NCBI RefSeq assembly: GCF_023161965.1
Contig: NZ_JALNTY010000001.1
Span: 248,001 to 312,000 of the forward strand
Source of the DNA: Anaerosoma tenue
Lineage (GTDB): Bacteria > Actinomycetota > Coriobacteriia > Anaerosomatales > Anaerosomataceae
Direction of reading: 5' to 3'
DNA length: 64,000 nt
In this document: positions 1 through 64,000 of the stretch, one piece after another
Position numbering within the stretch: the first letter of the stretch is position 1
How the letters are laid out: each line of letters opens with the position of its first letter
Notes under the pieces: generated by a model
What the model was told of the DNA's origin: nothing
Seen by the model: only the letters and a program-made list of their open reading frames with translations
Database searches by the model: none
Program-made: the position numbers and the translations under genes

Positions 1-300
1 GCCCCGCGGGTGGCGCTGGTGATGATAGTGCTCTTCTTGCTCACGGTGGCGATATCCCGGTACGTGTCGCTCGGCTCGATCGTCATCGCGGCCGCGCTGC
101 CCGTTGTATCCTTGATCGCGTACCCCGGCCGGTACGCGTTCGCAGTGTTCGCGTTCATCACGGGCGCGTATGTGATCTGGAAGCACCGATCCAACATCGG
201 CCGGATCAGGCGTGGTGAGGAGAACAAGATCACCTTCAGGCGCCGTATGTGGGACGATATGAAGTCGGCCGCCAGACGCGAAGGGCGTGAGAAGCGATGA
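1..300 (+). CDS. plsY: Glycerol-3-phosphate acyltransferase PlsY, C-terminal part
   Basis: The N-terminus lies outside the window; the frame is open from base 1. PlsY is the membrane enzyme that transfers an acyl group from acyl-phosphate to glycerol-3-phosphate, the first acylation of phospholipid synthesis. What remains shows hydrophobic membrane segments, the RYVSLGS motif about 20 residues in and the HRSNIGRIRRGEE motif near the end, both conserved in the family. The stop overlaps the start of gpsA (ATGA), so the enzyme and the maker of its substrate are probably co-translated. The PlsX partner that makes acyl-phosphate lies far away, at about 58.1 kb. Confidence 0.9.
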   Translation, partial: APRVALVMIVLFLLTVAISRYVSLGSIVIAAALPVVSLIAYPGRYAFAVFAFITGAYVIWKHRSNIGRIRRGEENKITFRRRMWDDMKSAARREGREKR

Positions 301-1319
301 AGGTATCCGTTATCGGCGCGGGCTCGTGGGGCACCGCCGTTGCATGGCTTCTGGGAGAGAAATCCGTGGACGTGACGCTCTGGGCCCGCGAGCCGGAGAT
401 CGCCGAGGGCGTGAACGCCGACGGCCACAACCCGATGTTCCTGCGTGACGTGACGCTGGGTCCTGCGGTGAGCGCCACCGCCGACCTGGCCGAGGCGATC
501 GATGGCGCGGGCGCCGTCATCGTGGTCACGCCGAGCCATGGCGTGCGTGGTGTGGCCGAAGTGATGAGCCAGACGCTTCCTGACGACGTGCCGGTGATCA
601 ACCTCGCCAAGGGCGTGGAGCAGAACACGCTCATGCGCATGACGCAGATCCTCGAGGAGGTCGTCGGCAACCGCGAGCGTCTCGCCGCGCTGTCGGGCCC
701 CAACCACGCCGAAGAGGTGTCCAAGGGGGTCCCCTCGGCCACCGTGGTGGCGGCCTACGACGAGTCGGTGGGCCGCATGTTCCAGGACCTCTTCATGGCG
801 CCGACGTTCAGGGTGTACACCAACCCCGACGTGGTGGGCGTGGAGTTGTGCGGCGCCTCCAAGAACGTCGTGGCGGTGGCCGCTGGCATGGTGGACGGCC
901 TCGGCTATGGCGACAACACGAAGGCGACGCTGATGACGCGCGGACTTGCCGAGATGAGCCGCCTGGGTTCACACCTGGGCGCGAATCCGATGACCTACAT
1001 GGGCCTTGCGGGCATGGGCGACCTGATCGTCACGTGCACCTCGCGGCACAGCCGCAACCGCGGTCTGGGCGAGTGGGTGGCCGGCGGCGGCACCGTGGAG
1101 AGTTACGCCGCGGAGACGCACATGGTGGCGGAGGGCGCCAAGAGCGCTGTGGCGCTCGACGACCTCGCTGCCAAGCTGGAGATCGAGATGCCGATCACCC
1201 GCCAGGTCCGCGCGATCCTGTACGAGGGCCACATGGCCTCGGAGGCCGCATCGATCCTGATGGGCCGCGCGGCGGTGGACGAGTTCCACGGCATGGGCCT
1301 CGTCGAGGACGGGGAGTGA
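297..1319 (+). CDS. gpsA: NAD(P)-dependent glycerol-3-phosphate dehydrogenase
   Basis: Cytosolic enzyme reducing dihydroxyacetone phosphate to sn-glycerol-3-phosphate for phospholipid synthesis. The 340 residues match the family length. Visible motifs are the Rossmann loop GAGSWG (residues 7-12), SGPNHAEE (133-140), the probable catalytic lysine in ASKN (K189), the GDNTKA stretch (205-210) and the substrate loop GMGDLIVTCTS. The ATG overlaps the plsY stop by four bases. A downstream gene for ribulose-phosphate epimerase follows after only 5 nt, so plsY-gpsA-rpe-ribE reads as one operon. Confidence 0.96.
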   Translation: MKVSVIGAGSWGTAVAWLLGEKSVDVTLWAREPEIAEGVNADGHNPMFLRDVTLGPAVSATADLAEAIDGAGAVIVVTPSHGVRGVAEVMSQTLPDDVPVINLAKGVEQNTLMRMTQILEEVVGNRERLAALSGPNHAEEVSKGVPSATVVAAYDESVGRMFQDLFMAPTFRVYTNPDVVGVELCGASKNVVAVAAGMVDGLGYGDNTKATLMTRGLAEMSRLGSHLGANPMTYMGLAGMGDLIVTCTSRHSRNRGLGEWVAGGGTVESYAAETHMVAEGAKSAVALDDLAAKLEIEMPITRQVRAILYEGHMASEAASILMGRAAVDEFHGMGLVEDGE

Positions 1320-1324
1320 GGCGC

Positions 1325-1999
1325 ATGGGCCACGAGCTGTTCATCGCGCCGTCGATCCTCTCGGCAGACTTCACCAGACTGGCCGAGGCGGTGGCGCTCG
1401 TGGAAGATGCGGGCGCCGATCTGATACACGTGGACGTGATGGACGGGCGGTTCGTCCCCAACCTCACGATCGGCCCGCCCGTCGTGCGTGAGCTGAAGCG
1501 GGTGGCGCGACAGCCGCTGGACGTCCACCTCATGGTGGAGGATCCCGACCGCACCGCCGGGTGGTACGTCGACGCGGGCGCTGACATCGTGACGGTGCAC
1601 ATCGAGGCCGCGGTGCACGCGCACCGCACGCTCTGCGCGATCAGAGAGGGCGGGGCGATGGCGGGCATCACCCTGAACCCGGGCACGCCCGCATCCGCGA
1701 TCGCCGAGGTGCTGCCGTATGTGGACCTGGTGCTCGTGATGAGCGTGAACCCCGGATTCGGTGGTCAGTCGTTCATCGAGTCCTCGATAGCGAAGGTCCG
1801 CGAGATCGTACGGATGTGCAGGGATGCAGGGGTGTCGCCCCGGATCGAGGTGGATGGCGGGATCGACCCGCACACCGCGCCGCGGGTCGTCGACGCGGGC
1901 GCCGACACGCTGGTCGCCGGCAACGCCATATTCGGGCAGCCCGACCCGGCGGCGGCGCTTGCGGAGCTGCGGAGAAGCGCGCTGACCCGCAGCGTGTGA
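1325..1999 (+). CDS. rpe: Ribulose-phosphate 3-epimerase
   Basis: Interconverts ribulose-5-phosphate and xylulose-5-phosphate in the pentose phosphate pathway. The 224-residue TIM barrel shows PSILSADF near the N-terminus, the metal-binding HVDVMDGRFVPN motif, VHLMVEDP, SVNPGFGGQ and VDGGI, all family signatures. The ATG at 1325 is chosen because the conserved protein begins a few residues later and a GGGGAG ribosome-binding site overlaps the gpsA stop. The frame is also open far upstream, but that part is only the other frame of gpsA. Confidence 0.95.
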   Translation: MGHELFIAPSILSADFTRLAEAVALVEDAGADLIHVDVMDGRFVPNLTIGPPVVRELKRVARQPLDVHLMVEDPDRTAGWYVDAGADIVTVHIEAAVHAHRTLCAIREGGAMAGITLNPGTPASAIAEVLPYVDLVLVMSVNPGFGGQSFIESSIAKVREIVRMCRDAGVSPRIEVDGGIDPHTAPRVVDAGADTLVAGNAIFGQPDPAAALAELRRSALTRSV

Positions 2000-2031
2000 A
2001 GCGTGTCCAGCGAGAGGAGCGTGTGCCACCT

Positions 2032-2697
2032 ATGTTCACAGGCCTGATCGAGTGCGAGGGCGTGATAACGCGCGCAGACCGCGTGGGCGGCGGCATGCGC
2101 CTGGAGGTCTACGCGCCGGAGTTCGGTCGCGACATGCAGATCGGCGACTCGATCGCGGTGGACGGCGCACAGGTGAAGGTCGTCAAGTTCATCAGGGGCG
2201 CGTTCCTCACCGATGTCGACGCGGATACGCTGGGAGGCACCACGCTCGGTACTCTCGAGCAGGGCCAGAAGGTCAACCTCGAGCGCGCGCTGCGCCTCTC
2301 CGACAGGCTTGCCGGCCATCTTGTGGCAGGTCACGTGGACGGCATCGGACACCTCGAGATGCGACAGCCGGCCGGCAAGTTCACCGTGTACCAGTTCCAG
2401 GCCCCGCCCGAGGTCATGCGCTTCGTGGTCGAGAAGGGCTCGATCGCCGTGGACGGGATCTCGTTGACCGTCGGCAAGCTGGGCGGCGGGGGTTTCACGG
2501 CGGCGGTCGTGCCGCAGGTGGAGTCGTCGACCACGCTCAAGGACAAGGCGATCGGCGGCGGCGCCAACCTCGAGGTGGATATGCTGGCCAAGTACATCGA
2601 GCGGTTCGTGTCGGGCTACCACGGGGAGGCGGACTCCTCGAGCCACAGGCGCGGCCTCGGCGAGATGTTGCGGGAGTTCACCGAAGGAGGCCGGTAG
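2032..2697 (+). CDS. ribE: Riboflavin synthase alpha chain-like, two lumazine-binding domains
   Basis: Family enzymes dismutate 6,7-dimethyl-8-ribityllumazine to riboflavin. Two tandem beta-barrels are visible: MFTGLIE (1-7), the first barrel to about residue 90, then GHLVAGHVDG, the second-barrel motif GSIAVDGISLTV, and NLEVDML near the end. By eye-alignment to the E. coli enzyme the N-terminal motif NGCCLTV, carrying the important Cys48, is here DGAQVKV, so that cysteine is lost, while the histidine of the GHxxxGH motif and the late aspartate are kept. It may be an altered synthase or a lumazine/flavin-binding protein. No ribD, ribBA or ribH is nearby. A GTG at 2023 is an alternative start closer to the GAGGAG site. 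Confidence 0.85.
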   Translation: MFTGLIECEGVITRADRVGGGMRLEVYAPEFGRDMQIGDSIAVDGAQVKVVKFIRGAFLTDVDADTLGGTTLGTLEQGQKVNLERALRLSDRLAGHLVAGHVDGIGHLEMRQPAGKFTVYQFQAPPEVMRFVVEKGSIAVDGISLTVGKLGGGGFTAAVVPQVESSTTLKDKAIGGGANLEVDMLAKYIERFVSGYHGEADSSSHRRGLGEMLREFTEGGR

Positions 2698-2714
2698 GGG
2701 CATCGGGGAGAAGA

Positions 2715-2749
2715 GAACGCCCGGTCGCCGTTTCCGGTGCCGGGCGTTC
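2715..2749 (+). terminator. Hairpin after ribE
   Basis: Perfect 10-bp inverted repeat (2715-2724 with 2740-2749) around a 15-nt loop, starting 18 nt after the ribE stop. There is no clear T-run, so it may be an intrinsic terminator of the U-poor kind common in high-GC genomes or an RNA-stability hairpin. Confidence 0.55.
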
Positions 2750-3004
2750 CGCGGGGCGATCCAGTGGGTTCTCACCACCCTGTGGCTATCAACCGTGGAT
2801 TACCGTCTGTGTCAACCTCCGGAGGTCATCCGGGAGGGAACGTCACCATAGCAAAGCCGTCAGCGGCCGCACAAGCGACGGTACGTTCGATTCGACGAAC
2901 GGTCGCGGACACGCCTTCAATGGCCGTGAGGCCGTGTCCGACGATTTGCGGGCCGCCGCTGTACGGTAGGCTACGGGACACGCCACCCGACGAGAGGACC
3001 GCGC
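2750..3004. other. Palindrome-rich intergenic stretch, no gene seen
   Basis: No plausible coding frame. It holds several inverted repeats: CCTCCGG...CCGGGAGG around 2816-2838, and a perfect 8-bp stem at 2906-2913 paired with 2933-2940. A weak -35/-10 pair (TTGCGG at 2946, TAGGCT at 2967, 15-nt spacer) could drive the next gene. I do not recognise a known RNA family here. Confidence 0.4.
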
Positions 3005-3619
3005 GTGCCGAGTGGGCCTGACGACATCAGAGCGCGTCGGGAGCAGGCAGATGGCTGCTCCGACATCGTCGAGCGCGCACGTGCGACGAGGCGTACCGTC
3101 GTGGAGGCCGCCCCGGATGCGCTGGTGGCGGCTCCCACTCCGAGATCGAAGGCCGCCGAGCGCCAGCGTCGGGAGTTCCGTGCGCGGGTGGACGGTCTTG
3201 GAGGTGCGCTCGGCTTCTCGGTATCGCCCGACGGCACGTGGACATCCGCCTCGGGCCTCGAGATCGTCACGCGTGTGAGCGAGCGGCCGGTCACACTCGC
3301 CGCCGCCGCGCACTTCGTCGAGGAGCTGTGTCGCCGGGCGCGAGGACGTACCCCCGCGTGCTCGGTGCTGTTCGTGGTGGAGAGCGTATCGAGCGCGGAG
3401 ATGTTCCAGGTCGCGGTACGGCAGCGCGCGTGCCGTGGCACGGTGCGCGTGGTGGCCGTCGACGAACTCGAAGACGTGGCCGCCGGGTGGTCATCGGGGG
3501 TTCTTGATGCCGAGGACGTCATCTCCTCTATCACGCCTGTGGCCGCGATCGATGACGTGCCCGAGGCGGGGTCATCCGCATCACCCGACGATGGAGCCGG
3601 ACAGGACGGTGCATCATGA
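3005..3619 (+). CDS. Hypothetical protein upstream of the cysteine desulfurase
   Basis: I do not recognise this 204-residue protein. It starts at GTG behind GAGAGGA. The first 65 residues are Arg/Ala-rich and probably flexible or helical. Residues about 65-165 look folded, with an apparent beta-rich start (LGFSVSPDGTW) and alternating helices and strands containing two cysteines. The last 35 residues are acidic and low in complexity. No membrane segment or signal peptide is visible. Its stop overlaps the start of the desulfurase gene (ATGA), so it is probably translated together with the sulfur-transfer genes. Function unknown. Confidence 0.7.
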   Translation: MPSGPDDIRARREQADGCSDIVERARATRRTVVEAAPDALVAAPTPRSKAAERQRREFRARVDGLGGALGFSVSPDGTWTSASGLEIVTRVSERPVTLAAAAHFVEELCRRARGRTPACSVLFVVESVSSAEMFQVAVRQRACRGTVRVVAVDELEDVAAGWSSGVLDAEDVISSITPVAAIDDVPEAGSSASPDDGAGQDGAS

Positions 3620-4779
3620 CCGAGCGGTCTTCCCGTGTCTACCTCGACTATGCCGCCACCACTCCCGTGGATCCTCGCGTCGTCCGTGCTGCCGCCGAGG
3701 CCCTCGAGCGCTACCCGGGTAACCCGAGCTCGCTCTACCGGGAAGGGCGGGAAGCACGGCAGGCGCTCGAGGCGGCGCGCACGGACATCGCGCGGAGGAT
3801 CGGAGCCGCACACCCCGACGAGGTCGTCTTCTGCGGCTCGGGCACGGAGTCGGACAACGCGGCGGTCATCGGGATCGCGCGTGCGGCCGTCGCCGCGGGT
3901 CGCGGGCCGCACGTTGTCATCTCGGCGTTCGAGCATCATGCGGTGCTCGCCGCCGCCGAGCTGCTCCAACGCGAGGGGCTCACCGTGGAGCGCGTAGCGC
4001 CTGATGGCGACGGGATGATCCCGCCGGAAGCCGTTGCGGCAACCGTGAGGGACGACACGGCTCTCGTTTCGGTGATGCACGCCAACAACGAGGTGGGCAC
4101 GGTGCAGGATATCGCCGCTATCGCCCGCATCGCGCACGAGCACGGCGCGTTCGTGCACACGGATTCCGCCCAGTCCCTCGGCAAGATCGATGTCGACGTC
4201 TCGGCGATGGGCGTCGATGCGCTCTCGGCGGCTGGTCACAAGATCTACGCGCCCAAGGGCACCGGGGTGCTGTACCTGCGCTCGGGCGTACCGTTCGAGC
4301 CGCTGCTGCGCGGGGGCGGTCAGGAGGACGGGCGCCGTAGCGGCACCGAGAGCGTGGCCGGGGCCATCGCCTTCCGGGATGCGCTGCGGTACATGGACGA
4401 GGAGCGGCCGACGGAGCGGGAGCGGCTCGCCGCGCTCCGCGACGCGATCGAGGCCGGATTGCATGAAGCCGCGGGTCCCACGGTCGTGCATGGGGGCACC
4501 GGCCGGCGGGTCCCCCATCTCACGAGCATCGGGGTACCGGGCGTGGATGGGCAGATGCTTCTGCTCCACCTCGACGACGCCGGTTTCGCGGTGTCCACGG
4601 GAAGCGCATGCTCCTCGGGGAGCTCGGGCGGGAGCCATGTCCTGCGCGCGATGGGGGTGCGCGGTGAAGACCCGTACGGCACGCTGCGGGTCACCGTGGG
4701 CAGATGGACGACCATGGATGACGTGGAGCGCTTCGTCGAGGTGACCGCGTCCGTCGTGAAGCGGTTGCGTACGCGATGA
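3616..4779 (+). CDS. iscS: Cysteine desulfurase (IscS/NifS family)
   Basis: PLP enzyme that removes sulfur from cysteine as a protein-bound persulfide for Fe-S clusters and tRNA thiolation. At 387 residues it is full length. Motifs: YLDYAATTP (9-17), His108 in FEHHAVL, NNEVGTV (158-163), HTDSAQ (181-186), the PLP lysine K209 in GHKIYAPKG, and catalytic Cys332 in SACSSGSSGG, which marks the IscS-like group. It overlaps mnmA by ATGA. This suggests the sulfur goes at least partly to tRNA 2-thiouridine made by MnmA. No iscU-type scaffold gene is adjacent. Confidence 0.94.
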   Translation: MTERSSRVYLDYAATTPVDPRVVRAAAEALERYPGNPSSLYREGREARQALEAARTDIARRIGAAHPDEVVFCGSGTESDNAAVIGIARAAVAAGRGPHVVISAFEHHAVLAAAELLQREGLTVERVAPDGDGMIPPEAVAATVRDDTALVSVMHANNEVGTVQDIAAIARIAHEHGAFVHTDSAQSLGKIDVDVSAMGVDALSAAGHKIYAPKGTGVLYLRSGVPFEPLLRGGGQEDGRRSGTESVAGAIAFRDALRYMDEERPTERERLAALRDAIEAGLHEAAGPTVVHGGTGRRVPHLTSIGVPGVDGQMLLLHLDDAGFAVSTGSACSSGSSGGSHVLRAMGVRGEDPYGTLRVTVGRWTTMDDVERFVEVTASVVKRLRTR

Positions 4780-5801
4780 CCGGCGCAACGTGGTGGGCGG
4801 CCCTGTCGGGGGGCGTTGACTCGGCTGTAGCGGCGCTGCTCGCTCAGCGCGAGGGGCGTCGAGTGGCCGGCGTCACGCTCCGATTCCTCGACGGCGACGA
4901 ACAGGTGCGTGAGGCCCGACGCGTGGCGGACGCATTGGAGATCGAGCATCGCGTCATAGACGTGCGCGAACGGTTCGCCTCAGAGGTCATCGGGCCCTTC
5001 ATCGATGCATACGTCGCCGGGCTCACGCCCAACCCGTGCGTGGGCTGCAACGAGACGATGAAGTTCGGCGCGCTCCTGGACTGGGTGCGGGAAGAGGGCG
5101 GGGCGGGCGTGGTGACCGGCCACTACGCCCGTGTGGAGCAGACGCTCCGCGGCCCGAGGATCTCGCGCGCTCTCGACGAGGCCAAGGACCAGTCGTATTT
5201 CCTCTACCGGCTCGATCCGGGGTTGCTCGGGCGCATCGAGTTGCCCCTCGGGCGGCTTGCGAAGGCAGAGGTGCGGGCGGAAGCGTCTCGTGCGGGGCTG
5301 CCTGTGGCCGAGCACCCGGAGAGTCAGGACGTCTGCTTCCTGGACGGGCGCTCGGCAGGGGAGTACGTGTGCGCCCACCGGGCGGCTGCGTGCCGTCCGG
5401 GAGACGTGGTCGATCTCAGCGGACGGCCGATCGGCACGCACCGGGGAATCTGCCACTACACGGTGGGACAGCGGAAGGGCTTGCCCGGTGGCGAGGGCCC
5501 GCTGTACGTGGTGCGGGTGGACGCCGAACAGAACGTCATCGTGGCGGGACCGCCTGAAGCGTGCGAGGGGACGCACGTGGACGTGCATGATGCGATATGG
5601 CATGGCGACCCGGCCGACGACGTGACGGTGAAGGTCCGTGCGCGGATGCCTGCGGTACGGGCCCGCGTGGTACGCTCGGCGGGCGGGCTGGCGATCGACT
5701 TCGAGTCGCCTGTCTGCGCCGCGCCCGGGCAGGCGGCGGTCTGCTATGCGGGCGACGTGGTGGTTGGCGGCGGCACGATCGCAAAGGGGTCTACGGGATG
5801 A
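4776..5801 (+). CDS. mnmA: tRNA-specific 2-thiouridylase MnmA
   Basis: Thiolates U34 of Lys, Glu and Gln tRNAs using ATP and persulfide sulfur. The PP-loop SGGVDS is at residues 11-16; the two catalytic cysteines correspond to C91 (in NPCVGCN) and C187 (in SQDVCF); the family motifs GHYARV and GQRKGL are also present. Length 341 is typical. It sits directly after the desulfurase with a 4-bp overlap, an arrangement that couples sulfur supply to tRNA thiolation. Two of the tRNA types it would modify (Gln, Glu) are encoded at 31.6 kb. Confidence 0.95.
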   Translation: MTGATWWAALSGGVDSAVAALLAQREGRRVAGVTLRFLDGDEQVREARRVADALEIEHRVIDVRERFASEVIGPFIDAYVAGLTPNPCVGCNETMKFGALLDWVREEGGAGVVTGHYARVEQTLRGPRISRALDEAKDQSYFLYRLDPGLLGRIELPLGRLAKAEVRAEASRAGLPVAEHPESQDVCFLDGRSAGEYVCAHRAAACRPGDVVDLSGRPIGTHRGICHYTVGQRKGLPGGEGPLYVVRVDAEQNVIVAGPPEACEGTHVDVHDAIWHGDPADDVTVKVRARMPAVRARVVRSAGGLAIDFESPVCAAPGQAAVCYAGDVVVGGGTIAKGSTG

Positions 5802-6619
5802 TCGATCTTCACGTGCACACCTGGCGGTGCCGTCATGCCGAGGGCACGCCGGACGAGTACGTGCGCGCTGCAGCCGCCCGCGGCGTGAGCACGCTCGCGT
5901 TCACCGAGCATCTTCCGCTTGCTCCGGAGATCGCCATGACCGTGCCGGGCGCCGAGCGCTATGCCATGCCTCTGGATGAGTTCGGGCGCTACCTCGACGA
6001 GGTGGCCGCGGCCGCGGAGCTGGGGAAGGCGCTGGGGGTGGAGGTCCTCAGCGGTATCGAGATCGACGCAGTGCCCGCAGGCCTCCGCCATGCTCGCGAA
6101 CTGTGCACGGGGCGCCGGTTCGATGTGGTCCTGGGGTCGGTGCACTTCATCGACGGGTGGGCCTTCGACGACCCGGCGCGACGTGACCGGTACGCGGAGT
6201 GGGACGCCGACGCTCTATGGGAGCGGTACTTCAGCGATGTGGTTCGCGCAGCGCGCACCGCAGATGTCGACGTGATGGCGCATGTCGACCTCGTGAAGAA
6301 GTTCGGTGTGTGGCCGGAGGGTCCCACCCGCGACCTCTACCGCTCGCTGGCGCGGGACCTGGCCGACGCGGGCGTGGCCGTGGAGGTGAACACGGCGGGT
6401 CTGCGCAAACCGTGCGCGGAGATCTACCCGGGGCAGGACCTGCTTGTCGAACTATCCAGGGCGGGAGTCCCGGCGACCATCGGTTCGGACGCGCATCGTC
6501 CCGCCGAGGTGGGCGCCGGAGCCGCCGAAGCGGTGGCGGCTCTCAAGGGCGCCGGGTACCGGTCTGTGGTGGTCTTCCGTGACCGGCGACCGGAGGAGGT
6601 GGGTATCGATGAGCTCTGA
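5798..6619 (+). CDS. PHP-domain phosphatase, histidinol-phosphatase (HisK) type
   Basis: Member of the PHP metal-dependent phosphoesterases; the HisK branch hydrolyses histidinol phosphate. The 273-residue protein begins MIDLHVHT, the first metal-binding motif, followed by FTEHLPL, GIEID, GSVHFIDGW, MAHVDLVKK and a C-terminal GSDAHRP, together supplying the His/Asp/Glu ligands. The ATG at 5798 overlaps the mnmA stop. Without other his genes nearby the substrate is not certain; it could be another phosphate ester. Confidence 0.85.
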   Translation: MIDLHVHTWRCRHAEGTPDEYVRAAAARGVSTLAFTEHLPLAPEIAMTVPGAERYAMPLDEFGRYLDEVAAAAELGKALGVEVLSGIEIDAVPAGLRHARELCTGRRFDVVLGSVHFIDGWAFDDPARRDRYAEWDADALWERYFSDVVRAARTADVDVMAHVDLVKKFGVWPEGPTRDLYRSLARDLADAGVAVEVNTAGLRKPCAEIYPGQDLLVELSRAGVPATIGSDAHRPAEVGAGAAEAVAALKGAGYRSVVVFRDRRPEEVGIDEL

Positions 6620-7730
6620 GGAGGCGTTGACCGTCGCCGCGCTGGTCGGCCGGCTCGAAGAGGCGTTCGACCCGGCATGGGCCGAGGAGTGGGACCGGGT
6701 GGGCCTGATCTGCGGCGATCCCTCCGCGCGTGTGGAGGGCGCCCTCGTCACGCTCGATGCCACCGCCGAGGCGGTTGACCGTGCCGCCGCGCTTGGCGCG
6801 AACGTCCTCGTGACGCATCACCCGCCGTTTCTGGAGGCGCCCGACACGTATCTCCCGCAACCCGGGCCGTCGGGGACGCTGGTGGTGGCCTTGGCCGCCG
6901 GGGTGTCGGTGACGAGCTTCCATACGAGTCTCGATCGCGCTCCCGCGGGTGCGGACGCGCTGTCTCAGGCCTTGGGGCTTACGATCGTCGGTCCGCTCGA
7001 GCGCTCAGCCGAGCCGGTCACCGTGATAGTGACCTACGTGCCCGGGGAATCGGCGGAGGGTGTGCGGGCCGCCCTGGCCTCGGCGGGAGCGGGGCGGCTG
7101 GGCCTCTACGAGAAGTGCTCGTTCGAGAGCGAGGGAACGGGACGTTTCGAGCCGGCTGCAGGCGCGGATCCGGTGGTTCAGGCGGGGCCGGCGGGCGTGC
7201 CCGAGGTCCGTGTGGAGATGGTCGCTCCGCGCAGCATTGCGGCGCGCGCCGTCGAGGCCGCTCGTGCGGCGCATCCGTACGAAGAGCCGGTCGTGCTCGC
7301 GCTGGAGGCCCGCAGGGCACGGGGTGCGGCGCGTCTCGGACGCATCTGCTCGTGGGAGGGCGACGGCGGGGTGCTGGAGCTCGCGCACAGGGTGCGGGAG
7401 CGCCTTGGCGTCACCCCGCGCGTATGGGGCGACGTGGAGCGCACGGTGGAGCGGATCGCCGTGGCCAACGGGTCCGCCGGTTCCCTGCTCGGCTATGCGC
7501 TCGACGCGTGCGATGTCTGCATCGCGGGTGAGGTGCGCTATCATGACGCCCTGGACGCCGTGGCTCGTGGCCTGACGATCATCGAGGTCGGGCACGACGC
7601 ATCGGAGTGGCCGCTCGTGACCGTGCTCGGCAACGAGGTGCGTCGGTGCGCCGGCGGCGGCGTCACCGTGACCGTTGAGCAGCCACAGATGGCGTGGCGG
7701 ACCGTGGAGGACGCTGATGACCGAGGGTGA
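6609..7730 (+). CDS. Nif3-like dinuclear metal centre protein (YqfO type)
   Basis: Nif3/DUF34 family protein, widespread and poorly understood, sometimes annotated as GTP cyclohydrolase 1 type 2. The 373 residues contain the two Nif3 halves with VTHHPPF, SFHTSLD and the late VGHDASE motif that supply metal ligands. Between them, at about residues 140-245, lies the inserted CutA-like domain typical of YqfO. It overlaps the preceding PHP gene by 11 nt and the following gene by 14 nt. Pairing with a C-terminal zinc-ribbon coiled-coil gene is a recurrent arrangement in bacteria. Confidence 0.9.
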   Translation: MSSEEALTVAALVGRLEEAFDPAWAEEWDRVGLICGDPSARVEGALVTLDATAEAVDRAAALGANVLVTHHPPFLEAPDTYLPQPGPSGTLVVALAAGVSVTSFHTSLDRAPAGADALSQALGLTIVGPLERSAEPVTVIVTYVPGESAEGVRAALASAGAGRLGLYEKCSFESEGTGRFEPAAGADPVVQAGPAGVPEVRVEMVAPRSIAARAVEAARAAHPYEEPVVLALEARRARGAARLGRICSWEGDGGVLELAHRVRERLGVTPRVWGDVERTVERIAVANGSAGSLLGYALDACDVCIAGEVRYHDALDAVARGLTIIEVGHDASEWPLVTVLGNEVRRCAGGGVTVTVEQPQMAWRTVEDADDRG

Positions 7731-8436
7731 GACCCTCCTTGCGTTGATGGAGCAGGACCTCGCGATCGCCCGGGCCGTGAAGGCTCTCGACGAGTTGCCT
7801 GAGAAGGCCGCGATCCTGCAGCTCCGGCATCGTCTCAAGGAGATCGAGGGCGTGGCCGAGAAGGCCCGTGCGTACGTGCAGCGGGCGAACGCCATGGTGG
7901 CGAAGAGCGCTGACGAAGTGCAGATGGTGCAGGCCAAGATCGACGCGGAGCAGGCGAAGGTGCTCTCCGGTCAGATCACCGACTCCAAGGAGCTCCGCAA
8001 CCTCACGCGTGAGATCGACGCGCTGTCACGCCGCAAGGACCAGCTCGAGCGCGAAGAGCTCGGGTTGATGGAGAAGGCAGAGTCCGGTGAGGCGCAGCGA
8101 GCGAAGGTCGACGCCGCGCTCGAGGAGGGCCGCGCCAAGGAGGCGGACCTGATCGAGCGCTACAAGTCGCGAGGCGGCGAGATCCAGACGGAGACCGCAC
8201 GGCTGCGGGCCGAGCGCGACGCCATAGCACGAATGCTCGACGGCTCCGTTCTCGCCCGGTACGAGCGTTTGCGGGAGGCCAAGAAGGGTGTCGCGGTGGG
8301 CGCGCTCAAGGGCGCTCTGTGCACTGCATGCCGCACGGAGATCCCCGCGGGCGAGGTCCAGGCGCTTCGAGCCGGGCCTGAGGTAGCCGAGTGCCCCAAC
8401 TGCAAACGCATGCTGGTGATCGTAGGGGACGCCTGA
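7717..8436 (+). CDS. Coiled-coil protein with C-terminal zinc ribbon (CT398/CdsZ-like)
   Basis: A 239-residue protein, almost entirely long charged helices (about 10-190) predicted to form a coiled coil, then a zinc ribbon with two CxxC pairs (CTACRTEIP and CPNCKRM) at the C-terminus. This domain order matches the widespread CT398-like/zf-RING_7 family. The ATG at 7717 is chosen because the protein family starts at this point and it gives translational coupling with nif3 upstream and rnhA downstream (the stop overlaps ATGA at 8436). Molecular role unknown. Confidence 0.85.
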   Translation: MTEGETLLALMEQDLAIARAVKALDELPEKAAILQLRHRLKEIEGVAEKARAYVQRANAMVAKSADEVQMVQAKIDAEQAKVLSGQITDSKELRNLTREIDALSRRKDQLEREELGLMEKAESGEAQRAKVDAALEEGRAKEADLIERYKSRGGEIQTETARLRAERDAIARMLDGSVLARYERLREAKKGVAVGALKGALCTACRTEIPAGEVQALRAGPEVAECPNCKRMLVIVGDA

Positions 8437-8906
8437 TGAGCGACGTTTGGATGGTGAACACCGACGGCGGCTCAAGGGGCAATCCAGGGCCCGCTGGAGC
8501 CGGCGTGGTGGTCCGCGATCCGTCCGGCGAGATCGTGGCCCGCGGCGGCAGCTATCTCGGTTCCGCCACGAACAACGTTGCCGAGTACGAGGCCATGCTG
8601 TGGGGTATGCGCGCCGCCCGCGCGCTCGGGGCGACATCGCTTCTCGTGCGGGCGGACAGCGAGTTGATCGTGAAGCAGATGCTCGGGCAGTATCGCGTCA
8701 AGAACGAAGGTCTCAAACCGCTCTTCTTGCGAGCGCAAGAGTTGAGGCGCGCCTTCGAGGATGTGACGTTCCAGCATGTGCGACGCGAGGCCAACGTGGA
8801 GGCCGATGCGCTTGCGAACGAGGCGATGGACGCACGCGCCGATGTGGGCGATGCGCCGGAGCCGCCCGAACGCGGCGCGACGACGCTCTTCGGCGAGGGG
8901 TGCTGA
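8436..8906 (+). CDS. rnhA: Ribonuclease HI
   Basis: Degrades the RNA strand of RNA-DNA hybrids. The RNase H fold is recognisable from NTDGGSRGNPGPAG with D10, VAEYEA with E50, RADSELIV with D74 and EADALAN with D124, which make the DEDD active site; His114 in FQHV is in the flexible-loop position. The N-terminal hybrid-binding domain is absent and a 25-residue Pro/Ala-rich tail follows the catalytic domain. Start overlaps the stop of the zinc-ribbon gene by ATGA. Confidence 0.93.
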   Translation: MSDVWMVNTDGGSRGNPGPAGAGVVVRDPSGEIVARGGSYLGSATNNVAEYEAMLWGMRAARALGATSLLVRADSELIVKQMLGQYRVKNEGLKPLFLRAQELRRAFEDVTFQHVRREANVEADALANEAMDARADVGDAPEPPERGATTLFGEGC

Positions 8907-8909
8907 GTC

Positions 8910-9281
8910 ATGTACGACCTGATGATCCGCGGACATTTCGATGCCGCGCATTCCCTGCACGGGTATCCGGGGGAGTGCCGGAATCTTCACGGGCACACCT
9001 GGGATGTCGAGGTGGTCGTGCGCGGCTCGGAGCTTGACGAAGTCGGCATCGTGTACGACTTCAAGACGCTGAAGGCCGACCTTCAGGCTGTGCTCGAGCC
9101 GCTCGACCACGCGTATCTCAACGACGTCCCACCGTTCGACCGCAGCAATCCGACCGCGGAGAACCTCTCACGCCATATCTTCGATCGGCTGTCTGAGCGC
9201 GTCGGACCCCGGGTGAGCGTGGTGGAGGTCGCCGTGTGGGAGTCGCCGGTCGCGCGAATCACCTACCGGCCGGGGGAGTAG
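8910..9281 (+). CDS. queD: 6-carboxytetrahydropterin synthase / PTPS-family protein (QueD-like)
   Basis: Family enzymes convert 7,8-dihydroneopterin triphosphate, in QueD to 6-carboxy-tetrahydropterin for queuosine. The 123-residue protein has the zinc ligands His14, His27 and His29 (AAHS, NLHGHTW), catalytic Cys23 in ECRNLHGH, and the LDHAYLN motif. The CxxxHGH form favours QueD over eukaryotic-type PTPS. It starts 3 nt after rnhA. No queC, queE or queF is in the window, so the pathway assignment is inferred from the motif alone. Confidence 0.87.
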   Translation: MYDLMIRGHFDAAHSLHGYPGECRNLHGHTWDVEVVVRGSELDEVGIVYDFKTLKADLQAVLEPLDHAYLNDVPPFDRSNPTAENLSRHIFDRLSERVGPRVSVVEVAVWESPVARITYRPGE

Positions 9282-9311
9282 CCGGGCGAGCGGTCCGGGT
9301 CCGGTAAGGAG

Positions 9312-10517
9312 TCAGAGGCTCTCGATAAGGTCGGCCATGAAACGGGCCGTCTCCGAGAGGATGTCCGGATCGAGCAAAGACGGCACATCGCCCGGGGTAT
9401 GCGCGTGGTCGTGCATCACGGCATCCAGGTCCGATGACGTGAGCGCCACGGCTGGTACGCCCCGCATGGCGAACACCATATGGTCGCTGGCGGGCCACGA
9501 CGGACCTGCGGCGATATGCGGGAAGCCTTCTGCCAGCGAGGCGAGAAGCACCTCTGTCACCGAGTCGATGCCGTAGCCGGAGTACGCGGTGGGACCTCCT
9601 GCCAGCCCGGCGGCGTCGACATTGACGGCCAGCCGTACGTCGGTCAGATCGGGGCGTACCGCAAGATACGCGAGCTCGCCGGGAGCCATCGCGTGGTCCT
9701 CGCCGTTGAACGGCACGAACTCCACCGTGGGACCGACACGCCGGTCGCGAAGCAGATGGGCGGCCGCAAGCAGCACGGCGACGCCGGCTGCGTTGTCGAT
9801 CGCACCCGGCGTGTCGGGTTTGGTGTCGATGTGCGCGCACACGACCACGGTGCCCGCATCGGGGCGGGACCCCGGCCGGACGCCGATGATCTGGACTCCC
9901 TCGGAGGGGCGCGTCTCGGAGTCGATCCTCACGTGCGCTTGCTCCCCGTCGTGTTCGGCAAGTGATGCGCCATCGCTCACGTGCAGGTACGCGTGCGGCA
10001 CTCCGAACCCCGACTCCTCGATGAGCGGGAACGGCGACATGGCGGCCGTCATCGCACTCCGGTCGGTGGCGGCGATGATCGCGAGCGGTCGAACCGCTTC
10101 GAGCGCATCAAGGATCGCCGCGTGCCCGGGATCGATGTAGAAGGGGTAGTCGCGGGGTGTGAGCTGCTCGAGGGCGATGTCACCGCACAGCAGGAGGACC
10201 GCGTCCGGAGCGATGGCGCTTGGGATCTCATCCGCGGTGCGCACCACTGCGAGCCTCCCTGTGCCATGCACCCGGGGGGAGAAGGGCCCTGGATGGAGCT
10301 GGCTTCGAAGCCCCGCCACATCCACGCTCGCCGTACCGTAGCGCCACTCGGGCACCTCGAACGCCACCCGTTCGACCGCAAGCCCGCATTCACGCATGCG
10401 TTCCGAGACGTGTTCGACGGCCGCACGGTTGCGCTCGGTCCCGGGACTGCGGTCGCCGGGGTCGCAGAGGTCGGCGATGTCGCGGGCGATCCGGCGGGCG
10501 AGCGCGTCTGTCGTCAC
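9312..10517 (-). CDS. M28-family metallopeptidase
   Basis: Zinc aminopeptidase-type hydrolase of the M28 family. With a GTG start at 10517, placed 6 nt behind a good AGGAG, it is 401 residues long. Metal ligands are visible at His229 (CAHIDTK), Asp241 (AIDNAAG), Glu273 in FNGEDH, Asp301 (NVDAAG) and a late histidine in HDHAHTPGD. No signal peptide is seen, so it is probably cytosolic. It is convergent with queD, 30 bp apart, and divergent from the iron operon. Substrate unknown. Confidence 0.88.
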   Translation of the reverse strand: MTTDALARRIARDIADLCDPGDRSPGTERNRAAVEHVSERMRECGLAVERVAFEVPEWRYGTASVDVAGLRSQLHPGPFSPRVHGTGRLAVVRTADEIPSAIAPDAVLLLCGDIALEQLTPRDYPFYIDPGHAAILDALEAVRPLAIIAATDRSAMTAAMSPFPLIEESGFGVPHAYLHVSDGASLAEHDGEQAHVRIDSETRPSEGVQIIGVRPGSRPDAGTVVVCAHIDTKPDTPGAIDNAAGVAVLLAAAHLLRDRRVGPTVEFVPFNGEDHAMAPGELAYLAVRPDLTDVRLAVNVDAAGLAGGPTAYSGYGIDSVTEVLLASLAEGFPHIAAGPSWPASDHMVFAMRGVPAVALTSSDLDAVMHDHAHTPGDVPSLLDPDILSETARFMADLIESL

Positions 10518-10636
10518 GTGTGCTCCTGTCGGGTGTGGGTGCGTCCACATCGGGTATTCCCAAAGAGTGTCACGCGGTCTCGGGCCGTGGGGCGGCGGCA
10601 CCGTGTATGCGTCGTCGGCATCCTCTGTGATTAGCC

Positions 10637-10665
10637 TTCATTAACGTGAGCGTCGTGTGTATACT
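10637..10665 (+). promoter_or_regulatory. Possible ideR-feoB promoter
   Basis: TATACT at 10660-10665 with TTCATT 17 nt upstream. An AT-rich half-palindrome (TTAGCCTTCATTAACG) overlaps the -35 and could be a degenerate DtxR/IdeR box. The -10 is good, the -35 is weak, and the operator is a guess. Confidence 0.4.
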
Positions 10666-10708
10666 CACCCGGACGGCTTCTTCGTGCGACTTCCATAAGG
10701 TGGTTGTG

Positions 10709-11398
10709 ATGACCAGTGCGACCCTAGAAGAGTACCTGGAGACCATCTACAAGCTCGCCGAGCGTGGACCGGTGCGGCCGGGACAGATCGCCGAGTTCAT
10801 GGGTGTCTCCGCTCCCACTGTCACGGCCACCCTGGGCCGGTTGCAGACCCGCGATTTGATCTCACGTACCGACGACGGGGCTGTGGAGCTCACCGCCTCA
10901 GGTCGCCGGGGCGCTCTCGACATCATCCGCCGGCACCGGCTCGCCGAGCGGTTCCTGGTGGACGTCCTCGGCCTGTCATGGGACGAGGTGCACGACGAGG
11001 CGTGTGAGCTCGAGCACGCCCTCTCGCCGAAGGTGCAGGACGCCCTGGAACGCTTCATGGACAACCCCGACGTGTGCCCGCACGGGCATCCGATACCTAG
11101 CGCCGATGGTGCGATCCGCGCCCAGACGGGCGGGCCTCTGTGCGATACGGGCAGCGGCGAGGAGGTCCGGATCGTGAGGATCGAGGACGAGGACGGCGAA
11201 CTGCTCTCGTATCTCTCTTCTCTCGGCATGTTCCCCGGGACCGACGTGCGCGTGTGTGACGTCGCGCCGTTCCGTGGCCCGCTGATGGTGGAGGTGGGGG
11301 ACGCGCGCTATGCGCTCGGCCGTGAGGTAGCCGAGAAGATCGTCGTCACGGGCGGGAAGGGTCGGCGTAAAGGTCGCCGCCGCGAAGGCCGTCGATGA
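10709..11398 (+). CDS. ideR: DtxR/IdeR-family iron-dependent repressor
   Basis: Metal-activated DNA-binding repressor, 229 residues. An N-terminal winged helix (about 1-65) with IAEFMGVSAPTVTATLGRL is followed by the dimerisation and metal-binding domain with RHRLAERFL and VHDEACELEHALS; the cysteine and histidine there match the iron-type DtxR/IdeR site. CPHGHPIP follows, then a C-terminal SH3/FeoA-like domain (about 150-215) and a basic tail. ATG at 10709 follows AAGGTGG. The stop overlaps the feoB start, so the regulator probably controls iron uptake in its own operon. Confidence 0.9.
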   Translation: MTSATLEEYLETIYKLAERGPVRPGQIAEFMGVSAPTVTATLGRLQTRDLISRTDDGAVELTASGRRGALDIIRRHRLAERFLVDVLGLSWDEVHDEACELEHALSPKVQDALERFMDNPDVCPHGHPIPSADGAIRAQTGGPLCDTGSGEEVRIVRIEDEDGELLSYLSSLGMFPGTDVRVCDVAPFRGPLMVEVGDARYALGREVAEKIVVTGGKGRRKGRRREGRR

Positions 11399-13404
11399 GC
11401 CGAGGGTGCCACGACGTTCCTGACGCGGTGATCGGACGGCCTGAGAGCGACATCGTCATCGCGCTTGCAGGCAATCCCAACGTGGGCAAATCGAGCCTGT
11501 TCAACGCGCTCACCGGTCTCGGGGTCGAGACCGCGCACTACCCGGGCACCACGCGGGAGGTGCACACGGGCACTGCTCGCGCCGGCGAACGTTCGGTGGG
11601 CGTGATCGACCTTCCGGGCAGCTATGGTCTCACCGGTTCAGCCGAGGAGGACCGGGTGGCGTTGCGCGCCCTCAGCGAGCTCGAACCGGATGTGGTCGTG
11701 GTGGTGCTCGACCCGGCGACCCTTGGCCGCACCCTGAACCTTGCCGTCGAGGCGCTCGACCTCGGCTTCCGGGTCGTCCTGGCGGTGAACCTCGTGGACG
11801 AGGCCCGACGTTCCGGCCTGACGGTGGACGCCGCCGTCCTGGAGTCGGCGCTGGGCGTGCCTGTGGTCTCGACCGTGGCGACGCAGGGCATCGGCGTGAG
11901 CGACGTGGTAGACGCGTGCTTCAAGGTCGCAACGGGGCCGGTGCCGGACCCACCAGGGTATGGGCCGGACTTCGAGGCGCTGCTTGAGCCGCTCGTGAAC
12001 GCGTGCGGGGACGCTGAGTGCCTGCCTGCGGGCTACAGCGCCCGCGCGGCCGCGCTGCGGCTTCTCGACGAGCGTGAAGGCGGATCCGGCGAGGTCGATC
12101 CCGCAGTGGCGGAGGTGGCAGGTCAGGTCCGCGGCGCCATGCGCTCGCACTTCGGGGAGAGCGGTGCCACGCACCTGGCGCGAGAGCGGCACGGACTCAC
12201 CGGCATACTCGGCGAAGAAGCGGTACGGCGGGAGGAGCGACGGCGCCTGCTGCCGCGGGACGCGTGGTCGCTCACCACGTGGCCGTGGACGGGCGTGCCG
12301 CTCGTGATCATCGTGGCAGCGGGCATCTTCGGCTTCCTGTTCTTCGTGGGCGACCTGCTCGCCCGGGGCTTCTCTTTACTATGGGGCACGTTCGCGTCCC
12401 CGGCGATCACGTCGGCGGTCACGTCGCTCGCGGGCGACGGTACGCTCGGCAAAGTGTTGCTCTGGGGCTTCGACGCGGGCATCGAGGCGTCGCTGTCCAT
12501 CGGGTTGCCTTACATCCTGACGTTCTACTTCCTGCTCGGATTCCTCGAGGACACGGGGTACCTGAATTCGCTGGCGTTCCTCACCGACCGTCTGATGCAC
12601 CGCTTCGGACTGCACGGAAGGGCGATCGTGCCGATGGTGGCTGCAGCCGGCTGCAACGTGCCCGCGCTCGTGGCCGCCGGACAGCTTCCGAGCAGACGGG
12701 AGCGTACGATCGCGTCCACGCTCGTGTTGTTCGTCCCGTGCAGCGCCCGCACGGCGGTCATCCTCGGCTCAGTGGGCCACTTCCTGGGGTGGCAGCCCAC
12801 ACTGCTCGTGCTTGGCATCCTGGTGGCGATCTGGCTGGGCATGGGCGTGGCGCTTCAGAGGATCGTCCCCGGCGGCTCGCGCGGGTTGGTCATGGAGATG
12901 TTCCCGTTCAGGCGGCCGTCGCTCAAGCGGGTCGCATCCAAGGCGTGGGATCAGTTCAAGGAGTTCCTGTTCATCGCCACGCCCATCGTGATCGTGGGCA
13001 GCCTCGTGCTGGGCGGCCTGTACGAGACGGGATGGCTCGTGAAGTTGAGCGATCCTCTCGAGCCGGTCGTTGAGGGATGGCTCGGCCTCCCGGCGATCGC
13101 AGGCCTCACGCTCATCCTCGGCTTCCTGCGCAAGGAGCTGTCGCTGCAGCTGCTGGTGGCGCTTGCCGTGGCAACGGCGGGCTTCGCGGGAGCGTCGATC
13201 ACCGAGCTGATGAGCCCCACCGACATGGTCGTCTTCGCACTCGTGAACGCGATCATGCTGCCGTGCATCTCGTCGATGACGGTGTACTGGCGCCGGAACG
13301 GTCTCTGGGCCACCACGATAGCGCTGGCCGCCACGGTCGCGATCGCGCTGGTGGTGGGCGGCGTGCTCGCACGCGTCCTGCCAGCGGTCGGGTTCGGCGT
13401 CTAG
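11395..13404 (+). CDS. feoB: Ferrous iron transporter FeoB
   Basis: Inner-membrane Fe(II) transporter with a cytosolic GTPase. G1 GNPNVGKSS (26-34), G3 DLPGSYGL (72-79) and G4 NLVD (132-135) are clear; the G-domain is followed by a helical region and, from about residue 295, eight or so membrane helices forming two gate domains. 669 residues is normal. No separate feoA is present; the only FeoA-like domain nearby is the C-terminus of the upstream repressor. Its stop TAG shares the tetranucleotide CTAG (13401-13404) with the stop of the convergent yihY gene. Confidence 0.95.
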   Translation: MSRGCHDVPDAVIGRPESDIVIALAGNPNVGKSSLFNALTGLGVETAHYPGTTREVHTGTARAGERSVGVIDLPGSYGLTGSAEEDRVALRALSELEPDVVVVVLDPATLGRTLNLAVEALDLGFRVVLAVNLVDEARRSGLTVDAAVLESALGVPVVSTVATQGIGVSDVVDACFKVATGPVPDPPGYGPDFEALLEPLVNACGDAECLPAGYSARAAALRLLDEREGGSGEVDPAVAEVAGQVRGAMRSHFGESGATHLARERHGLTGILGEEAVRREERRRLLPRDAWSLTTWPWTGVPLVIIVAAGIFGFLFFVGDLLARGFSLLWGTFASPAITSAVTSLAGDGTLGKVLLWGFDAGIEASLSIGLPYILTFYFLLGFLEDTGYLNSLAFLTDRLMHRFGLHGRAIVPMVAAAGCNVPALVAAGQLPSRRERTIASTLVLFVPCSARTAVILGSVGHFLGWQPTLLVLGILVAIWLGMGVALQRIVPGGSRGLVMEMFPFRRPSLKRVASKAWDQFKEFLFIATPIVIVGSLVLGGLYETGWLVKLSDPLEPVVEGWLGLPAIAGLTLILGFLRKELSLQLLVALAVATAGFAGASITELMSPTDMVVFALVNAIMLPCISSMTVYWRRNGLWATTIALAATVAIALVVGGVLARVLPAVGFGV

Positions 13405-14345
13405 CCGGCTTCGTGCTCGCCGTCGGCGTGGGCCTCATCCGTCTGGCCGGCCCTGGATCCATACCGGTACGTCCATGCCTGGGTCAACTCGGCGCCGAAG
13501 AGAAGTATCTGCGAGCTGTAGTTGAGCCACACGAGGAAGATGACCACGGATCCTGCCGCGCCGAACGCGGTACCGATGGACGAGCTCGACAGGTACAGCC
13601 CTACGAGCCACCGCCCGAGCGTGAAGAGCGCTGCCGTCATCGCCGCCCCCACCGCCACATCGCTCCAGCTGAGACGTGTGCGTGGCAGGACGCGATAGAC
13701 GGCTCCGAACAGCACCCATAGCAGGAGCAGCGAGACGAGGATGTCGAACGTCCGCACCGCCTCGATGGGTGGATCGAACCCGATCCACTCGGAGGTGATC
13801 GCCACCACCAGGGTGTTGAGGGCGAGCGTGGCGATGAGGAGGACGCCCACCACCACGACCATCACGAACGCGCGCAGGTTGTGGATGGCGAACGCGCGGA
13901 GCGTGTACCGGATGCCGTCCCAGAGGGTGTCGCTCTCGGGGCGCTCCGGCGGCGTGTTCCATATCTTGTCGAACGCCGTCCGCATCTGACCGAAGAGGCG
14001 CATGGCGCCGAACAGGGCCACCAGGATCGCAACGATGCTGAGGAGCGTCCCGGTCGTAGGAAGCGAGGCCGAGGCGAGGAGCTCTTCGATCACCGAGGTG
14101 CCGAGGTCGCCCGCAAGGCGGTCTGCCGCGGTGAGGAGCTCTTCTGTGGCTGTCTGCCTGCTGGCGATGCGTCCGGCAACGGTGACGACGACCATGAGAA
14201 GCGGCGCCACGGAGAGAAGCGCGTAGTAGGAGAGGGCGGCGGCTATCTGGGGGGCGCCGTCATCGGCCCAGTGCTTGCCGGCCGTTGCGAAGAGATCCCC
14301 CACGCCGAGGAAGAAGCGGCGGAGTCGCGAGAGTATCTGCGTCAC
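13401..14345 (-). CDS. yihY: YihY/BrkB-family membrane protein
   Basis: Integral membrane protein of the YihY/UPF0761 family; function not established despite the old 'ribonuclease BN' label. Six hydrophobic segments are visible over about residues 25-290, with the family motif AAALSYYALLSVAPLL near the first helix and VWLNYSSQILLFGAELT near the end. GTG at 14345 is preferred because AAGGAG lies 8 nt upstream; an in-frame ATG at 14405 would add 20 charged residues. It ends on the CTAG shared with feoB. Confidence 0.85.
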   Translation of the reverse strand: MTQILSRLRRFFLGVGDLFATAGKHWADDGAPQIAAALSYYALLSVAPLLMVVVTVAGRIASRQTATEELLTAADRLAGDLGTSVIEELLASASLPTTGTLLSIVAILVALFGAMRLFGQMRTAFDKIWNTPPERPESDTLWDGIRYTLRAFAIHNLRAFVMVVVVGVLLIATLALNTLVVAITSEWIGFDPPIEAVRTFDILVSLLLLWVLFGAVYRVLPRTRLSWSDVAVGAAMTAALFTLGRWLVGLYLSSSSIGTAFGAAGSVVIFLVWLNYSSQILLFGAELTQAWTYRYGSRAGQTDEAHADGEHEAG

Positions 14346-14465
14346 GGGCGATTCTCCTTCCGATTCGCCGAGCTCCGGGGCTCGCTGCGGCGTGGTGGTA
14401 CGCATCCGTCTTTCAGTCTACCCAACGAGTCCATCGCGGGCGCCCTTGATGATGTCAGAGCCGTC

Positions 14466-14494
14466 TTGTATACCGAACATGTGTTCGATATACT
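14466..14494 (+). promoter_or_regulatory. SOS promoter of the DUF6504-dnaE2 operon
   Basis: TTGTAT (14466-14471), a 17-nt spacer and TATACT (14489-14494). A perfect LexA box fills most of the spacer, so LexA bound there would block RNA polymerase. The predicted transcription start is about 14501. Confidence 0.85.
14474..14487. promoter_or_regulatory. LexA-binding site (SOS box)
   Basis: CGAACATGTGTTCG, a perfect 14-bp palindrome matching the Gram-positive/actinobacterial SOS consensus CGAACNNNNGTTCG. It lies between the -35 and -10 elements upstream of the error-prone polymerase operon, which predicts induction by DNA damage. Confidence 0.92.
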
Positions 14495-14500
14495 GAACAC

Positions 14501-14538
14501 GCCGGGTGTGGACCCCTGAAGCTCCTTCCACACCCGGC
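14501..14538 (+). promoter_or_regulatory. Perfect 12-bp hairpin at predicted 5' end of the SOS mRNA
   Basis: 14501-14512 pairs without mismatch with 14527-14538 around a 14-nt loop. It begins at the predicted transcription start, 23 nt before the ORF's start codon. No T-run follows, so it looks more like a 5'-end stabiliser or an attenuator than a terminator of the divergent yihY gene. Confidence 0.6.
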
Positions 14539-14561
14539 ACCACTCTCAAAGGACGTCTCCC

Positions 14562-14978
14562 ATGGGCCGCAACCGCGCGATCAGACAGTACGACCCCCGA
14601 GCGACGGGGGAGTCGCTCGACCTGTTCACCGCGAGCGACACCCGCACGCCGGTGATACTCGAGCTCCTGCGGAGCCCCTGGATCGTGCGTGGGTCCGAGC
14701 TCGGCGGTGGGGTTTCAGGTCTTGCGGGCAAACGGCGGGAGCGTGCGGTCGAGGTCGTGTGGGACGCATCGCGGGGCGCGCCACGGTCGTTCACGGCCGA
14801 TGCCCGCCGGTACTCGATCGATGCCGTGGTGCAGTCGTGGGCGGTCGAGCGCGCGTGGTGGGATCCGCGCAAGCGCTTGAGTCGCCGCTGCTACCGCGTG
14901 CTTGCGCGTGGCGGCCTCTACGACCTCGCGTACGACCGCATCGCCGACCGGTGGATGCTCACCGGCGTCGTGGATTAG
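14562..14978 (+). CDS. DUF6504-like protein of the SOS mutagenesis cassette
   Basis: 138-residue basic protein, start ATG behind AAAGGA. The C-terminal half, with RRCYRVLARGGLYDLAYDR and a final WMLTGVVD, resembles the small DUF6504 domain found next to or within actinobacterial imuB/dnaE2 cassettes. That family match is from pattern memory, not a search. It is co-transcribed with dnaE2, 7 nt apart, behind a LexA box. Unlike many cassettes no imuA or imuB is present. Its role may be as an accessory to the translesion polymerase; unproven. Confidence 0.7.
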   Translation: MGRNRAIRQYDPRATGESLDLFTASDTRTPVILELLRSPWIVRGSELGGGVSGLAGKRRERAVEVVWDASRGAPRSFTADARRYSIDAVVQSWAVERAWWDPRKRLSRRCYRVLARGGLYDLAYDRIADRWMLTGVVD

Positions 14979-14985
14979 AGACGCT

Positions 14986-17900
14986 ATGGCGGGCTTCGTA
15001 CATCTCCACGTGCACTCGCACTTCAGCTTCATGGATGGCGCCTCGTCGCCGGACGCGCTCCTTGCGCGTGCAGCGGGCTACGGCATGGACGCACTCGGGC
15101 TCACCGACCATCAGGGACTCTACGGGGCGATCCGCTTCTATCGCGCTGCGCTTGAGGCGGGCGTGAAGCCCGTCGTGGGCGCGGAGATCGTGATCGAGGC
15201 CGCCGGGCTTGAAGGCGAGGCCACGATCGAGGGCGACCTTCCGCCCGGGCGACGGCTTGCACTCCCGGCCCCGGTCGGTTTCGGCCGGGCGGCGGGTGCG
15301 GGATTCCACCTCACGCTGCTCGCGCAGGACATCACCGGCTATCGCAATCTCTGCAGACTGCTCTCTCGCACACACGTGCGCACTGGAGACGATCCCTCGG
15401 TGGTCACGATCACCGACCTGGAGCGATACTCGGAAGGGCTCATCGGCCTCTCGGGCTGCCCCTGTGGCGAGGCGGGCGCCGCCGTGCTCGCCGGGCTCGG
15501 TGCGCGTGCCGAACGGGCGCTCAGGCGCCTCGCGCGTTGCTTCGCGCCGGACAGCTTCTACGTGGAGCTCATGCACCTCATGACGCCCGACAGTCCCCGG
15601 TACGTGGCGGGGCTCGTGACGCTCGCGGAGCGGTGCGGGCTCCCGGTGGTGGCCACCAACGACGTGCACTACGCCGAGCGGCGCGACTTCCGGCTCCACG
15701 ACGTGCTGGCCTCGGCAGGAGCGCGCACGATGCTCCCGGGCCCGTACGACCGCCCCAACGCGGAGTTGTGGCTCAAGCCCGCTGGCGAGATGCGGCGTCT
15801 GTTCGCCGACGTGCCGCAGGCGTGCGACGCTACGCTCGAGATCGCCGAGCGCTGCTCGCTCGACCTCGGGCTCGGCTCGTTCCACTTCCCGGCGGCCGAT
15901 GTGCCCAAAGGGGAGACCGCCTACTCGGTGCTCTCCAAGGCCGCTTGGCACGGACTGGAGGAGCGCTACCGGCCGGTCACGCCCGAGGCGGTGCGGCGGC
16001 TGCAGTACGAGCTCTCAGTGATCCAGGACCTCGGCTTCCCGGAGTACTTCCTCACCGTGAAAGACATCGTGGACTTCGCCAAGCGCGAGGGCATCCGCTG
16101 CAGCGGGCGGGGGAGCGCGGGCGATTCGATCGTCACGTACCTGCTCGGCATCACCGATGCCGACCCCATCGCGCACGACCTGCTCTTCGAGCGGTTCCTC
16201 AACCCCGAGCGGCGGCAGATGCCCGACATCGACGTGGACTTCGATTCGCGTCGCCGCGACGAGGTGATCGCCTACATCTACGACCGCTTCGGGCACGATC
16301 ACGTGGCGATGGTGGCCACCGTCAACACCATGACCGCCCGGAGCGCGGTGCGCACTGCGGCCAAGGCGCTCGGCCATACCGCCGACGAGATCAACGCGTT
16401 CTCGCGCTACCTGCCGTGGGTGAGCGCGCGCCGGCTTCCCGAGGTGCTCGTCACATACCCCGAGTGTCGCGACCACCCGCTGCTCGCGCCCGAGCATGGT
16501 CTGCTCGTGGAGCTCGCGATTGAGCTCGACCACACGCCCATGCACCTCGGTACGCACCTCGGCGGCTTCATCATCACGCGTGAGCCCATCGACACGTGGA
16601 TGCCCCTTCAGTGGGCTGCCAAGGGCGTGGTGGTGTCGCAGTACGACAAGGACGACATCGAGGCGCTCGGCCTCGTGAAGATGGACATCTTAGGGCTCCG
16701 CACGCACTCGGCGATCAGCGACACGGTGCGCATGGCGCGCGAGCGCGTGGGCCCCGAGGCCGTGCCCGAGCCGTTCGACCTCCCGCACGACGACCCGCGC
16801 GTGTACGCCACGATCGCCGCGGCGGACACCGTGGGGATGTTCCAGCTTGAGAGCAGCGGTCAGCGCAACCTCGCGATGCGCCTCAGGGAGCGCGACTTCG
16901 AGGACATCATCGCCGCGATCTCGCTCTTCCGCCCCGGCCCCCTCGAGGCCGAGATGATCACGCCCTTCATCCGCCGACGTCACGGTCTGGAGCCGGTCAC
17001 GGTGCCACATCCTGCCATGGGCGAGGTCCTGCGTTCGAGCTACGGCGTGATCGTCTACCAGGAGCAGGTGCTCCAGGTAGCCAAAGCCGTGGCCGGCTTC
17101 ACGCTCGCCGAGGCCGATTCGCTCCGGCGCGCGATGACCAAGGGCCGCAGCCGAGAGGCCATGGAGGCCATCCGCGTGCACTTCGTGGAGCGCGCGTGCG
17201 GGCTCGGTACCGAGCGTAAGGTGGCCGAAGAGGTCTTCCGGCAGCTCGAAGGGTTCGCCGCATACGGCTTCTGCAAGGCGCATGCGGCGTGCTTTGCGGT
17301 GGTCAGCTACGCCACCGCCTGGCTGAAGGTCTACTACCCGGCCGAGTTCGCGGCCGCCATCCTCAACAACGAGCCGATGGGCTTTTACAGCCCGCGGGTC
17401 GTGCTCGACGACGTGCGGCGCCACGGTATCGCGGTGCTGTCGCCGCACATCAACGCATCTTCGGCGGAGTTCACGGTGGAGCGGGACGGGGGCGCGATCC
17501 GCGTCGGCCTCGGGAGCCTGCTTTCCATGACCTCGCGCCTGCTTTCAGTGCTGGAAGCCGAGCGGTCGGTGCGTCCCTTCGCCGACCTCGCTGACTTCCT
17601 CAAGCGGACGCGCGCCGAAGAGCCGGCCGCACGGAGCCTCATACGCGTAGGGGCTCTCGACGGCCTGGGGGTGACCGATGCCTCGCGCCCGCCCACGCGC
17701 GACGAGATGCTCGCGCTGCTGCCGGAGCTCAAGGCGGTCATCGCCAGGCAGGGCGTGGCCGGTGACGACACGCTGCTGATCGCACCTGCGCGTGCGCGGG
17801 GGCCTGTCGACACCGGTCACGTCTCGGGCTGGACGCCCGCGATGCGGCTCTCAGCCGAACTGGAGTGTCTCGGGCTTGCCATCACGGCGCATCCGCTCTC

Positions 17901-18351
17901 GCTCGCCCGCGCCGACCTCGAACGCCGCGGCGTCACCTGGGCACGCGACCTGCCCGCGTGCGAGGACCGTGCGCGTATCCGGGTGTGCGGAGTGCGAGAG
18001 CGCGCGCAGACGCCGCGGACCCGCTCGGGCAGGCGCACGTGCTTCCTCACGCTCGAGGACCCCACCGGGCTCATCGACGTGGTGGTCTTCGAGGACGCGC
18101 TCAACCGCTACGGCGACGTGATCGTGAAGAACCGCGCGTACCTCGTGGAGGGCGTGCTGCAGAACAACTGTGAGCGCGGCATCGCGCTCATCGCCGAGCG
18201 GATCGAGCCCTACGTGGTGCGCGATGAAGGCCGCGAACTCGTTCGCCTCCGCCGCGGAGTGGGCGCTGGCCCGCTCGGCCCGACGCTCGGTGGTCCGGGA
18301 GCGGAAGAGACGAACGAGATGCAAGAGGTCACGCAGGAGGCATCCGCGTAG
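14986..18351 (+). CDS. dnaE2: Error-prone DNA polymerase III alpha subunit DnaE2
   Basis: C-family polymerase used for translesion synthesis under SOS control. The 1121-residue protein starts with a PHP domain (VHLHVHSHFSFMDG), then the palm with GRGSAGDS and PDIDVDF (about 413-419) carrying catalytic aspartates, then the fingers (GVIVYQEQVL, AAYGFCKAHA), a helix-hairpin-helix region and a C-terminal OB fold (LEDPTGLIDVVVFED). Length and the LexA-controlled promoter favour DnaE2 over the replicative DnaE. The last codons form one arm of the downstream terminator. Confidence 0.92.
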   Translation: MAGFVHLHVHSHFSFMDGASSPDALLARAAGYGMDALGLTDHQGLYGAIRFYRAALEAGVKPVVGAEIVIEAAGLEGEATIEGDLPPGRRLALPAPVGFGRAAGAGFHLTLLAQDITGYRNLCRLLSRTHVRTGDDPSVVTITDLERYSEGLIGLSGCPCGEAGAAVLAGLGARAERALRRLARCFAPDSFYVELMHLMTPDSPRYVAGLVTLAERCGLPVVATNDVHYAERRDFRLHDVLASAGARTMLPGPYDRPNAELWLKPAGEMRRLFADVPQACDATLEIAERCSLDLGLGSFHFPAADVPKGETAYSVLSKAAWHGLEERYRPVTPEAVRRLQYELSVIQDLGFPEYFLTVKDIVDFAKREGIRCSGRGSAGDSIVTYLLGITDADPIAHDLLFERFLNPERRQMPDIDVDFDSRRRDEVIAYIYDRFGHDHVAMVATVNTMTARSAVRTAAKALGHTADEINAFSRYLPWVSARRLPEVLVTYPECRDHPLLAPEHGLLVELAIELDHTPMHLGTHLGGFIITREPIDTWMPLQWAAKGVVVSQYDKDDIEALGLVKMDILGLRTHSAISDTVRMARERVGPEAVPEPFDLPHDDPRVYATIAAADTVGMFQLESSGQRNLAMRLRERDFEDIIAAISLFRPGPLEAEMITPFIRRRHGLEPVTVPHPAMGEVLRSSYGVIVYQEQVLQVAKAVAGFTLAEADSLRRAMTKGRSREAMEAIRVHFVERACGLGTERKVAEEVFRQLEGFAAYGFCKAHAACFAVVSYATAWLKVYYPAEFAAAILNNEPMGFYSPRVVLDDVRRHGIAVLSPHINASSAEFTVERDGGAIRVGLGSLLSMTSRLLSVLEAERSVRPFADLADFLKRTRAEEPAARSLIRVGALDGLGVTDASRPPTRDEMLALLPELKAVIARQGVAGDDTLLIAPARARGPVDTGHVSGWTPAMRLSAELECLGLAITAHPLSLARADLERRGVTWARDLPACEDRARIRVCGVRERAQTPRTRSGRRTCFLTLEDPTGLIDVVVFEDALNRYGDVIVKNRAYLVEGVLQNNCERGIALIAERIEPYVVRDEGRELVRLRRGVGAGPLGPTLGGPGAEETNEMQEVTQEASA

Positions 18352-18384
18352 TCACTCAGCAGCGGGAGCCTCCTGCGTGACCTC
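18325..18384. terminator. Shared bidirectional terminator between dnaE2 and the lipoprotein gene
   Basis: Perfect 17-bp inverted repeat: 18325-18341 pairs with 18368-18384, with a 26-nt loop containing the dnaE2 stop. It lies between two convergent genes, and one arm is inside the dnaE2 coding sequence. No strong T-run on either side. Confidence 0.7.
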
Positions 18385-18397
18385 CGAGCGCAGCGCC

Positions 18398-18871
18398 CTA
18401 GGGCTCGTCCGCTCTCGCCACGAACTCGGCGGTCATCGGCGGGCCGGGGAGGGTGCCGTCGTCTTCAGGCATGACGCCCTCGGCGTAGACGAGCGCGCCG
18501 GACGTGCTGCACGCAGCGTCGAGGTCGGCCATGTTCTCGATGACCACGATGACCTCGGCGTCCATGGGCGGCTCCTCGCCTGGTGTGCCGTTGACGATGC
18601 ACCACGATGCGCCCTCGCTCGCGCGGTACTGGATGATGCCCACTGCGCGGATGCGGCCGTCCCCAAGGTCGGTGAGGCCGATCTCCCGCTCAGACTCCGG
18701 CAGCGGAGGGTGTGTGGCGACCGTCTCTTCCACGCCGAGGACACCGTCATCGCTCGTGGACGGCTCCGGGTCGGCGGTGGAGCACCCGGTGGCCGCGACA
18801 CACGCGATGACGAGTGCGACCGCCATCACGGAGAGCAGCACCCCTCGTGTCCGTGCGCGTCCTCTGGTCAT
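18398..18871 (-). CDS. Putative lipoprotein of unknown function
   Basis: 157 residues. It begins with a basic n-region (MTRGRARTRG), a hydrophobic core and a lipobox AATGC, so it is probably lipid-anchored with Cys near residue 30 as the new N-terminus. The mature part is acidic, with two further cysteines (SWCIVNG, LDAACST) that could form a disulfide. I recognise no family. It starts 4 nt after the dinB stop and is preceded by AAGGGG, so it is probably co-transcribed with dinB. Confidence 0.75.
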   Translation of the reverse strand: MTRGRARTRGVLLSVMAVALVIACVAATGCSTADPEPSTSDDGVLGVEETVATHPPLPESEREIGLTDLGDGRIRAVGIIQYRASEGASWCIVNGTPGEEPPMDAEVIVVIENMADLDAACSTSGALVYAEGVMPEDDGTLPGPPMTAEFVARADEP

Positions 18872-18875
18872 TCGA

Positions 18876-20081
18876 TCACCCCTTCTGCTCGTCCGCCTCG
18901 ACATGTGGCACGCCACGCAGGATGGCGGCATCACCGAAACGCGCCCTGACCGCGTCCACGCTCTCCACGAGCGCTCTGCTCTTGGAGGTGTCGGTCACCT
19001 CGTCACCGAAGAGGTCGAGCTGCGTCGACGGAACCCCGAATCCGGAGACGCCGAACCCGAGCAGGCGGAGCCCCGCTCCGGGCGTCCACGCTCCCCGTAT
19101 CAGGTCGAGGGCGGCCGGCAGCAGCTCGTCGGCGAGATCCATGGCGCCGGGGAACGTCTGACGAACCGTCTTCGTGGTGAAGTCGGCGTACCGTAGCTTC
19201 ACCGTGACCGTGCGCCCCTGAAGACCCTTTCGGCGCAGGCGCACGGACACCTTCTCCACGAGACGGCGCAAGGCCGCCTCGACTTCGTCGCGCTCGCGCA
19301 CGTCGGTGCTGAACGTGTGCTCGTTGGACACGGACTTCACATCTCGTGAGGGGGCGACAGGGCGGTGGTCGAGCCCGGCGGCGCGCTCAACGCTGACGGG
19401 TCCCGCTGAGCCCATGAGCCCGCTGGCGCTCGCGGGGTCGAGCTTGGCGAGATCGCCGAGCGTGCGGATACCGGCGCTGCGCAACGCCGTCGCGGTGGCA
19501 TTGCCTATGCCGGGGAGCGTGTCCACAGGCAGAGGCGCGAGGAAGGCCGCCTCCTCGCCGGGTCTCACGATGGTGATGCCATGCGGCTTGTCGTGATCGG
19601 AGGCGATCTTCGCTACGGTCTTGCAGGTGGCGACCCCCACTGAGCACGAGAGCCCGAGCTCGTCCACGCGTCCCTGGATCCCGGCAGCCGCCTCGGCGGG
19701 GTGTTGCGGTCTGTGCGCCGAGGGGGTGACATCGAGGAAAGCCTCGTCGATCGAGATCTGTTCCACGGCCGGGGTGAGCTCCTCGAACATGGCCAGGATG
19801 CGCACCGACAGTTCGCGGTAACGGTCGAACCTGGCGGGCGCCCACACGGCGTCGGGGCAGAGCCGCTGCGCTTGGGCCGATGGCATGGCCGAGCGTACAC
19901 CGAACCGTCGGGCCTCGTAGGACGCAGCCGCGACCACTCCCCGGCGATCGGCCGCACCACCCACGATCACCGGCAGACCACGCCACTCGGGATGGTCGAG
20001 CTGTTCCACCGCGGCAAAGAACGCGTCCATGTCCACATGCAGGACGGCGCGCGCAGGCCATGTGGGGCAACCGATGTCCAT
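18876..20081 (-). CDS. dinB: Y-family DNA polymerase IV (DinB)
   Basis: Translesion polymerase. Catalytic carboxylates are in VDMDAFFAAVE and SISIDEAFLDV-type motifs (here QISIDEAFLDV); the little-finger domain follows about residue 240. A beta-clamp binding peptide QLDLF sits at about 354-358, followed by a 43-residue tail rather than ending the protein. 401 residues is normal. A -10 box TAGACT on the minus strand ends 6 nt before the ATG and no Shine-Dalgarno is seen, so the mRNA is probably leaderless. It is adjacent to the SOS dnaE2 operon but has no visible LexA box of its own. Confidence 0.93.
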   Translation of the reverse strand: MDIGCPTWPARAVLHVDMDAFFAAVEQLDHPEWRGLPVIVGGAADRRGVVAAASYEARRFGVRSAMPSAQAQRLCPDAVWAPARFDRYRELSVRILAMFEELTPAVEQISIDEAFLDVTPSAHRPQHPAEAAAGIQGRVDELGLSCSVGVATCKTVAKIASDHDKPHGITIVRPGEEAAFLAPLPVDTLPGIGNATATALRSAGIRTLGDLAKLDPASASGLMGSAGPVSVERAAGLDHRPVAPSRDVKSVSNEHTFSTDVRERDEVEAALRRLVEKVSVRLRRKGLQGRTVTVKLRYADFTTKTVRQTFPGAMDLADELLPAALDLIRGAWTPGAGLRLLGFGVSGFGVPSTQLDLFGDEVTDTSKSRALVESVDAVRARFGDAAILRGVPHVEADEQKG

Positions 20082-20087
20082 GTATCG

Positions 20088-20120
20088 AGTCTACGGCCTC
20101 ACGGCCGCAAACGGTAGACT
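20088..20120. promoter_or_regulatory. Divergent dinB/nfo promoter region with central inverted repeat
   Basis: TAGACT on the minus strand (20088-20093) for dinB and TAGACT on the plus strand (20115-20120) for nfo face outward. Between them lies CGGCC-TCAC-GGCCG (20094-20107). Both -35 regions are poor. The repeat could be an operator acting on both genes; no LexA box is present. Confidence 0.5.
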
Positions 20121-20139
20121 GGCGGGAGGAGGTGTGCGG

Positions 20140-20997
20140 ATGCGATTCGGTGCGCATGTGAGCGTCGCGGGTGGGCTCGCGGCTGCGGTCGACTATGCGG
20201 TCTCGGTAGGCTGTGAGTGCATGCAGGTCTTCGCGAAGAGCCCGCGTCAATGGAACGCGAGGGCTCTCGACCCGGAGGCTGTGGCGGCGTTCCGCGACCG
20301 GTGTTCCGCGAGCGGTATGGGTCCGGTGTTCACCCATACCGCATACCTGATCAACCTGGGCAGCGATGATGACGGGCTCTGGGAGCGCTCCTGGAGGGCG
20401 CTCGCCGACGAGTTGAGCCGGGGAGAGGCGCTCGGCGCCGCGGGTGTGGTGACGCACGTCGGCACGCGTTACAAGAGTGCGCCGGAGCGCACCGCCGGGC
20501 GGATCGCCCGGGGCGTCGACCTGGCGTGGACGGCGTCGGGAGCCGTGGAGACACGGCTTCTGCTCGAGAACACAGCGGCCGCAGGCACTACGTTCGGTGA
20601 CGGCCCCGACGAGCTTGGTGCGGTGTTGGAGAGGCTCGATGCGGCTCATGGTCACACCGGCGTATGTCTCGACACCTGTCATGCGCACGCAGCGGGATGG
20701 GATCTCGCACAGTCTCACACGTGGGATGAGTTGTTGGGCGCGTTCGAGGTCTGTTGCGGCATGCCGATCGAGCTCATACATGCCAACGACTGCGCGTTCG
20801 GCCCGAGCGAGCACAAGGATCGCCATGCGTGGATCGGTGACGGGACGATCGGCGTGGACGGTTTCCGTCGGATGGTCTCGGAGGCGCGGCTGTCCGACGT
20901 GCCGGTGATCACGGAGATGCCCGGTGAGGCGCCCGTGAAGGACGCCGAGAACATCAACCGGCTGAAACGTCTCCGTGATGGCGTCGCGGGATCCTGA
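20140..20997 (+). CDS. nfo: Endonuclease IV (AP endonuclease)
   Basis: Cleaves DNA at abasic sites in base-excision repair. The 285-residue TIM barrel starts MRFGAHVSVAGG and has THVGTRY, LLLENTA (Glu ligand), CLDTCHAHAAG, IHANDC, DRHAWIGDG and a final TEMPG, which together supply the trinuclear zinc site. ATG at 20140 follows GGAGGAGG. Its last 44 bp overlap the 3' end of the convergent nuclease gene. Confidence 0.95.
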   Translation: MRFGAHVSVAGGLAAAVDYAVSVGCECMQVFAKSPRQWNARALDPEAVAAFRDRCSASGMGPVFTHTAYLINLGSDDDGLWERSWRALADELSRGEALGAAGVVTHVGTRYKSAPERTAGRIARGVDLAWTASGAVETRLLLENTAAAGTTFGDGPDELGAVLERLDAAHGHTGVCLDTCHAHAAGWDLAQSHTWDELLGAFEVCCGMPIELIHANDCAFGPSEHKDRHAWIGDGTIGVDGFRRMVSEARLSDVPVITEMPGEAPVKDAENINRLKRLRDGVAGS

Positions 20998-22636
20998 AGA
21001 GCCTGCGCGTCGCCGACATGATCTCGGACACGGCGGCCGGGATGTCGTCGCCCACCTGGACGATGAGCGGCGCATGCTGCTGACGGTACGCGTCGATGAT
21101 GGCCATCTCCTCAAGCCGCTTCGGCGTGATAGGAGGGTTGGCGGAGGTGCGTTGCACGGCCCTCTGCAGAGTACGGTCGAGAGTGGCGCGCGTCGCCTTC
21201 TGTGCGATCTCGGTCGCGCTCAGGCGCAGCGTGGTGAAGCGCCAGCCGTTCACGAGGATGGAGAGCGTGACTGCTTCGGTGGTGCCTTCGATGACCACGG
21301 AGACGCCGAGCCCACGTGCACGGGAAGCCATGGCGAGACCCGCGGAGGTGCGATCGAGGGCTCGCAAGGCGTCACGGTAGTAGGCTGCCTGCTCGTATTC
21401 CTCGCCGCGCGCGGACCTGTCGCGCATCGTCTGCAGGTGGGTCCTGAAGTACGCGTCATCACCCCGGAGGACCTGCAGACACCGGTCCACCCGGACGCGG
21501 TACGCTTCGACGCCCTCGGAGAACAGCGTGGGTCCGTCACACCGGCCCTGTTCACGCAGACGGCAGCGATGAGCGCGACAGTCGGCGACGGTCCTGCGGC
21601 ATTGCCTTAGACCGTATACGCGCGAGAGCGTGTCGGCGACCGTGGTGGCGGCCCACTGGCTGGTGAGCGGGCCGAGTGTCTCCCCGGTCCGATACCGCCG
21701 CTTCGTCACTTGTACCGTGGGGTAGGGAGACGCGGTGTCGAGGTGGATGAAGATGGGGATCCGCGGGTTGGTCGTGTTGCGATTGAAGTCGGGACGGTAG
21801 CGGTACCTGAGCCGCGCCTCGAGGATCTCGGCGTCGAGCTGCGAGACGCATTCGATGTGCTCGACCGACTCCGCGAGCGCCGCCGGCGAGTCGGTCACCA
21901 CGTCAGCGGCGTAGAAGTGCGACCTGACCTTCGACCGGAGGTCGCGCGCACGACCAACGTAGATGACGGAACCGTACTCGCCGCGAAAGAGATACACGCC
22001 GGGGCCGGGCGGCATATGGGTTGCGAGCGGAAGCTTGGCAGCGAGGTCGCTGCACTCGGCGATACCGCACAGCCGTGCGGTGTCCCCGGCGGTGACGATG
22101 CCTTCAGCCTGCAATTCGGGCAGCATGCACAACAGGATCTCGGCGGTAGCCAGGGCGTCGGGCAGCGCGCGATGGTTGGGCACGGTCGAGACGTCGTAGA
22201 AGCGCGCGAGCTCCCGCAGGTTGTTGCGGGTGATCTCGGGATGCAGGCGGCGGGCGAGGCACAGCGTGTCGAGGACGGGCCGTGGGAAGGGCGCGCCGAG
22301 TGCCCGCTCCGCCTCGAAGTCCAGGAATCCCAGATCGAACCGGTGATTGTGGGCGACGATGACGGCGTCCTCGGTGAAGGCGGCGAATCGTGAGACCGCG
22401 TCGGACACTGAAGGCGCGCGCGATACCATCGTCTCGGTGATGCCGGTGAGCCGTTCGACGACGGCGGGGATCGGTTCGGTGGGGCGAACGAGCGTGGTGA
22501 AGGTGTCGACGATCGCACCATGCTGGATGCGTGCCGCCCCGATCTCGAGGATGGAAGACGTCCCGGGCCGGCATCCTGTCGTCTCGATGTCGACCGTGAC
22601 GAACGAACCTGTGGCGAGGGGAGTGGGCGCGAGCAT
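20954..22636 (-). CDS. DnaQ-type 3'-5' exonuclease fused to a UvrC/Cho-like GIY-YIG nuclease
   Basis: 560 residues from ATG 22636. Residues about 8-175 form a DEDDh exonuclease (FVTVDIETTG, NHRFDLGF, HRALPDALAT). Residues about 205-290 are a GIY-YIG domain (GPGVYLFRGEYGSVIYVGRARDL). Next comes a Cys-rich stretch (RQCRRTVADCRAHRCRLREQGRC) resembling three of the four cysteines that hold the Fe-S cluster in UvrC, then a UVR-like helical region. This fusion is known in mycobacteria and relatives. It probably acts in repair, with flap or incision cleavage followed by trimming. Upstream in-frame ATGs at 22669 and 22723 are less likely starts. Confidence 0.85.
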   Translation of the reverse strand: MLAPTPLATGSFVTVDIETTGCRPGTSSILEIGAARIQHGAIVDTFTTLVRPTEPIPAVVERLTGITETMVSRAPSVSDAVSRFAAFTEDAVIVAHNHRFDLGFLDFEAERALGAPFPRPVLDTLCLARRLHPEITRNNLRELARFYDVSTVPNHRALPDALATAEILLCMLPELQAEGIVTAGDTARLCGIAECSDLAAKLPLATHMPPGPGVYLFRGEYGSVIYVGRARDLRSKVRSHFYAADVVTDSPAALAESVEHIECVSQLDAEILEARLRYRYRPDFNRNTTNPRIPIFIHLDTASPYPTVQVTKRRYRTGETLGPLTSQWAATTVADTLSRVYGLRQCRRTVADCRAHRCRLREQGRCDGPTLFSEGVEAYRVRVDRCLQVLRGDDAYFRTHLQTMRDRSARGEEYEQAAYYRDALRALDRTSAGLAMASRARGLGVSVVIEGTTEAVTLSILVNGWRFTTLRLSATEIAQKATRATLDRTLQRAVQRTSANPPITPKRLEEMAIIDAYRQQHAPLIVQVGDDIPAAVSEIMSATRRLFRIPRRHHGDVSAG

Positions 22637-22767
22637 CTGGTTCCCGTGTGGTAGATGGGTTCCGAACATCCTACCATGTGGCGTTGTAGCGTGATGTCGG
22701 GCACAGAAGAGATGGAATATCATAGAGTGTGGTGCATGGCTCGAACGCGACAGGATGGGGTGTTGGA

Positions 22768-23925
22768 ATGGCGTTCTTCATTGTCGAGCGAGTGACCGAT
22801 GACGGCGGCCTGCGGCTTCCCGTGTCGGGTACGTTCGCCACTCGCGAGGAAGCGTTGGCCTCCCTGTCCGCCGCGGTCGCGTCCGGTGACGCCACCGTCA
22901 CGGGCGGGCAGGTCTACGTGGTCGATCTGGAAACGGCCATTCCTGTGCTCGTGATGCCGGCGGCCGAAAGGGTCGTAGCCGACAGCGAACCGGAGGGCGC
23001 CCAGGCGGCAGAGGCAGAGCCGGTGTCGTCCGCCACGGTCGTAGAGCCGGAGATCGAGGCGCCCGAGGTCGAGGCGGAAGCCGATATCCTCGCACTGCAA
23101 GAGGAGGCGGAGGCCGACGCCGTCGTAGTGGAGGAAGAGGCGGAGATCGAGATGCCGCCGGATGGGGATGCCTCTCTCACGGAAGGGGGCGCATCGCTTG
23201 CGGATGCGCTCAAGCGTGCGACATCGTCCCTGGAGGAGTCGGGGATCAGGGCGCCGGAGTCCATCGGGGCTCACGAGGACGACGAGCAGGAAGCGCAGGA
23301 TCCACTCGCGCAGGAGAACGAGGATGTGGGCGCGGAAAAGGAAGCCGACGAGCGGGACGAGTCCGAGATCGCCGCTCAGGCATACATCGCCCCGGAACTT
23401 CGCGACCTTCCCGTGGCAACGGCTGTCGCGGAGCCGATGAGCAGCGCTATCGAAGCGGACGAAGCGCCACTGGCGCCCTCATCCGACGGCGGGTCCGAAG
23501 GAGGCGGAGAGCCCGCATCCCCCGAGAGCCCCTCGGAGTGGCCGTGGGCCAACGTCGAGGCTTATGAGCCCGAAGAGGAGGAGGCCAGCGATTTCGAGGT
23601 GCAGGCCGCGCCCGAGGACGGGGACACGCTCATCGCGAGCGCGCCACCGATGGGTGAAGACGCCTACCTGCCCAAGCCGGTGATCCTGGGCGACTACGGC
23701 GATACGGGCAGCGATGACGTGTCAGCAGCGTTCGAAGAGCCGCCCGCCGCAGTCGAGGACGAGGACGAGGATGACGTGTCCCCGCTGGAGCCGGGCTACG
23801 AAGCATCGGGTTCTCTCGACATGAGCGCGTACACATGCAGCGACTGTGTCTACTCGAACACGTGTCCAAAGGTCGGGGAGGTCACACCCGCTGAGTGTGG
23901 CACCTTCCAGTGGAGGTCATCCTGA
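22768..23925 (+). CDS. Hypothetical acidic protein with C-terminal cysteine cluster
   Basis: 385 residues; not recognised. Residues 1-60 look like a small alpha/beta domain (MAFFIVERVTDD...VYVVDLETAIPVLVM). About 65-350 is a long, highly acidic, Ala/Pro/Glu-rich linker that is likely disordered. The last 30 residues hold four cysteines spaced C-x2-C-x5-C-x9-C (CSDCVYSNTCPKVGEVTPAEC), suggesting a zinc or Fe-S knob. No signal peptide. ATG 22768 follows GGATGGGG. It lies just upstream of the ChlI-ChlD gene, separated by a hairpin. GTG 22729 is an alternative start. Confidence 0.65.
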   Translation: MAFFIVERVTDDGGLRLPVSGTFATREEALASLSAAVASGDATVTGGQVYVVDLETAIPVLVMPAAERVVADSEPEGAQAAEAEPVSSATVVEPEIEAPEVEAEADILALQEEAEADAVVVEEEAEIEMPPDGDASLTEGGASLADALKRATSSLEESGIRAPESIGAHEDDEQEAQDPLAQENEDVGAEKEADERDESEIAAQAYIAPELRDLPVATAVAEPMSSAIEADEAPLAPSSDGGSEGGGEPASPESPSEWPWANVEAYEPEEEEASDFEVQAAPEDGDTLIASAPPMGEDAYLPKPVILGDYGDTGSDDVSAAFEEPPAAVEDEDEDDVSPLEPGYEASGSLDMSAYTCSDCVYSNTCPKVGEVTPAECGTFQWRSS

Positions 23926-23938
23926 CCACAAGAACTAG

Positions 23939-23968
23939 GTGACAGATGCGGCCCGTCTACCATATAGT
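23939..23968 (+). promoter_or_regulatory. Promoter of the ChlI-ChlD gene
   Basis: GTGACA (23939-23944), an 18-nt spacer and TATAGT (23963-23968). The -10 box lies in the loop of the hairpin at 23948-23981. ATG follows 32 nt downstream behind GGAGG. Confidence 0.5.
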
Positions 23969-23981
23969 GTAGATGGGCCGC
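23948..23981 (+). terminator. 13-bp hairpin after the acidic protein gene
   Basis: 23948-23960 pairs with 23969-23981 (one G-T wobble) around an 8-nt loop, 22 nt after the stop codon. It is followed by TTGCCAT rather than a T-run. The loop contains the -10 of the next promoter, so terminator and promoter are superimposed. Confidence 0.6.
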
Positions 23982-23999
23982 TTGCCATCTGGAGGGCGT

Positions 24000-25961
24000 A
24001 TGTCTGGGGAAGACCGTTCGACGTATCCGTTCAGTGCGATAGTCGGACAGGATCCGCTCAAGACCGCACTGCTCATCAATGCGGTGGAGCCCCGGGTCGG
24101 CGGCGTCCTCATCCGTGGACAGAAGGGGACCGCCAAGTCCACTGCCGTTCGTGGCCTTCGTTCAATCCTTCCCGAGATCGAGGTCGTGGACGACTGTCGT
24201 TTCGGGTGCCACCCCCGTCTTGTGGATCTGCAGTGCGACGAGTGCCGTGAGCGTCGCAAAGAGGGAGCGTTGCCGGTGGCGCATCGGCGTCCTCTCCTGG
24301 TGGACCTGCCGGTGTCGGCCACTGAGGATCGCGTGGTGGGCACGATCGATCTCGAGCAGGCGCTGAAGCATGGTGAACGGAGGTTCGAGCCGGGGCTCCT
24401 GGCGTATGCCAACCGTGGCATCCTCTATGTGGACGAAGTGAACCTCCTGGACGATCATCTCGTGGACACGCTCCTGGACTCCGCGGCGATGGGTGTGAAC
24501 GTCGTGGAGCGCGAAGGCGTCCGCTATCAGCATCCGGCTCGCTTCGTGCTCGTGGGTACGATGAACCCGGAGGAGGGGGAGATCCGTCCGCAGTTGCTCG
24601 ACCGTTTCGGTCTGTGCGTCGACATCGAGGGTATCGCCGAGCCTGCCGAGCGCGTTGAGATCCTGAAGCGCCGTCGCGCGTTCGAGGACGATCCCGCCGG
24701 CTTCGCGCGGACATGGTCTCCGGCACAGAAGGCTTTGGAGGAGCGCATACGTTCAGCTATCCAGACGATCCCCGACGTCGAGCTTGACGATGACCTGCTC
24801 TTCTTGATCGCATCGGTGTGCGCCGCCATCGGGGTCGACGGGCATCGTGCCGACCTGGTGATGGGACGGGCCGCTGTCGCATATGCCGTCCTTGACGGCC
24901 GCCGTGAGGTCACTGCCGCAGACGTACGTGCCGTCGCGCCGATGGTCCTTGCGCACCGTATGCGCAAGAACCCCTTTGAGGAACACGGTTTCGACGAGAA
25001 GCGCCTGCAGGAGTTGCTGCTCTCGGCCCCCGGCAACGCTGGCTGCGCGGAGACGAGCGACGAGCCTGGCGCGGATCAGAGCGACGGCCACGGAGCGCTG
25101 GTGGAGGTCACACGGGAGTCCGGTGCGCCGGAGGCGATACGGGAGGAGCGTGTGTCCGCCGAGCTTGTGGCCGGGATGGACAGCGTACGGCGCTCACACG
25201 GCGGACGGCGGCAGGAGACCACCACGGACGACCGATCCGGACGGTATGTCAGGGCCGAGGTCGCCCGCCCCGGGCGTCCGGTCGACCTTGCGTTGGATGC
25301 CACGATCCGGGCAGCCGCGCCGTATCAGGCGGGCCGAGAGAGCGACATGGCGGTGGCGATCGAGCCGCAAGACCTGCGCTCGAAGGTCCGCAAGCGGCGT
25401 GTCGGCGCGTCGATCGTGTTCTGTGTGGATGCAAGCGGCTCGATGGGTGCCACCAACAGGATGGAAGCCGCGAAGGCCGCGGTGCTCGATCTGCTCGTGG
25501 ACGCCTACCAACGTCGTGACCGGGTGGGTCTCGTGGCGTTCCGGGGCGAGTCCGCACAGGTGGTTCTGCAGCCCACTGCGAGCGTCGAGCTCGCCCAGCT
25601 GAAGTTGCGCACGCTCCCCACGGGCGGCGCCACTCCGATCGCTCACGGGATCCTCACGTCGCTCGACGTCCTCGCGGCCGAGATCCGACGGGACGACAGC
25701 ATCGTTCCGTGGCTCGTGCTGCTCACGGATGGGCGCGCGAACGTGGGTATCGGTGCGGGTCTCGGGAGCGACGACGCGCGTCAGGCGGCCGCACGACTCA
25801 AGGACACGCCGATACACACGCTCGTCATCGACACGTCGGGGCCGGGTAGCGGTCTCGGCGCACGGGAGTTGGCGCGGGTCGCGGGGGGCGAGTACGTACG
25901 GCTGGGACAGCCCGAGGGCGATGCCGTGGCGGGCGCTGTGCGTCAGCGGATGACCGCGTAG
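24000..25961 (+). CDS. ChlI-ChlD fusion (magnesium/cobalt chelatase-like AAA+ and VWA protein)
   Basis: 653 residues. N-terminal AAA+ ATPase like ChlI/BchI: Walker A GQKGTAKST (40-48), four cysteines at 66, 70, 79 and 82 in an insert that may bind metal, Walker B LYVDEVNLL, sensor GTMNPEEGEIRPQLLDRFG. An Arg/Glu-rich linker (about 345-440) leads to a VWA domain with the MIDAS motif DASGSMG and TDGRANVG, as in ChlD. Comparable to mycobacterial Rv2850c. Such proteins drive metal insertion, perhaps cobalt into a corrin with CobN, or other remodelling. No chelatase large subunit or corrin gene is in the window. Confidence 0.85.
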   Translation: MSGEDRSTYPFSAIVGQDPLKTALLINAVEPRVGGVLIRGQKGTAKSTAVRGLRSILPEIEVVDDCRFGCHPRLVDLQCDECRERRKEGALPVAHRRPLLVDLPVSATEDRVVGTIDLEQALKHGERRFEPGLLAYANRGILYVDEVNLLDDHLVDTLLDSAAMGVNVVEREGVRYQHPARFVLVGTMNPEEGEIRPQLLDRFGLCVDIEGIAEPAERVEILKRRRAFEDDPAGFARTWSPAQKALEERIRSAIQTIPDVELDDDLLFLIASVCAAIGVDGHRADLVMGRAAVAYAVLDGRREVTAADVRAVAPMVLAHRMRKNPFEEHGFDEKRLQELLLSAPGNAGCAETSDEPGADQSDGHGALVEVTRESGAPEAIREERVSAELVAGMDSVRRSHGGRRQETTTDDRSGRYVRAEVARPGRPVDLALDATIRAAAPYQAGRESDMAVAIEPQDLRSKVRKRRVGASIVFCVDASGSMGATNRMEAAKAAVLDLLVDAYQRRDRVGLVAFRGESAQVVLQPTASVELAQLKLRTLPTGGATPIAHGILTSLDVLAAEIRRDDSIVPWLVLLTDGRANVGIGAGLGSDDARQAAARLKDTPIHTLVIDTSGPGSGLGARELARVAGGEYVRLGQPEGDAVAGAVRQRMTA

Positions 25962-25971
25962 GCACCTGACG

Positions 25972-25993
25972 GGCCCACGGACACTGCTGGGCC
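25972..25993 (+). terminator. Short hairpin after the ChlI-ChlD gene
   Basis: GGCCCA at 25972-25977 pairs with TGGGCC at 25988-25993; it lies 10 nt after the stop and before the 3' end of the oppositely transcribed RNase P RNA. Confidence 0.4.
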
Positions 25994-26018
25994 GGCTCTT
26001 CGTGCATGGTGCGGGGGT

Positions 26019-26363
26019 GTGGGAGCGGACCTGTAAGCCGGATCCTGTCGTGTGCGACCATCTATCTGGGACCGTCGTCGCCGACGGCCTCGAGCGGGCG
26101 TACCCGAGCGATGGCCGGGCCAGCCGTGACCGCTCCTATTCGCCCTTGCTCCGGGTGGGGTTTGCCAAGCCGCCACGTTGCCGTGACGCTGGTGCGCTCT
26201 TACCGCACCGTTTCAGCTCTCCTCGGGGCCATGCCCCGGGGGTCTTCTTTTCTGTGGCACTTTCCGTCGCGTCGCCGCGCCCTGCCGTTAGCAGGCACCC
26301 TGCCCTGCGGAGTCCGGACTTTCCTCACGCCTCACGGCGCGCGGCCGCACGGTCCGCTCCCAC
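26019..26363 (-). ncRNA. rnpB: RNase P RNA, bacterial class A
   Basis: Catalytic RNA that removes tRNA 5' leaders. On the minus strand the ends pair perfectly over 13 bp (26351-26363 with 26019-26031), forming helix P1. Conserved blocks appear in order: GAGGAAAGTCCGGACTCC, AAGAGCGCACC, GGCAAACCCC, AGATAGATGGTC and ACAGGATCCGGCTTACAG. About 345 nt. It follows ecfT on the same strand but has its own promoter. Confidence 0.93.
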
Positions 26364-26369
26364 ATGCCC

Positions 26370-26378
26370 ATTCTAGCA
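26370..26378 (-). promoter_or_regulatory. Extended -10 promoter of rnpB
   Basis: On the minus strand TGCTAGAAT (TGn plus TAGAAT) ends 7 nt before the first base of helix P1, exactly where a transcription start is expected. No clear -35. Confidence 0.7.
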
Positions 26379-26411
26379 GGGTAGGGCACACAGCGGTGGA
26401 CGGCGCACCCC

Positions 26412-27203
26412 TCAGGGCACGGTGCGCAAGACCACAAGCGCGCACGTCAGGACGGTGAGCGCAGCAACGGCGGCCCAGTCGCGCCAGGCGGGTTGGAGCG
26501 TCTTGACGCGTGTACGCCCCTCCTTGCCGTGGTAGCAGCGGCTCTCCATCGCGGTGGCGAGGTCCTCGGCATGGCGGAAGGCGCTGAGGAAGAGCGGTGT
26601 GAGGACGGGGATGATCGCACGCATGCGGGTGAGGGGATTACCCGACTCGAAGTCGGCCCCCCGGGCAGTCTGTGCTCGCACGATGCGGTCCTTCTCGGCC
26701 ACGAGGATCGGTATGAAACGCAGCGCGATGCTCATCATCATCGAGATCTCGTGCGCCGGCACGCCGAACCGCTCAAGGGGCGTCAGGAGCCCCTCCATAC
26801 CGTCGGCGAGGTCCACAGGAGAGGTGGTGAAGCCGAGCAGGGCGGTGGAGACGAAGAGGGTGAAGAGTCGCGTGGTCATGAAGGCAGCCGCGCTGAGACC
26901 GCCCGAAGTGATCGCAACACGACCGAGAGCGAAGATGGTCTCGCCGCTGGTGATGAACACAAGGTTCACCATGAACGTGAAGACCACGAACGCGATCACC
27001 GGGCGAAGGCTCCGCGCCAGCAGTCCCAGTGGGATCCCCGACGCCGCGACAGCGCCAGCCAGGAACACGAGAGCCAGCGAGAGCCCCACCAGCTCGCGCG
27101 CGAGGAAGATCACGAGCATGTACACCACCGCCACAAGGATCTTGAACCGGGGGTCCATCCTATGGAGCGGGGAATCGGCCTTGTGATACTGCCCAAGGGC
27201 CAT
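26412..27203 (-). CDS. ecfT: ECF transporter transmembrane component EcfT
   Basis: Membrane subunit that couples the two ATPases to exchangeable substrate-binding S components. 263 residues with about five to six hydrophobic helices. The cytoplasmic coupling motifs are visible as Ala-Arg-Gly type turns (QTARGADFE, AMESRCYHG), the EcfT signatures. ATG at 27203 lies behind GGGAGG and starts MALGQYH; the ecfA2 stop is one base upstream. Last gene of the riboswitch-controlled ribU-ecfA1-ecfA2-ecfT operon. Confidence 0.9.
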   Translation of the reverse strand: MALGQYHKADSPLHRMDPRFKILVAVVYMLVIFLARELVGLSLALVFLAGAVAASGIPLGLLARSLRPVIAFVVFTFMVNLVFITSGETIFALGRVAITSGGLSAAAFMTTRLFTLFVSTALLGFTTSPVDLADGMEGLLTPLERFGVPAHEISMMMSIALRFIPILVAEKDRIVRAQTARGADFESGNPLTRMRAIIPVLTPLFLSAFRHAEDLATAMESRCYHGKEGRTRVKTLQPAWRDWAAVAALTVLTCALVVLRTVP

Positions 27204-27204
27204 G

Positions 27205-28071
27205 TCAGGCCTCCCGCCCCGGGTCGAGATCCGTCCGGAGTGAGGCGAGGGCGTCTGCGAGAGCCTCAGGGGTGGACATCGTTCCACCGACGTCGATTCC
27301 GCACGCCGAGAGCCGCGCGGCAAAGCGGGCTGCATGAGGTACCCCGAGGCCGATCTCGCGCAGTTCGGTCTGTCGCGCGAAAACCTCTGCCGGAGTCCCG
27401 TGGGCGAAACAACCGCCATCGCGGAGGACGAGCACCCTGTCTGCCAGCGACGCGATGTCGTCCATGTCGTGGGAGACCATGACGACGGTCAGGCCACGAT
27501 CGTGAAGACGTCGCAAGAGGGCGGCTATCTCCCCGCGACCCGCGGGATCGAGTCCGGCCATCGGCTCGTCAAGGATTAGGATGTCGGGTCGGGTCGCCAG
27601 CACGCCCGCGATGGCGACCCGGCGCATCTGTCCGCCGGAGAGCTCGAACGGGCTGCGGTGCCCGTACGTGCACAGCTCCATGTCCACGCGCTCCAGCGCC
27701 TCGTCCACCGCCCGCTCGGCTTCGCGTGCGGTCAGGCCGAGCGCGCGCGGCCCGAAGCCGACGTCCTCGGCCACCGTGTCGGCGAACAGTTGATGCTCCG
27801 GATACTGGAAGACGATACCCACCTGGCGCCGGAGTGCGCGCCGCGCGCTGCGTTCGGCCAGATCGGCGCCGTTGACCGTGACCCTCCCGCTGGTGGCCGC
27901 GAGCAGTCCGGCCATGAGCAGCACGAGCGTGGACTTGCCGCTGCCGGTGTGACCGATCACGCCGAGGTACTCTCCGTCATCCACCACGAGGGAGAGGTCG
28001 TCGACCGCGGGGTGCGCGGCGGGATCGCTCCCGGGGTACCTGAGGGTCACATGCTCGAGAACGATCGGCAT
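27205..28071 (-). CDS. ecfA2: ECF transporter ATPase EcfA2
   Basis: Second ATP-binding subunit of the energizing module. 288 residues: Walker A GHTGSGKST, Q-loop FQYPEHQLF, signature LSGGQMRR, Walker B with ILDEPMAGLDP, and switch SHDMDD. The FQYPEHQLF form is typical of EcfA2. It overlaps ecfA1 by 25 bp and ecfT follows after one base, so all components are translationally linked. Confidence 0.93.
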   Translation of the reverse strand: MPIVLEHVTLRYPGSDPAAHPAVDDLSLVVDDGEYLGVIGHTGSGKSTLVLLMAGLLAATSGRVTVNGADLAERSARRALRRQVGIVFQYPEHQLFADTVAEDVGFGPRALGLTAREAERAVDEALERVDMELCTYGHRSPFELSGGQMRRVAIAGVLATRPDILILDEPMAGLDPAGRGEIAALLRRLHDRGLTVVMVSHDMDDIASLADRVLVLRDGGCFAHGTPAEVFARQTELREIGLGVPHAARFAARLSACGIDVGGTMSTPEALADALASLRTDLDPGREA

Positions 28072-28898
28072 ATCGCCTCCTCGAGCATCTTTTCGTCAAG
28101 AGTCACCGGTACGTCGAAGCCCCGGCTGCGGAGCGCGTCGGCAAGGGCGGCAGGGAACGGTACAGCCAGACCCAGGGAGCGCAAGAGGTCGGCCTGCACG
28201 AGCACGTCCGCCGTGGGGCCCTCACATACGATCCCGCCGCTGTCCATCACAACGACCCTGTCCGCGCGGAGCGCCTCGTCCATGTGCTGCGTGATCACGA
28301 TGACGGTCATGCCGGCCTCATGCAGTTCTCGCGAGACGCGGCGGATGCCGCGACGGCCACGCGGGTCGAGCATGGCGCCAGGTTCGTCGAGAAGGAGGAT
28401 GGCCGGACGCATAGCCAGCACGCCCGCGATGGCCACCCGCTGACGTTGGCCGCCCGAGAGTGCCGAGACGTCGTCATCGGCATGATCCGACATCCCCACC
28501 GTGGCAAGCGCATCGCCCACCCGTGTGACGATCTCGGCAACGGGCAGGCCAAGGTTCTCGGGGCCGAAGGCGACATCGTCACGCACCACCGAGGCCACCA
28601 TCTGATCATCGGGGTTCTGGAAGACAAGCCCGGCCTGCTCGCGTACCGGATACGTATGTCTCGCATCTGCGATGTCCAGCCCCGCCACGGTCACCGTACC
28701 CGCATCAGGGACGAGCAGCGCGTTGATGTGACGTGCAAGCGTGGACTTGCCGCTGCCGTTGGCCCCGATGACCGCGATATGTTCGCCCTGCATGATGTCG
28801 AGAGTCACCCCGGCGAGCGCGTCAGGCTCGTCGGGGTGGTAGCGGTACCAGACATCCCGGAACGAGACCGCGGGAACCCTATCGTACGGAGGGCCCAT
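28047..28898 (-). CDS. ecfA1: ECF transporter ATPase EcfA1
   Basis: First ATP-binding subunit. 283 residues with Walker A GANGSGKST, Q-loop FQNPDDQMV (the EcfA1 form), LSGGQRQR, LLDEPGAMLDP and the switch region ITQHMDEA, where the usual His is kept within QHMDE. It forms a heterodimer with EcfA2 in this family. One base separates it from ribU. Confidence 0.93.
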   Translation of the reverse strand: MGPPYDRVPAVSFRDVWYRYHPDEPDALAGVTLDIMQGEHIAVIGANGSGKSTLARHINALLVPDAGTVTVAGLDIADARHTYPVREQAGLVFQNPDDQMVASVVRDDVAFGPENLGLPVAEIVTRVGDALATVGMSDHADDDVSALSGGQRQRVAIAGVLAMRPAILLLDEPGAMLDPRGRRGIRRVSRELHEAGMTVIVITQHMDEALRADRVVVMDSGGIVCEGPTADVLVQADLLRSLGLAVPFPAALADALRSRGFDVPVTLDEKMLEEAICRSFSSM

Positions 28899-28899
28899 G

Positions 28900-29502
28900 C
28901 TACGAGGCGTCCGTCACCGGGTTCTCGCACAATGGCTGCTTGCGCTCCGGCCTGATCATGCGCGAGACGGTCTTGTACACCACGAGGGTGATCACGCTGT
29001 TGAGCACGGCCTTGACGATGTTGAACGGCAGCAGCACCGGGAGGATCAGGGCCACCACGGCCGATACCGGCATTCCTGTGTAGATCGGCGTGACCACCAG
29101 GTTCGCGAGCAGGTTGACCGTCACCATGACCACTGAACCCACCGCAAGCGCGATCACGGCTCCCGCGCGGGTCTTGCGATGTCGGTAGATGAGGCCCGCG
29201 GGAACGCCCATGGCCACCATCGCGATGATGTTCATCACCACGCCCCAGATCCCCGCCGAGCTCCAGTGGATCAGGGCGATGAGCGTGCCGATGACGGCCC
29301 CCGCCACGGGTCCGTACACGAACGCGCCGATGAGCATCGCAACCGAGGAGGGGTCGTACTTGAGCCACTCCACCCCGGGGATGATCGGAATGTCGATGAA
29401 GCTGGTCAATGTGCCGAGGGCGACGAGTATGGCCATCGTGACCATCTGCCGCGTGTCCCAGCGGTTCGTATTCGTGCGTGCCTTCGTCGTGTCTGCGCTC
29501 AT
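28900..29502 (-). CDS. ribU: ECF transporter S component RibU (riboflavin)
   Basis: Substrate-binding membrane subunit for riboflavin uptake. 200 residues with about six hydrophobic helices; the motifs YDPSSVAMLIGAFVYGP and LPFNIVKAVLN match RibU-type S components. ATG 29502 is preferred over 29511 because GGAAGGG lies 9 nt upstream of it. The FMN riboswitch in the leader supports riboflavin as substrate. First gene of the operon with ecfA1-ecfA2-ecfT. Confidence 0.9.
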   Translation of the reverse strand: MSADTTKARTNTNRWDTRQMVTMAILVALGTLTSFIDIPIIPGVEWLKYDPSSVAMLIGAFVYGPVAGAVIGTLIALIHWSSAGIWGVVMNIIAMVAMGVPAGLIYRHRKTRAGAVIALAVGSVVMVTVNLLANLVVTPIYTGMPVSAVVALILPVLLPFNIVKAVLNSVITLVVYKTVSRMIRPERKQPLCENPVTDAS

Positions 29503-29525
29503 GTGCCACATCCCTTCCAGATAGG

Positions 29526-29567
29526 GGCGGGCACAATACGAGCCCGCCGACTGACATCTGCGGGCTC
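29526..29567 (-). promoter_or_regulatory. Expression platform: two mutually exclusive hairpins
   Basis: Hairpin A pairs 29540-29547 with 29560-29567 (8 bp). Hairpin B pairs 29526-29532 with 29542-29548 (7 bp) and sits next to the ribU ribosome-binding site. Both use 29542-29547, so only one can form. This is how an aptamer can switch between two downstream states. Confidence 0.6.
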
Positions 29568-29593
29568 AAGCGCATCCACTCTCGAGATGTGCT

Positions 29594-29725
29594 CTGTTCT
29601 TTCATCCGGACTATGACCGTCGGTCCCGGGATCGCACCGGGTCTGCGTCGCCCGAAGGCTCGGCTCGCGGACTCATGGCCGTGGCCATTCACCGCCGGTG
29701 GGGAGTTCCACCCCGCCCTGAACAG
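29594..29725 (-). promoter_or_regulatory. FMN riboswitch (RFN element)
   Basis: On the minus strand the conserved RFN blocks appear in order: TTCAGGGCGGGGTGGAA, TCCCCACCGGCGGT, CGCGAGC, GACCCGGTG, and CCGACGGTCATAGTCCGGATG. The closing helix pairs CTGTTC at 29720-29725 with GAACAG at 29594-29599. It lies between glnS and ribU and predicts that FMN represses riboflavin import. Confidence 0.93.
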
Positions 29726-29735
29726 ATTCACCCGT

Positions 29736-29764
29736 ACTGTAATGCGGGGGACGCGTCACGTAAA
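29736..29764 (-). promoter_or_regulatory. Promoter of the FMN riboswitch-ribU operon
   Basis: Minus-strand TTTACG (29759-29764), a 17-nt spacer and TACAGT (29736-29741), ending 10 nt before the aptamer helix. Confidence 0.6.
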
Positions 29765-29805
29765 GCGTGATTCGGGCATGCGGGTTTTCCGTACAGGAAA
29801 GGACG

Positions 29806-31494
29806 TCAGGCGCTCTTCGCGCGGAGCCGGGCCCACGTGTCCTTCAGGGTGAGCGTGCGATTGAACACCGGCGAGCCGGGTGCGGAGTCTGGATCCACGC
29901 AGAAGTACCCCAGACGCTCGAACTGCACTGTGGTTCCCACCGGCGTGTCGGCGAGCGCGGGTTCGAGGCGTGCTCCCCGGACGATGACCTCGGACGTGGG
30001 GGAGAGATCGTCGAAGAGGTCGTCGCCGGTGGTTCCGGGCACCGCGCTCGAGAAGAGGTGGTCGTAGAGCCGAACCTCGGCGGGAACAGCGTGCGCCGCC
30101 GAGACCCAGTGCAGGGTGGCTTTCACCTTGCGCCCGTCGGGGGCGCTTCCCCCACGTGTCTCCGGATCGTACGTGCACCGGAGCTCGGTCACCCGACCGT
30201 CCGTGTCCTTGATCACGTCGTTACAGGTGATGAAGTATGCGGACCGCAGGCGGACCTCCCGGCCCGGCGCAAGGCGGAAGAACTTCTTGGGCGGGTCTTC
30301 CATGAAGTCGTCGCGTTCGATCCACAGCTCCCGCGAGAACGGCACCATGCGCGTGCCGGCATCCGTGTCCTCGGGACTGTTGGGGACCTCGAGCTCTTCG
30401 TCGGCATCCTCGGGATAGTTGTCGATCACGACCTTGATCGGATCGAGCACGGCCATCCGTCGGAGCGTGGTGCGGTTGAGGACGTTCCGCACGGCGTGCT
30501 CCAACATCTCGATCTCCACCACGCTGTCGGCGCGGGCCACGCCGATCATGGCGGCGAAGTCCCTGATACCCTCGGCGGGATAGCCACGGCGCCGGATGCC
30601 CGAGAGGGTCGGCATGCGGGGATCGTCCCATCCACGCACATGACCTTCCTTGACGAGCCGTAGCAGCACTCGCTTGGAGAGCACGGTGTGGGTGAGATTG
30701 AGGCGCGCGAACTCGTACTGGCGCGGGCGTGAGGGCACGGGGAGGTTCTCCACGAACCAATCGTAAAGCGGCCGGTGGTCCTGGAACTCGAGCGTGCAGA
30801 TCGAGTGCGTGATCCCCTCGATCGCGTCGGACTGGCCGTGTGCGAAGTCGTACGAAGGGTAGATGCACCATACGTCACCCGTGCGGTGGTGTGTGGCGTG
30901 CAGTATCCGGTACATCACCGGGTCGCGCATATTGATGTTGCCCGAGGCCATATCGATCTTCGCGCGGAGCACCCGTGAGCCGTCAGGGAACTCACCATCA
31001 CGCATGCGCTGGAAGAGGTCGACGTTCTCCGCGATGGCACGGTCGCGCCAGGGGCTTGGACGGCCCGGCTCGGTCAGCGTGCCGCGGTAGGCGCGGATCT
31101 CCTCGGCGGAAAGGTCGTCCACGTACGCCTTGCCCTCACGGATGAGGTGTACCGCCCACTCGTAGAGCTGCTCGAAGTAGTCGGACGCGTAGTAAAGATG
31201 CTCGCCCCACTCGAAGCCCAGCCAGCGCACATCGGTCATGATCGAGTCGATGTACTCCTGCTCCTCCTTGACGGGGTTCGTGTCATCGAAGCGGAGGTGG
31301 CAGCGCCCACCGAACTCGCGGGCGGCGCCGAAGTTGAGGCAGATCGACTTGGCGTGACCGATGTGGAGATAGCCGTTCGGCTCCGGAGGGAAGCGTGTGA
31401 CGATGGTCTCGCGGCGACCGGCGGCGAGGTCCTCCGCGATGATGTCGCGGATGAAGTCGCTGCGATCGGATGAGGGTGCCGAGTGTGTCTCCAT
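29806..31494 (-). CDS. glnS: Glutaminyl-tRNA synthetase
   Basis: Class I synthetase charging tRNA-Gln directly. 562 residues from ATG 31494. [15 protein letters not shown] contains the HIGH motif, RFDDTNP follows, VLSKR is the KMSKS element, and the C-terminal half carries the two anticodon-binding beta-barrels. Many actinobacteria instead make Gln-tRNA by amidation, so a GlnRS is notable. An extended -10 box ends 8 nt before the ATG and there is no Shine-Dalgarno, suggesting a leaderless mRNA. The two cognate-type tRNA genes lie immediately upstream. Confidence 0.95.
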
Positions 31495-31502
31495 GGTCGC
31501 CG

Positions 31503-31511
31503 AGGATAGCA
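31503..31511 (-). promoter_or_regulatory. Extended -10 element before glnS
   Basis: Minus strand TGCTATCCT, 8 nt before the glnS ATG; the expected transcription start falls within two bases of the ATG. It lies just past the tRNA terminator. Confidence 0.5.
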
Positions 31512-31518
31512 CAAAGCA

Positions 31519-31548
31519 GCAGGCCGGAGGACGTATCCTCCGGCCTGC
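31519..31548 (-). terminator. Intrinsic terminator after tRNA-Glu
   Basis: Perfect 13-bp stem (31519-31531 with 31536-31548), 4-nt loop, followed on the minus strand by CTGCTTTGTG. It separates the tRNA pair from glnS; some read-through could feed glnS. Confidence 0.75.
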
Positions 31549-31556
31549 GAACGGTC

Positions 31557-31632
31557 TGGTAGCCCGTACGGGATTCGAACCCGTGATCTCCGCCTTGAGA
31601 GGGCGGTGTCCTAACCGCTAGACGAACGGGCC
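31557..31632 (-). tRNA. tRNA-Glu (anticodon CTC)
   Basis: 76 nt including encoded CCA (31557-31559). Acceptor GGCCCGT pairs with ACGGGCT (first pair G-T), anticodon stem CCGCC/GGCGG with loop CTCTCAA, T-loop GGTTCGAATCC. It reads GAG codons. Four bases separate it from tRNA-Gln upstream. Confidence 0.93.
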
Positions 31633-31636
31633 AAGC

Positions 31637-31712
31637 TGGCTGGGGTACTAGGGCTCGAACCTAGACTCTCCGGAACCAGAATCCGGCGTGTTGCCAGTTA
31701 CACCATACCCCA
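31637..31712 (-). tRNA. tRNA-Gln (anticodon CTG)
   Basis: 76 nt with encoded CCA (31637-31639). Acceptor TGGGGTA/TACCCCA, anticodon stem CCGGA/TCCGG with loop TTCTGGT, T-arm AGGTTCGAGCC. It reads CAG codons. The unpaired-style U1-A72 end is typical of bacterial tRNA-Gln. Confidence 0.93.
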
Positions 31713-31744
31713 GTACGTACCGGCGCCCGAGGGCGCGAGTAGGT

Positions 31745-31773
31745 ATCCTACCGAGGGCACCATCGGGTGTCAA
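31745..31773 (-). promoter_or_regulatory. Promoter of the tRNA-Gln/tRNA-Glu pair
   Basis: Minus strand TTGACA (31768-31773), a 17-nt spacer and TAGGAT (31745-31750): the best -35 in the window. The -35 lies inside a 6-bp palindrome (31763-31778) that may also end gltX transcripts. Confidence 0.8.
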
Positions 31774-31789
31774 CCCGAGCGCCGCATGC

Positions 31790-33244
31790 TCAGAGAGCGG
31801 CCTCGATCCTGCGGATGGTCCGCTCTTTTCCGAGGAGCGCGAGCGACTCGAAGAGCGGCGGGCTGACGGTGGACCCCGTCACCGCCACGCGGACCGCCTG
31901 GAACACGACCTTCGGTTTCACCTCAAGGGTGACGGCCAGGTCTCTGAGTGTCTGCTCGATCGCGTCGTGTTTCCAATCGGCGATAGTCCCGAGCGCCTCG
32001 AGTGCCGCCTGCAGCGACCGGCGGGCGTCGTCGGTGGCGAGCGCCTTGTCCGCCGCGGCGGGTTCGATGGCGACTGTCTCGCCGAAGAGGAACGCGAGCA
32101 TCGCGGGGATATCGGTCATCCTTCTCGCGCGCTCGGCCACCAGCGGAACGAGCGCTTGGTACCAGTCCGGTCGTGCGGCGAAGTCTTCTTCAGTGGCAAG
32201 ACCGGCTTTCGCGAGCCAGGTGATCATGCGCTTGGCGAGAGCGTCGGCGGACATCTCGCGGATATACGCGCCATTCATCCACTCCAGTTTGTCGAAGTCG
32301 AAGATGGCGGGGTTTTTCGAGATGCGTTCGAGCGAGAACTGCGAGGCAAGGGTCTCACGCGAGATGATCGTGGTCTCCCCGTCGAGGGACCAGCCGAGCA
32401 GCGCGAGGTAGTTGAGCAGCGCCTCAGGGAGGTAGCCCTCGTCGCGGAAAGCCTCCACCGATGTTGCGCCGTGCCGCTTCGAGAGCTTCTTCCCGTCGGC
32501 CCCCCAGATCATGGAAAGGTGAGCGAAACGCGGTACCGGTGCGCCCAACGCTTCGAAGACCAGTATCTGGCGGGGCGTGTTGGAGAGATGGTCGTCGCCG
32601 CGGATCACGTGGGTGATCCGCATGTCCACATCGTCCACGACGGTGGCGAAGTTGTACGTAGGCGTCCCGTCGGTCCTGGCAAGGACGAAGTCGTCCATGG
32701 CGCTCGACGGGAACGCCGTCTCGCCGCGTACAGCGTCATCCACGACGATATCGGAGCGGTCGAGCGGCACAGCGAGTCGCCAGACATGCGGTTCACCTGC
32801 ATCCATGCGGGCGCGAACCTCGCCGGGATCGAGGCGGCGGCATGTGCGGTCGTACCCGGATGGTCCGTCGCTCTGACGCGCAGCGGCGCGCTTTGCCTCA
32901 AGCTCGTCAGCCGTGCAGAAACAGGGGTAAGCCGAACCCGACGCCTTCATGTGGTCGAGTGCGCGGGCATAGTGCGCGCCCCGCTGCGTCTGGAAGTACG
33001 GTCCGAGGTCACCGCCCACCTCGGGTCCCTCGTCCCACTCGATCCCGAGCCAACGCAACGACCGCATGATCTGCGCGGTGTTCTCATCAGTGGAGCGTTC
33101 CGGATCGGTGTCGTCTATGCGGAGCACGAACGTGCCACCGGTCGCACGGGCGAAGGCCCAGTTGTAGACGGCGGTACGGGCGCCGCCGATGTGGAGCGCG
33201 CCGGTGGGACTCGGGGCGAAACGGACACGGGGGGATACGGACAC
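31790..33244 (-). CDS. gltX: Glutamyl-tRNA synthetase
   Basis: Class I synthetase charging tRNA-Glu. 484 residues from GTG 33244, which follows AAGGAG by 4 nt. RFAPSPTGALHIGGART holds the HIGH motif, LRIDDTDPERS and IRGDDHLSNTPRQ are family blocks, KLSKRHG is the KMSKS loop, and a helical anticodon-binding domain ends the protein. With GlnRS present it is probably a discriminating enzyme specific for tRNA-Glu. It is 22 nt downstream of psiE on the same strand and is followed by both Glx tRNAs. Confidence 0.95.
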   Translation of the reverse strand: MSVSPRVRFAPSPTGALHIGGARTAVYNWAFARATGGTFVLRIDDTDPERSTDENTAQIMRSLRWLGIEWDEGPEVGGDLGPYFQTQRGAHYARALDHMKASGSAYPCFCTADELEAKRAAARQSDGPSGYDRTCRRLDPGEVRARMDAGEPHVWRLAVPLDRSDIVVDDAVRGETAFPSSAMDDFVLARTDGTPTYNFATVVDDVDMRITHVIRGDDHLSNTPRQILVFEALGAPVPRFAHLSMIWGADGKKLSKRHGATSVEAFRDEGYLPEALLNYLALLGWSLDGETTIISRETLASQFSLERISKNPAIFDFDKLEWMNGAYIREMSADALAKRMITWLAKAGLATEEDFAARPDWYQALVPLVAERARRMTDIPAMLAFLFGETVAIEPAAADKALATDDARRSLQAALEALGTIADWKHDAIEQTLRDLAVTLEVKPKVVFQAVRVAVTGSTVSPPLFESLALLGKERTIRRIEAAL

Positions 33245-33266
33245 GATACTCCTTCCGGATGTGCTA

Positions 33267-33698
33267 TCAGTGAGCGCCGGGGACGTCGGCATCCGCCGGC
33301 TGCCGCTTGTGCAGCAGGAACCACGTGATACCTACGGCGAGGATGAGGACGGCCAGCGCGATGGCCTTTTCGAGCATGTCCGGGCCGCTCTCGAAGATCA
33401 CGAGCTTCCGCACGACAGCGACGAGGCCAGCCTCGAGCACCGTACCGATGACGTTCTTGTGCTGCATGTAGGCCATCGCGATGCGGATCAACTCGATCAC
33501 GATGAACACCACGAGCACCGTGTCGATGGTCCGCGTGATTCCTTGGGGTGTCATGAAGCCGTCCGCGCGGGTGACCTCGAGCATCTTGATGACGATGTCC
33601 ACCACGCCGAGTGCGGCGAGTATCACGAGCAGGGCCGTCACAGCGGCCTCGATATACACGACGATCCGGTCGATCATCTCCACGGAGAACAGCTTCAT
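33267..33698 (-). CDS. PsiE-family membrane protein
   Basis: 143 residues with four hydrophobic segments (about 13-35, 55-78, 85-100 and 112-130). The pattern, including the motif HKNVIGTVLEAGLVAVVRKLVI, resembles phosphate-starvation-inducible PsiE proteins, whose function is unknown. ATG follows GGAG. Probably co-transcribed with gltX. Family assignment is from pattern recognition only. Confidence 0.7.
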   Translation of the reverse strand: MKLFSVEMIDRIVVYIEAAVTALLVILAALGVVDIVIKMLEVTRADGFMTPQGITRTIDTVLVVFIVIELIRIAMAYMQHKNVIGTVLEAGLVAVVRKLVIFESGPDMLEKAIALAVLILAVGITWFLLHKRQPADADVPGAH

Positions 33699-33730
33699 GG
33701 CGCTCCATCATCCGGCGGGTCCACGAGCAC

Positions 33731-33736
33731 ACTATA
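33731..33736 (-). promoter_or_regulatory. -10 element of psiE
   Basis: Minus-strand TATAGT, 33 nt upstream of the psiE ATG, with CTGCCA 17 nt further upstream that overlaps the -35 of the divergent metK promoter. Confidence 0.5.
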
Positions 33737-33752
33737 CCCGCTGCAGCCTCGC

Positions 33753-33781
33753 TTGGCAGGACCGCTGCCCCGTGCTATCGT
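33753..33781 (+). promoter_or_regulatory. Promoter of the SAM riboswitch-metK unit
   Basis: TTGGCA (33753-33758), a 17-nt spacer and TATCGT (33776-33781), with an extended TGC before the -10. Transcription would start about 33788, just before the aptamer. Confidence 0.7.
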
Positions 33782-33790
33782 GGCTGCGTT

Positions 33791-33916
33791 CTCATCACGA
33801 GGCAGCGCGTAAGCGCTGCAGAGGGCCGAGGGACCGCACCCTACGACGCCCCGGCAACCGACGCGAAAGTGCGCACGGTGCCACATTGCGGCAGACGGCG
33901 ACGTCTGGAAGATGAG
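33791..33916 (+). promoter_or_regulatory. SAM-I riboswitch (S box)
   Basis: CTCATC at 33791-33796 closes with GATGAG at 33911-33916 (P1). Between them are the S-box blocks GAGGGCCGAGGGACCGCACCC, ACGCCCCGGCAACC, and a GGTGCCA stretch, matching the SAM-I core. It lies upstream of the SAM synthetase gene and predicts feedback repression by SAM. SAM-IV, common in some actinobacteria, fits less well because the P1 layout and GAGGGA block are S-box-like. Confidence 0.88.
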
Positions 33917-33960
33917 GGAAGAACGCGGCGCACCACGCCAACGCTCATGTCCCTTGTCTG

Positions 33961-33989
33961 TCCAGGCAGGGGATTTTTCTTTGCCTGGA
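33961..33989 (+). terminator. Hairpin in metK leader
   Basis: 33961-33968 pairs with 33982-33989 (8 bp) around a T-rich 13-nt loop; a smaller GCCCGC/GCGGGC hairpin follows at 34002-34017 beside the ribosome-binding site. Either could be the output of the riboswitch. No T-run follows the stem. Confidence 0.5.
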
Positions 33990-34034
33990 CGGTAACGGCA
34001 GGCCCGCAGGCGCGGGCACCATGAAGGAGGTCCG

Positions 34035-35282
<1,248 letters not shown>

Positions 35283-35301
35283 ACGGCACCGCACCTGTGA
35301 G

Positions 35302-35327
35302 GGCCACCGGCGACGATGTCGGTGGCC
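35302..35327 (+). terminator. Terminator after metK
   Basis: GGCCACCG at 35302-35309 pairs with CGGTGGCC at 35320-35327 around a 10-nt loop, followed by TTCGCT. It begins 20 nt after the metK stop. Confidence 0.6.
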
Positions 35328-35332
35328 TTCGC

Positions 35333-35338
35333 TATGCT
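35333..35338 (+). promoter_or_regulatory. -10 element of priA
   Basis: TATGCT, 6 nt before the priA ATG, immediately after the metK terminator. The expected start of transcription is the A of the ATG. No Shine-Dalgarno is visible. Confidence 0.5.
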
Positions 35339-35344
35339 GCAACC

Positions 35345-37588
35345 ATGGAAACCGAAGCGCACATAGCCAGTGTGGTCGTCGACGTGCCAGCCCGGGCTCT
35401 CTCGGAGCCGTTCGACTACGCCGTTCCACCGGGGCTCCTCGGCAAGGTACGGGTGGGTGTGCCAGTCGCCGTGCCTCTCGGTCATCGCCGGGTGGTCGGC
35501 TATGTGGTCGGAACGCCCGCGCATTCCGACTACGATGGGGATCTCCGCCCGATCGACGGGGTGCTGGGCACGGCGGTCTTCGACGAGCATGCGCTGCAAG
35601 TGGCCGGATGGATCGCCTCCGAGTATGTCGCCCCGCTCTCCGAGGCGTTGAAGCTGTTCCTGCCCCCGGGTGGGGCTCCGCGGGTCGTCCGCGGCGATGA
35701 CGGTACTTGGCGATATGAAGGCCGACAGACCGCTCCCGCATCGGTGCAGCTCGTTTCGCGCAAGCCGCAGGCTGATGACTTCCAGCCGCGCCCGAACGCG
35801 GTGGTTCAGCGCGCGGTCCTCGAGGCTCTCTCCGCAGGACCGGTGACCCTGAGCGAGCTCACTGCCGGGATCGGTGGCGCACCAGCCGCTGTCCGGGCGC
35901 TGGCACGTTCAGGGGTACTGGAGATCACCGAGTCACGGCGGTACCGCCGGCCCACCGGCTCGTCCTCAGAAGCGCCCCGCCACGCGCACACTGCACAGCA
36001 GGCGGCAGCGGTCGAGCACATCGCCGGCGCGGTCGAACACGGGGGAGTGGTGGTGCTGGACGGTGTCACCGGGTCGGGTAAGACCGAGGTGTACCTCTCG
36101 GCGATCGAGGCTGTCGTCGCGCGTGGTCGTGGAGCGATCGTGCTCGTCCCGGAGATCTCACTCACTCCGCAGACGGTCGGCAGGTTCCGATCGCGCTTGG
36201 GGGACGACGTGGCGGTCATCCACAGCCGCCTCTCGGTGGGCGAGCGGTTCGACCAGTGGCAGCTTGCGCTCGAAGGACGTGTGAAGGTCGTCGTCGGCGC
36301 TCGTTCCGCGCTGTTCGCGCCTGTCAGGGACCTGGCGCTGGTCGTGATAGACGAGGAGCACGAACCTTCCTACAAGCAGGCGCAGTCGCCCCGGTACCAC
36401 GCGCGCGACGTCGCCGAACGGTTGGTGCGTGCACGGGGCGCGGCTCTCGTGCTCGGGTCAGCAACCCCGTCGATGGAGACACGACACCGGGCCAACGATG
36501 GCCGGTATTCCGTCGTACGGCTCACCGAGCGTGTCGGTGGAGGTGCGCCGGCCCCGGTAGAGGTGGTCGACATGGGCGCCGAGTTCAGCTCGGGGAACCG
36601 TTCGATCTTCTCGCGGCGCCTCACGACCGCGCTTGAACAGGTCGTGGAACGTGGCGAGAAGGCGGTCCTCTTCCTCAACCGCCGGGGCTTCGCATCGTTC
36701 CTCCTGTGCAGGGAGTGCGGATTCGTTCCCGAGTGCCCGTCGTGCAGTGTGTCGCTCACGTATCACGAGGATGGCGGACGGCTGCAGTGTCACCACTGTG
36801 GTCACACAGAGACGGTGCCCGCCACATGTCCCCGCTGTGGCAGCGCCTACCTGCGTCGGTTCGGGGCCGGTACGCAGCGTGCCGAGGCGGACCTGGCTGC
36901 GTTGTTGCCCGGGGTGCCGGTGGTCCGCATGGACGCCGACACCACGTCGCGCAAGGGCGGACATGAGACCGTGCTCGCGCGGTTCGAGGCTCAGAAGCAG
37001 GCGATACTGCTTGGCACCCAGATGATCGCCAAGGGTCTGGATTTCCCTGAGGTCACGCTGGTTGGCGTTCTCAATGCGGACACGAGCATGCACGTGCCGG
37101 ATTTCCGCGCTTCCGAGCGGACGTTCCAGCTTCTGGAGCAGGTGGCCGGGCGTGCAGGGAGGGGTACCCGTCCGGGACGCGTGATCATACAGACATACTG
37201 GGCGGACCATCCGGCGGTGCGTGCGGTCCAGGAACGTGATCCCGGGCTGCTGTACGGTCCCGAAGAAGCGGACCGGCGTTCGCTGGGATATCCGCCATAC
37301 GCCCGTATCGCCAACATCGGCTTCGCGGGGGCGCGCCAGACGGACGTGCGCGATGCCGCATCCATGTTCGCCGAGGGACTCCGGAAGGCGGTACCTGAGG
37401 GATGGAGCGTGCTGGGACCGTCACCCGCGCCGATAACGCGCATCAAGGGGCGATGGCGATGGCATGTGGTCGTGAAGTCGCCCGACGGATCCTCCATGCC
37501 GTCACTGCTCAGCCGGTTGGATGCGGAGATCACAGTGCCCGAGCAGGTCACCCGGACGATCGACGTCGATCCGGCAGGCATGTTGTAG
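35345..37588 (+). CDS. priA: Primosomal protein N' (replication restart helicase PriA)
   Basis: Superfamily 2 DNA helicase that restarts stalled replication forks. 747 residues: an N-terminal DNA-binding region (SEPFDYAVPPGLLGKVRVGV), Walker A GVTGSGKTEVY, Walker B DEEH, SATPS, and a zinc-binding insert with eight cysteines in CRECGFVPECPSC...CHHCG...CPRCGS, then GTQMIAKG and the C-terminal domain. The Walker motifs are intact, so it is probably an active helicase, unlike the ATPase-inactive PriA of mycobacteria. Predicted leaderless. Confidence 0.95.
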   Translation: METEAHIASVVVDVPARALSEPFDYAVPPGLLGKVRVGVPVAVPLGHRRVVGYVVGTPAHSDYDGDLRPIDGVLGTAVFDEHALQVAGWIASEYVAPLSEALKLFLPPGGAPRVVRGDDGTWRYEGRQTAPASVQLVSRKPQADDFQPRPNAVVQRAVLEALSAGPVTLSELTAGIGGAPAAVRALARSGVLEITESRRYRRPTGSSSEAPRHAHTAQQAAAVEHIAGAVEHGGVVVLDGVTGSGKTEVYLSAIEAVVARGRGAIVLVPEISLTPQTVGRFRSRLGDDVAVIHSRLSVGERFDQWQLALEGRVKVVVGARSALFAPVRDLALVVIDEEHEPSYKQAQSPRYHARDVAERLVRARGAALVLGSATPSMETRHRANDGRYSVVRLTERVGGGAPAPVEVVDMGAEFSSGNRSIFSRRLTTALEQVVERGEKAVLFLNRRGFASFLLCRECGFVPECPSCSVSLTYHEDGGRLQCHHCGHTETVPATCPRCGSAYLRRFGAGTQRAEADLAALLPGVPVVRMDADTTSRKGGHETVLARFEAQKQAILLGTQMIAKGLDFPEVTLVGVLNADTSMHVPDFRASERTFQLLEQVAGRAGRGTRPGRVIIQTYWADHPAVRAVQERDPGLLYGPEEADRRSLGYPPYARIANIGFAGARQTDVRDAASMFAEGLRKAVPEGWSVLGPSPAPITRIKGRWRWHVVVKSPDGSSMPSLLSRLDAEITVPEQVTRTIDVDPAGML

Positions 37589-37676
37589 GAGATGCGGCAC
37601 GCGTGGGCGCCGCCACGCCCTGTCGCACACCGGTGTAGAATACGTTGGTCGGAATCGCGAGAATGAAGGGGCGTCG

Positions 37677-38162
37677 ATGGAGGTCCTGCACCATCCCAAC
37701 CCGGTCCTCAAGGGCCGTGCACATGACGTTGATACCCAGGCGGACCAGGAGCTCCGGGAGCTCGTGCGCGCCATGGCGGAGACGATGTACGCCGAGAACG
37801 GCGTGGGCCTTGCCGCTCCCCAGGTGGGCGTGGACAAGCGCGTGATCGTGTTCGATGTCGATGATCGCCTGGCTGCGCTCTGCAATCCGGTGATAACGGA
37901 GTTCGGCGACGAGACGGTCGTGGACGAAGAAGGCTGCTTGTCGGTTCCGGGGGTCAATGTGCCGGTGGAACGATCGCAGCGTGTCGTCTGCCAGGGACTC
38001 ACGATCGAAGGCAGGGAGATCACGATCGAGGCCGAGGATCTGCTCGCGCGCGTCCTGCAGCACGAGATAGACCATCTGGACGGGATCCTGATCCTCGATC
38101 GAGCACCTGCGGAGATGAGGAAGTCGCTCATCAAGGCGTACAACGAGGCCAACAATCTGTAG
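37677..38162 (+). CDS. def: Peptide deformylase
   Basis: Removes the formyl group from nascent proteins. The 161-residue protein has all three motifs: GVGLAAPQVG (I), EGCLSVPG (II, metal cysteine) and HEIDHLDG (III, two metal histidines and the catalytic glutamate). ATG at 37677 follows AAGGGG. TAGAAT at 37636 may be its -10. It is followed by fmt, the enzyme that adds the formyl group, a common pairing. Confidence 0.96.
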   Translation: MEVLHHPNPVLKGRAHDVDTQADQELRELVRAMAETMYAENGVGLAAPQVGVDKRVIVFDVDDRLAALCNPVITEFGDETVVDEEGCLSVPGVNVPVERSQRVVCQGLTIEGREITIEAEDLLARVLQHEIDHLDGILILDRAPAEMRKSLIKAYNEANNL

Positions 38163-38181
38163 CCCGGCCGAAGGGGAGGGC

Positions 38182-39099
38182 ATGCGGATCGTCTTCATGG
38201 GCACTCCGGCCTTCGCGGTGCCGACGCTGGACATGCTCGCGCAGCGGCATGACGTGGCCCTCGTGGTGACGCAGCCCGACCGTGTGTCCGGCAGGGGAGG
38301 TCACAGCCGCTACTCTGCCGTGAAGAAGCGCGCTCTCGAGCTCGGCCTGCCCGTGCTCCAGCCCGCGCGCCTCGACGACGATGCCGTCTCGGACATCCGC
38401 GATGCCTCTCCGGAGGCGATCTGTGTCGCCGCGTTCGGCATGCTGCTCCCTCCGACGGTGTTGTCCGTCCCGCCACACGGTTGCCTGAACGTTCACGCGT
38501 CGCTGCTGCCGGCATATCGCGGCGCCGCACCGATCCAGCGGGCGATCCTCTCCGGCGACCGTGAGACCGGCGTCAGCATCATGCTCATGGAAGAAGGCCT
38601 CGACACCGGTCCGTACGCCCTTCAGCGCACGCTTCCCATCGAAGACCTGTATGCCGATGAGGTCGAGCTGCGGCTCGCCGGGCTGGGGGCGGATGCGCTG
38701 GCCGAGGTGTTGGCGGGTCTTCCTGACAGCGTCACGTGGACACCGCAGGACGCAGGCGAAGCGACGTACGCTGCGAAGATCACCAAGGACGACGTCGCCC
38801 TGGACCCTGAACTGCACGTGGACGAGGCCTTTCGTCGTGTTCGTGCCGCCACGCGCCGCGCGCCGGCCCGCGCCTGCCTGGGCGACCGCGAGGTCACTGT
38901 GAAGCGGGCCACGCCCGTCGAAGCGGACGTAGCCCCCGGGGGACTCTGTCTCGCTGACGGGTATCCAGTTCTCGGCTTCAGCGGCGGCGCGCTCCGGCTC
39001 GACGTGTTGCGCCCCGCGGGTAAGGGCGACATGTCGGGAAGGGACTGGGCTCGCGGAGCGCGGCTCGCCGCCGACGTCTGCTGGCGGTGCACCAGGTGA
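38182..39099 (+). CDS. fmt: Methionyl-tRNA formyltransferase
   Basis: Formylates initiator Met-tRNA with 10-formyl-THF. 305 residues; N-terminal formyltransferase domain with MGTPAFAVPTL, QPDRVSGRG, the catalytic N-H-D set in LNVHASLLPAYRGAAPIQ and EEGLDTG, then a C-terminal OB-fold tRNA-binding domain. It starts 19 nt after def. The GTGA overlap at its end couples it to rsmB. Confidence 0.96.
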   Translation: MRIVFMGTPAFAVPTLDMLAQRHDVALVVTQPDRVSGRGGHSRYSAVKKRALELGLPVLQPARLDDDAVSDIRDASPEAICVAAFGMLLPPTVLSVPPHGCLNVHASLLPAYRGAAPIQRAILSGDRETGVSIMLMEEGLDTGPYALQRTLPIEDLYADEVELRLAGLGADALAEVLAGLPDSVTWTPQDAGEATYAAKITKDDVALDPELHVDEAFRRVRAATRRAPARACLGDREVTVKRATPVEADVAPGGLCLADGYPVLGFSGGALRLDVLRPAGKGDMSGRDWARGARLAADVCWRCTR

Positions 39100-40439
39100 C
39101 CGTCGCACCCGCGCGTCAGAGCGCATTGCGGGTCCTTGCCCGGGTACGCAAGGACGCGGCGTTCAGTGGAGCCGCACTCTCTGCCGAGCTGCGCGCGCAT
39201 CCACTCCCAAGCGGCGATGCGGCGCTTGCGACGAGACTCGTGTACGGCGTTCTTGGTGCCCAGGGTGTCCTTGACGAGGCGATCGACATGCACATCGACC
39301 GCTCCATAGAGCCGAGGATCCGGGACGTGTTGCGTGTCGCCGCGTATGAGGCGCTCTTCAGTCATGCGCCCGTGTACGCCGTGGTGGATCAGGCGGTCGA
39401 TGCCGCCCGCAGGATCCGCCCCCAGGCGGCAGGTCTCGTCAACGCGGTCGCACGGCGCATCGCCGAGCGTGCCGAGGGGTTCCCGTGGGGCGATCCGGCA
39501 ACAGACAAGGACGCACTCGCTCGCGCGAGCGCTTGCCCGCGTTGGATCGTGGATGAGTACCTCGACGCCTTCGGGCAGGAGCGGGGACGAGCGGCGCTGA
39601 TGGCGTGCTCTGACGTCGCGCCCACCTACGTCCGGCTCGATCCGTTCGCCGCGCCCATCGCCGATACCCTGCGCTCGCTGGAACCCGCCGCGCCCCGCGC
39701 CTGCCCCGTGGACCCCGATTGCCTCGAGCTGACCGAGCCGGCGGGCGCGTTCTCGCGGGGGCCGCAGGCGGGATGGTTCGCGATGGATGCGGCGGCGCAG
39801 ATGGCGCCTCGGGCATGTGCGCCGCTCCCTGGCGAGCGGATACTCGACGTTGGAGCGGGCAGAGGGAACAAGACCTGCGCGCTCCAGTCGATCGCTGTCA
39901 GGGCCGGCGGCAGTGCATCGATCACCGCGCTGGAGCTCCACGGCGGCAAGGCCGAACGGCTCCGGGAGCGCCTGTCTTCGTCGGCTGTGCCGGACGTGAG
40001 CATCGTGACGGGAGACGCCTTAGACGCGGTCGACATCTTCGGCCCCGATTCGTTCGACTGCGTCCTGCTCGACGCTCCTTGCAGCGGTCTCGGTACGCTC
40101 CGCCGGTACCCGGAGAAGCGCTGGAGACTCGAGCCGTCAGACATCCCACGCATGGCTGAGCTGCAGACGAAGCTCCTGGCGGCGCTGGGGCGCGTGGTCC
40201 GGCCGGGCGGCCGCGTGGTGTACTCTACGTGCAGCGTGTCAACGCGGGAGAACGGTGCGGTCGTACAGCGGTTCTTGGGCGCCGGGTCCGGGGAGGATCT
40301 CGTCGCCGAGTCGATCGCGCCACTGGTCCCTCCCGAGTGGGGTACCTTCCTGGATAGGAGTGGTGCATTCCTGTCATGTCCGTCGGTGGGAGGTCCCGAC
40401 GGACACTACGTCGCGGTGTTGCGCCGCGGCACCTCATGA
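39096..40439 (+). CDS. rsmB: 16S rRNA (cytosine-967-C5)-methyltransferase RsmB
   Basis: N-terminal NusB-like RNA-binding domain (about 1-140) followed by a SAM-dependent methyltransferase with DVGAGRGNKT, DAPCSGLGTLRRYPEKRW and YSTCS, the two cysteines being the catalytic pair of RNA m5C methyltransferases. 447 residues from GTG 39096, chosen for the GTGA overlap with fmt; GTG at 39087 is an alternative that adds three residues. Confidence 0.92.
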   Translation: MTVAPARQSALRVLARVRKDAAFSGAALSAELRAHPLPSGDAALATRLVYGVLGAQGVLDEAIDMHIDRSIEPRIRDVLRVAAYEALFSHAPVYAVVDQAVDAARRIRPQAAGLVNAVARRIAERAEGFPWGDPATDKDALARASACPRWIVDEYLDAFGQERGRAALMACSDVAPTYVRLDPFAAPIADTLRSLEPAAPRACPVDPDCLELTEPAGAFSRGPQAGWFAMDAAAQMAPRACAPLPGERILDVGAGRGNKTCALQSIAVRAGGSASITALELHGGKAERLRERLSSSAVPDVSIVTGDALDAVDIFGPDSFDCVLLDAPCSGLGTLRRYPEKRWRLEPSDIPRMAELQTKLLAALGRVVRPGGRVVYSTCSVSTRENGAVVQRFLGAGSGEDLVAESIAPLVPPEWGTFLDRSGAFLSCPSVGGPDGHYVAVLRRGTS

Positions 40440-40462
40440 CCTCAGGAACAGAAGGAGGCGCT

Positions 40463-41428
40463 ATGCGTACCACCCGGATCGTCGAGATGCTCGAGGTCAC
40501 CGAGGCTGCAGCTTTGGCCGCGGGCCGCTGGATGGGCAAGGGCGACAAGCATGCGGCTGACGACGCCGCTGTCGAGGCGATGCGTACGGCGTTCAACCAG
40601 GTAGGGATGGACGGCACGATCGTCATCGGTGAGGGGGAGCGCGATGAGGCTCCGATGCTGTTCATCGGCGAGAAGGTCGGCTGCGGAGGCGAGCCGATCG
40701 ACATAGCGGTCGACCCGCTGGAGGGCACCAACCTGACCGCGTACGGTCAGCCCAACTCGCTTGCGGTGCTGGCCTTCGGGCCGAACGGGTCGCTCCTGCA
40801 CGCTCCGGACACCTACATGAACAAGGTCGCCGTTGGTCCGGCTGCCGCTGATGCGGTGCATATCGATCTCAGCCCCACGGAGAACATCCGCAACGTGGCC
40901 AAGGCACTGAAGCGGCCGGTGGAAGACCTCGTGGTGTGTATCCTCGACCGGGACAGGCACAGAGACCTGATCGCCGAGGTCCGTGCTGCGGGAGCACGTA
41001 TCCGCCTCATCAGCGACGGCGATGTGTTCGGTGCGGTGGCGACCGCGATCGAAGGTACCGGCATACACCTGTATCTTGGCATCGGCGCGGCTCCAGAGGG
41101 AGTGCTGGCATGTGCTGCGATGAAGTGCATCGGGGGCTGCTTCATGGGGCGGTTCGCGTGGAGGAACGAAGAGGAGCGGCAGCGTGCGATCACGATGGGT
41201 ACCCCGCATATCGACGGGATCCTGGAGATGGACACCCTTGTGAACACCGATGAGGCTGCGTTCATCGCCACAGGCGTCACCGACGGGGAGCTTCTTCGGG
41301 GCGTGAAGTACTTCGGGCAAGGGTCCAGGACGCACTCGATCGCGATGGAGAACAGCACAGGCACGGTGCGTTTCGTCGAGACGGTGCACCGTGCGGGTGC
41401 CGAGAAGTTCTGGGTGCGGAGAGACTAG
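40463..41428 (+). CDS. glpX: Class II fructose-1,6-bisphosphatase
   Basis: Gluconeogenic phosphatase. 321 residues. Family motifs are GEGERDEAPM, the metal-binding DPLEGT, ISDGDVFG, and MGRFAWRNEEER. ATG 40463 sits behind AAGGAGG. It lies 23 nt after rsmB. Its TAG stop shares the tetranucleotide CTAG (41425-41428) with the stop of the convergent FmdB-like gene. Confidence 0.94.
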   Translation: MRTTRIVEMLEVTEAAALAAGRWMGKGDKHAADDAAVEAMRTAFNQVGMDGTIVIGEGERDEAPMLFIGEKVGCGGEPIDIAVDPLEGTNLTAYGQPNSLAVLAFGPNGSLLHAPDTYMNKVAVGPAAADAVHIDLSPTENIRNVAKALKRPVEDLVVCILDRDRHRDLIAEVRAAGARIRLISDGDVFGAVATAIEGTGIHLYLGIGAAPEGVLACAAMKCIGGCFMGRFAWRNEEERQRAITMGTPHIDGILEMDTLVNTDEAAFIATGVTDGELLRGVKYFGQGSRTHSIAMENSTGTVRFVETVHRAGAEKFWVRRD

Positions 41429-41718
41429 TCGGTGGAGCCCGAGCCGGTGTCAGCGCCGGCGCAACCCGCGCAGCCAGAGGATTGCGACGTACATGCGGGG
41501 GAGTCCTTCCCGGAAGGGGAGGACTCCTTCTCCTGTGGACGGGTCCGGTAATCGGTGTTGTGGAAGCCGGATCCCTTGAACACCACGCCGACAGGACTGA
41601 ACACACGCTTCGCGTCCGATCCGCACGAGGCGCAACTCACCGGCTCGCGGTCGGTGATCGAACGATTCACCTCGAAGTCGAGACCGCACTTCGTGCAGCG
41701 GTAGTCGTACGCGGGCAT
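41425..41718 (-). CDS. FmdB-family zinc ribbon protein
   Basis: 97 residues starting MPAYDYRCTKCG, the hallmark of the FmdB/CxxC-CxxC regulatory-protein family: two CxxC knuckles (C8/C11 and a later CASCG) make a zinc ribbon. The C-terminus is Ser/Gly-rich with a CAGCAG motif. Role unknown; the original FmdB was linked to amidase regulation. ATG lies behind GGAGGA. It overlaps glpX tail-to-tail by CTAG. Confidence 0.85.
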   Translation of the reverse strand: MPAYDYRCTKCGLDFEVNRSITDREPVSCASCGSDAKRVFSPVGVVFKGSGFHNTDYRTRPQEKESSPSGKDSPACTSQSSGCAGCAGADTGSGSTD

Positions 41719-41797
41719 GGTTCCTCCAGGAGAGCGTGATCCAACGGAAGTGCAGGATACCCGCGCCACACCCGTGCGGCAAGACCGGCAGGGCAGT

Positions 41798-41806
41798 TGC
41801 TATACT
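41798..41806 (+). promoter_or_regulatory. Extended -10 promoter of the PASTA gene
   Basis: TGCTATACT; TATACT ends 7 nt before the GTG at 41814, so the predicted start of transcription coincides with the start codon. No Shine-Dalgarno and no clear -35. Confidence 0.6.
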
Positions 41807-41813
41807 CCCTCGC

Positions 41814-42881
41814 GTGAAGAAGACACCCCATAAGCGCCGGTCCCTGGTGCCCAAAGCCGCGATCGTGGCGGGCATCGTGATCGTGCTGCTCATCGGAGGG
41901 GCGGTCGCCGCAGGTGTGATGGTGCACCGGTCGCGACTCGTGGAGGCGCCCGATGTCACTGGCATGGACTCCGAGGCGGCGCTGGCGGAGATCCGGGCCG
42001 CCGATCTCGTTCCCCGGTTGGCCGGGTCACGGGTCTCTGCGGAGCACGCGGCGGATATCGTCCTCTCACAACGCCCGATGGCCGGGGCGCGCGTCACCCG
42101 CGGCACGACGGTCGAGGTCGTGGTGTCCGCGGGGACGCAGACCATCGCCGTACCCGATGTCGTGGGCGTCGACCTTGACGATGCGTCACGCCAGCTGGAG
42201 CGGATGGGCCTCACCGTCACACTCAAGCCTGACTCACAAGAGACCAGCGGAACGGCAGTGCTGGAGATGTTCCCCTCTCCCGGGACGCTCCTTCACCCGG
42301 GTGACACGGTCCGCCTCACCGTGCCCGGGGCCGCGGCGCCGGCCCACGTGCTGCTTCCATTCGCGCTGGATGGGGTGTCGGTGCTGCTGGATCCTTCCCC
42401 CGGCGAGGCGGGAGAAGGCCAGGACCCGGCCCTGGAAGTGGCGCGACGTCTTGCCGCGCTTCTCAAGGCGTCAGGAGCCCAGGCGACCCTCACCCGGAAC
42501 TCCGCCGCCCTCGCGATGCCTCAGAGTGAACGGGTCACGCGCTCGGCGGAGTCCACCGCCGCGGTCCTCGTGACCGTCGATGTCGCGCCCGGCAAGGGTC
42601 CGGGTATCACGGTGTCCTACCCGGTGAACGATCCCGAGGGGGCGGCCGCATCGCTCGCCCGGTCCATGACGGCCGCGATGCGTCTGCCAGGCGTACGCGT
42701 CAACACGTCCGGCGCGATCCGGGACGATGTGCTCGAAGCGTTCCCGGGCATCGCTGTGCGGGTGGGGCTCGGCGATCCGCGCGACGCTTCCGATCGTGCG
42801 CGGTTCGACGATCCCGGGTGGGCCGATGAGGTCGCCAGGGGGCTGTACCGGGGGTTGGGAGAAGCGTACGGGCAGCGATGA
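41814..42881 (+). CDS. Membrane-anchored PASTA protein with degenerate amidase_3-like domain
   Basis: 355 residues from GTG 41814. A basic N-terminus and one membrane helix (about 16-35) anchor it with the rest outside. Two PASTA repeats follow (about 44-108 and 112-172), which bind muropeptides or beta-lactams in other proteins. Residues 185-355 have the outline of N-acetylmuramoyl-L-alanine amidase_3, but the active-site positions are changed. DPGHGG is DPSPGE (193-198), the usual SIHAN stretch is VTVDVAPG (253-260), and the usual VETGF stretch is VRVGLGD (315-321). Only Glu208 may remain. I infer a non-catalytic cell-wall sensor or regulator, perhaps of the M23 enzyme encoded next. Confidence 0.75.
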   Translation: MKKTPHKRRSLVPKAAIVAGIVIVLLIGGAVAAGVMVHRSRLVEAPDVTGMDSEAALAEIRAADLVPRLAGSRVSAEHAADIVLSQRPMAGARVTRGTTVEVVVSAGTQTIAVPDVVGVDLDDASRQLERMGLTVTLKPDSQETSGTAVLEMFPSPGTLLHPGDTVRLTVPGAAAPAHVLLPFALDGVSVLLDPSPGEAGEGQDPALEVARRLAALLKASGAQATLTRNSAALAMPQSERVTRSAESTAAVLVTVDVAPGKGPGITVSYPVNDPEGAAASLARSMTAAMRLPGVRVNTSGAIRDDVLEAFPGIAVRVGLGDPRDASDRARFDDPGWADEVARGLYRGLGEAYGQR

Positions 42882-42939
42882 GCCCGGTCATGGTGTAGAC
42901 TACATGTCCGTTCGTAGGTGGACGGAGTTTGGAGAGCTT

Positions 42940-43956
42940 GTGGGACGTCGCTCTATCAGGGTCATAACGGCCGCGGTGCTCGTGGTGCTCCTTGCGCTCG
43001 GCTCTGTGGCCTTCGCGGAGCCCACAGAGGTACAGAAGCTCCAGGAGCAGATCAAGGCGCTGCAAGAGGACGTGGAGAAGGCCGGCGAAGCGTACTCAGA
43101 CGCGTACTGGCAACTCGACCAGACCCGGGCCGACATGGCCGAGGTGGACCGCGAGATAGGCGAGTCGGAGGCGCGTCTTTCCGAGGTGAACCAGCGCCTG
43201 TCCGAGCGTGCCGTGGAGATGTACCGCAGCGGCGGCGCCGACTACATGGCCGTGTTGTTCTCGGCCGACGACTTCGACGAGATGCTGCTGCGTCTCGAGT
43301 ACGTGCAGCGCGTGAGCGAGCAGGACGCCGATATCATCGGTGCCGTGAAGACAGTGCGGGCGGAGCTCGACGCCCAGCGGGCCGAGCTGGCGTCTCTTGA
43401 GGAATCGCAGGCCGAAGAGGCCGCCGCGCTCAAGAAGGAAGCCGACAGGATCGAGCGTGAGCTGAAGGCGCAGCAGGCCGAGTACGACAAGCTGAAGAAG
43501 GAACTCGCCGCTGCGATCGCGCGTGAGAAGGCGCGAACCGGCACGACGACCGCGAAGGCCGGTCCCAACGGGATGGTCTTCCCGGTACGCGGGCCCAACT
43601 ACTACAACGACACCTGGGGCGCCGCCCGGTCGGGCGGGCGCACGCACAAGGGCACCGACATCATGGCGTCCACGGGCACGCCGTGCGTGGCTGTCCTGTC
43701 CGGCACGGTGCGATCCAAGTCCAACAGCCTCGGCGGGAAGACGATCTGGCTCACGGCGGATAATGGCTGGGCGTTCTACTACGCACACCTCGACAGCTAT
43801 GCCGTCACGTCCGGGCGCGTGACCGCCGGTCAGGTGATCGGATACGTGGGGAGCACGGGCAACGCATCGGCGAGTGCGCCGCACCTCCATTTCGAGATCC
43901 ACCCCAACGGCGGCGCGGCGGTGAATCCCTACCCGTACCTGCGTGCCATGCAGTGA
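42940..43956 (+). CDS. Secreted M23-family peptidase with coiled-coil domain (EnvC/PcsB-like)
   Basis: 338 residues from GTG 42940, which lies 5 nt behind GGAG and gives a textbook signal peptide: GRRSIR, a hydrophobic core, and cleavage after AFA near residue 26. Residues about 28-200 are a long coiled coil. The M23/LytM domain (about 210-338) keeps the zinc ligands in THKGTD and APHLHFE. This is the layout of division-linked murein hydrolases such as EnvC and PcsB; the intact HxH and H-x3-D suggest real endopeptidase activity. An upstream in-frame ATG at 42904 is disfavoured because a -10-like TAGACT overlaps it. Confidence 0.88.
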   Translation: MGRRSIRVITAAVLVVLLALGSVAFAEPTEVQKLQEQIKALQEDVEKAGEAYSDAYWQLDQTRADMAEVDREIGESEARLSEVNQRLSERAVEMYRSGGADYMAVLFSADDFDEMLLRLEYVQRVSEQDADIIGAVKTVRAELDAQRAELASLEESQAEEAAALKKEADRIERELKAQQAEYDKLKKELAAAIAREKARTGTTTAKAGPNGMVFPVRGPNYYNDTWGAARSGGRTHKGTDIMASTGTPCVAVLSGTVRSKSNSLGGKTIWLTADNGWAFYYAHLDSYAVTSGRVTAGQVIGYVGSTGNASASAPHLHFEIHPNGGAAVNPYPYLRAMQ

Positions 43957-44013
43957 TCCTTGCGCCTCGCGCGCACTCTGTGGCACGATCACCAGTGTTC
44001 TGACCAACCGTAT

Positions 44014-44090
44014 CGGGAGCTGCTGCGGCGGCTGAGAGGCGACCGATGTCGCGACCGAACGACTGTCCCGGTAATGCGGGGCAGCACCAC
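44014..44090 (+). promoter_or_regulatory. TPP riboswitch (THI element)
   Basis: Conserved blocks in order: CGGGAGCTGC, GGCTGAGAGG, GACC, GACCGAAC, and CCCGGTAATGCGGGG. GCTGC at 44019-44023 pairs with GCAGC at 44081-44085. It lies upstream of the thiamine transporter gene. A CGACGCG/CGCGTCG hairpin at 44107-44127 may be the expression platform. Boundaries are approximate. Confidence 0.85.
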
Positions 44091-44167
44091 GGAGCGTATC
44101 CGTCATCGACGCGACCTTCGCGCGTCGCTCTCCCGTGCGGCATATCCACGTTGGAGAGGTGTCGCTG

Positions 44168-44737
44168 ATGCAGAATTCACGCGTACGTACCATCGCCGAG
44201 ATCGGCCTGACCGTGGCGCTGTCCGCGGTCCTCGGGCTGATCGGCGTGTGGCAGATGCCGCAAGGCGGAAGCCTGTCCTTCACCATGCTGCCGATCTTCG
44301 TCCTGGCGCTTCTGAGGGGACCGCTCGTAGGTATCACCGCGGGTTCGGTGTACGGGCTCGTCGATCTCATGCTGGAGCCGTATGTCTTCCATCCCATCCA
44401 GGTGCTGCTCGACTACCCGGTCGCATATGGCCTGTGCGGTCTCGCCGGTCTCTTCGCGGTCCGAGCTTCCACGCTCGCGTCCCAGGATCGCTACGCGTCA
44501 CTGTCGTGGCAGGCTATCGTCCCTGGTATCGCTCTTGGCGCGCTGGGCCGATACGCGGCGCACGTGATCTCGGGGCTGGTGTTCTTCTCCAGCTACGCGA
44601 TCGAGGCCGGCCAGGCGCCGCTAGCGTACTCGCTCGCGTACAACACGTTCGTGCTCTTCTCCGCGGTTGCGAGCGCGCTTGTCACGTTCGCGGTGCTGCC
44701 TCCGCTCCTGCGCCGTTACGGAGGCTACCCACGGTGA
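44168..44737 (+). CDS. thiT: ECF transporter S component ThiT (thiamine)
   Basis: 189-residue membrane protein with about six helices. GGSLSFTMLPIFVLALLRGP and YGLVDLMLEP match the ThiT/YuaJ thiamine-binding signatures. It is preceded by a TPP riboswitch and GGAGAGG. No energizing ATPases are adjacent, so it probably uses the EcfA1-EcfA2-EcfT module encoded at 26.4-28.9 kb (group II ECF system). Its stop overlaps thiN by GTGA. Confidence 0.92.
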   Translation: MQNSRVRTIAEIGLTVALSAVLGLIGVWQMPQGGSLSFTMLPIFVLALLRGPLVGITAGSVYGLVDLMLEPYVFHPIQVLLDYPVAYGLCGLAGLFAVRASTLASQDRYASLSWQAIVPGIALGALGRYAAHVISGLVFFSSYAIEAGQAPLAYSLAYNTFVLFSAVASALVTFAVLPPLLRRYGGYPR

Positions 44738-45390
44738 CCGCTGCGCCGCATGTGCTGATCGTCGGTGCGGCGCCTGAGCCTGGGCGGGGCACTCACTACG
44801 CATCGGTGATCGCGACCGCCGATGTGGTGATCGCGGCGGACCGCGGGCTGCACCTCTGCCTTGAGGCGGGGCGCGTCCCCGACGTCTGCGTGGGCGACTT
44901 CGACTCCGTGGACGAAGCGCGTCTCGAAGAAGCGCGTTCCGCTGGAGCGCGGATCGTACGCTATCCGGCCGAGAAGGATGCGAGCGACCTCGACCTGGCC
45001 CTGGAGGAAGCGCGGGCCATCGGCGCTGGCCGCGTGACGTTCACCGCCGCGTACTCCGCCAGGATCGATCACACCCTCGCCGCACTCGGCACGCTGCTTC
45101 GTTCCGCAGACCTGCGAGGCTGCGCAGACGAACCGTCCATGGCGATGCACGCGCTTGAAGCCGGAGGCGGGCGACTCTCGCTTCGGGCTCAGCCCGGGAC
45201 GACGATCAGCGTGTTCGCCCTGGGCGGATGCGCGACCGTGACGCTGGAGGGCGTACTCTACCCCTTGAGCGGGCACGTCCTGGACCCGCTCTCCTCAGTC
45301 GGTCTGAGCAACGTGGCGACCGCGGGAGAGCAGGTGGTCACGGTCCACGACGGGCAGCTCCTGGTGACCGTGTCGCGAGAGCGTACTTGA
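44734..45390 (+). CDS. thiN: Thiamine pyrophosphokinase
   Basis: Converts imported thiamine to TPP. 218 residues: ADRGLHLCLEAGRVPD, the metal-binding VGDFDSV, KDASDLDLAL and a C-terminal beta-domain with ARIDHTLA before it fit ThiN/TPK. GTG at 44734 overlaps the thiT stop, so import and activation of thiamine are coupled behind one TPP riboswitch, whose ligand is the product of this enzyme. Confidence 0.9.
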   Translation: MTAAPHVLIVGAAPEPGRGTHYASVIATADVVIAADRGLHLCLEAGRVPDVCVGDFDSVDEARLEEARSAGARIVRYPAEKDASDLDLALEEARAIGAGRVTFTAAYSARIDHTLAALGTLLRSADLRGCADEPSMAMHALEAGGGRLSLRAQPGTTISVFALGGCATVTLEGVLYPLSGHVLDPLSSVGLSNVATAGEQVVTVHDGQLLVTVSRERT

Positions 45391-45467
45391 GTGTCGGGCG
45401 CTGGCGGCCGATAGTCTAGGCGAGAGGCGCTTCGCGCGCCTACGACGGTATGCCTACTGGAGGTCGT

Positions 45468-47102
45468 GTGGGGGACCGCTTCGACAACGATGCGCCGATG
45501 AGCGACGGGAGGGTACCGGCGAGCGATCGCTCTCCGGGCGATCACCGGCGTGACGCCCGCGCGCCGCGTAAGGACGCGGTCCCGGTCGTGCGGGTGCCCC
45601 CGTCGATCGAGACTCAGGTGGTCCTGGCATGTCTGCAGGATGCGGCCGCATCGGCGGGACAGGTAGCGGCGGCACACCTCTGGCTCGCCGACGAGCGATC
45701 GGGCACGCTGCGGTTGATCGATGCGAACGGGCCGTTCGCTCCCTCCGGGACACCGATCAGATTCGAGGACGACGATCCTGTCGGCCACTCCTTCCGCACG
45801 ATGACCGCCACGCATGCGCCTGTGGCGCGGATGCGCATCGGGGGTCAGGAGACCACCACCTGGCGCTGGGCGATGCCCCTCGAGGCGGGTGATACGGTCG
45901 GAGTCGCGGCCATCGACCTGCACTCCATAGATGAGCCCGACATGACGTCCCTGCCTGAGAGGACCGCCCTCCTGCGCGGTTCTCTCACCGGCGCCCTCGC
46001 GCTGTACGTAGCCGACCAGCGTCTCGCAACTGCGCATTCACTGGTCGATACGGCCCGCGAGCTCAGCCGCATCCTCGATCCACGTGAGGTCCTGGAGACC
46101 GCGCTCTCGCGCGCCATGGACGTGAGCGGGGCCCAGACCGGCAGCATCATGCTCGCGGACGCCGAGACGCGGCGGCTCAGCATCGCAGTGTCACGAGGCC
46201 TGCCGGATGACGTCGTCCAAGAGACCGACCTCGGCGAAGGCGAGGGTATAGCAGGGTGGGTCCTCGCGAGCGGGCAGCCGCTCCTGGTGGAGGATCTCGC
46301 CGAGCGGAGTCCCAGTGCCCGGCGGCATGGCGTGCGCTCGGCCGCGTCCGTCCCGCTTGCGGATGACGACGGCATCGTCGGTGTCCTTAACGTGGGGATG
46401 CGTTCGTATCCTGGCGGATTCACCGACGCGCACCTCGAGACCATCGCGCTTCTGGGCAAGCAGACCGCTACGGCGTACCGCAACGCTCACGCAGTGGCCG
46501 AGTCACGCGAGATCCATTTCGAGACCCTGAAGGCGCTCGCCATCGCGCTTGAGACGAAGGATCCGTACTCGGGAGGCGGCACCGAGCGGGTGCTGCAATA
46601 CGCCGAGGCGCTCGGACAGGTCTTCCAGCTCCCGGACGACCAGCAGCACGCTCTCCGGATCGCCGCGCTCCTGCATGACATAGGTATGTCGTCGGTGGGT
46701 GACGGCGTGCGGCACTGCGACAGGCCGCTCACTACGATCGAGCGCGCGCTCCTCAAGCTGCACCCCCACATCGCGGCGGAGATCCTCGAAGAGGCGCCGG
46801 CACTGAGAAGCGTGGTTCCGATGGTGTACCACCATCACGAATGGTTCGACGGCCACGGTTACGGCGACGGGTTGAGCGGGGAGGCCATCCCGCTGGGTGC
46901 GCGCATCCTTGCCGTTGCGGACGCCTATGTGGCCATGACGTCGGATCGGCCATACCGTACGGCGCGCAGCACATCCGAAGCGCTCGGGGAGCTCCAGGAC
47001 AAAGCAGGGACCCAGTTCGACCCTCTGGTGGTGTCCGCACTGGCGGACATCCTTCGAGGTGGCACGAACCGGGTCCCTCGTTCGATCGGTGGGTCGTTCT
47101 AG
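45468..47102 (+). CDS. GAF-domain protein with HD-GYP-type phosphodiesterase domain
   Basis: 544 residues from GTG 45468 (behind GGAGGT; ATG 45450 adds six residues). Residues about 45-190 look like a diverged GAF domain, about 195-345 a clear GAF ([19 protein letters not shown]), and about 350-530 an HD-GYP domain with [18 protein letters not shown] and [19 protein letters not shown] enzymes hydrolyse cyclic-di-GMP; here the GYP is GYG. No membrane helix, so it is probably a cytosolic sensor. Its TAG shares CTAG (47099-47102) with the stop of rpmB. Confidence 0.85.
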
Positions 47103-47287
47103 GCGCGGGTGATCTTGCCCGCCTTGATGCACTTCGTGCACACGTTGATCTTCTTCACGCTGCCGTCAACGACTGCCGAGACCTTCTGCACGTTGGGGTG
47201 GAACATGCGGTTGGTCACGCGATGAGAGTGGCTCACGTTGCGCCCGGCGGTCGGGTGCTTGCCACAGATGCTGCAAACCTTGGACAT
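47099..47287 (-). CDS. rpmB: Ribosomal protein bL28 (zinc-binding form)
   Basis: 62 residues; [21 protein letters not shown] and the C-terminal NVCTKC give four cysteines (5, 8, 50, 53), the C+ zinc form, which organisms with zinc-regulated paralogs can replace under zinc limitation. The last gene of its own transcription unit; it shares CTAG with the HD-GYP gene. A good promoter lies 64 nt upstream. Confidence 0.96.
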
Positions 47288-47350
47288 CGTCGTCCCGTCC
47301 TTCGTGTTTCGAGGCGGCCGTACCGCCGTGGTGTCGGCAAAGCCTAGCGA

Positions 47351-47379
47351 GGATAGCATAGGCGGCATCCCCGGTAAAG
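47351..47379 (-). promoter_or_regulatory. Promoter of rpmB
   Basis: Minus strand TTTACC (47374-47379), a 17-nt spacer and TATCCT (47351-47356) with TGC before the -10. Confidence 0.65.
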
Positions 47380-47455
47380 GCGCCGCTCACGGAGGCACTG
47401 GCGGCCCCGCCGGGCGTCACGGGGAGGCCCGGGCGCGTGCGGTCGCGCGTTTCGC

Positions 47456-47461
47456 TATACT
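47456..47461 (+). promoter_or_regulatory. -10 element of the asp23-fakA operon
   Basis: TATACT, about 53 nt upstream of the asp23 ATG; -35 not clear. A 5-bp hairpin (GTCCG/CGGAC) follows in the leader. Confidence 0.45.
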
Positions 47462-47513
47462 ACTGCAATCGTCCGTCCAGCGGACACACCAGACACTTCA
47501 AGGAGGTCACGCC

Positions 47514-47879
47514 ATGGCGTCTGAACTGCGCGGGACCGTCACCATCGCGAACGACGTGTTGGCGGATATCGCCGGCTTCGTCGCGCTCGAGTGTTACGGG
47601 GTCGTCGGTATGGCGAGCCCATCGCTTCGTGAGGGTGTCGCCCAACTCCTGTCAAGGGACAAGCTGCGCAAAGGCGTTCTCATCAGCAACACCGATGAGC
47701 GCAGCGTGATCGTGGACCTGTACGTGGTCGTCGAGCACGGCACGAACCTCACCCAGGTCTCAAGGAACCTCTCGGACAGGGTCAGATACGCACTCACGCA
47801 TGACGCCGACGTCCAGGTAGCAGACGTACGTGTGCATGTGCAGGGCATCAAGGTCCGGAAGAAGACGGAGCGCGCATGA
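47514..47879 (+). CDS. Asp23/Gls24-family protein
   Basis: 121-residue alkaline-shock/DUF322 family protein, starting behind AAGGAGGT. Typical features are VTIANDVLADIAGFVALECYGVVGM and VDLYVVVEHGTNL. These proteins often precede fakA in the same operon and are thought to be envelope-stress or membrane-associated factors; precise role unknown. Its stop overlaps the fakA ATG by ATGA. Confidence 0.9.
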   Translation: MASELRGTVTIANDVLADIAGFVALECYGVVGMASPSLREGVAQLLSRDKLRKGVLISNTDERSVIVDLYVVVEHGTNLTQVSRNLSDRVRYALTHDADVQVADVRVHVQGIKVRKKTERA

Positions 47880-49483
47880 CGACGGACGTACACATCAGCG
47901 GACAGGAGTTGTTCGCGGCTGCGGCGACAGCCCTCAAGGAGCGCGTCGAAGAGGTCAACCGGTTGAACGTGTTCCCGGTTCCTGACGGCGATACCGGCAC
48001 CAACATGTCGCTCACGATGGACGCGGTGCTGAACGATCTCGCCAAACTCGCTGCCGACGCTCCGGTCTCGGATGTCGCATCGGCCATCACCCACGGCTCG
48101 CTGATGGGCGCCCGTGGCAACTCGGGCGTCATTCTCAGCCAGATGCTGCGCGGGTTGTGCGAGGTCGCCGGCACGGCCACAGCCTTCACCCCCGACACCA
48201 TCGCCTCGGCTCTCGAGCGCAGCGTGGTGGTGGCGTTCCAGGCGGTGCGCAAGCCGGTCGAGGGGACGATGCTCACCGTCCTGAAGGATGCGTCCTCCGC
48301 TGCCCGGTCCGCAGTCGGGAGCGAGGCATCCCTGGACGAGTTCCTGGACCTCGTGGTGCAGGCCGCGTACGACTCGGTCCGTCGCGGACCCGAGCTGCTC
48401 CCCGTGCTCAAGGAGAACGGCGTCGTCGACGCAGGCGGTTTCGGACTGGCGATCCTGATGGAGGGCTTCGTGGCCGCACTTGAGGGACATGAGTTCAGGG
48501 AGCGTGACATCTCCACCGGTACCGGGCCGCTGAGCGTGGTTCCCGTGGATGACTGGAACGACGAGGAATACCTCTACTGCACGGAGTTCCTTCTGCACGG
48601 GGTCGAGGCCGACCGCTCGGTCATCGAGGAGTACGTCTCGTCGCAGGGAGGCTCGGAGCTCGTCGTCGGGGACCGGGAGACATACAAGATCCACGTTCAC
48701 ACGGATGACCCTGGCGCCGTCCTCGGCTGGGCCACGCATCTTGGAGAGGTCTCCGAGGTACACGTCGACAACATGCGCCGACAGACGGCGGACCGTACCA
48801 GTGGACTGAAGCGGGACGCCGCCCCGGCCAAGCCGGTAGGTTTCGTCGCCGTTGCCGCCGGCGACGGTCTCGCGGAGATCCTCACGAGCCTGGGGGCCGA
48901 TGTGGTCGTCAGCGGTGGCCAGACCATGAACCCGTCCACGGCCGAACTTCTCGAGGCCGTCGGCAGGGTGGATGCGGCGTCGGTGGTGATCCTGCCCAAC
49001 AACCGCAATATAATCATGGCGGCACAGCAGGTCACGGGTCTGGCTGACCGTCCTGTGGCCGTGGTGCCCACGACCGCCGTGCCGCAAGCGTTCACTGCGC
49101 TGCTGTCCTATGACGGTTCCGATGATCTTGACTCGATCGCGGAGACCATGAAGGAGGCCGCCCTGTCCGTGAGGACGGCGGAGGTCACGACAGCGGTCAA
49201 AGACTCCAACGGCAAGGCCGGCGCCATCAAGACAGGGCAGGTGATCGGGATAGTCGATCACGAGATCGAGGTCATCGGTGATGATGTCGTGCGCGTGGCG
49301 AGCGATGTCGTGGATGTCATCCGTGAGGATGGCGAGACGCTCACCGTCCTGGCCGGCGAGGATCTCGACGACGACTCCCTCGACTCCCTCGTCGATGCGC
49401 TCTCGGAGCGCTACCCCGACCTTGAGATCGAAGGGCATCGCGGTGGCCAGCCGGTCTACCCGGTGCTCCTGGCCATCGAGTAG
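47876..49483 (+). CDS. fakA: Fatty acid kinase catalytic subunit FakA (DAK2 domain)
   Basis: 535 residues. N-terminal DhaL/DAK2 kinase domain with NVFPVPDGDTGTNM (31-44), which carries Mg-ATP aspartates, and GARGNSG; then a middle domain and a C-terminal DegV-like domain. It phosphorylates fatty acids presented by FakB so that PlsX/PlsY can use acyl-phosphate. A FakB/DegV gene follows after 24 nt, and plsX lies about 9 kb further on. Confidence 0.92.
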   Translation: MTTDVHISGQELFAAAATALKERVEEVNRLNVFPVPDGDTGTNMSLTMDAVLNDLAKLAADAPVSDVASAITHGSLMGARGNSGVILSQMLRGLCEVAGTATAFTPDTIASALERSVVVAFQAVRKPVEGTMLTVLKDASSAARSAVGSEASLDEFLDLVVQAAYDSVRRGPELLPVLKENGVVDAGGFGLAILMEGFVAALEGHEFRERDISTGTGPLSVVPVDDWNDEEYLYCTEFLLHGVEADRSVIEEYVSSQGGSELVVGDRETYKIHVHTDDPGAVLGWATHLGEVSEVHVDNMRRQTADRTSGLKRDAAPAKPVGFVAVAAGDGLAEILTSLGADVVVSGGQTMNPSTAELLEAVGRVDAASVVILPNNRNIIMAAQQVTGLADRPVAVVPTTAVPQAFTALLSYDGSDDLDSIAETMKEAALSVRTAEVTTAVKDSNGKAGAIKTGQVIGIVDHEIEVIGDDVVRVASDVVDVIREDGETLTVLAGEDLDDDSLDSLVDALSERYPDLEIEGHRGGQPVYPVLLAIE

Positions 49484-49507
49484 GACCCACAACACACTGG
49501 AGGTCTC

Positions 49508-50359
49508 ATGAGCCGCATCGGAATCGTCTGTGACAGCACATGTGACCTCGGGCCGTCATGGTGCGAAGAGCACGATGTCCTGATGGTTCCGCTGAAGGTC
49601 ACCTTCGGGGATGAGACGTTCCTTGACTGGATCGACCTGGCGGCCTCGCGGTTCTACGACAAGCTCCGTGTCGCGGAGACGCTTCCCAAGACGTCACAGC
49701 CATCGCCGGCCGAATTCGCCGGGGTCTACCGGCGCCTCGCGGCCGAAGGCTGTTCCGGGATCGTTTCAGTGCATCTCTCCGCCGCAGTATCCGGGACCAT
49801 CGAGTCGGCGAACCTGGCCGCAGGCATGGTCGATGTGCCCGTCCGGGTCGTCGACACACACTCCGTGAACGTCGGAGCAGCCCTTCCGCTGATGGCAGCG
49901 GTGGATGCGCGCGGCGAGGGAGCGGACCTCGACGGTGTCGAGGCGGCGGCGAGGCAAGCCGCCGACGCCGAGCGCACACTCTTCGCGCTCGACACGCTGG
50001 ACTACCTGGTCAAGGGAGGACGCGCCGGAAAGGCCCAAGGACTCGCGGCCTCGATGCTCAGCATCAAGCCCGTGCTGATGTTCGATGATGAGGGCGTCAT
50101 CGTCCCGTACAAGAAGGTCAAAGGGACGAAGAAGGCCATCCAGGAGATCGCCGCCGCGGTAGCTGAAGCGGGCGCTGAGGGCGCAGTGCGGGTGGGCATC
50201 CTGCACGGGGAGGCTCCTGAACTCGCCGAGGAGCTGGCCGCGGCGATCGACGCCACCGGCGTGAAGTGGGAGCGTGTCGTCGATGTCACCGTCGGCGCCG
50301 TGATCGGCACGTACGCCGGTCCACGTGCGGTCGGAGCGGCCTTCTACGCGGCGCGATAG
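49508..50359 (+). CDS. fakB: DegV-family fatty-acid-binding protein FakB
   Basis: 283 residues. DegV fold with the N-terminal GIVCDSTCDL, the fatty-acid-binding TSQPSPAEF loop, SVHLSAAVSGT and DTLDYLVKGGR, which fits the FakB subfamily. It binds a fatty acid and hands it to FakA for phosphorylation. ATG behind TGGAGGT. Adjacent to fakA and 3 nt from recG. Confidence 0.92.
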   Translation: MSRIGIVCDSTCDLGPSWCEEHDVLMVPLKVTFGDETFLDWIDLAASRFYDKLRVAETLPKTSQPSPAEFAGVYRRLAAEGCSGIVSVHLSAAVSGTIESANLAAGMVDVPVRVVDTHSVNVGAALPLMAAVDARGEGADLDGVEAAARQAADAERTLFALDTLDYLVKGGRAGKAQGLAASMLSIKPVLMFDDEGVIVPYKKVKGTKKAIQEIAAAVAEAGAEGAVRVGILHGEAPELAEELAAAIDATGVKWERVVDVTVGAVIGTYAGPRAVGAAFYAAR

Positions 50360-50362
50360 GCG

Positions 50363-52480
50363 ATGGCTGGCCGCCCGCGTAAAGGGCCGTCCCGACGGGC
50401 GGTCGCGTCCGCATCCGGCGGTCGTCCCGTGTCCTCGATGCCGATGGTGGACACCAAGCGCACTCAGGCGCTCGCGAAGCTCGGGGTGGATTCGATCGGC
50501 GATCTGGTCCGCCACTACCCGTTCCGGTATCTGGATCTCAGCACCGTGGCCGATATGCGGTCGGTGCCCACGGGAGTCGATGCCACCGTCGTGGGACGTG
50601 TCCACGACATCAAGGTCAAACATCCGCGGCCGCGTCTGTCCATCACCGAGATCGCCCTTGTCGATGGGACTGGCGCGCTGATAGGCGTCTGGTTCAACCA
50701 GCCCTACATGGCAAGCAGGTTCAGGGTGGGTGAGCGCGTCGCATTCGCCGGTACGGTGGTGTTCGAGTACGGACTCAAGCAAATGCGCAGTCCGTTCGTT
50801 GAGCGGCTGGACGACGATGGAGACGGTCCGGGGATAGCGCGTATCCTGCCTGTCCACCGGGCAACCGAGGGGCTCTCGACGAACTGGATCCGCCGCCTGG
50901 TCACGGAGGCGCTCACGCTGGCGGGTGATGTCCCGGATCCCCTTCCTGCCCGCATCAGGGCGCAGAGGGCCCTCGTCCCCTTAGCGACGGCGCTACGCGA
51001 CATCCACTTTCCCGGGACTCCGGACGACGTGGATCGCGCGCGCCGTCGGCTCGCGTATGACGAGCTGTTCGCCGTGCAGCTCACGATGGGGAGACGTCGT
51101 CAGGCGGTCGTGGACGACATCGCGGGAATCGCTCACGAGGTCGCAGGTCCCGCGATCGACGCCCTCGCGGCCGCTGTGCCGTTCGAGCTGACCGGGGACC
51201 AGAAGGGTGCGCTCCGCGATATCCTCGGCGATATGGCCTCGGAACGTCCGATGAACCGGTTGCTGCTCGGTGACGTGGGTACCGGGAAGACCGTGGTCGC
51301 GGCACATGCGCTCGCCGCGTGCGCAGACTCCGGCACCCAGGCAGCCATGATGGCTCCCACCGAGGTGCTCGCCATGCAGTACTCACGGGCGGTGGGACCG
51401 CTGCTCGACCGCGCCGGCGTCGGCTGGGCGCTGCTGACCGGATCCACGAAGCGCAGCGATCGCGATCGCATCCTCGCCAGCCTGGCCGACGGGAGCACGA
51501 CGGTCGTGTTCGGGACGCACGCCCTGATCCAGAACGACGTCGTCTACCAGCGGCTCTCTCTCGCGGTGGTCGACGAGCAGCACCGCTTCGGTGTGCAGCA
51601 GCGGCTCGCCCTGCGGGCCAAGGGCGTCGCTCCGGACCTCCTCGTGATGACCGCAACGCCCATCCCGAGGAGTCTTGCGCTCACACTCTACGGCGACCTC
51701 GACACCACCTATCTTCGGGTGCGCCCGGGAGGACGGACGGCGGATCACGTGTCGACGCGGGTGGTGCCGATGAGCGGACGCGCGGACGCCTACCAGTCGG
51801 TCAAGGACGCGGTCGGCCGCGGCGAACAGGCGTATGTCGTGTGCGCTCTGGTCGATGAAAGCGACGCCACGCAGGCGCGAGCCGCCACGACCGAGGCTCG
51901 CCGTCTCCAGCGGCAGGTCTTCCCCGATCTGCGTGTCGGACTGCTCACCGGGCAGATGTCCTCGGCGGAGAAGATCAAGGCGATGGAGCGTTTCCGATCC
52001 GGGGAGACTGACGTCCTGGTCGCGACCACCGTGATCGAGGTGGGTGTCGACGTTCCGGCCGCGACCGTCATGATCGTGGAGGACGCGGATCGGTTCGGTC
52101 TGGCGCAGCTCCATCAACTCCGAGGCAGGATCGGACGCGCTGAACGGCCGGGGACGTTCCTTCTGTTCGCGGATCCCAAGACCGAGGACGGTCGCGCCCG
52201 CATGGAAGCCATCGCAGCTACCAACGACGGTTTCGAGCTCGCCGAGCTCGACCTCCGCCTCCGCGGCGAGGGGGAGGTCCTTGGCCAGCGGCAGAGCGGC
52301 GTCCCTGGTTTGCGGCTCGCGTCTCTCGCCACGGACGGCGACCTGCTCGACGCGGCCCGTGAGGACGCGGCCGCGCTGATGGCGGAGGATCCACACCTCG
52401 ATGATGCGGCCCACGTCCCGCTGCGGGAGGATGCGGCGCTGCGCGTCGGGGCCGCGTGGGAGTGGACGAGCAGCGGATGA
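50363..52480 (+). CDS. recG: ATP-dependent DNA helicase RecG
   Basis: Fork-reversal and branch-migration helicase. 705 residues: an N-terminal wedge domain (about 50-200), Walker A GDVGTGKT, Walker B DEQH, TATPIPR, and the motif V-VI region ATTVIEVGVDVPAA...QLHQLRGRIGR. It follows fakB as in many Gram-positive genomes; rsmD overlaps its stop. Confidence 0.96.
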   Translation: MAGRPRKGPSRRAVASASGGRPVSSMPMVDTKRTQALAKLGVDSIGDLVRHYPFRYLDLSTVADMRSVPTGVDATVVGRVHDIKVKHPRPRLSITEIALVDGTGALIGVWFNQPYMASRFRVGERVAFAGTVVFEYGLKQMRSPFVERLDDDGDGPGIARILPVHRATEGLSTNWIRRLVTEALTLAGDVPDPLPARIRAQRALVPLATALRDIHFPGTPDDVDRARRRLAYDELFAVQLTMGRRRQAVVDDIAGIAHEVAGPAIDALAAAVPFELTGDQKGALRDILGDMASERPMNRLLLGDVGTGKTVVAAHALAACADSGTQAAMMAPTEVLAMQYSRAVGPLLDRAGVGWALLTGSTKRSDRDRILASLADGSTTVVFGTHALIQNDVVYQRLSLAVVDEQHRFGVQQRLALRAKGVAPDLLVMTATPIPRSLALTLYGDLDTTYLRVRPGGRTADHVSTRVVPMSGRADAYQSVKDAVGRGEQAYVVCALVDESDATQARAATTEARRLQRQVFPDLRVGLLTGQMSSAEKIKAMERFRSGETDVLVATTVIEVGVDVPAATVMIVEDADRFGLAQLHQLRGRIGRAERPGTFLLFADPKTEDGRARMEAIAATNDGFELAELDLRLRGEGEVLGQRQSGVPGLRLASLATDGDLLDAAREDAAALMAEDPHLDDAAHVPLREDAALRVGAAWEWTSSG

Positions 52481-53040
52481 GGATCATCGGTGGACAATGG
52501 AAGGGGCGTCCACTGACGGCGCCGCCTGGTTCCGGCACACGACCTACGACCGACCGGGTGCGTGAGGCGGTCTTCTCTTCGCTGTACTCGATCCTGGGCG
52601 ACCTGGACGACGTCTCGGCGCTCGACCTCTATGCGGGAAGCGGCGCGCTCGGCATCGAGGCGCTGTCCCGCGGCGCGCGCCACGTGACGTTCGTCGAGCG
52701 TGACCGTCGGGCGCTGGCAGCGATCCGGAAGAACCTCGCCTCTGTCGAAGCACCGCCTGAGCGCTGGCAAGTCGTGCAGACCGACGCGTCACGCCTGGCC
52801 ACGGCCTCACCGGGCCCGGCGGCGGCGTTGCTCTTTGCGGACCCTCCCTATACGATAGTGCCTGCCGAGGAGTGGCAGGTCCTGGAAGCGCTCGGGAGTT
52901 CCGGGTGGTTGAGTCCGGGGTGTATCGTCGTGTATGAGCATCGGTGGGATTCCGCCGCGGCTCCCCGGCAGGGGTTCGTCCTCATCTCGCAGAAGCGGTA
53001 TGGGGACACCGGGGTTTCGTTCGCACGGTATGAAGGGTGA
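52477..53040 (+). CDS. rsmD: 16S rRNA (guanine-966-N2)-methyltransferase RsmD
   Basis: 187 residues. Starts MRIIGGQWKGRPL, then SAM-binding DLYAGSGALGIEALSRGA and the catalytic FADPPY. Methylates G966 in the 30S head. ATG at 52477 overlaps the recG stop; coaD follows 9 nt later, the classic rsmD-coaD pairing. Confidence 0.95.
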   Translation: MRIIGGQWKGRPLTAPPGSGTRPTTDRVREAVFSSLYSILGDLDDVSALDLYAGSGALGIEALSRGARHVTFVERDRRALAAIRKNLASVEAPPERWQVVQTDASRLATASPGPAAALLFADPPYTIVPAEEWQVLEALGSSGWLSPGCIVVYEHRWDSAAAPRQGFVLISQKRYGDTGVSFARYEG

Positions 53041-53049
53041 CCCATCCAC

Positions 53050-53541
53050 GTGAACCGAGCACTGTGTCCGGGGACGTACGACCCGGTGACCAACGGACAC
53101 CTCGACGTGATCGAGCGCGCTGCGGCGATCTTCGACGAGGTCGTCGTGGGGGTAGCACTCAGTCCGGACAAGGGCGGCGGTCCTCTGTTCGGGCTCGAGG
53201 AGCGTGTCGGGTTCATCGAAGACGCGCTCACGCAGTTGGAGAACGTAAGGGTACTCCCTTTCGATTCACTTCTAGTAGAATTCGCGCAGGAGATGGATGC
53301 AAAGGTCATCATCAAGGGACTCCGCGCTGTGACCGATTTCGAGCGTGAGTTCCAGATGGCCCAGTTGAACTACCGTCTCGACCAGAACGTCGAGACGATG
53401 TTCATCATGTCCATCCCCGAGTACGCGTATTTGAGTTCGTCGGCCGTTAAGGAGATCGCCCGCCACGGCGGGTCGGTGAAAGGGCTCGTGCCAGACGCAG
53501 TATGCGAGGCGCTGACCTCGCGGTTGCACCAGTCCCTCTAG
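53050..53541 (+). CDS. coaD: Phosphopantetheine adenylyltransferase
   Basis: Penultimate step of coenzyme A synthesis. 163 residues, GTG start; nucleotidyltransferase motif TNGH at 14-17, KGLRAVTDFE and the YLSSSAVKE motif. It supplies CoA for the acyl-carrier and fatty-acid genes further downstream. Followed after 10 nt by a coiled-coil gene. Confidence 0.96.
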   Translation: MNRALCPGTYDPVTNGHLDVIERAAAIFDEVVVGVALSPDKGGGPLFGLEERVGFIEDALTQLENVRVLPFDSLLVEFAQEMDAKVIIKGLRAVTDFEREFQMAQLNYRLDQNVETMFIMSIPEYAYLSSSAVKEIARHGGSVKGLVPDAVCEALTSRLHQSL

Positions 53542-53551
53542 GGAGGTACGC

Positions 53552-54013
53552 ATGGATATCTTGGCGCTCATCGACCGTATCGAAGAACTCATCGACAGCG
53601 GCCGCAACGTGCCGTTGTCACACTCCAAGATCGTCGATCCGGACAAGATCTACGAGTTGATCGACGAGATCAGGGCGCAGTTCCCCGACGAGCTCAAGCA
53701 GGCGCGGTGGATCGTCAAGGAGCGGCAGGAGATGCTCGAGGAGGCCGAGAAGGAGGCCAACCGTGTGCTTGAAGAGGCACGCGCGCGTGCAGAGGCCATG
53801 GCCGCAGAGCAGGAGATCGTCAAGCTCGCCGAGCAGCAGGCTGCCGACATCCTCGACAACGCACGGGCTCGAGAGCGTGAGGTCCGCCTGGGCGCGGAGG
53901 ACTACGCCGACGAGATGATGGCCAACCTCGAGGTGAACCTGGGCAAGCTCCTCACGGCGGTGCAGCGTAGCCGCGACCGCCTGCAGGGCAAGGTCTCCCA
54001 GCGCGGACAGTGA
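53552..54013 (+). CDS. Coiled-coil protein, SepIVA/DivIVA- or AtpF-like
   Basis: 153 residues, almost wholly helical: residues 1-35 (DILALIDRIEELIDSG...PLSHSKIVDPDK) look like a small N-terminal domain and about 50-145 form a highly charged coiled coil rich in Glu/Ala/Arg. Its place between coaD and DUF177-rpmF matches the mycobacterial septum protein SepIVA, which precedes DUF177. I infer a role in septum or cell-wall organisation, but the protein is shorter than SepIVA and could be confused with an ATP synthase b-subunit fragment; no membrane helix is present. Confidence 0.65.
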   Translation: MDILALIDRIEELIDSGRNVPLSHSKIVDPDKIYELIDEIRAQFPDELKQARWIVKERQEMLEEAEKEANRVLEEARARAEAMAAEQEIVKLAEQQAADILDNARAREREVRLGAEDYADEMMANLEVNLGKLLTAVQRSRDRLQGKVSQRGQ

Positions 54014-54555
54014 GCGCAGCATCGGTCTACGTCGTGGACGTCCGGGAGATCCTGGACGACCTCGGCGCCAGTATCCCGCTCGTCGGCGACGTGCAGCTTC
54101 CCGACATCGAGCTCGGGACCGAGCTGTTCAGGTCGAGCGAGCCCGCTCATCTTGATGCGGTGCTCTCATCGGCGGGGGCGGGGATCGTCCTTAGCGGCAC
54201 GGTGACGACGACGCTCGACGCCACGTGTTCGCGTTGCCTCCGCGAGTTCCCGCTGACGATCACGGCCGGCCTCGACGGCTTCTACGTGCATCCCGGCATG
54301 GAGGACGAGCTGCCCGAGGAGCAGGAATACGAGTACATCGTTGACGGGTCGGTCGACCTCACCGCGGCAATCCTTTCGGCCATCGCTCTCGAGCTGCCGT
54401 TCGCGCCAGTCCACGATGCCGACTGTCCAGGTATCTGTCCTAGCTGCGGCGCGGATCTCGCCGAAGGCCCGTGCGACTGCGGCCCTGACCTTTCGAGGTC
54501 GCCCTTCGCGGCTCTGGCCGACCTCCTCCCCGAGGCGGACGACGCCGAGGAGTGA
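54010..54555 (+). CDS. DUF177 protein (YceD family)
   Basis: 181 residues. CSRCLREF, then acidic region, then [12 protein letters not shown] and CDCGP supply a likely zinc site at the C-terminus. YceD/DUF177 proteins, nearly always next to rpmF, are linked to 23S rRNA processing or accumulation. GTG overlaps the previous stop. It has rpmF downstream, 140 nt away with its own promoter. Confidence 0.9.
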
Positions 54556-54580
54556 GCAACCCGCGCGTGTGTCGCGCCCC

Positions 54581-54611
54581 TTGCATGTCGTGTGCGCGGC
54601 TGTGCTATCAT
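54581..54611 (+). promoter_or_regulatory. Promoter of rpmF
   Basis: TTGCAT (54581-54586), a 19-nt spacer and TATCAT (54606-54611) with an extended TGC. About 80 nt of leader precede the rpmF ATG. Confidence 0.6.
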
Positions 54612-54695
54612 GTCGCCTTGCGCCGACCGGCTGACGGTCGCCTCAATGCATCTTCGTGCCGCTTCAGATGCGGCGCCTCGAAGGGAGTACGTGTC

Positions 54696-54872
54696 ATGGC
54701 GGTACCCAAGAGAAAGACGACACGGGCCACCCGTGACGCTCGTCGCGCCACCCACCACGTGGAAGCGCCGTCGCGTTCGGTCTGCCCACAGTGCCACGAG
54801 CCGAAGCTTCCCCATCGTGTGTGCCCCTCATGCGGGTACTACGATGGCAGGGAGATCATCGACACCGAGTAA
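54696..54872 (+). CDS. rpmF: Ribosomal protein bL32
   Basis: 58 residues beginning MAVPKRKTT, with four cysteines at 30, 33, 43 and 46 forming the zinc ribbon. Like bL28 at 47.1 kb it is the zinc-binding version. ATG at 54696 follows AAGGGAG. It follows the DUF177 gene, a conserved pairing. Confidence 0.96.
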
Positions 54873-54934
54873 GCCTGGACGGCGCCGAGATACAGGCGCC
54901 GTCTTCAGTTCAGGGCCAGGGGAGGCGAGCGGCA

Positions 54935-57028
54935 GTGCCGGGGGGACTCTTCGCTCCACGAGGCATCGCTGTGGTCGGGGCGTCGCGCGACCCCTCCAAG
55001 GTCGGTGGCGCAGTGCTCGCCAACATCGTGTCGGGCGGCTACGGTGGGGCCATCTATCCCGTGAATCCCAACGCCACGGAGATCGGTGGCTACGCCGCGT
55101 ACGGTTCGGTGGCAGACGTCCCGGACCCCGTGGACATGGCTGTGATCGTCGTCCCCGCTCGTGGCGCGGTGGATGCCGTCCGCCAGTGCGCCGGCAGGGG
55201 CATCGGCTCCGCGGTCGTGATCTCAGCGGGGTTCCGCGAGACCGGAGCGGCGGGTGCTGTGATCGAGCGCGAGCTGGTGGCTGCCGCCCGCGACGGCGGC
55301 GTGCGGATCCTCGGTCCCAACTGCCTCGGCCTCATCGCCACGCGCTCCTCGCTCAACGCCTCGTTCGCCCCGATCATGCCCGCACCGGGCGGGATCTCGT
55401 TCCTCTCTCAGTCCGGAGCACTCGGTACGGCGATACTCGACTGGGCGCGGGGAGAGGGTATCGGCCTCGCACATTTCGTGAGCCTCGGCAACAAAGCGGA
55501 CATCTCCGAGGTCGACCTCATCCGGATGTGGTCTCACGATCCCGACACGCGCGTGGTCGTGGCGTATCTGGAAGCGATCTCCCACGGCCGCGCGTTCGTC
55601 GATTCGGTCATCGGCCTGCGCTCGCACGCCCCGTTCATCGCGCTGACGGCCGGCAGTTCCGACGCCGGCGCGAAGGCCGTCTCTTCTCACACCGGCAGTC
55701 TTGCAGGGTCACGCGTCGCCTACGAGGCGGCGTTCCGCAAGGCGGGCGCCGTGCCTGCACGGACGGTCCAGGAGCTCTTCGACCTCGCCGAAGGCTTCTC
55801 ACGGCAGCCGCTCCCGGCAGGGCCGGGAACGGTGATACTCACCAACGCCGGTGGTCCGGCGATCCTCGCCACCGACGCGTGCGCCGCTGAAGGGCTCACG
55901 CTTGCGAGTCTCGAGCCGTCCACCGTGTCCGCGCTGCGCGAGGTCCTTCCCGACGCGGCCGCCGTCTACAACCCGGTCGATATCCTCGGCGATGCTCCGG
56001 CCAGCCGCTTCGACGCCGCCGCGCGCATCCTGGTCGAGGATCCCGGGGTCCGCTCGCTCATCGTGGTGCTGACGCCACAGGCCATGACCGAGGCGCTGGA
56101 GACCGCACAGACGGTCGCATCGGTCGCTGCGGACAGCAGCGTCACGACTCTGGCAGTGTTCATGGGCGACCAGACCGTGGCGGAAGCCAACACCTACCTC
56201 AGGGAGCACGACGTGCCCACATACGCCTTCCCCGAGCGCGCGGTCGCCACCCTTGCGGCGATGCAGCGGCACGCCTTGCGGATCGCCCGGCCCGAGGCGC
56301 CGGTCCGTCATGTGGAGGCCGAGACACGCGTGGTGCGTGAGGCGATCGATCATGCTCGTGAGGCGGGACGCACGTTCATCACCGAGTCCTCCGCCGCCCG
56401 CATCGCGGGGGCCTATGGTATCCGTGTTCCCGCGTCGGGGCTCGCACACGATCTGTCCGAGGCCCGGTCCCTCGCGGCCTCCATCGGGTTCCCGGTGGTC
56501 ATGAAGATCGCCAGTCCGGATGTCCTGCACAAATCGGACATCGGCGGGATCGTGTTCGATATCGACTCGGTCGATGCGGTCGAGGACGCGTACGACTCGA
56601 TCATGCGCAAGGTCATGCATCGCCTCCCGGAGGCGACCATCTGGGGCGTGACGCTCCAGGAGCAGCTTCCTCCCGGCCGTGAGGTCATCATCGGCGTGAA
56701 CAGGGACGCCTCCTTCGGCCCCATCCTCATGTTCGGTCTGGGCGGCATCTACGTGGAAGTCCTGAAGGATGTCTCGTTCAGGATGTGTCCGGTGACCCCC
56801 GATGACGCCCGGGAGATGGTCGACGAGATCAGGAGCAACGCCCTTCTTCGCGGCGCGAGGGGAGAGGCACCGGCCGACATCGAGGCGATCGTCGACGTCA
56901 TCTGCCGCGTCTCCGCGTTGGCCATGGAGTTCGAGGACATCACCGAGCTCGACATCAACCCGCTCATCGTTGGTATGCGTTCAACGGGAGCGGTCGCTGC
57001 AGACATCCGCATCGGGATCGGAGGATGA
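54935..57028 (+). CDS. ADP-forming acyl-CoA synthetase (acetate-CoA ligase type)
   Basis: Converts acyl-CoA, ADP and phosphate to the acid and ATP (or the reverse). 697 residues from GTG 54935 behind GGGGAGG. The N-terminal CoA-binding Rossmann domain (GVVGAS-type motif here VVGASRDPSKVGG), GPNCLGL, the catalytic His in SSHTGSLAG, then a C-terminal ATP-grasp domain from about residue 470 with VVMKIASPDVLHKSDIGG. Alpha and beta parts are fused. This enzyme is typical of archaea and some fermenting bacteria, where it conserves energy from acetate-CoA. It is coupled to the DRTGG gene that follows. Confidence 0.9.
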   Translation: MPGGLFAPRGIAVVGASRDPSKVGGAVLANIVSGGYGGAIYPVNPNATEIGGYAAYGSVADVPDPVDMAVIVVPARGAVDAVRQCAGRGIGSAVVISAGFRETGAAGAVIERELVAAARDGGVRILGPNCLGLIATRSSLNASFAPIMPAPGGISFLSQSGALGTAILDWARGEGIGLAHFVSLGNKADISEVDLIRMWSHDPDTRVVVAYLEAISHGRAFVDSVIGLRSHAPFIALTAGSSDAGAKAVSSHTGSLAGSRVAYEAAFRKAGAVPARTVQELFDLAEGFSRQPLPAGPGTVILTNAGGPAILATDACAAEGLTLASLEPSTVSALREVLPDAAAVYNPVDILGDAPASRFDAAARILVEDPGVRSLIVVLTPQAMTEALETAQTVASVAADSSVTTLAVFMGDQTVAEANTYLREHDVPTYAFPERAVATLAAMQRHALRIARPEAPVRHVEAETRVVREAIDHAREAGRTFITESSAARIAGAYGIRVPASGLAHDLSEARSLAASIGFPVVMKIASPDVLHKSDIGGIVFDIDSVDAVEDAYDSIMRKVMHRLPEATIWGVTLQEQLPPGREVIIGVNRDASFGPILMFGLGGIYVEVLKDVSFRMCPVTPDDAREMVDEIRSNALLRGARGEAPADIEAIVDVICRVSALAMEFEDITELDINPLIVGMRSTGAVAADIRIGIGG

Positions 57029-57030
57029 CC

Positions 57031-58092
57031 ATGCGCTCCATCATCGTCACGTCGACGAAGCCGTACACGGGCAAGAGCGGTATCGCCGTCGCACTCACCC
57101 GGATCCTCGCCGACAGGGGCTACGACGTCGGCTACTTCAAGCCGTACGGGACGATGCCGGTCACCGTCGACGGTGTGACCACCGACGAGGACGCGCTGTA
57201 CGTCAACCAGGTCCTGGAGCGACCGTCTCCGCTTGACGCTGTCTGTCCGGTCGTACGGACCCAGGCGTTCATAGAGCGCATGTTGGCGGGCGAGGCGGCG
57301 GATACGCACCCTGCGGTCCTCGACGCGTTCGACCGATGCTCGGCAGGTCGGGACGTGATGGTGGTAGAGGGCCCCACCGAGCCTGCGCAAGGCACCTGCG
57401 CCGGACTGTCCCTGGGCGATATCGGTCCGCTGCTGTCGGCGCCGGTCCTGCTCGTCGACCGGCCACGCCCCACCGACCTCCCCGAAGACGCTCTCTGGAT
57501 GGCGCACTACCTTGGCGAACAGCTGTGCGGCGTCATCCTGAACGGGATCCACGAGTCACGGCTGCCCGTCGCCCGTGAGCGCATCGTCCCCTTCCTCGAG
57601 TCCCGCGGAGTACCGATGCTCGGCGTGATCCCGTTCGACCCCGCGCTCGGCTCGGTCACCGTCAGGGAGATCGTCGATGCCCTCGATGCCGTGGTCATCA
57701 CCGCCGAAGACCGGCTGCAGGACACGGTGGAGGCGTTCATGGTAGGAGCCATGGGTCAGGAGAAGGCGTTGCGGTTCTTCCGTCGCAAGGCGAACAAGGC
57801 GGTCATCACCGGAGGCGACCGCGCCGACGTCCAGCTTGCGGCCCTTGAGACCAGCACCCGCGCCATCGTCCTCACCGGCAACCTCAGGCCGGACCCGTTC
57901 GTCATCGCCCGTGCCGAGGATCTCGGGGTGCCGATGCTCCTGGTGGACACCGACACGCTCACTGCCGTGGAGCGGATGGAGGCGCTGCTCGGGCGTGTGC
58001 ATCTCCACGACCCGCTCAAGGCTGCTAGAATACGCCGGATGCTCGAGGAGCACTGCGATCTGGAGAGGCTCCTGAGCGCCATCGGTCTGTGA
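57031..58092 (+). CDS. P-loop/DRTGG-domain protein, Pta N-terminal-like
   Basis: 353 residues from ATG 57031 (behind GGAGG; ATG 57025 overlaps the previous stop and adds two residues). An N-terminal P-loop of the dethiobiotin-synthetase type (STKPYTGKSG) is followed by a DRTGG domain (about 210-320). This is the N-terminal half of long phosphotransacetylases, but the catalytic PTA domain is missing. Next to the ADP-forming CoA ligase it may sense metabolites or regulate that enzyme. Function unknown. Its stop overlaps the plsX region. Confidence 0.75.
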   Translation: MRSIIVTSTKPYTGKSGIAVALTRILADRGYDVGYFKPYGTMPVTVDGVTTDEDALYVNQVLERPSPLDAVCPVVRTQAFIERMLAGEAADTHPAVLDAFDRCSAGRDVMVVEGPTEPAQGTCAGLSLGDIGPLLSAPVLLVDRPRPTDLPEDALWMAHYLGEQLCGVILNGIHESRLPVARERIVPFLESRGVPMLGVIPFDPALGSVTVREIVDALDAVVITAEDRLQDTVEAFMVGAMGQEKALRFFRRKANKAVITGGDRADVQLAALETSTRAIVLTGNLRPDPFVIARAEDLGVPMLLVDTDTLTAVERMEALLGRVHLHDPLKAARIRRMLEEHCDLERLLSAIGL

Positions 58093-58121
58093 ACGTACGC
58101 ATGATGCGGGAGGAGCCACCG

Positions 58122-59123
58122 GTGCATGACAAGCCAGTGACGGTCGCTGTGGACGCCATGGGCGGCGATCACGCACCGGACGTCGTCATCGACGGGGTAC
58201 GGACGGCGTTGCAGCAGGACGCGTCCCTCTCTGTGCTGCTCGTAGGCACCGAGGAGGTCCTCGCCTCGTTCGAGCACGAGCGTTGCACAGCGGTGGTCGC
58301 GACCGAGACCATCGCGATGGACGAGCATCCGGCCTCCGCGGTCCGCTCGAAGAAGGACAGCTCGATCGTCGTCGGCTGTCGCCTCGTGCGCGAAGGACGC
58401 GCCCGCGGGTTCTTCAGTGCAGGCAGCACCGGCGCATGCATGGCTGCGGCGACGCTTGGCATGGGGCGCCTCTCCGGTGTCGTGCGGCCAGCCCTCGCCA
58501 CGGTCATCCCCGCCGGAGCACGCCCCACGACCCTCATCGATATCGGCGCCAACGCCGACGTCAAACCGGAGATGATCGTGCAGTTCGCATACATGGGTAG
58601 CGCGTACTCCCGCGTGCTCCTCGGTGTGGAGGAACCCACGATCGGCCTGCTCAACATCGGCGAAGAGCCCACGAAAGGGTCCGCGCTCGCACAGGAGGCG
58701 TATGCGCTGTTGGGAGAGGTCCCCGGGTTCGTCGGCAACGTCGAGGGCGCGGATGTCCCTTCAGGCGTCGTCGACGTGATCGTCACTGACGGCTTCACTG
58801 GCAACGTGACGCTGAAGGTCCTCGAGGGGCTGTCGAGAGTGCTGCTGGGTGAAGTGAAGACCGCGCTTACGTCCTCGATAGCGGCCAAGATGGCCGCCGC
58901 AGTGGTGCAGCCCTCGCTCATCGCCCTGAAGGAGCGCCTCGATCCGGACGTCTACGGTGGAGCGCCGCTGCTTGGTGTGAACGGTGTCTGCATGATCGGC
59001 CATGGCAGCTCCAACGCCAGGGCCGTGGCGAGTGGCGTCGTGGCCACGGCCCGCGCCATACGTGGAGACCTGACCGGCCAGATCGCTGCGTCCCTCGCGC
59101 CTTCGGCCGGGGTGGACGCATAA
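58122..59123 (+). CDS. plsX: Phosphate acyltransferase PlsX
   Basis: Makes acyl-phosphate from acyl-ACP for PlsY. 333 residues from GTG 58122, supported by GGGAGGAG 6 nt upstream and by the family start just before VAVDAMGGDHAP. Further motifs: SAGSTGA and DGFTGNV. GTG 58089 overlaps the previous stop and would add 11 residues. Its partner plsY is at the start of the window and the fab genes follow. Confidence 0.94.
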   Translation: MHDKPVTVAVDAMGGDHAPDVVIDGVRTALQQDASLSVLLVGTEEVLASFEHERCTAVVATETIAMDEHPASAVRSKKDSSIVVGCRLVREGRARGFFSAGSTGACMAAATLGMGRLSGVVRPALATVIPAGARPTTLIDIGANADVKPEMIVQFAYMGSAYSRVLLGVEEPTIGLLNIGEEPTKGSALAQEAYALLGEVPGFVGNVEGADVPSGVVDVIVTDGFTGNVTLKVLEGLSRVLLGEVKTALTSSIAAKMAAAVVQPSLIALKERLDPDVYGGAPLLGVNGVCMIGHGSSNARAVASGVVATARAIRGDLTGQIAASLAPSAGVDA

Positions 59124-59146
59124 GCAGCCTCCGGGATGCCCGTGCG

Positions 59147-59164
59147 CCCGTGAACGGGTACACT
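59147..59164 (+). promoter_or_regulatory. Possible promoter/operator before fabH
   Basis: Inverted repeat CCCGTgaACGGG (59147-59158) touching TACACT (59159-59164). It could be a -10 with an overlapping operator for a fatty-acid regulator. Weak; no -35. Confidence 0.3.
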
Positions 59165-59214
59165 ACTCGGACATTCAGCCGCGCCGCGCCACGTGCGACG
59201 CACGACGAGGGGCC

Positions 59215-60216
59215 ATGCACCACATGACACACGCCGCCATCACCGGGGTAGGGGCGTACCTCCCGGAGCACGTGCTGACCAACGACGACCTCGCGGGTAT
59301 GGTTGACACCACCGACGAGTGGATCGTGACCCGGACCGGCATCCGGGAGCGACGGATCGTCGCCGAGGGACAGTCCACGTCCGACCTTGCCGTCGAAGCC
59401 GGCCGCGCCGCTCTTGCGGACGCCGGCATGGAGCCCCACGACATCGACCTCCTGGTCGTGGGAACGGGCAGCCCGGACCACATCATGCCCTCCACAGCAG
59501 CGCTGACGCAGGACAGGCTTGGTCTCACCTGCGGTGCGGTCGACATCATGGCGGCGTGTACGAGCTTCATCGCCGCGCTCCACCACGCCACGTGCGTCAT
59601 CGAGGCCGGCCGGGCCCGGAAGGTGCTCGTGATCGGCGCCGACGCCCTCACGCGGCACATCGACTTCAATGACAGGCGCACCTGCGTGCTCTTCGGAGAC
59701 GGTGCCGGCGCGGTCGTGCTCGAGGCCTCGGACGAGCCCGGCGTCATGGGGATCGACCTCGGCTCCGACGGGTCGGGCGCCGACGTGCTCATCGTACCTG
59801 CCGGCGGCGCAGCCGCGCCCTGCACACCCGAGCGTGTCGCGAACGGCGAACACCGGCTCCGCATGTCGGGCGGCGAGGTCTTCAAGTTCGCGGTCCGGAT
59901 GATCCCCGAGACGACGCGGCGGGCCCTGGAAGCGTCGGGGCTTTCGGCCGACGACCTCACATGGCTCGTTCCGCACCAGGCGAACCAGCGCATACTCGAC
60001 GCGGTGCCTGCCCGTCTCGGCATCGCGCCTGAGCGCGTCTTCTCCAACGTGGCGATGCTCGGGAACACGTCCGCCGCGTCGATACCGCTTGCACTGCACG
60101 ACATGTATACTGGCGACCACCTGCAACCCGGAGACGTCCTTGCGCTTGTAGGATTCGGCGCCGGACTCACCTGGGGCGCGGCGGTCGTCCGCTGGACTAA
60201 GGGGCCCAACGAATGA
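59215..60216 (+). CDS. fabH: Beta-ketoacyl-ACP synthase III
   Basis: Starts fatty-acid elongation by condensing acyl-CoA with malonyl-ACP. 333 residues; catalytic Cys115 in AACTSF, His in PHQANQRI and Asn in GNTSAASIP, the Cys-His-Asn triad. ATG 59215 sits in GAGGGGCC; ATG 59224 is an alternative. Followed by fabK with an ATGA overlap. Confidence 0.95.
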   Translation: MHHMTHAAITGVGAYLPEHVLTNDDLAGMVDTTDEWIVTRTGIRERRIVAEGQSTSDLAVEAGRAALADAGMEPHDIDLLVVGTGSPDHIMPSTAALTQDRLGLTCGAVDIMAACTSFIAALHHATCVIEAGRARKVLVIGADALTRHIDFNDRRTCVLFGDGAGAVVLEASDEPGVMGIDLGSDGSGADVLIVPAGGAAAPCTPERVANGEHRLRMSGGEVFKFAVRMIPETTRRALEASGLSADDLTWLVPHQANQRILDAVPARLGIAPERVFSNVAMLGNTSAASIPLALHDMYTGDHLQPGDVLALVGFGAGLTWGAAVVRWTKGPNE

Positions 60217-61160
60217 CACTCACGACCAGGATCACCACGCTGCTGGATATCGAGCATCCCGTGATGCAGGGAGGCATGGCCTGGACCGCCACGGCCGAGT
60301 TGTCCGCGGCGGTGAGCAACGCCGGCGGCATCGGCGTGATCGGCGCCGGGCATATGCCCACGGACCTGCTCCGGGAGCAGATCCAGCTGGCCAAGGAGCT
60401 CACCGGCCGGCCGTTCGGGGTCAACCTCATGCTGCTCACGCCGCATATAGACGATATCGTGGCGATGGTCCTCGAAGAGCACGTGCCGATGGTGACCACT
60501 GGCGCCGGGAATCCGGCCAAGTACATGGGTCCGCTCAAGGACGCCGGCATCATCGTGATCCCGATCGTCCCCTCGGTGGCGCTGGCCAAGCGGATGGAGT
60601 CCATTGGCGCTGACGCCATCATCGGGGAAGGCATGGAGGCCGGTGGGCATATCGGCGAACTCACCACGATGGTGCTCACGCCTCAGCTCGTCGACGCGGT
60701 GGACATCCCCGTTATCGCCGCGGGCGGTATCGCCGACGGCAGGGGGGCGGCTGCGGCCTTCGCGCTCGGCGCCGAGGGAGTCCAGCTCGGCACCCGGTTC
60801 ATGTGCGCCGAGGAGTGCACCATCCACCCCGCGGTCAAGGAGCAGGTCCTCAAGGCCCGGGACCGCGATACGATCGTGACGGGACGGTCCACGGGCCACC
60901 CTGTGCGCGTTCTCAAGAACAAGCTCGCTCGGCAGATCATGGAGCTCGACCGCGACAACCGGTCTGCCGAGATCGAGGCGCTCGGTGCGGGTAAGCTCGC
61001 CCAGGCCATGCGCCAGGGTGACATCGAGATGGGCAGCCTGATGGCCGGCCAGTCGGCCGCGATGGTGTCGTGTATCGAGCCCGCCGCATCCATCGTCGAG
61101 GGTATCGTGGCCGAGGCGGAAGAGACGCTCAGGCGTCTCGGCGCGTGGGCGGGCCAGTGA
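60213..61160 (+). CDS. fabK: Enoyl-ACP reductase II (FabK, FMN-dependent)
   Basis: Last step of fatty-acid elongation in organisms lacking FabI. 315 residues of the nitronate monooxygenase-like TIM barrel: HPVMQGGMAW, GVNLMLLTPH, EAGGHIGE, AAGGIADGRG and LGTRFMCAEEC. The position between fabH and fabD and the typical FabK motifs support the enoyl reductase role. Start overlaps the fabH stop. A related gene lies at 63.2 kb. Confidence 0.93.
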   Translation: MTLTTRITTLLDIEHPVMQGGMAWTATAELSAAVSNAGGIGVIGAGHMPTDLLREQIQLAKELTGRPFGVNLMLLTPHIDDIVAMVLEEHVPMVTTGAGNPAKYMGPLKDAGIIVIPIVPSVALAKRMESIGADAIIGEGMEAGGHIGELTTMVLTPQLVDAVDIPVIAAGGIADGRGAAAAFALGAEGVQLGTRFMCAEECTIHPAVKEQVLKARDRDTIVTGRSTGHPVRVLKNKLARQIMELDRDNRSAEIEALGAGKLAQAMRQGDIEMGSLMAGQSAAMVSCIEPAASIVEGIVAEAEETLRRLGAWAGQ

Positions 61161-62083
61161 CGATGGGGGCTGGCGCAGCGTTCGTCTTCCCGGGGCAGGG
61201 GTCGCAGCGGGTGGGTATGCTCGACGCGCTGCCGTCAGCGGCACTCCCGGAATCCTTGCTCGACCTGGCGGAGGACGTGAGCGGTCTACCTGTGCGCGCG
61301 ATCGCCACTGAAGGGCCCGCCTCCGCTCTCGCCGACACGCGCGTGGCTCAACCTCTCCTGTTCGTCTCCGGGCTGGCCTGGGCGCGTGTCGCCGACTCAT
61401 CGGGCGTGCGGCCGCGTGCGGTGGCCGGTCACAGCCTCGGCGAGCTGACAGCGCTCGTCTACGCCGGCGTCATGGAGCCGGATGATGGTATGCGGCTGGT
61501 GTGCGAGCGCGCCAGACTGATGGCGGAGGCCGCAACGGCGGTTCCCGGTACCATGGCTGCGGTGCTCGGCATGTCGTCCGAGGAGATCGCCGCCGTCATC
61601 GACGGCCTCGACGGCGTCTGGGTGGGCAATGAGAACGGACCGGGCCAGGTGACCATCTCGGGCACGCATCCCGGTGTGGAGCGCGCTACCGCGGCGCTCC
61701 TGGGCGCGGGTGCTCGACGCGTGGTGTCTCTAGCCGTCGCCGGTGCGTTCCACTCGCCGCTCATGGCGGATGCCTCGGCCGCGTTCAGCGCGCTTCTCGA
61801 GACCGTGACGTTCGCAGACGCCCGCATCCCCGTTGCGCAGAACACCGACCCGTCCCTCGTCACGAGCGCACCGCTCATCAGGGAGCGCCTCGCCACACAG
61901 ATGGTCCGCCCTGTCGGCTGGACCGCCATCATGGAGAGCCTCCGCTCGGAAGGCGTCGGGGTGCTGGCCGAGTGCGGCCCCGGTGCGGTGCTGACCGGCA
62001 TGACCCGTCGTATGGAGGGCCTCGAAGGGGTATCTCTGGAGACAGACGGGGCCGAAAGACTCAGAGAGGTGGTACTCGGATGA
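61157..62083 (+). CDS. fabD: Malonyl-CoA:ACP transacylase
   Basis: Loads malonate onto ACP. 308 residues; FVFPGQGSQ, the nucleophile Ser in AGHSLGE, and the catalytic His in AGAFHSPLM, plus late GPGAVLTGM. GTG at 61157 overlaps the fabK stop; ATG at 61163 is an alternative. Confidence 0.95.
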   Translation: MTMGAGAAFVFPGQGSQRVGMLDALPSAALPESLLDLAEDVSGLPVRAIATEGPASALADTRVAQPLLFVSGLAWARVADSSGVRPRAVAGHSLGELTALVYAGVMEPDDGMRLVCERARLMAEAATAVPGTMAAVLGMSSEEIAAVIDGLDGVWVGNENGPGQVTISGTHPGVERATAALLGAGARRVVSLAVAGAFHSPLMADASAAFSALLETVTFADARIPVAQNTDPSLVTSAPLIRERLATQMVRPVGWTAIMESLRSEGVGVLAECGPGAVLTGMTRRMEGLEGVSLETDGAERLREVVLG

Positions 62084-62829
62084 ACCGTCTCGAGGGACGT
62101 GTCGCGCTCGTGACGGGTGGCTCGCGAGGTATCGGCGCCGCCATCGCCACACGGCTCGCTGCAGAAGGAGCATCCGTGGCGATCGGCTTCGCGGGTCGTG
62201 AGGAAGCAGCCTCCGAGGTCGTCTCGGCGATCGAGAAGGCAGGTGGCAGGGCTCTCGCCCTACAGGGCGACATCAGCGACCCTGACGCGAGCGCCGCGCT
62301 CGTGGAGCGCACGGTATCCGAGTACGGGCGCCTCGATGTGCTCGTGAACAACGCGGGGATCACGCGTGACGGCCTGCTGGTCCGGATGTCCGACGACGAC
62401 TGGCATGCGGTGATAGAGACCAACCTGAGCGGCGCGTTCTACACCACGCGGGCGGCCTCGCGGATCATGATGAAGCAGCGCGCGGGGTCTATCGTGAACA
62501 TCGCTTCGGTCGTAGGCATGATGGGTAATGCCGGCCAGGTCAACTACGCTGCCGCAAAGGCCGGCCTGATCGGGCTGACGAAGACGGTCGCCCGCGAGCT
62601 GGCCGGCCGTGGGGTGCGGGCCAACGCCGTCGCCCCCGGTTTCATCGAGACGGACATGACGGCATCGCTGCCTGACGCGGCACGTGAGGGCGCCTTGTCC
62701 ATGATCGCGATGGGACGGATGGGGTCCGTCGAGGACATCGCGGCTGTGGTGGCGTTCCTTGCGAGTGACGATGCCGCATATATCACCGGTCAGGTCATCG
62801 CCGTTGATGGCGGCATGACCTTCGCATAG
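62080..62829 (+). CDS. fabG: 3-ketoacyl-ACP reductase
   Basis: SDR-family reductase. 249 residues: GGSRGIG cofactor loop, NNAG, Ser in IASVVGMMG, catalytic YAAAK, and [16 protein letters not shown]-dependent in this family. ATG overlaps the fabD stop, continuing the chain of ATGA overlaps from fabH to fabG. Confidence 0.96.
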
Positions 62830-62867
62830 CCGGGCCAACGCGACAGCGCTGGAAGGAGGTGTTTCGT

Positions 62868-63110
62868 ATGGAGCAGGAGGAGATCTTCGCGAAAGTGAAG
62901 GACGTCATCGTCGACCAGCTCTCGGTGGATGATGACGATGTCACCCCCGAGGCGTCGTTCTTCGACGACCTCGGCGCCGACTCGCTCGATATCGTCGAGC
63001 TCGTCATGGCGCTTGAGGATTCGTTCGGCGTGTCCATCCCGGACGAAGAGGCCGAGTCGATCAAGACGGTCGGCGACGCGGTGGAGTACATCGCGACGAA
63101 CCTGGACTAG
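62868..63110 (+). CDS. acpP: Acyl carrier protein
   Basis: 80 residues, highly acidic; the phosphopantetheine serine is in [14 protein letters not shown] at 62868 is 8 nt behind GGAAGGAGGT, one of the strongest ribosome-binding sites in the window, consistent with high expression. It is followed by a strong hairpin. Confidence 0.97.
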
Positions 63111-63133
63111 CGCGGCTGAACCGGCCGCTTTGC

Positions 63134-63165
63134 GGCGGCACCACCCTCACGCGGGTGGTGCCGCC
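63134..63165 (+). terminator. Strong hairpin after acpP
   Basis: 63134-63146 pairs with 63153-63165, 13 bp perfect, 6-nt loop, no T-run. It lies between acpP and the FabK-like gene 21 nt downstream. Confidence 0.7.
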
Positions 63166-63186
63166 CGCGCACCGCTAGGAGGAAGC

Positions 63187-64000
63187 ATGGAGATGCCAAC
63201 GCTCACGATCGGATCCCGGACCGCTCGCCTGCCCATAGTCCAGGGCGGCATGGCGGTGCGGATCTCGCTCTCGCCGCTCGCCGCGGCTGTAGCCGAAGCC
63301 GGGGGAGTGGGACTGATCGCGGGTTCGGGTCTCACCGTCGACGAGTTGGCGGCCGAGGTGCGTGCGGCTCGCGCTGCCACCTCGGGTGTCATCGGCGTCA
63401 ACATCATGGTGGCCGTCCGGGCGTTCAAGGACCTCGTCCATGCCGCGATCGGCGAGGGCGTCGACCTGGTGGTCGCAGGCGCGGGCTTCTCCCGCGACGT
63501 CTTCGGCTGGTGCCGCGACGCAGGCGTGGAGTGCGTGCCGATCGTCGGCTCCGCGCGGGTGGCACGTCTGGCTGAGCGGTTCGGCGCGTCGGCGGTGGTC
63601 GTCGAGGGCGTGGACGCCGGAGGCCATCTCGGCACCGACCAGCACGTGGACGACCTTCTCCCTGAGATCCTGGACGCTGTGGACATCCCCGTCATCGCGG
63701 CGGGGGGGATCGTTACCGGAGCCGACATCAAGCGGATGCTCGATGCCGGCGCATCAGGGGTGCAGATGGGGTCACGGTTCGTCGCCACGGAGGAGTGTTC
63801 CGCTTCCGATGAGTTCAAACGGCTCTACCTCGAGGCGTGTGAAGACGACATCGTCCTCACCAAGAGCCCGGTGGGCCTTCCCGGCCGGGCGATCGTGAAC
63901 CCGCTCACCGAGCGTCTGGCGGTGGGAGACTACCCGCGCATAGAGCGGTGCAAGTCGTGCCTCAAGGAGTGCGGCAAAGAGTACTGCATCATGGATGCGC
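63187..64000 (+). CDS. FabK/nitronate monooxygenase-like flavoprotein with Cys-rich C-terminus, cut by the window end
   Basis: Open to the last base. Starts behind AGGAGG. The TIM barrel shows LPIVQGGMAVR, GVNIMV, EGVDAGGHLG, AAGGI and MGSRFVATEEC, as in FabK and nitronate monooxygenases. Beyond the barrel, the last 20 residues seen carry CKSCLKECGKEYC, a cysteine cluster absent from the first FabK at 60.2 kb and suggestive of a bound metal or Fe-S cluster. It may be a second enoyl reductase or an oxidoreductase of another substrate. The end of the gene is not in the window. Confidence 0.8.
   Translation, partial: MEMPTLTIGSRTARLPIVQGGMAVRISLSPLAAAVAEAGGVGLIAGSGLTVDELAAEVRAARAATSGVIGVNIMVAVRAFKDLVHAAIGEGVDLVVAGAGFSRDVFGWCRDAGVECVPIVGSARVARLAERFGASAVVVEGVDAGGHLGTDQHVDDLLPEILDAVDIPVIAAGGIVTGADIKRMLDAGASGVQMGSRFVATEECSASDEFKRLYLEACEDDIVLTKSPVGLPGRAIVNPLTERLAVGDYPRIERCKSCLKECGKEYCIMDA

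Follow-up and report, generated by a model that had tools for sequence, protein, structure and literature searches.

The mycobacterial protein CwlM (Rv3915) is a homologue of the Amidase_3 enzymes whose essential role lies in regulating peptidoglycan synthesis rather than in hydrolysis, and actinobacterial homologues differ in how far they conserve its four zinc residues (PMC4946905). It has also been tied to the PASTA kinase PknB (PMC6180346). CwlM is cytoplasmic or membrane-associated, with two peptidoglycan-binding domains and neither a secretion signal nor PASTA repeats. EnvC, NlpD and ActS follow the logic of a degenerate hydrolase domain serving as a regulator, in their case a dead LytM (M23) domain that activates amidases. 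Within the EnvC-AmiB complex, the LytM domain grips the amidase via an interaction helix in a regulatory insert (AmiA residues 151-194; PMC10268282). Going by PMC8496864 and the titles of PDB entries 7tj4 and 7rag, S. aureus LytH and C. difficile CwlD are active enzymes with activators of their own, ActH and GerS.

The protein considered here is encoded in the window, by which we mean the whole stretch of 64,000 nucleotides of Anaerosoma tenue DNA that was analysed. A putative transmembrane helix and two PASTA repeats precede an Amidase_3 domain that has lost its catalytic site, and we refer to the protein as the pseudoamidase. CwlM would be its closest known counterpart in logic, if both are amidase homologues acting as regulators of the wall. 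Unlike CwlM, however, the pseudoamidase falls in a separate clade and its helix and PASTA repeats are predicted to place the domain outside the membrane, so that it does not have the CwlM layout of peptidoglycan-binding domains and Amidase_3 with no secretion or membrane segment. With EnvC, NlpD and ActS it has in common a degenerate hydrolase domain, but here it is the amidase that is dead and a neighbouring M23 peptidase that is intact. The same order of transmembrane helix, PASTA and Amidase_3 is found in enzymes of Actinomycetota (P0002 of the same genome; L182), although these have one PASTA repeat and an intact zinc site and form a separate clade. LytH and CwlD are close structure matches (Z 21.7 and 22.1, respectively). 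The transmembrane and PASTA half resembles that of the PASTA Ser/Thr kinases (PknB/PrkC/StkP), from which the window protein differs in having an amidase fold and no kinase domain; only this half aligns with the kinase model NF033483 (positions 330-499), scoring 84 bits where the cut-off is 450. We found no paper on a PASTA-pseudoamidase in the open-access literature, which is not proof that none exists.

Architecture, fold and loss of the catalytic site

Table 1. Features of the pseudoamidase gene and its M23 neighbour (positions within the window)
Feature	Position	Strand	Basis or remark
Extended -10-like element TGCTATACT, just 5' of the pseudoamidase start codon	41798..41806	+	Conserved in 16/23 loci compared
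PASTA-pseudoamidase gene, product predicted to be bitopic	41814..42881	+	GTG start at 41814, 355 aa, stop ends at 42881
Putative transmembrane helix, residues 14-40, behind a short basic tail	41853..41933	+	Helix in AF2 model
Two PASTA repeats, about residues 41-173	41934..42332	+	Pfam PASTA; structure match to PknB PASTA
Amidase_3 fold without zinc ligands or catalytic Glu, residues 186-355	42369..42878	+	Structure comparison, profile, alignments
Separate extended -10-like element TGTANACT, upstream of the M23 gene	42894..42901	+	Conserved in 11/20 loci compared
Secreted coiled-coil M23 peptidase, EnvC/PcsB-like, HKGTD and HLHF intact	42940..43956	+	Pfam, Foldseek, motifs

The first-pass annotation had placed the reading frame correctly (Table 1) and had claimed two PASTA repeats, which are borne out by Pfam (90.4 bits, E 7.3e-26, two stretches) and by a structural match to PASTA 1-2 of M. 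tuberculosis PknB (Z 12.8). The product is thus a PASTA-domain protein (PF03793) with its repeats beside a transmembrane helix, in a topology that is predicted. R8 and P13 of the N-terminal tail are nearly invariant among orthologues.

Residues 1-13 form a conserved basic stretch, on the predicted topology cytoplasmic and juxtamembrane, that is RRRPL[VI]PRW-like across the order of the window, and the N-termini of L131-L142, from other orders, carry an LPxxxRxRxPR-like counterpart. This stretch might bind a cytoplasmic partner.

Upstream of the gene, either TGCTATA[CA]T or TGGTATACT was found in the loci that retain the conserved element. Since TGCTATACT stands only a few bases from the start codon, the mRNA is likely to be leaderless. 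A consensus scan found neither a sigma-70 promoter nor a terminator that passed the threshold. The pseudoamidase and M23 genes may be co-transcribed, but each has a conserved promoter-like element of its own.

Pfam assigns residues 203-348 to Amidase_3 at 23.1 bits, or 25.6 bits for the domain alone, just below the curated cut-off of 27. This borderline score is not a chance result, because all 33 members of our alignment A3 match Amidase_3 at E<=0.01, several orthologues exceed the cut-off (the highest at 43 bits) and, in the PDB, a domain profile matches CwlD, AmiC2, AmiC, LytH and Rv3717 with E from 1.2e-10 to 5.6e-6. In the AlphaFold model (mean pLDDT 86), residues 186-355 adopt the Amidase_3 fold, superposing on 4rn7 with Z 22.6 and rmsd 2.4 over 168 aligned residues. 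The domain thus belongs to the Amidase_3 superfamily (PF01520) by both sequence profile and fold. A confident match to a different fold did not appear, and such a fold is rejected.

The catalytic site was compared with those of enzymes in the PDB, by alignment, and with those of two intact Amidase_3 proteins that the same genome encodes. In the window protein DPGH has become DPSP, which replaces the zinc histidine by proline; the zinc glutamate of the EK motif is absent; SIHAN reads TVDVA, with aspartate for the second histidine; and VETG reads VGLG, with glycine for the catalytic glutamate. Hence the two zinc histidines, zinc glutamate and catalytic glutamate that mark an active zinc N-acetylmuramoyl-L-alanine amidase are all missing. 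The losses extend beyond this one protein. Among 65 orthologous domains (53 belonging to the window's order and 12 to further orders of Coriobacteriia), none has histidine at either zinc-histidine position, and the glutamate positions are not conserved. Across the 53 domains of the order, both the DPGH-derived Asp and the VETG-derived Gly are invariant, and Asp replaces the second zinc histidine in 32; neither Asp position is kept in the other orders. A degenerate amidase_3 domain, lacking its zinc histidines and its final catalytic region, had been proposed from the letters alone, and profile, fold and alignments all support it well.

Distribution, age and selection

An orthologue stands at the orthologous place in 56 of 61 relatives. 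Throughout the order the gene lies in a cluster that reads, by names taken from the translations, def-fmt-rsmB-glpX-fmdB (on the opposite strand)-PASTA-pseudoamidase-M23-ECF-type membrane protein-thiamine pyrophosphokinase. In two loci of family f7 (L086, L087) the M23, ECF and thiamine pyrophosphokinase genes are all missing behind the pseudoamidase gene. Other orders of Coriobacteriia (families f17, f20 and f21) also carry the gene behind def-fmt-rsmB-glpX, with the catalytic residues absent. The remaining families of the class, which we take to be mostly gut lineages, gave PASTA-kinase-like matches only, and the gut families have no pseudoamidase. It is likewise absent from the near-complete genomes G010, G040 and G059, and so is not essential to the class as a whole. 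Conversely, G061 (98% complete) has retained the pseudoamidase even though neither an orthologous M23 nor any further Amidase_3 was detected in it.

The dead domain has a dN/dS of 0.036-0.187 in four close pairs, and values for the PASTA half are similarly low. A maximum-likelihood tree gathers the dead domains into a single clade (support 100/99), apart from the CwlM-type and active PASTA-amidase domains, although, with long branches and a root that is not known, the parent of this clade cannot be named. A second G045 fragment, which resembles an assembly duplicate, was left out. Taken together, the absence of zinc histidines from all 65 orthologues, the low dN/dS and the single supported clade establish an ancient pseudoenzyme maintained by purifying selection. 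Recent decay into a pseudogene is rejected by the selection, the synteny and the single ancient clade. The simplest reading of these sequences is that activity was lost once, before the order of the window and the related orders of Coriobacteriia split.

Proposed function, the M23 neighbour and other readings

A dead form that is old, widely shared and under selection is probably there to regulate or to act as an adaptor, and is probably neither an enzyme nor a gene in decay. On balance we favor, at somewhat better than even odds, a bitopic protein that binds the wall and serves peptidoglycan metabolism as an adaptor or sensor, and that is not a dedicated activator of the M23 peptidase. Such a protein would span the membrane once, with its PASTA repeats and dead Amidase_3 domain outside, and the PASTA stalk would hold it in the wall. 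The amidase fold, assuming that it binds peptidoglycan, could then offer a docking or recognition surface through which the protein may cue a wall or division machine to the place or time for its action. The first-pass suggestion of a muropeptide sensor is a possible form of this role. A point against the favored reading is that most invariant residues of the domain look structural.

The main alternative, which we consider unlikely, is a passive anchor, in which the PASTA repeats and the dead domain would do no more than link the membrane to peptidoglycan, with no regulation. Both parts are of peptidoglycan-binding kinds, and among the 65 orthologous domains we found no new invariant site common to all orders. 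The strong constraint across the whole domain nevertheless suggests, without proving, a more specific role than anchoring.

The intact M23 neighbour invites a second alternative, put forward in the first-pass annotation, that the dead amidase is a dedicated activator or sensor of this enzyme, in a reversal of EnvC-amidase logic. Its gene start is best placed at the GTG at 42940 (Table 1), and the product has, besides a signal segment and an M23 domain (85.9 bits), a long coiled coil with similarity to CC_PcsB (40.3 bits). The HKGTD and HLHF motifs are retained in relatives with small variations, and the top Foldseek matches of its model are EnvC in FtsEX complexes, with PcsB weaker. An intact, EnvC-like M23 protein, of a type known to bind amidase folds, favors such a pairing, as does its position: the M23 gene is adjacent and co-oriented in 40 of the 50 order loci with enough downstream sequence. 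Adjacency is, however, broken in the other ten (L058, L063, L064, L071, L075, L077, L081, L084, L086 and L087) and is confined to Anaerosomatales, the order of the window, with none among loci of other orders. Moreover, five family-f5 genomes, G034 and G049 have an M23 orthologue at another place, and no clear orthologue was found in nine genomes that bear the pseudoamidase, five from the order (G032, G045, G053, G055, G058) and four from other orders (G061, G064, G079, G085). These nine gave only weak M23 matches (best E 1e-11 to 1e-17) common to many coiled-coil or M23 proteins; with genome completeness at 62-99% any single absence is weak evidence, but the pattern recurs. Conservation of the pair, which the first-pass annotation had proposed as a check, holds for most of the order and fails in those ten loci and at the loci of other orders, and an obligate pair is rejected by broken adjacency, relocation and the lack of a clear orthologue in several genomes.

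The separate promoter-like elements of the two genes also argue against dedicated activation, as does the pseudoamidase model, in which no counterpart of the blocking and interaction helices that make up the EnvC-docking insert (AmiA 151-194; PMC10268282) lies between strands 251-256 and 313-318. EnvC/PcsB-type proteins are normally controlled by FtsEX, which is encoded elsewhere in the genome (L193:6736-9531, FtsE and FtsX followed by an S41-type, or C-terminal-processing-type, peptidase); no M23 gene stands beside FtsE and FtsX there. Given this resemblance and the presence of FtsEX, we would expect FtsEX to be the controller by analogy. Dedicated activation of the adjacent M23 is thus decidedly improbable: a non-catalytic role for the degenerate domain is well supported by fold, dead site and selection, whereas the reversed EnvC scheme, as a dedicated pairing, is not supported, given the linkage, the promoter-like elements and the missing insert. 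Nor is the ancestral role likely to have been the dedicated activation of this M23 or of any Amidase_3 enzyme, because the M23 linkage is loose, the genes have their own promoter-like elements, the insert is lacking and neither the M23 nor another Amidase_3 was detected in G061. A lineage-specific link within Anaerosomatales is conceivable.

Could the pseudoamidase instead be a partner or decoy of the active enzyme of like layout? The genome encodes an intact TM-PASTA-Amidase_3 paralogue (G000:C1:184439-185581; L032:976-2118), downstream of dnaG-like and rpoD-like genes, and matches to it occur in 48 of the 61 genomes searched (its own and 47 relatives), which lends this idea some appeal. Yet G061 and G077 keep the pseudoamidase with no active Amidase_3 detected, the two proteins fall in separate clades and their genes are unlinked, all of which makes such a partnership very unlikely.

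A PASTA-Amidase_3 protein of another class, L185 (G556:C331), has DPGS for DPGH and keeps SIHCN and VEVGY. Perhaps it has independently begun to turn into a dead amidase.

Least credible of all is that the window protein is still an enzyme with a zinc site rebuilt from other residues, an outcome that the first-pass annotation had itself named as contrary to its proposal: the two aspartates, one invariant in the order and the other present in 32 of its 53 members, might offer ligands, but they are not kept in other orders, no alternative site was seen and 26 of the 65 domains lack both His and Cys altogether, evidence against any such rebuilding.

It is tempting to go beyond the adaptor or sensor that we favor and to see an undescribed family of extracytoplasmic pseudoamidase receptors, gating FtsEX and EnvC-like M23 division hydrolases in Anaerosomatales and related orders. 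We offer this tentatively and think it unlikely as a whole; if true, the PASTA stalk and dead Amidase_3 domain would read the state of peptidoglycan. Dead hydrolases that regulate the wall are already known in two forms, the degenerate M23 domain of EnvC and CwlM, an amidase homologue of the cytoplasm. A conserved protein that is anchored in the membrane and carries a dead amidase outward on PASTA repeats would add a third, from an actinobacterial class that has received little study, and would mean that loss of amidase activity has yielded regulators on both sides of the membrane. The pseudoamidase provides a defined protein and domain with which this prospect is open to experiment.

Follow-up and report, generated by a model that had tools for sequence, protein, structure and literature searches.

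A free-standing BioD-like and DRTGG domain protein paired with an ADP-forming acyl-CoA synthetase in Anaerosoma tenue and its relatives

Why is an ADP-forming acyl-CoA synthetase (ACD) encoded next to a protein that resembles the N-terminal part of phosphotransacetylase (Pta)? The question is raised by two adjoining genes in a 64,000-nucleotide stretch of the Anaerosoma tenue genome (the window, meaning the whole stretch of DNA analysed). A preliminary description had read them as a ligase coupled to a DRTGG protein that may have been transferred from Pta and might sense, for example, NADH or pyruvate.

The gene pair, its domains and a putative ATP site

Both genes were confirmed in the window. 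ACD (54935..57028, + strand) encodes an alpha-beta fused ADP-forming acyl-CoA synthetase of 697 aa, recognized by its four-domain order and read from a GTG start at 54935, upstream of which a GGGGAGG stretch is visible by eye; DRT (57025..58092, + strand) encodes a free-standing AAA_26+DRTGG protein of 355 aa, recognized by domain matches. The two overlap by 4 bases if DRT starts at ATG 57025, with ATG 57031 as an alternative start. Upstream lies rpmF (54696..54872, + strand) and downstream plsX (58125..59123, + strand; start uncertain, 58089 in the open reading frame list), followed by a fatty-acid gene cluster, all named from their translations.

The domain set of ACD is that of the ADP-forming family (CoA_binding_2, 1e-25; Succ_CoA_lig, 1e-46; Ligase_CoA_2, 7e-21; ATP-grasp_5, 9e-77), and its closest solved relative by sequence is the 4-hydroxybutyrate-CoA ligase 8wzu (E 7e-149), the other best solved relatives being 9y43, 2csu and 4xyl. 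Two histidines align with those of 8wzu, at positions that we take to be catalytic in ACDs: His252 in SHTGSLAGS (55688..55690, + strand), a candidate phosphohistidine in the alpha part, and His532 in LHKSDIGG (56528..56530, + strand), a candidate second active-site histidine in the ATP-grasp part. Because ACD scores below every NCBIfam equivalog cut-off, no substrate was assigned from these models; from its homology to haloarchaeal ACDs (it is 42% identical to the one in locus L112), we infer that acetate may be its substrate.

The domain search of DRT returned AAA_26 (9e-19), DRTGG (1e-29) and, across the AAA part, CbiA, but no match to PTA_PTB, in agreement with the earlier reading of a partner devoid of phosphotransacetylase. 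Among NCBIfam models, one for Pta scores best, at 108 bits versus a cut-off of 418. In the AlphaFold model (mean pLDDT 91.6, pTM 0.78), the BioD-like P-loop domain (PF13500; residues 3-209, Pfam 4-209; 57031..57651, + strand) has the fold of dethiobiotin synthetase, BioD, which is its best-ranked full fold match (1dbs; Z 20.2, 213 residues aligned, rmsd 2.9); HypB-type NTPases are also among the fold matches of DRT. The DRTGG domain (PF07085; residues 215-320; 57667..57984, + strand) matches the structure of AF_1212 from Archaeoglobus fulgidus (2ioj; Z 20.1, 114 residues aligned, rmsd 1.7, 43% identical), the solved chain of which comprises the DRTGG part only. In the 39 rows of alignment A2, one of them truncated, conservation was uneven: 90% or above is reached by 49 of the 120 columns over residues 206-325 versus 19 of the 205 over residues 1-205.

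Overall identity to BioD is about 18%, and unlike BioD, DRT carries an additional DRTGG domain. Aligning E. coli BioD to the profile nevertheless placed four DRT residues opposite K, K, D and E of that enzyme, presumably the ATP-site residues of BioD: Lys17 in the P-loop GKS (57073..57075), Lys39 in the FKP motif (57139..57141), Asp56 (57190..57192) and Glu115 in the VEGP motif (57367..57369), all on the + strand. In 42 free-standing proteins, 41 with letters at all four positions, these are K in 42/42, K in 41/41, D in 40/41 and E in 41/41 of the rows with a letter; the full set is kept in the window's DRT and in 40/41 rows, the exception being L101. None of 13 Pta N-terminal domains (12 actinobacterial and that of E. 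coli) has all four, although the Asp column may be misaligned in the Pta rows. The Lys39 position is Arg in 12/12 actinobacterial Ptas and K in E. coli Pta, where Leu stands at the Lys17 position and Thr at that of Asp56; two actinobacterial Ptas (L186 and L187) differ from the DRT set by the Lys39-to-Arg change alone.

Recurrence of the pair and its relation to pta

We examined pairing in near, named, phylum and plasmid sets, which overlap in part and are not independent. In the near set of 61 genomes (A. tenue and 60 relatives), ACD lies directly upstream of DRT on the same strand in all 38 with a full-length DRT (A. tenue and 37 relatives; 30/30 by examined loci, the other 8 by match coordinates), counting as paired G033, where the last ACD piece alone stands at a contig start. 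Two further genomes (G025 and G044) have an ACD more than 50% identical on a contig that ends where DRT would be, and the DRT fragment of G050 starts right at the edge of a contig. Among 68 named loci, the nearest of which belong to uncultured Actinomycetota, several Coriobacteriia and one Anaerosomatales, ACD is upstream of DRT in 63, some cut by the contig start; the exceptions are two contig starts (L093 and L109), two loci by NuoF-like genes (L097 and L103) and one from Chloroflexi (L111), the DRT of which has a shortened P-loop part. A draw of 296 genomes from the phylum gave at least 64 DRT matches below E 1e-100 in at least 63 genomes (lower bounds, with up to seven candidates scored per genome), and the pair occurs in 58 of the 63 DRT-bearing genomes scored, including G172, where the C-terminal ACD piece alone (L162) was counted. 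ACD is not beside DRT at the redox-linked loci L146, L150 and L155, nor at L160, L161 and L166; as G195 carries both a paired and an unpaired DRT, five phylum genomes are without the pair. Three genomes retain a DRT with no adjoining ACD. DRT paralogues adjoin NuoE/NuoF-like or Fer2 genes in L097, L103 and L155, and the shortened one in L111 does so as well.

Beyond the phylum, an acetate-CoA ligase is among the features under the match in 9 of 10 haloarchaeal plasmid records; in the tenth (Natronococcus, L113), DRT and an AMP-forming acetyl-CoA synthetase gene are divergently oriented. An eleventh matching record is a Pseudomonas pta. The plasmid loci L112 and L114 show the same 4-base ACD/DRT overlap among neighbours that differ from those in Actinomycetota, where the pair, unlike the haloarchaeal one, mostly occupies a slot between rpmF and plsX (both flanks in 51/68 named loci, one of the two in 12, neither in L097, L099, L100, L103 and L111). 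The commonest spacing, seen in 54/167 loci (duplicates included), puts the last base of a stop codon 3 bases beyond the aligned start of DRT, and no ACD-DRT gene fusion was found in the 167 loci with both genes. ACD and DRT distances correlate (partial 0.67) slightly more than those of plsX and coaD (0.61; 41 loci), a suggestive figure that lacks discriminating power. Pairing of ACD and DRT is well supported, and the coupling and co-occurrence anticipated in the preliminary description recur across Actinomycetota and on haloarchaeal plasmids.

The same description expected pta and ackA to be missing, as they are here: the 2.1-Mb A. tenue genome (completeness 99.06%) contains no match to the PTA domain (PF01515) or to acetate kinase (PF00871), the two models having matches in, respectively, 10 and 9 of the 14 genomes used as controls. 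It has four POR_N matches and two ACAS_N matches (AMP-forming acetyl-CoA synthetases), and a second, distant ACD-like match was noted (36%). Its sole other DRTGG match is a CBS/DHH/DHHA2 protein of the CBS-pyrophosphatase type; DRT itself has no CBS or DHH domain, its only matches being AAA_26, DRTGG and CbiA, and does not belong with that type.

Across genomes, the relation between the pair and pta is not a strict either/or. PF01515 matched at E 0.001 in 6 of the 61 near genomes and exceeded the cut-off in two, both of which also have the pair; three of the four weak matches, just behind DRT, are probably plsX. The 296 phylum genomes, as scored, comprise 5 with DRT and PTA, 58 with DRT only, 71 with PTA only and 162 with neither (Fisher p 1.5e-4, a value that ignores kinship and carries little weight; with the 58 paired genomes, 4 of them having PTA, p is 1e-4, again of little weight for non-independent genomes). 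The AckA family search covered the A. tenue genome; elsewhere, ackA adjoins pta in L033 and L034. In Clostridium, pta-ackA presumably lies near rpmF-plsX. An in-situ swap of pta-ackA by ACD-DRT was considered but is not supported within the class: in 10 of the 22 class-mates with a PTA, tblastn of about 5 kb on each side of pta found the window's recG-to-acpP proteins absent.

Separation from Pta N-terminal domains and published relatives

In a tree of 44 free-standing rows and 10 Pta rows, a single branch (100/99) parts the free-standing proteins from the Pta N-domains, and the same split is recovered (100/100) with 9 Pta rows, E. coli Pta, a long branch, being removed; DRT does not group with the Pta N-domains. 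These trees, which leave out L111 and the Ptas L186, L191 and L192 and include several rows of unusual letter make-up, give neither the root nor the direction of descent. Three haloarchaeal DRTs cluster in both (99/98 and 99/97), the split between haloarchaeal and bacterial DRTs is weaker (88/93), and redox-linked paralogues nest among ACD-linked DRTs (96/86 in the tree with E. coli Pta). The A2 profile likewise scored the 18 Pta matches, at 61-107 bits, well below the 64 strong matches to free-standing proteins, at 350-561 bits. A transfer of DRT from Pta, as the preliminary description suggested, is not supported by the tree split and this score gap; for the suggested sensing of NADH or pyruvate, nothing was found, for or against. 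In the profile comparison, DRT is closer to the E. coli Pta N-domain (7t85, E 2.7e-9) than to BioD (best 6.6e-6). G273 of Salmonella enterica Pta was dropped as a reference site for DRTGG, the alignment giving Ala at E. coli position 273.

The ACD-partner arrangement is already in print: a 2024 Haloferax paper describes a 'putative PTA' beside ADP-ACS as widespread in haloarchaea, and its function as undetermined (PMC11784441). There, the Haloferax mediterranei neighbour HFX_0997 is, like ADP-ACS, upregulated on glucose; plasmid-borne HFX_0998 let an 11-gene acetate mutant grow again; and HFX_0998 acts on acetate and was active after purification from Haloferax volcanii (PMC11784441). The genes named as deleted do not include HFX_0997, and H. 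volcanii has its own partner, so these results neither show nor exclude a need for the partner (PMC11784441). The haloarchaeal pair resembles the window's in that an ACD of 697 aa adjoins a partner of 364 aa, a length that fits an AAA_26+DRTGG make-up; it differs in that HFX_0997 is labelled phosphate acetyltransferase in print, and in 9 haloarchaeal plasmid records the partner is annotated 'phosphotransacetylase family protein'. This naming contrasts with the scanned plasmid homologues (L112 and L114), in which the domain search recognized AAA_26, DRTGG and CbiA only. What is new here, as judged from sequence comparison, is this lack of a PTA domain in the scanned haloarchaeal homologues, the separation of free-standing proteins from Pta N-domains in the tree, and the retention of the BioD ATP-site residues in 40/41 of the former versus 0/13 of the latter.

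Other published systems share parts of the arrangement. AF_1211 is listed as an acetate-CoA ligase, and AF_1212, likened above to the DRTGG domain of DRT, has the consecutive tag (PMC8359953). E. coli Pta (class IIa) has the same AAA_26 and DRTGG domains in its N-terminal region, and in Pta this region is reported to be needed for full activity (PMC12724200); unlike the E. coli enzyme, DRT is not fused to PTA_PTB and keeps Lys17 and Asp56. By its description, DVU3031 of Desulfovibrio vulgaris is also a free-standing AAA and DRTGG protein that lacks PTA and is encoded among acetate/lactate genes, but it adjoins pta and ack rather than an ACD; it matters for growth on L-lactate according to PMC10102598, whereas PMC4481167 describes it as usually absent and as having no role in lactate oxidation. 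The latter, the only paper found that joins DRTGG, phosphotransacetylase and ADP-forming, also describes six species in which a putative ACD stands in for ack and pta (PMC4481167). Three deep actinobacterial clades are likewise described as without pta or ack and mostly with acd (PMC7325909).

Candidate roles of DRT

The most economical account of these observations makes DRT a dedicated and probably nucleotide-responsive partner of ACD, and we give a little under an even chance to the specific proposal that the pair is a two-gene unit for acetate metabolism. ACD alone would interconvert acetyl-CoA + ADP + Pi and acetate + CoA + ATP; DRT would bind ATP (or ATP/ADP) in its BioD-like pocket, dock on ACD through its highly conserved DRTGG face, and set ACD activity or direction by nucleotide state. 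The proposal is favoured because the pairing is kept among differing neighbours, because the four BioD-site residues are retained, and because of the reports on AF_1211/AF_1212, HFX_0997, DVU3031 and the Pta N-terminal region. It is weakened by the lack of an ACD-DRT fusion, the position of DVU3031 beside pta/ack, the redox-linked paralogues and unpaired DRTs, a distance correlation that barely exceeds that of plsX-coaD, and the greater sequence proximity of the Pta N-domain than of BioD. The two Ptas that are one residue off lower its weight further and raise that of a Pta-derived origin, in which the regulatory domain of Pta became detached and was put to new use as DRT, where it senses NADH or pyruvate. 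This account, for which the two domains shared with the E. coli Pta N-terminus and the nearer profile match also speak, is unlikely given the separate side of the tree that DRT occupies with and without E. coli Pta, the lack of any finding for NADH or pyruvate binding, and a DRTGG site of S. enterica Pta that could not be placed in the alignment.

The retained residues, the BioD rank among fold matches and the dedicated gene pair would also suit an enzyme in ACD's pathway, a BioD-type phosphotransferase that activates a carboxylate (as an acyl phosphate) or a protein group. We regard this as rather unlikely, since the lower conservation of the P-loop part than of the DRTGG part is easier to reconcile with docking than with a shared metabolite substrate. 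A bolder form, to which we give only a slender chance, makes DRT the second enzyme of an unrecognized acetate module, an ATP-dependent BioD-type phosphotransferase acting on ACD or its intermediate and filed in archaea under phosphotransacetylase names; in organisms that lack pta and ackA, its product could be, for example, acetyl phosphate or a different acyl phosphate. DRT could also be an assembly or stability factor (an NTPase chaperone) for ACD, with paralogues serving NuoE/NuoF-like redox enzymes, as the redox-linked loci and the HypB-type fold matches would allow; this seems quite unlikely, as ACDs have been purified in active form (PMC11784441), though from a host with its own partner gene. 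Mere co-transcription in a housekeeping operon, with no functional link, is the most improbable of these accounts: the single rpmF-plsX slot of most named loci means that adjacency could have been inherited once in Actinomycetota, but haloarchaea retain the pair with different genes around it.

If DRT is a nucleotide-responsive partner, the pair would represent an unstudied layer of control over acetate formation by ACD. Free-standing DRTGG proteins would then gain a partner, and Lys17 would offer one clear residue at which to approach it.

Loci carrying the ACD–DRT pair

The pair of ADP-forming acyl-CoA synthetase (ACD) and free-standing DRTGG protein lacking a PTA domain (DRT) was accompanied by adjacent pta and ackA genes in two related genomes (G018 and G007; loci L033 and L034). 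The Candidatus Aquicultor secundus ACD (L090, 3134–5216) aligned as two pieces in different frames, which is a frameshift or an assembly error. Between rpmF and ACD in the window, an 8-bp inverted repeat without a clear T run was recognized by eye (54879–54902; arms 54879–54886 and 54895–54902).

Paralogues beside redox genes

In the tree of free-standing DRT proteins and Pta N-domains, the ACD-linked group enclosed the paralogues of L097, L103 (on one contig with L146) and L155, which adjoin NuoE/NuoF-like or Fer2/Fer4 proteins. A shortened paralogue from Chloroflexi (L111) neighbours NuoF-like and molybdopterin oxidoreductase genes.

Other neighbours of DRT

At three loci (L160, L161 and L166), DRT adjoins an rnc-like gene, identified by eye, with ACD absent alongside. 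On a Natronococcus plasmid (L113), DRT forms a divergent pair (1683–3722 and 4004–5083) with an AMP-forming acetyl-CoA synthetase (domains ACAS_N and AMP-binding), a possible alternative partner of DRT.
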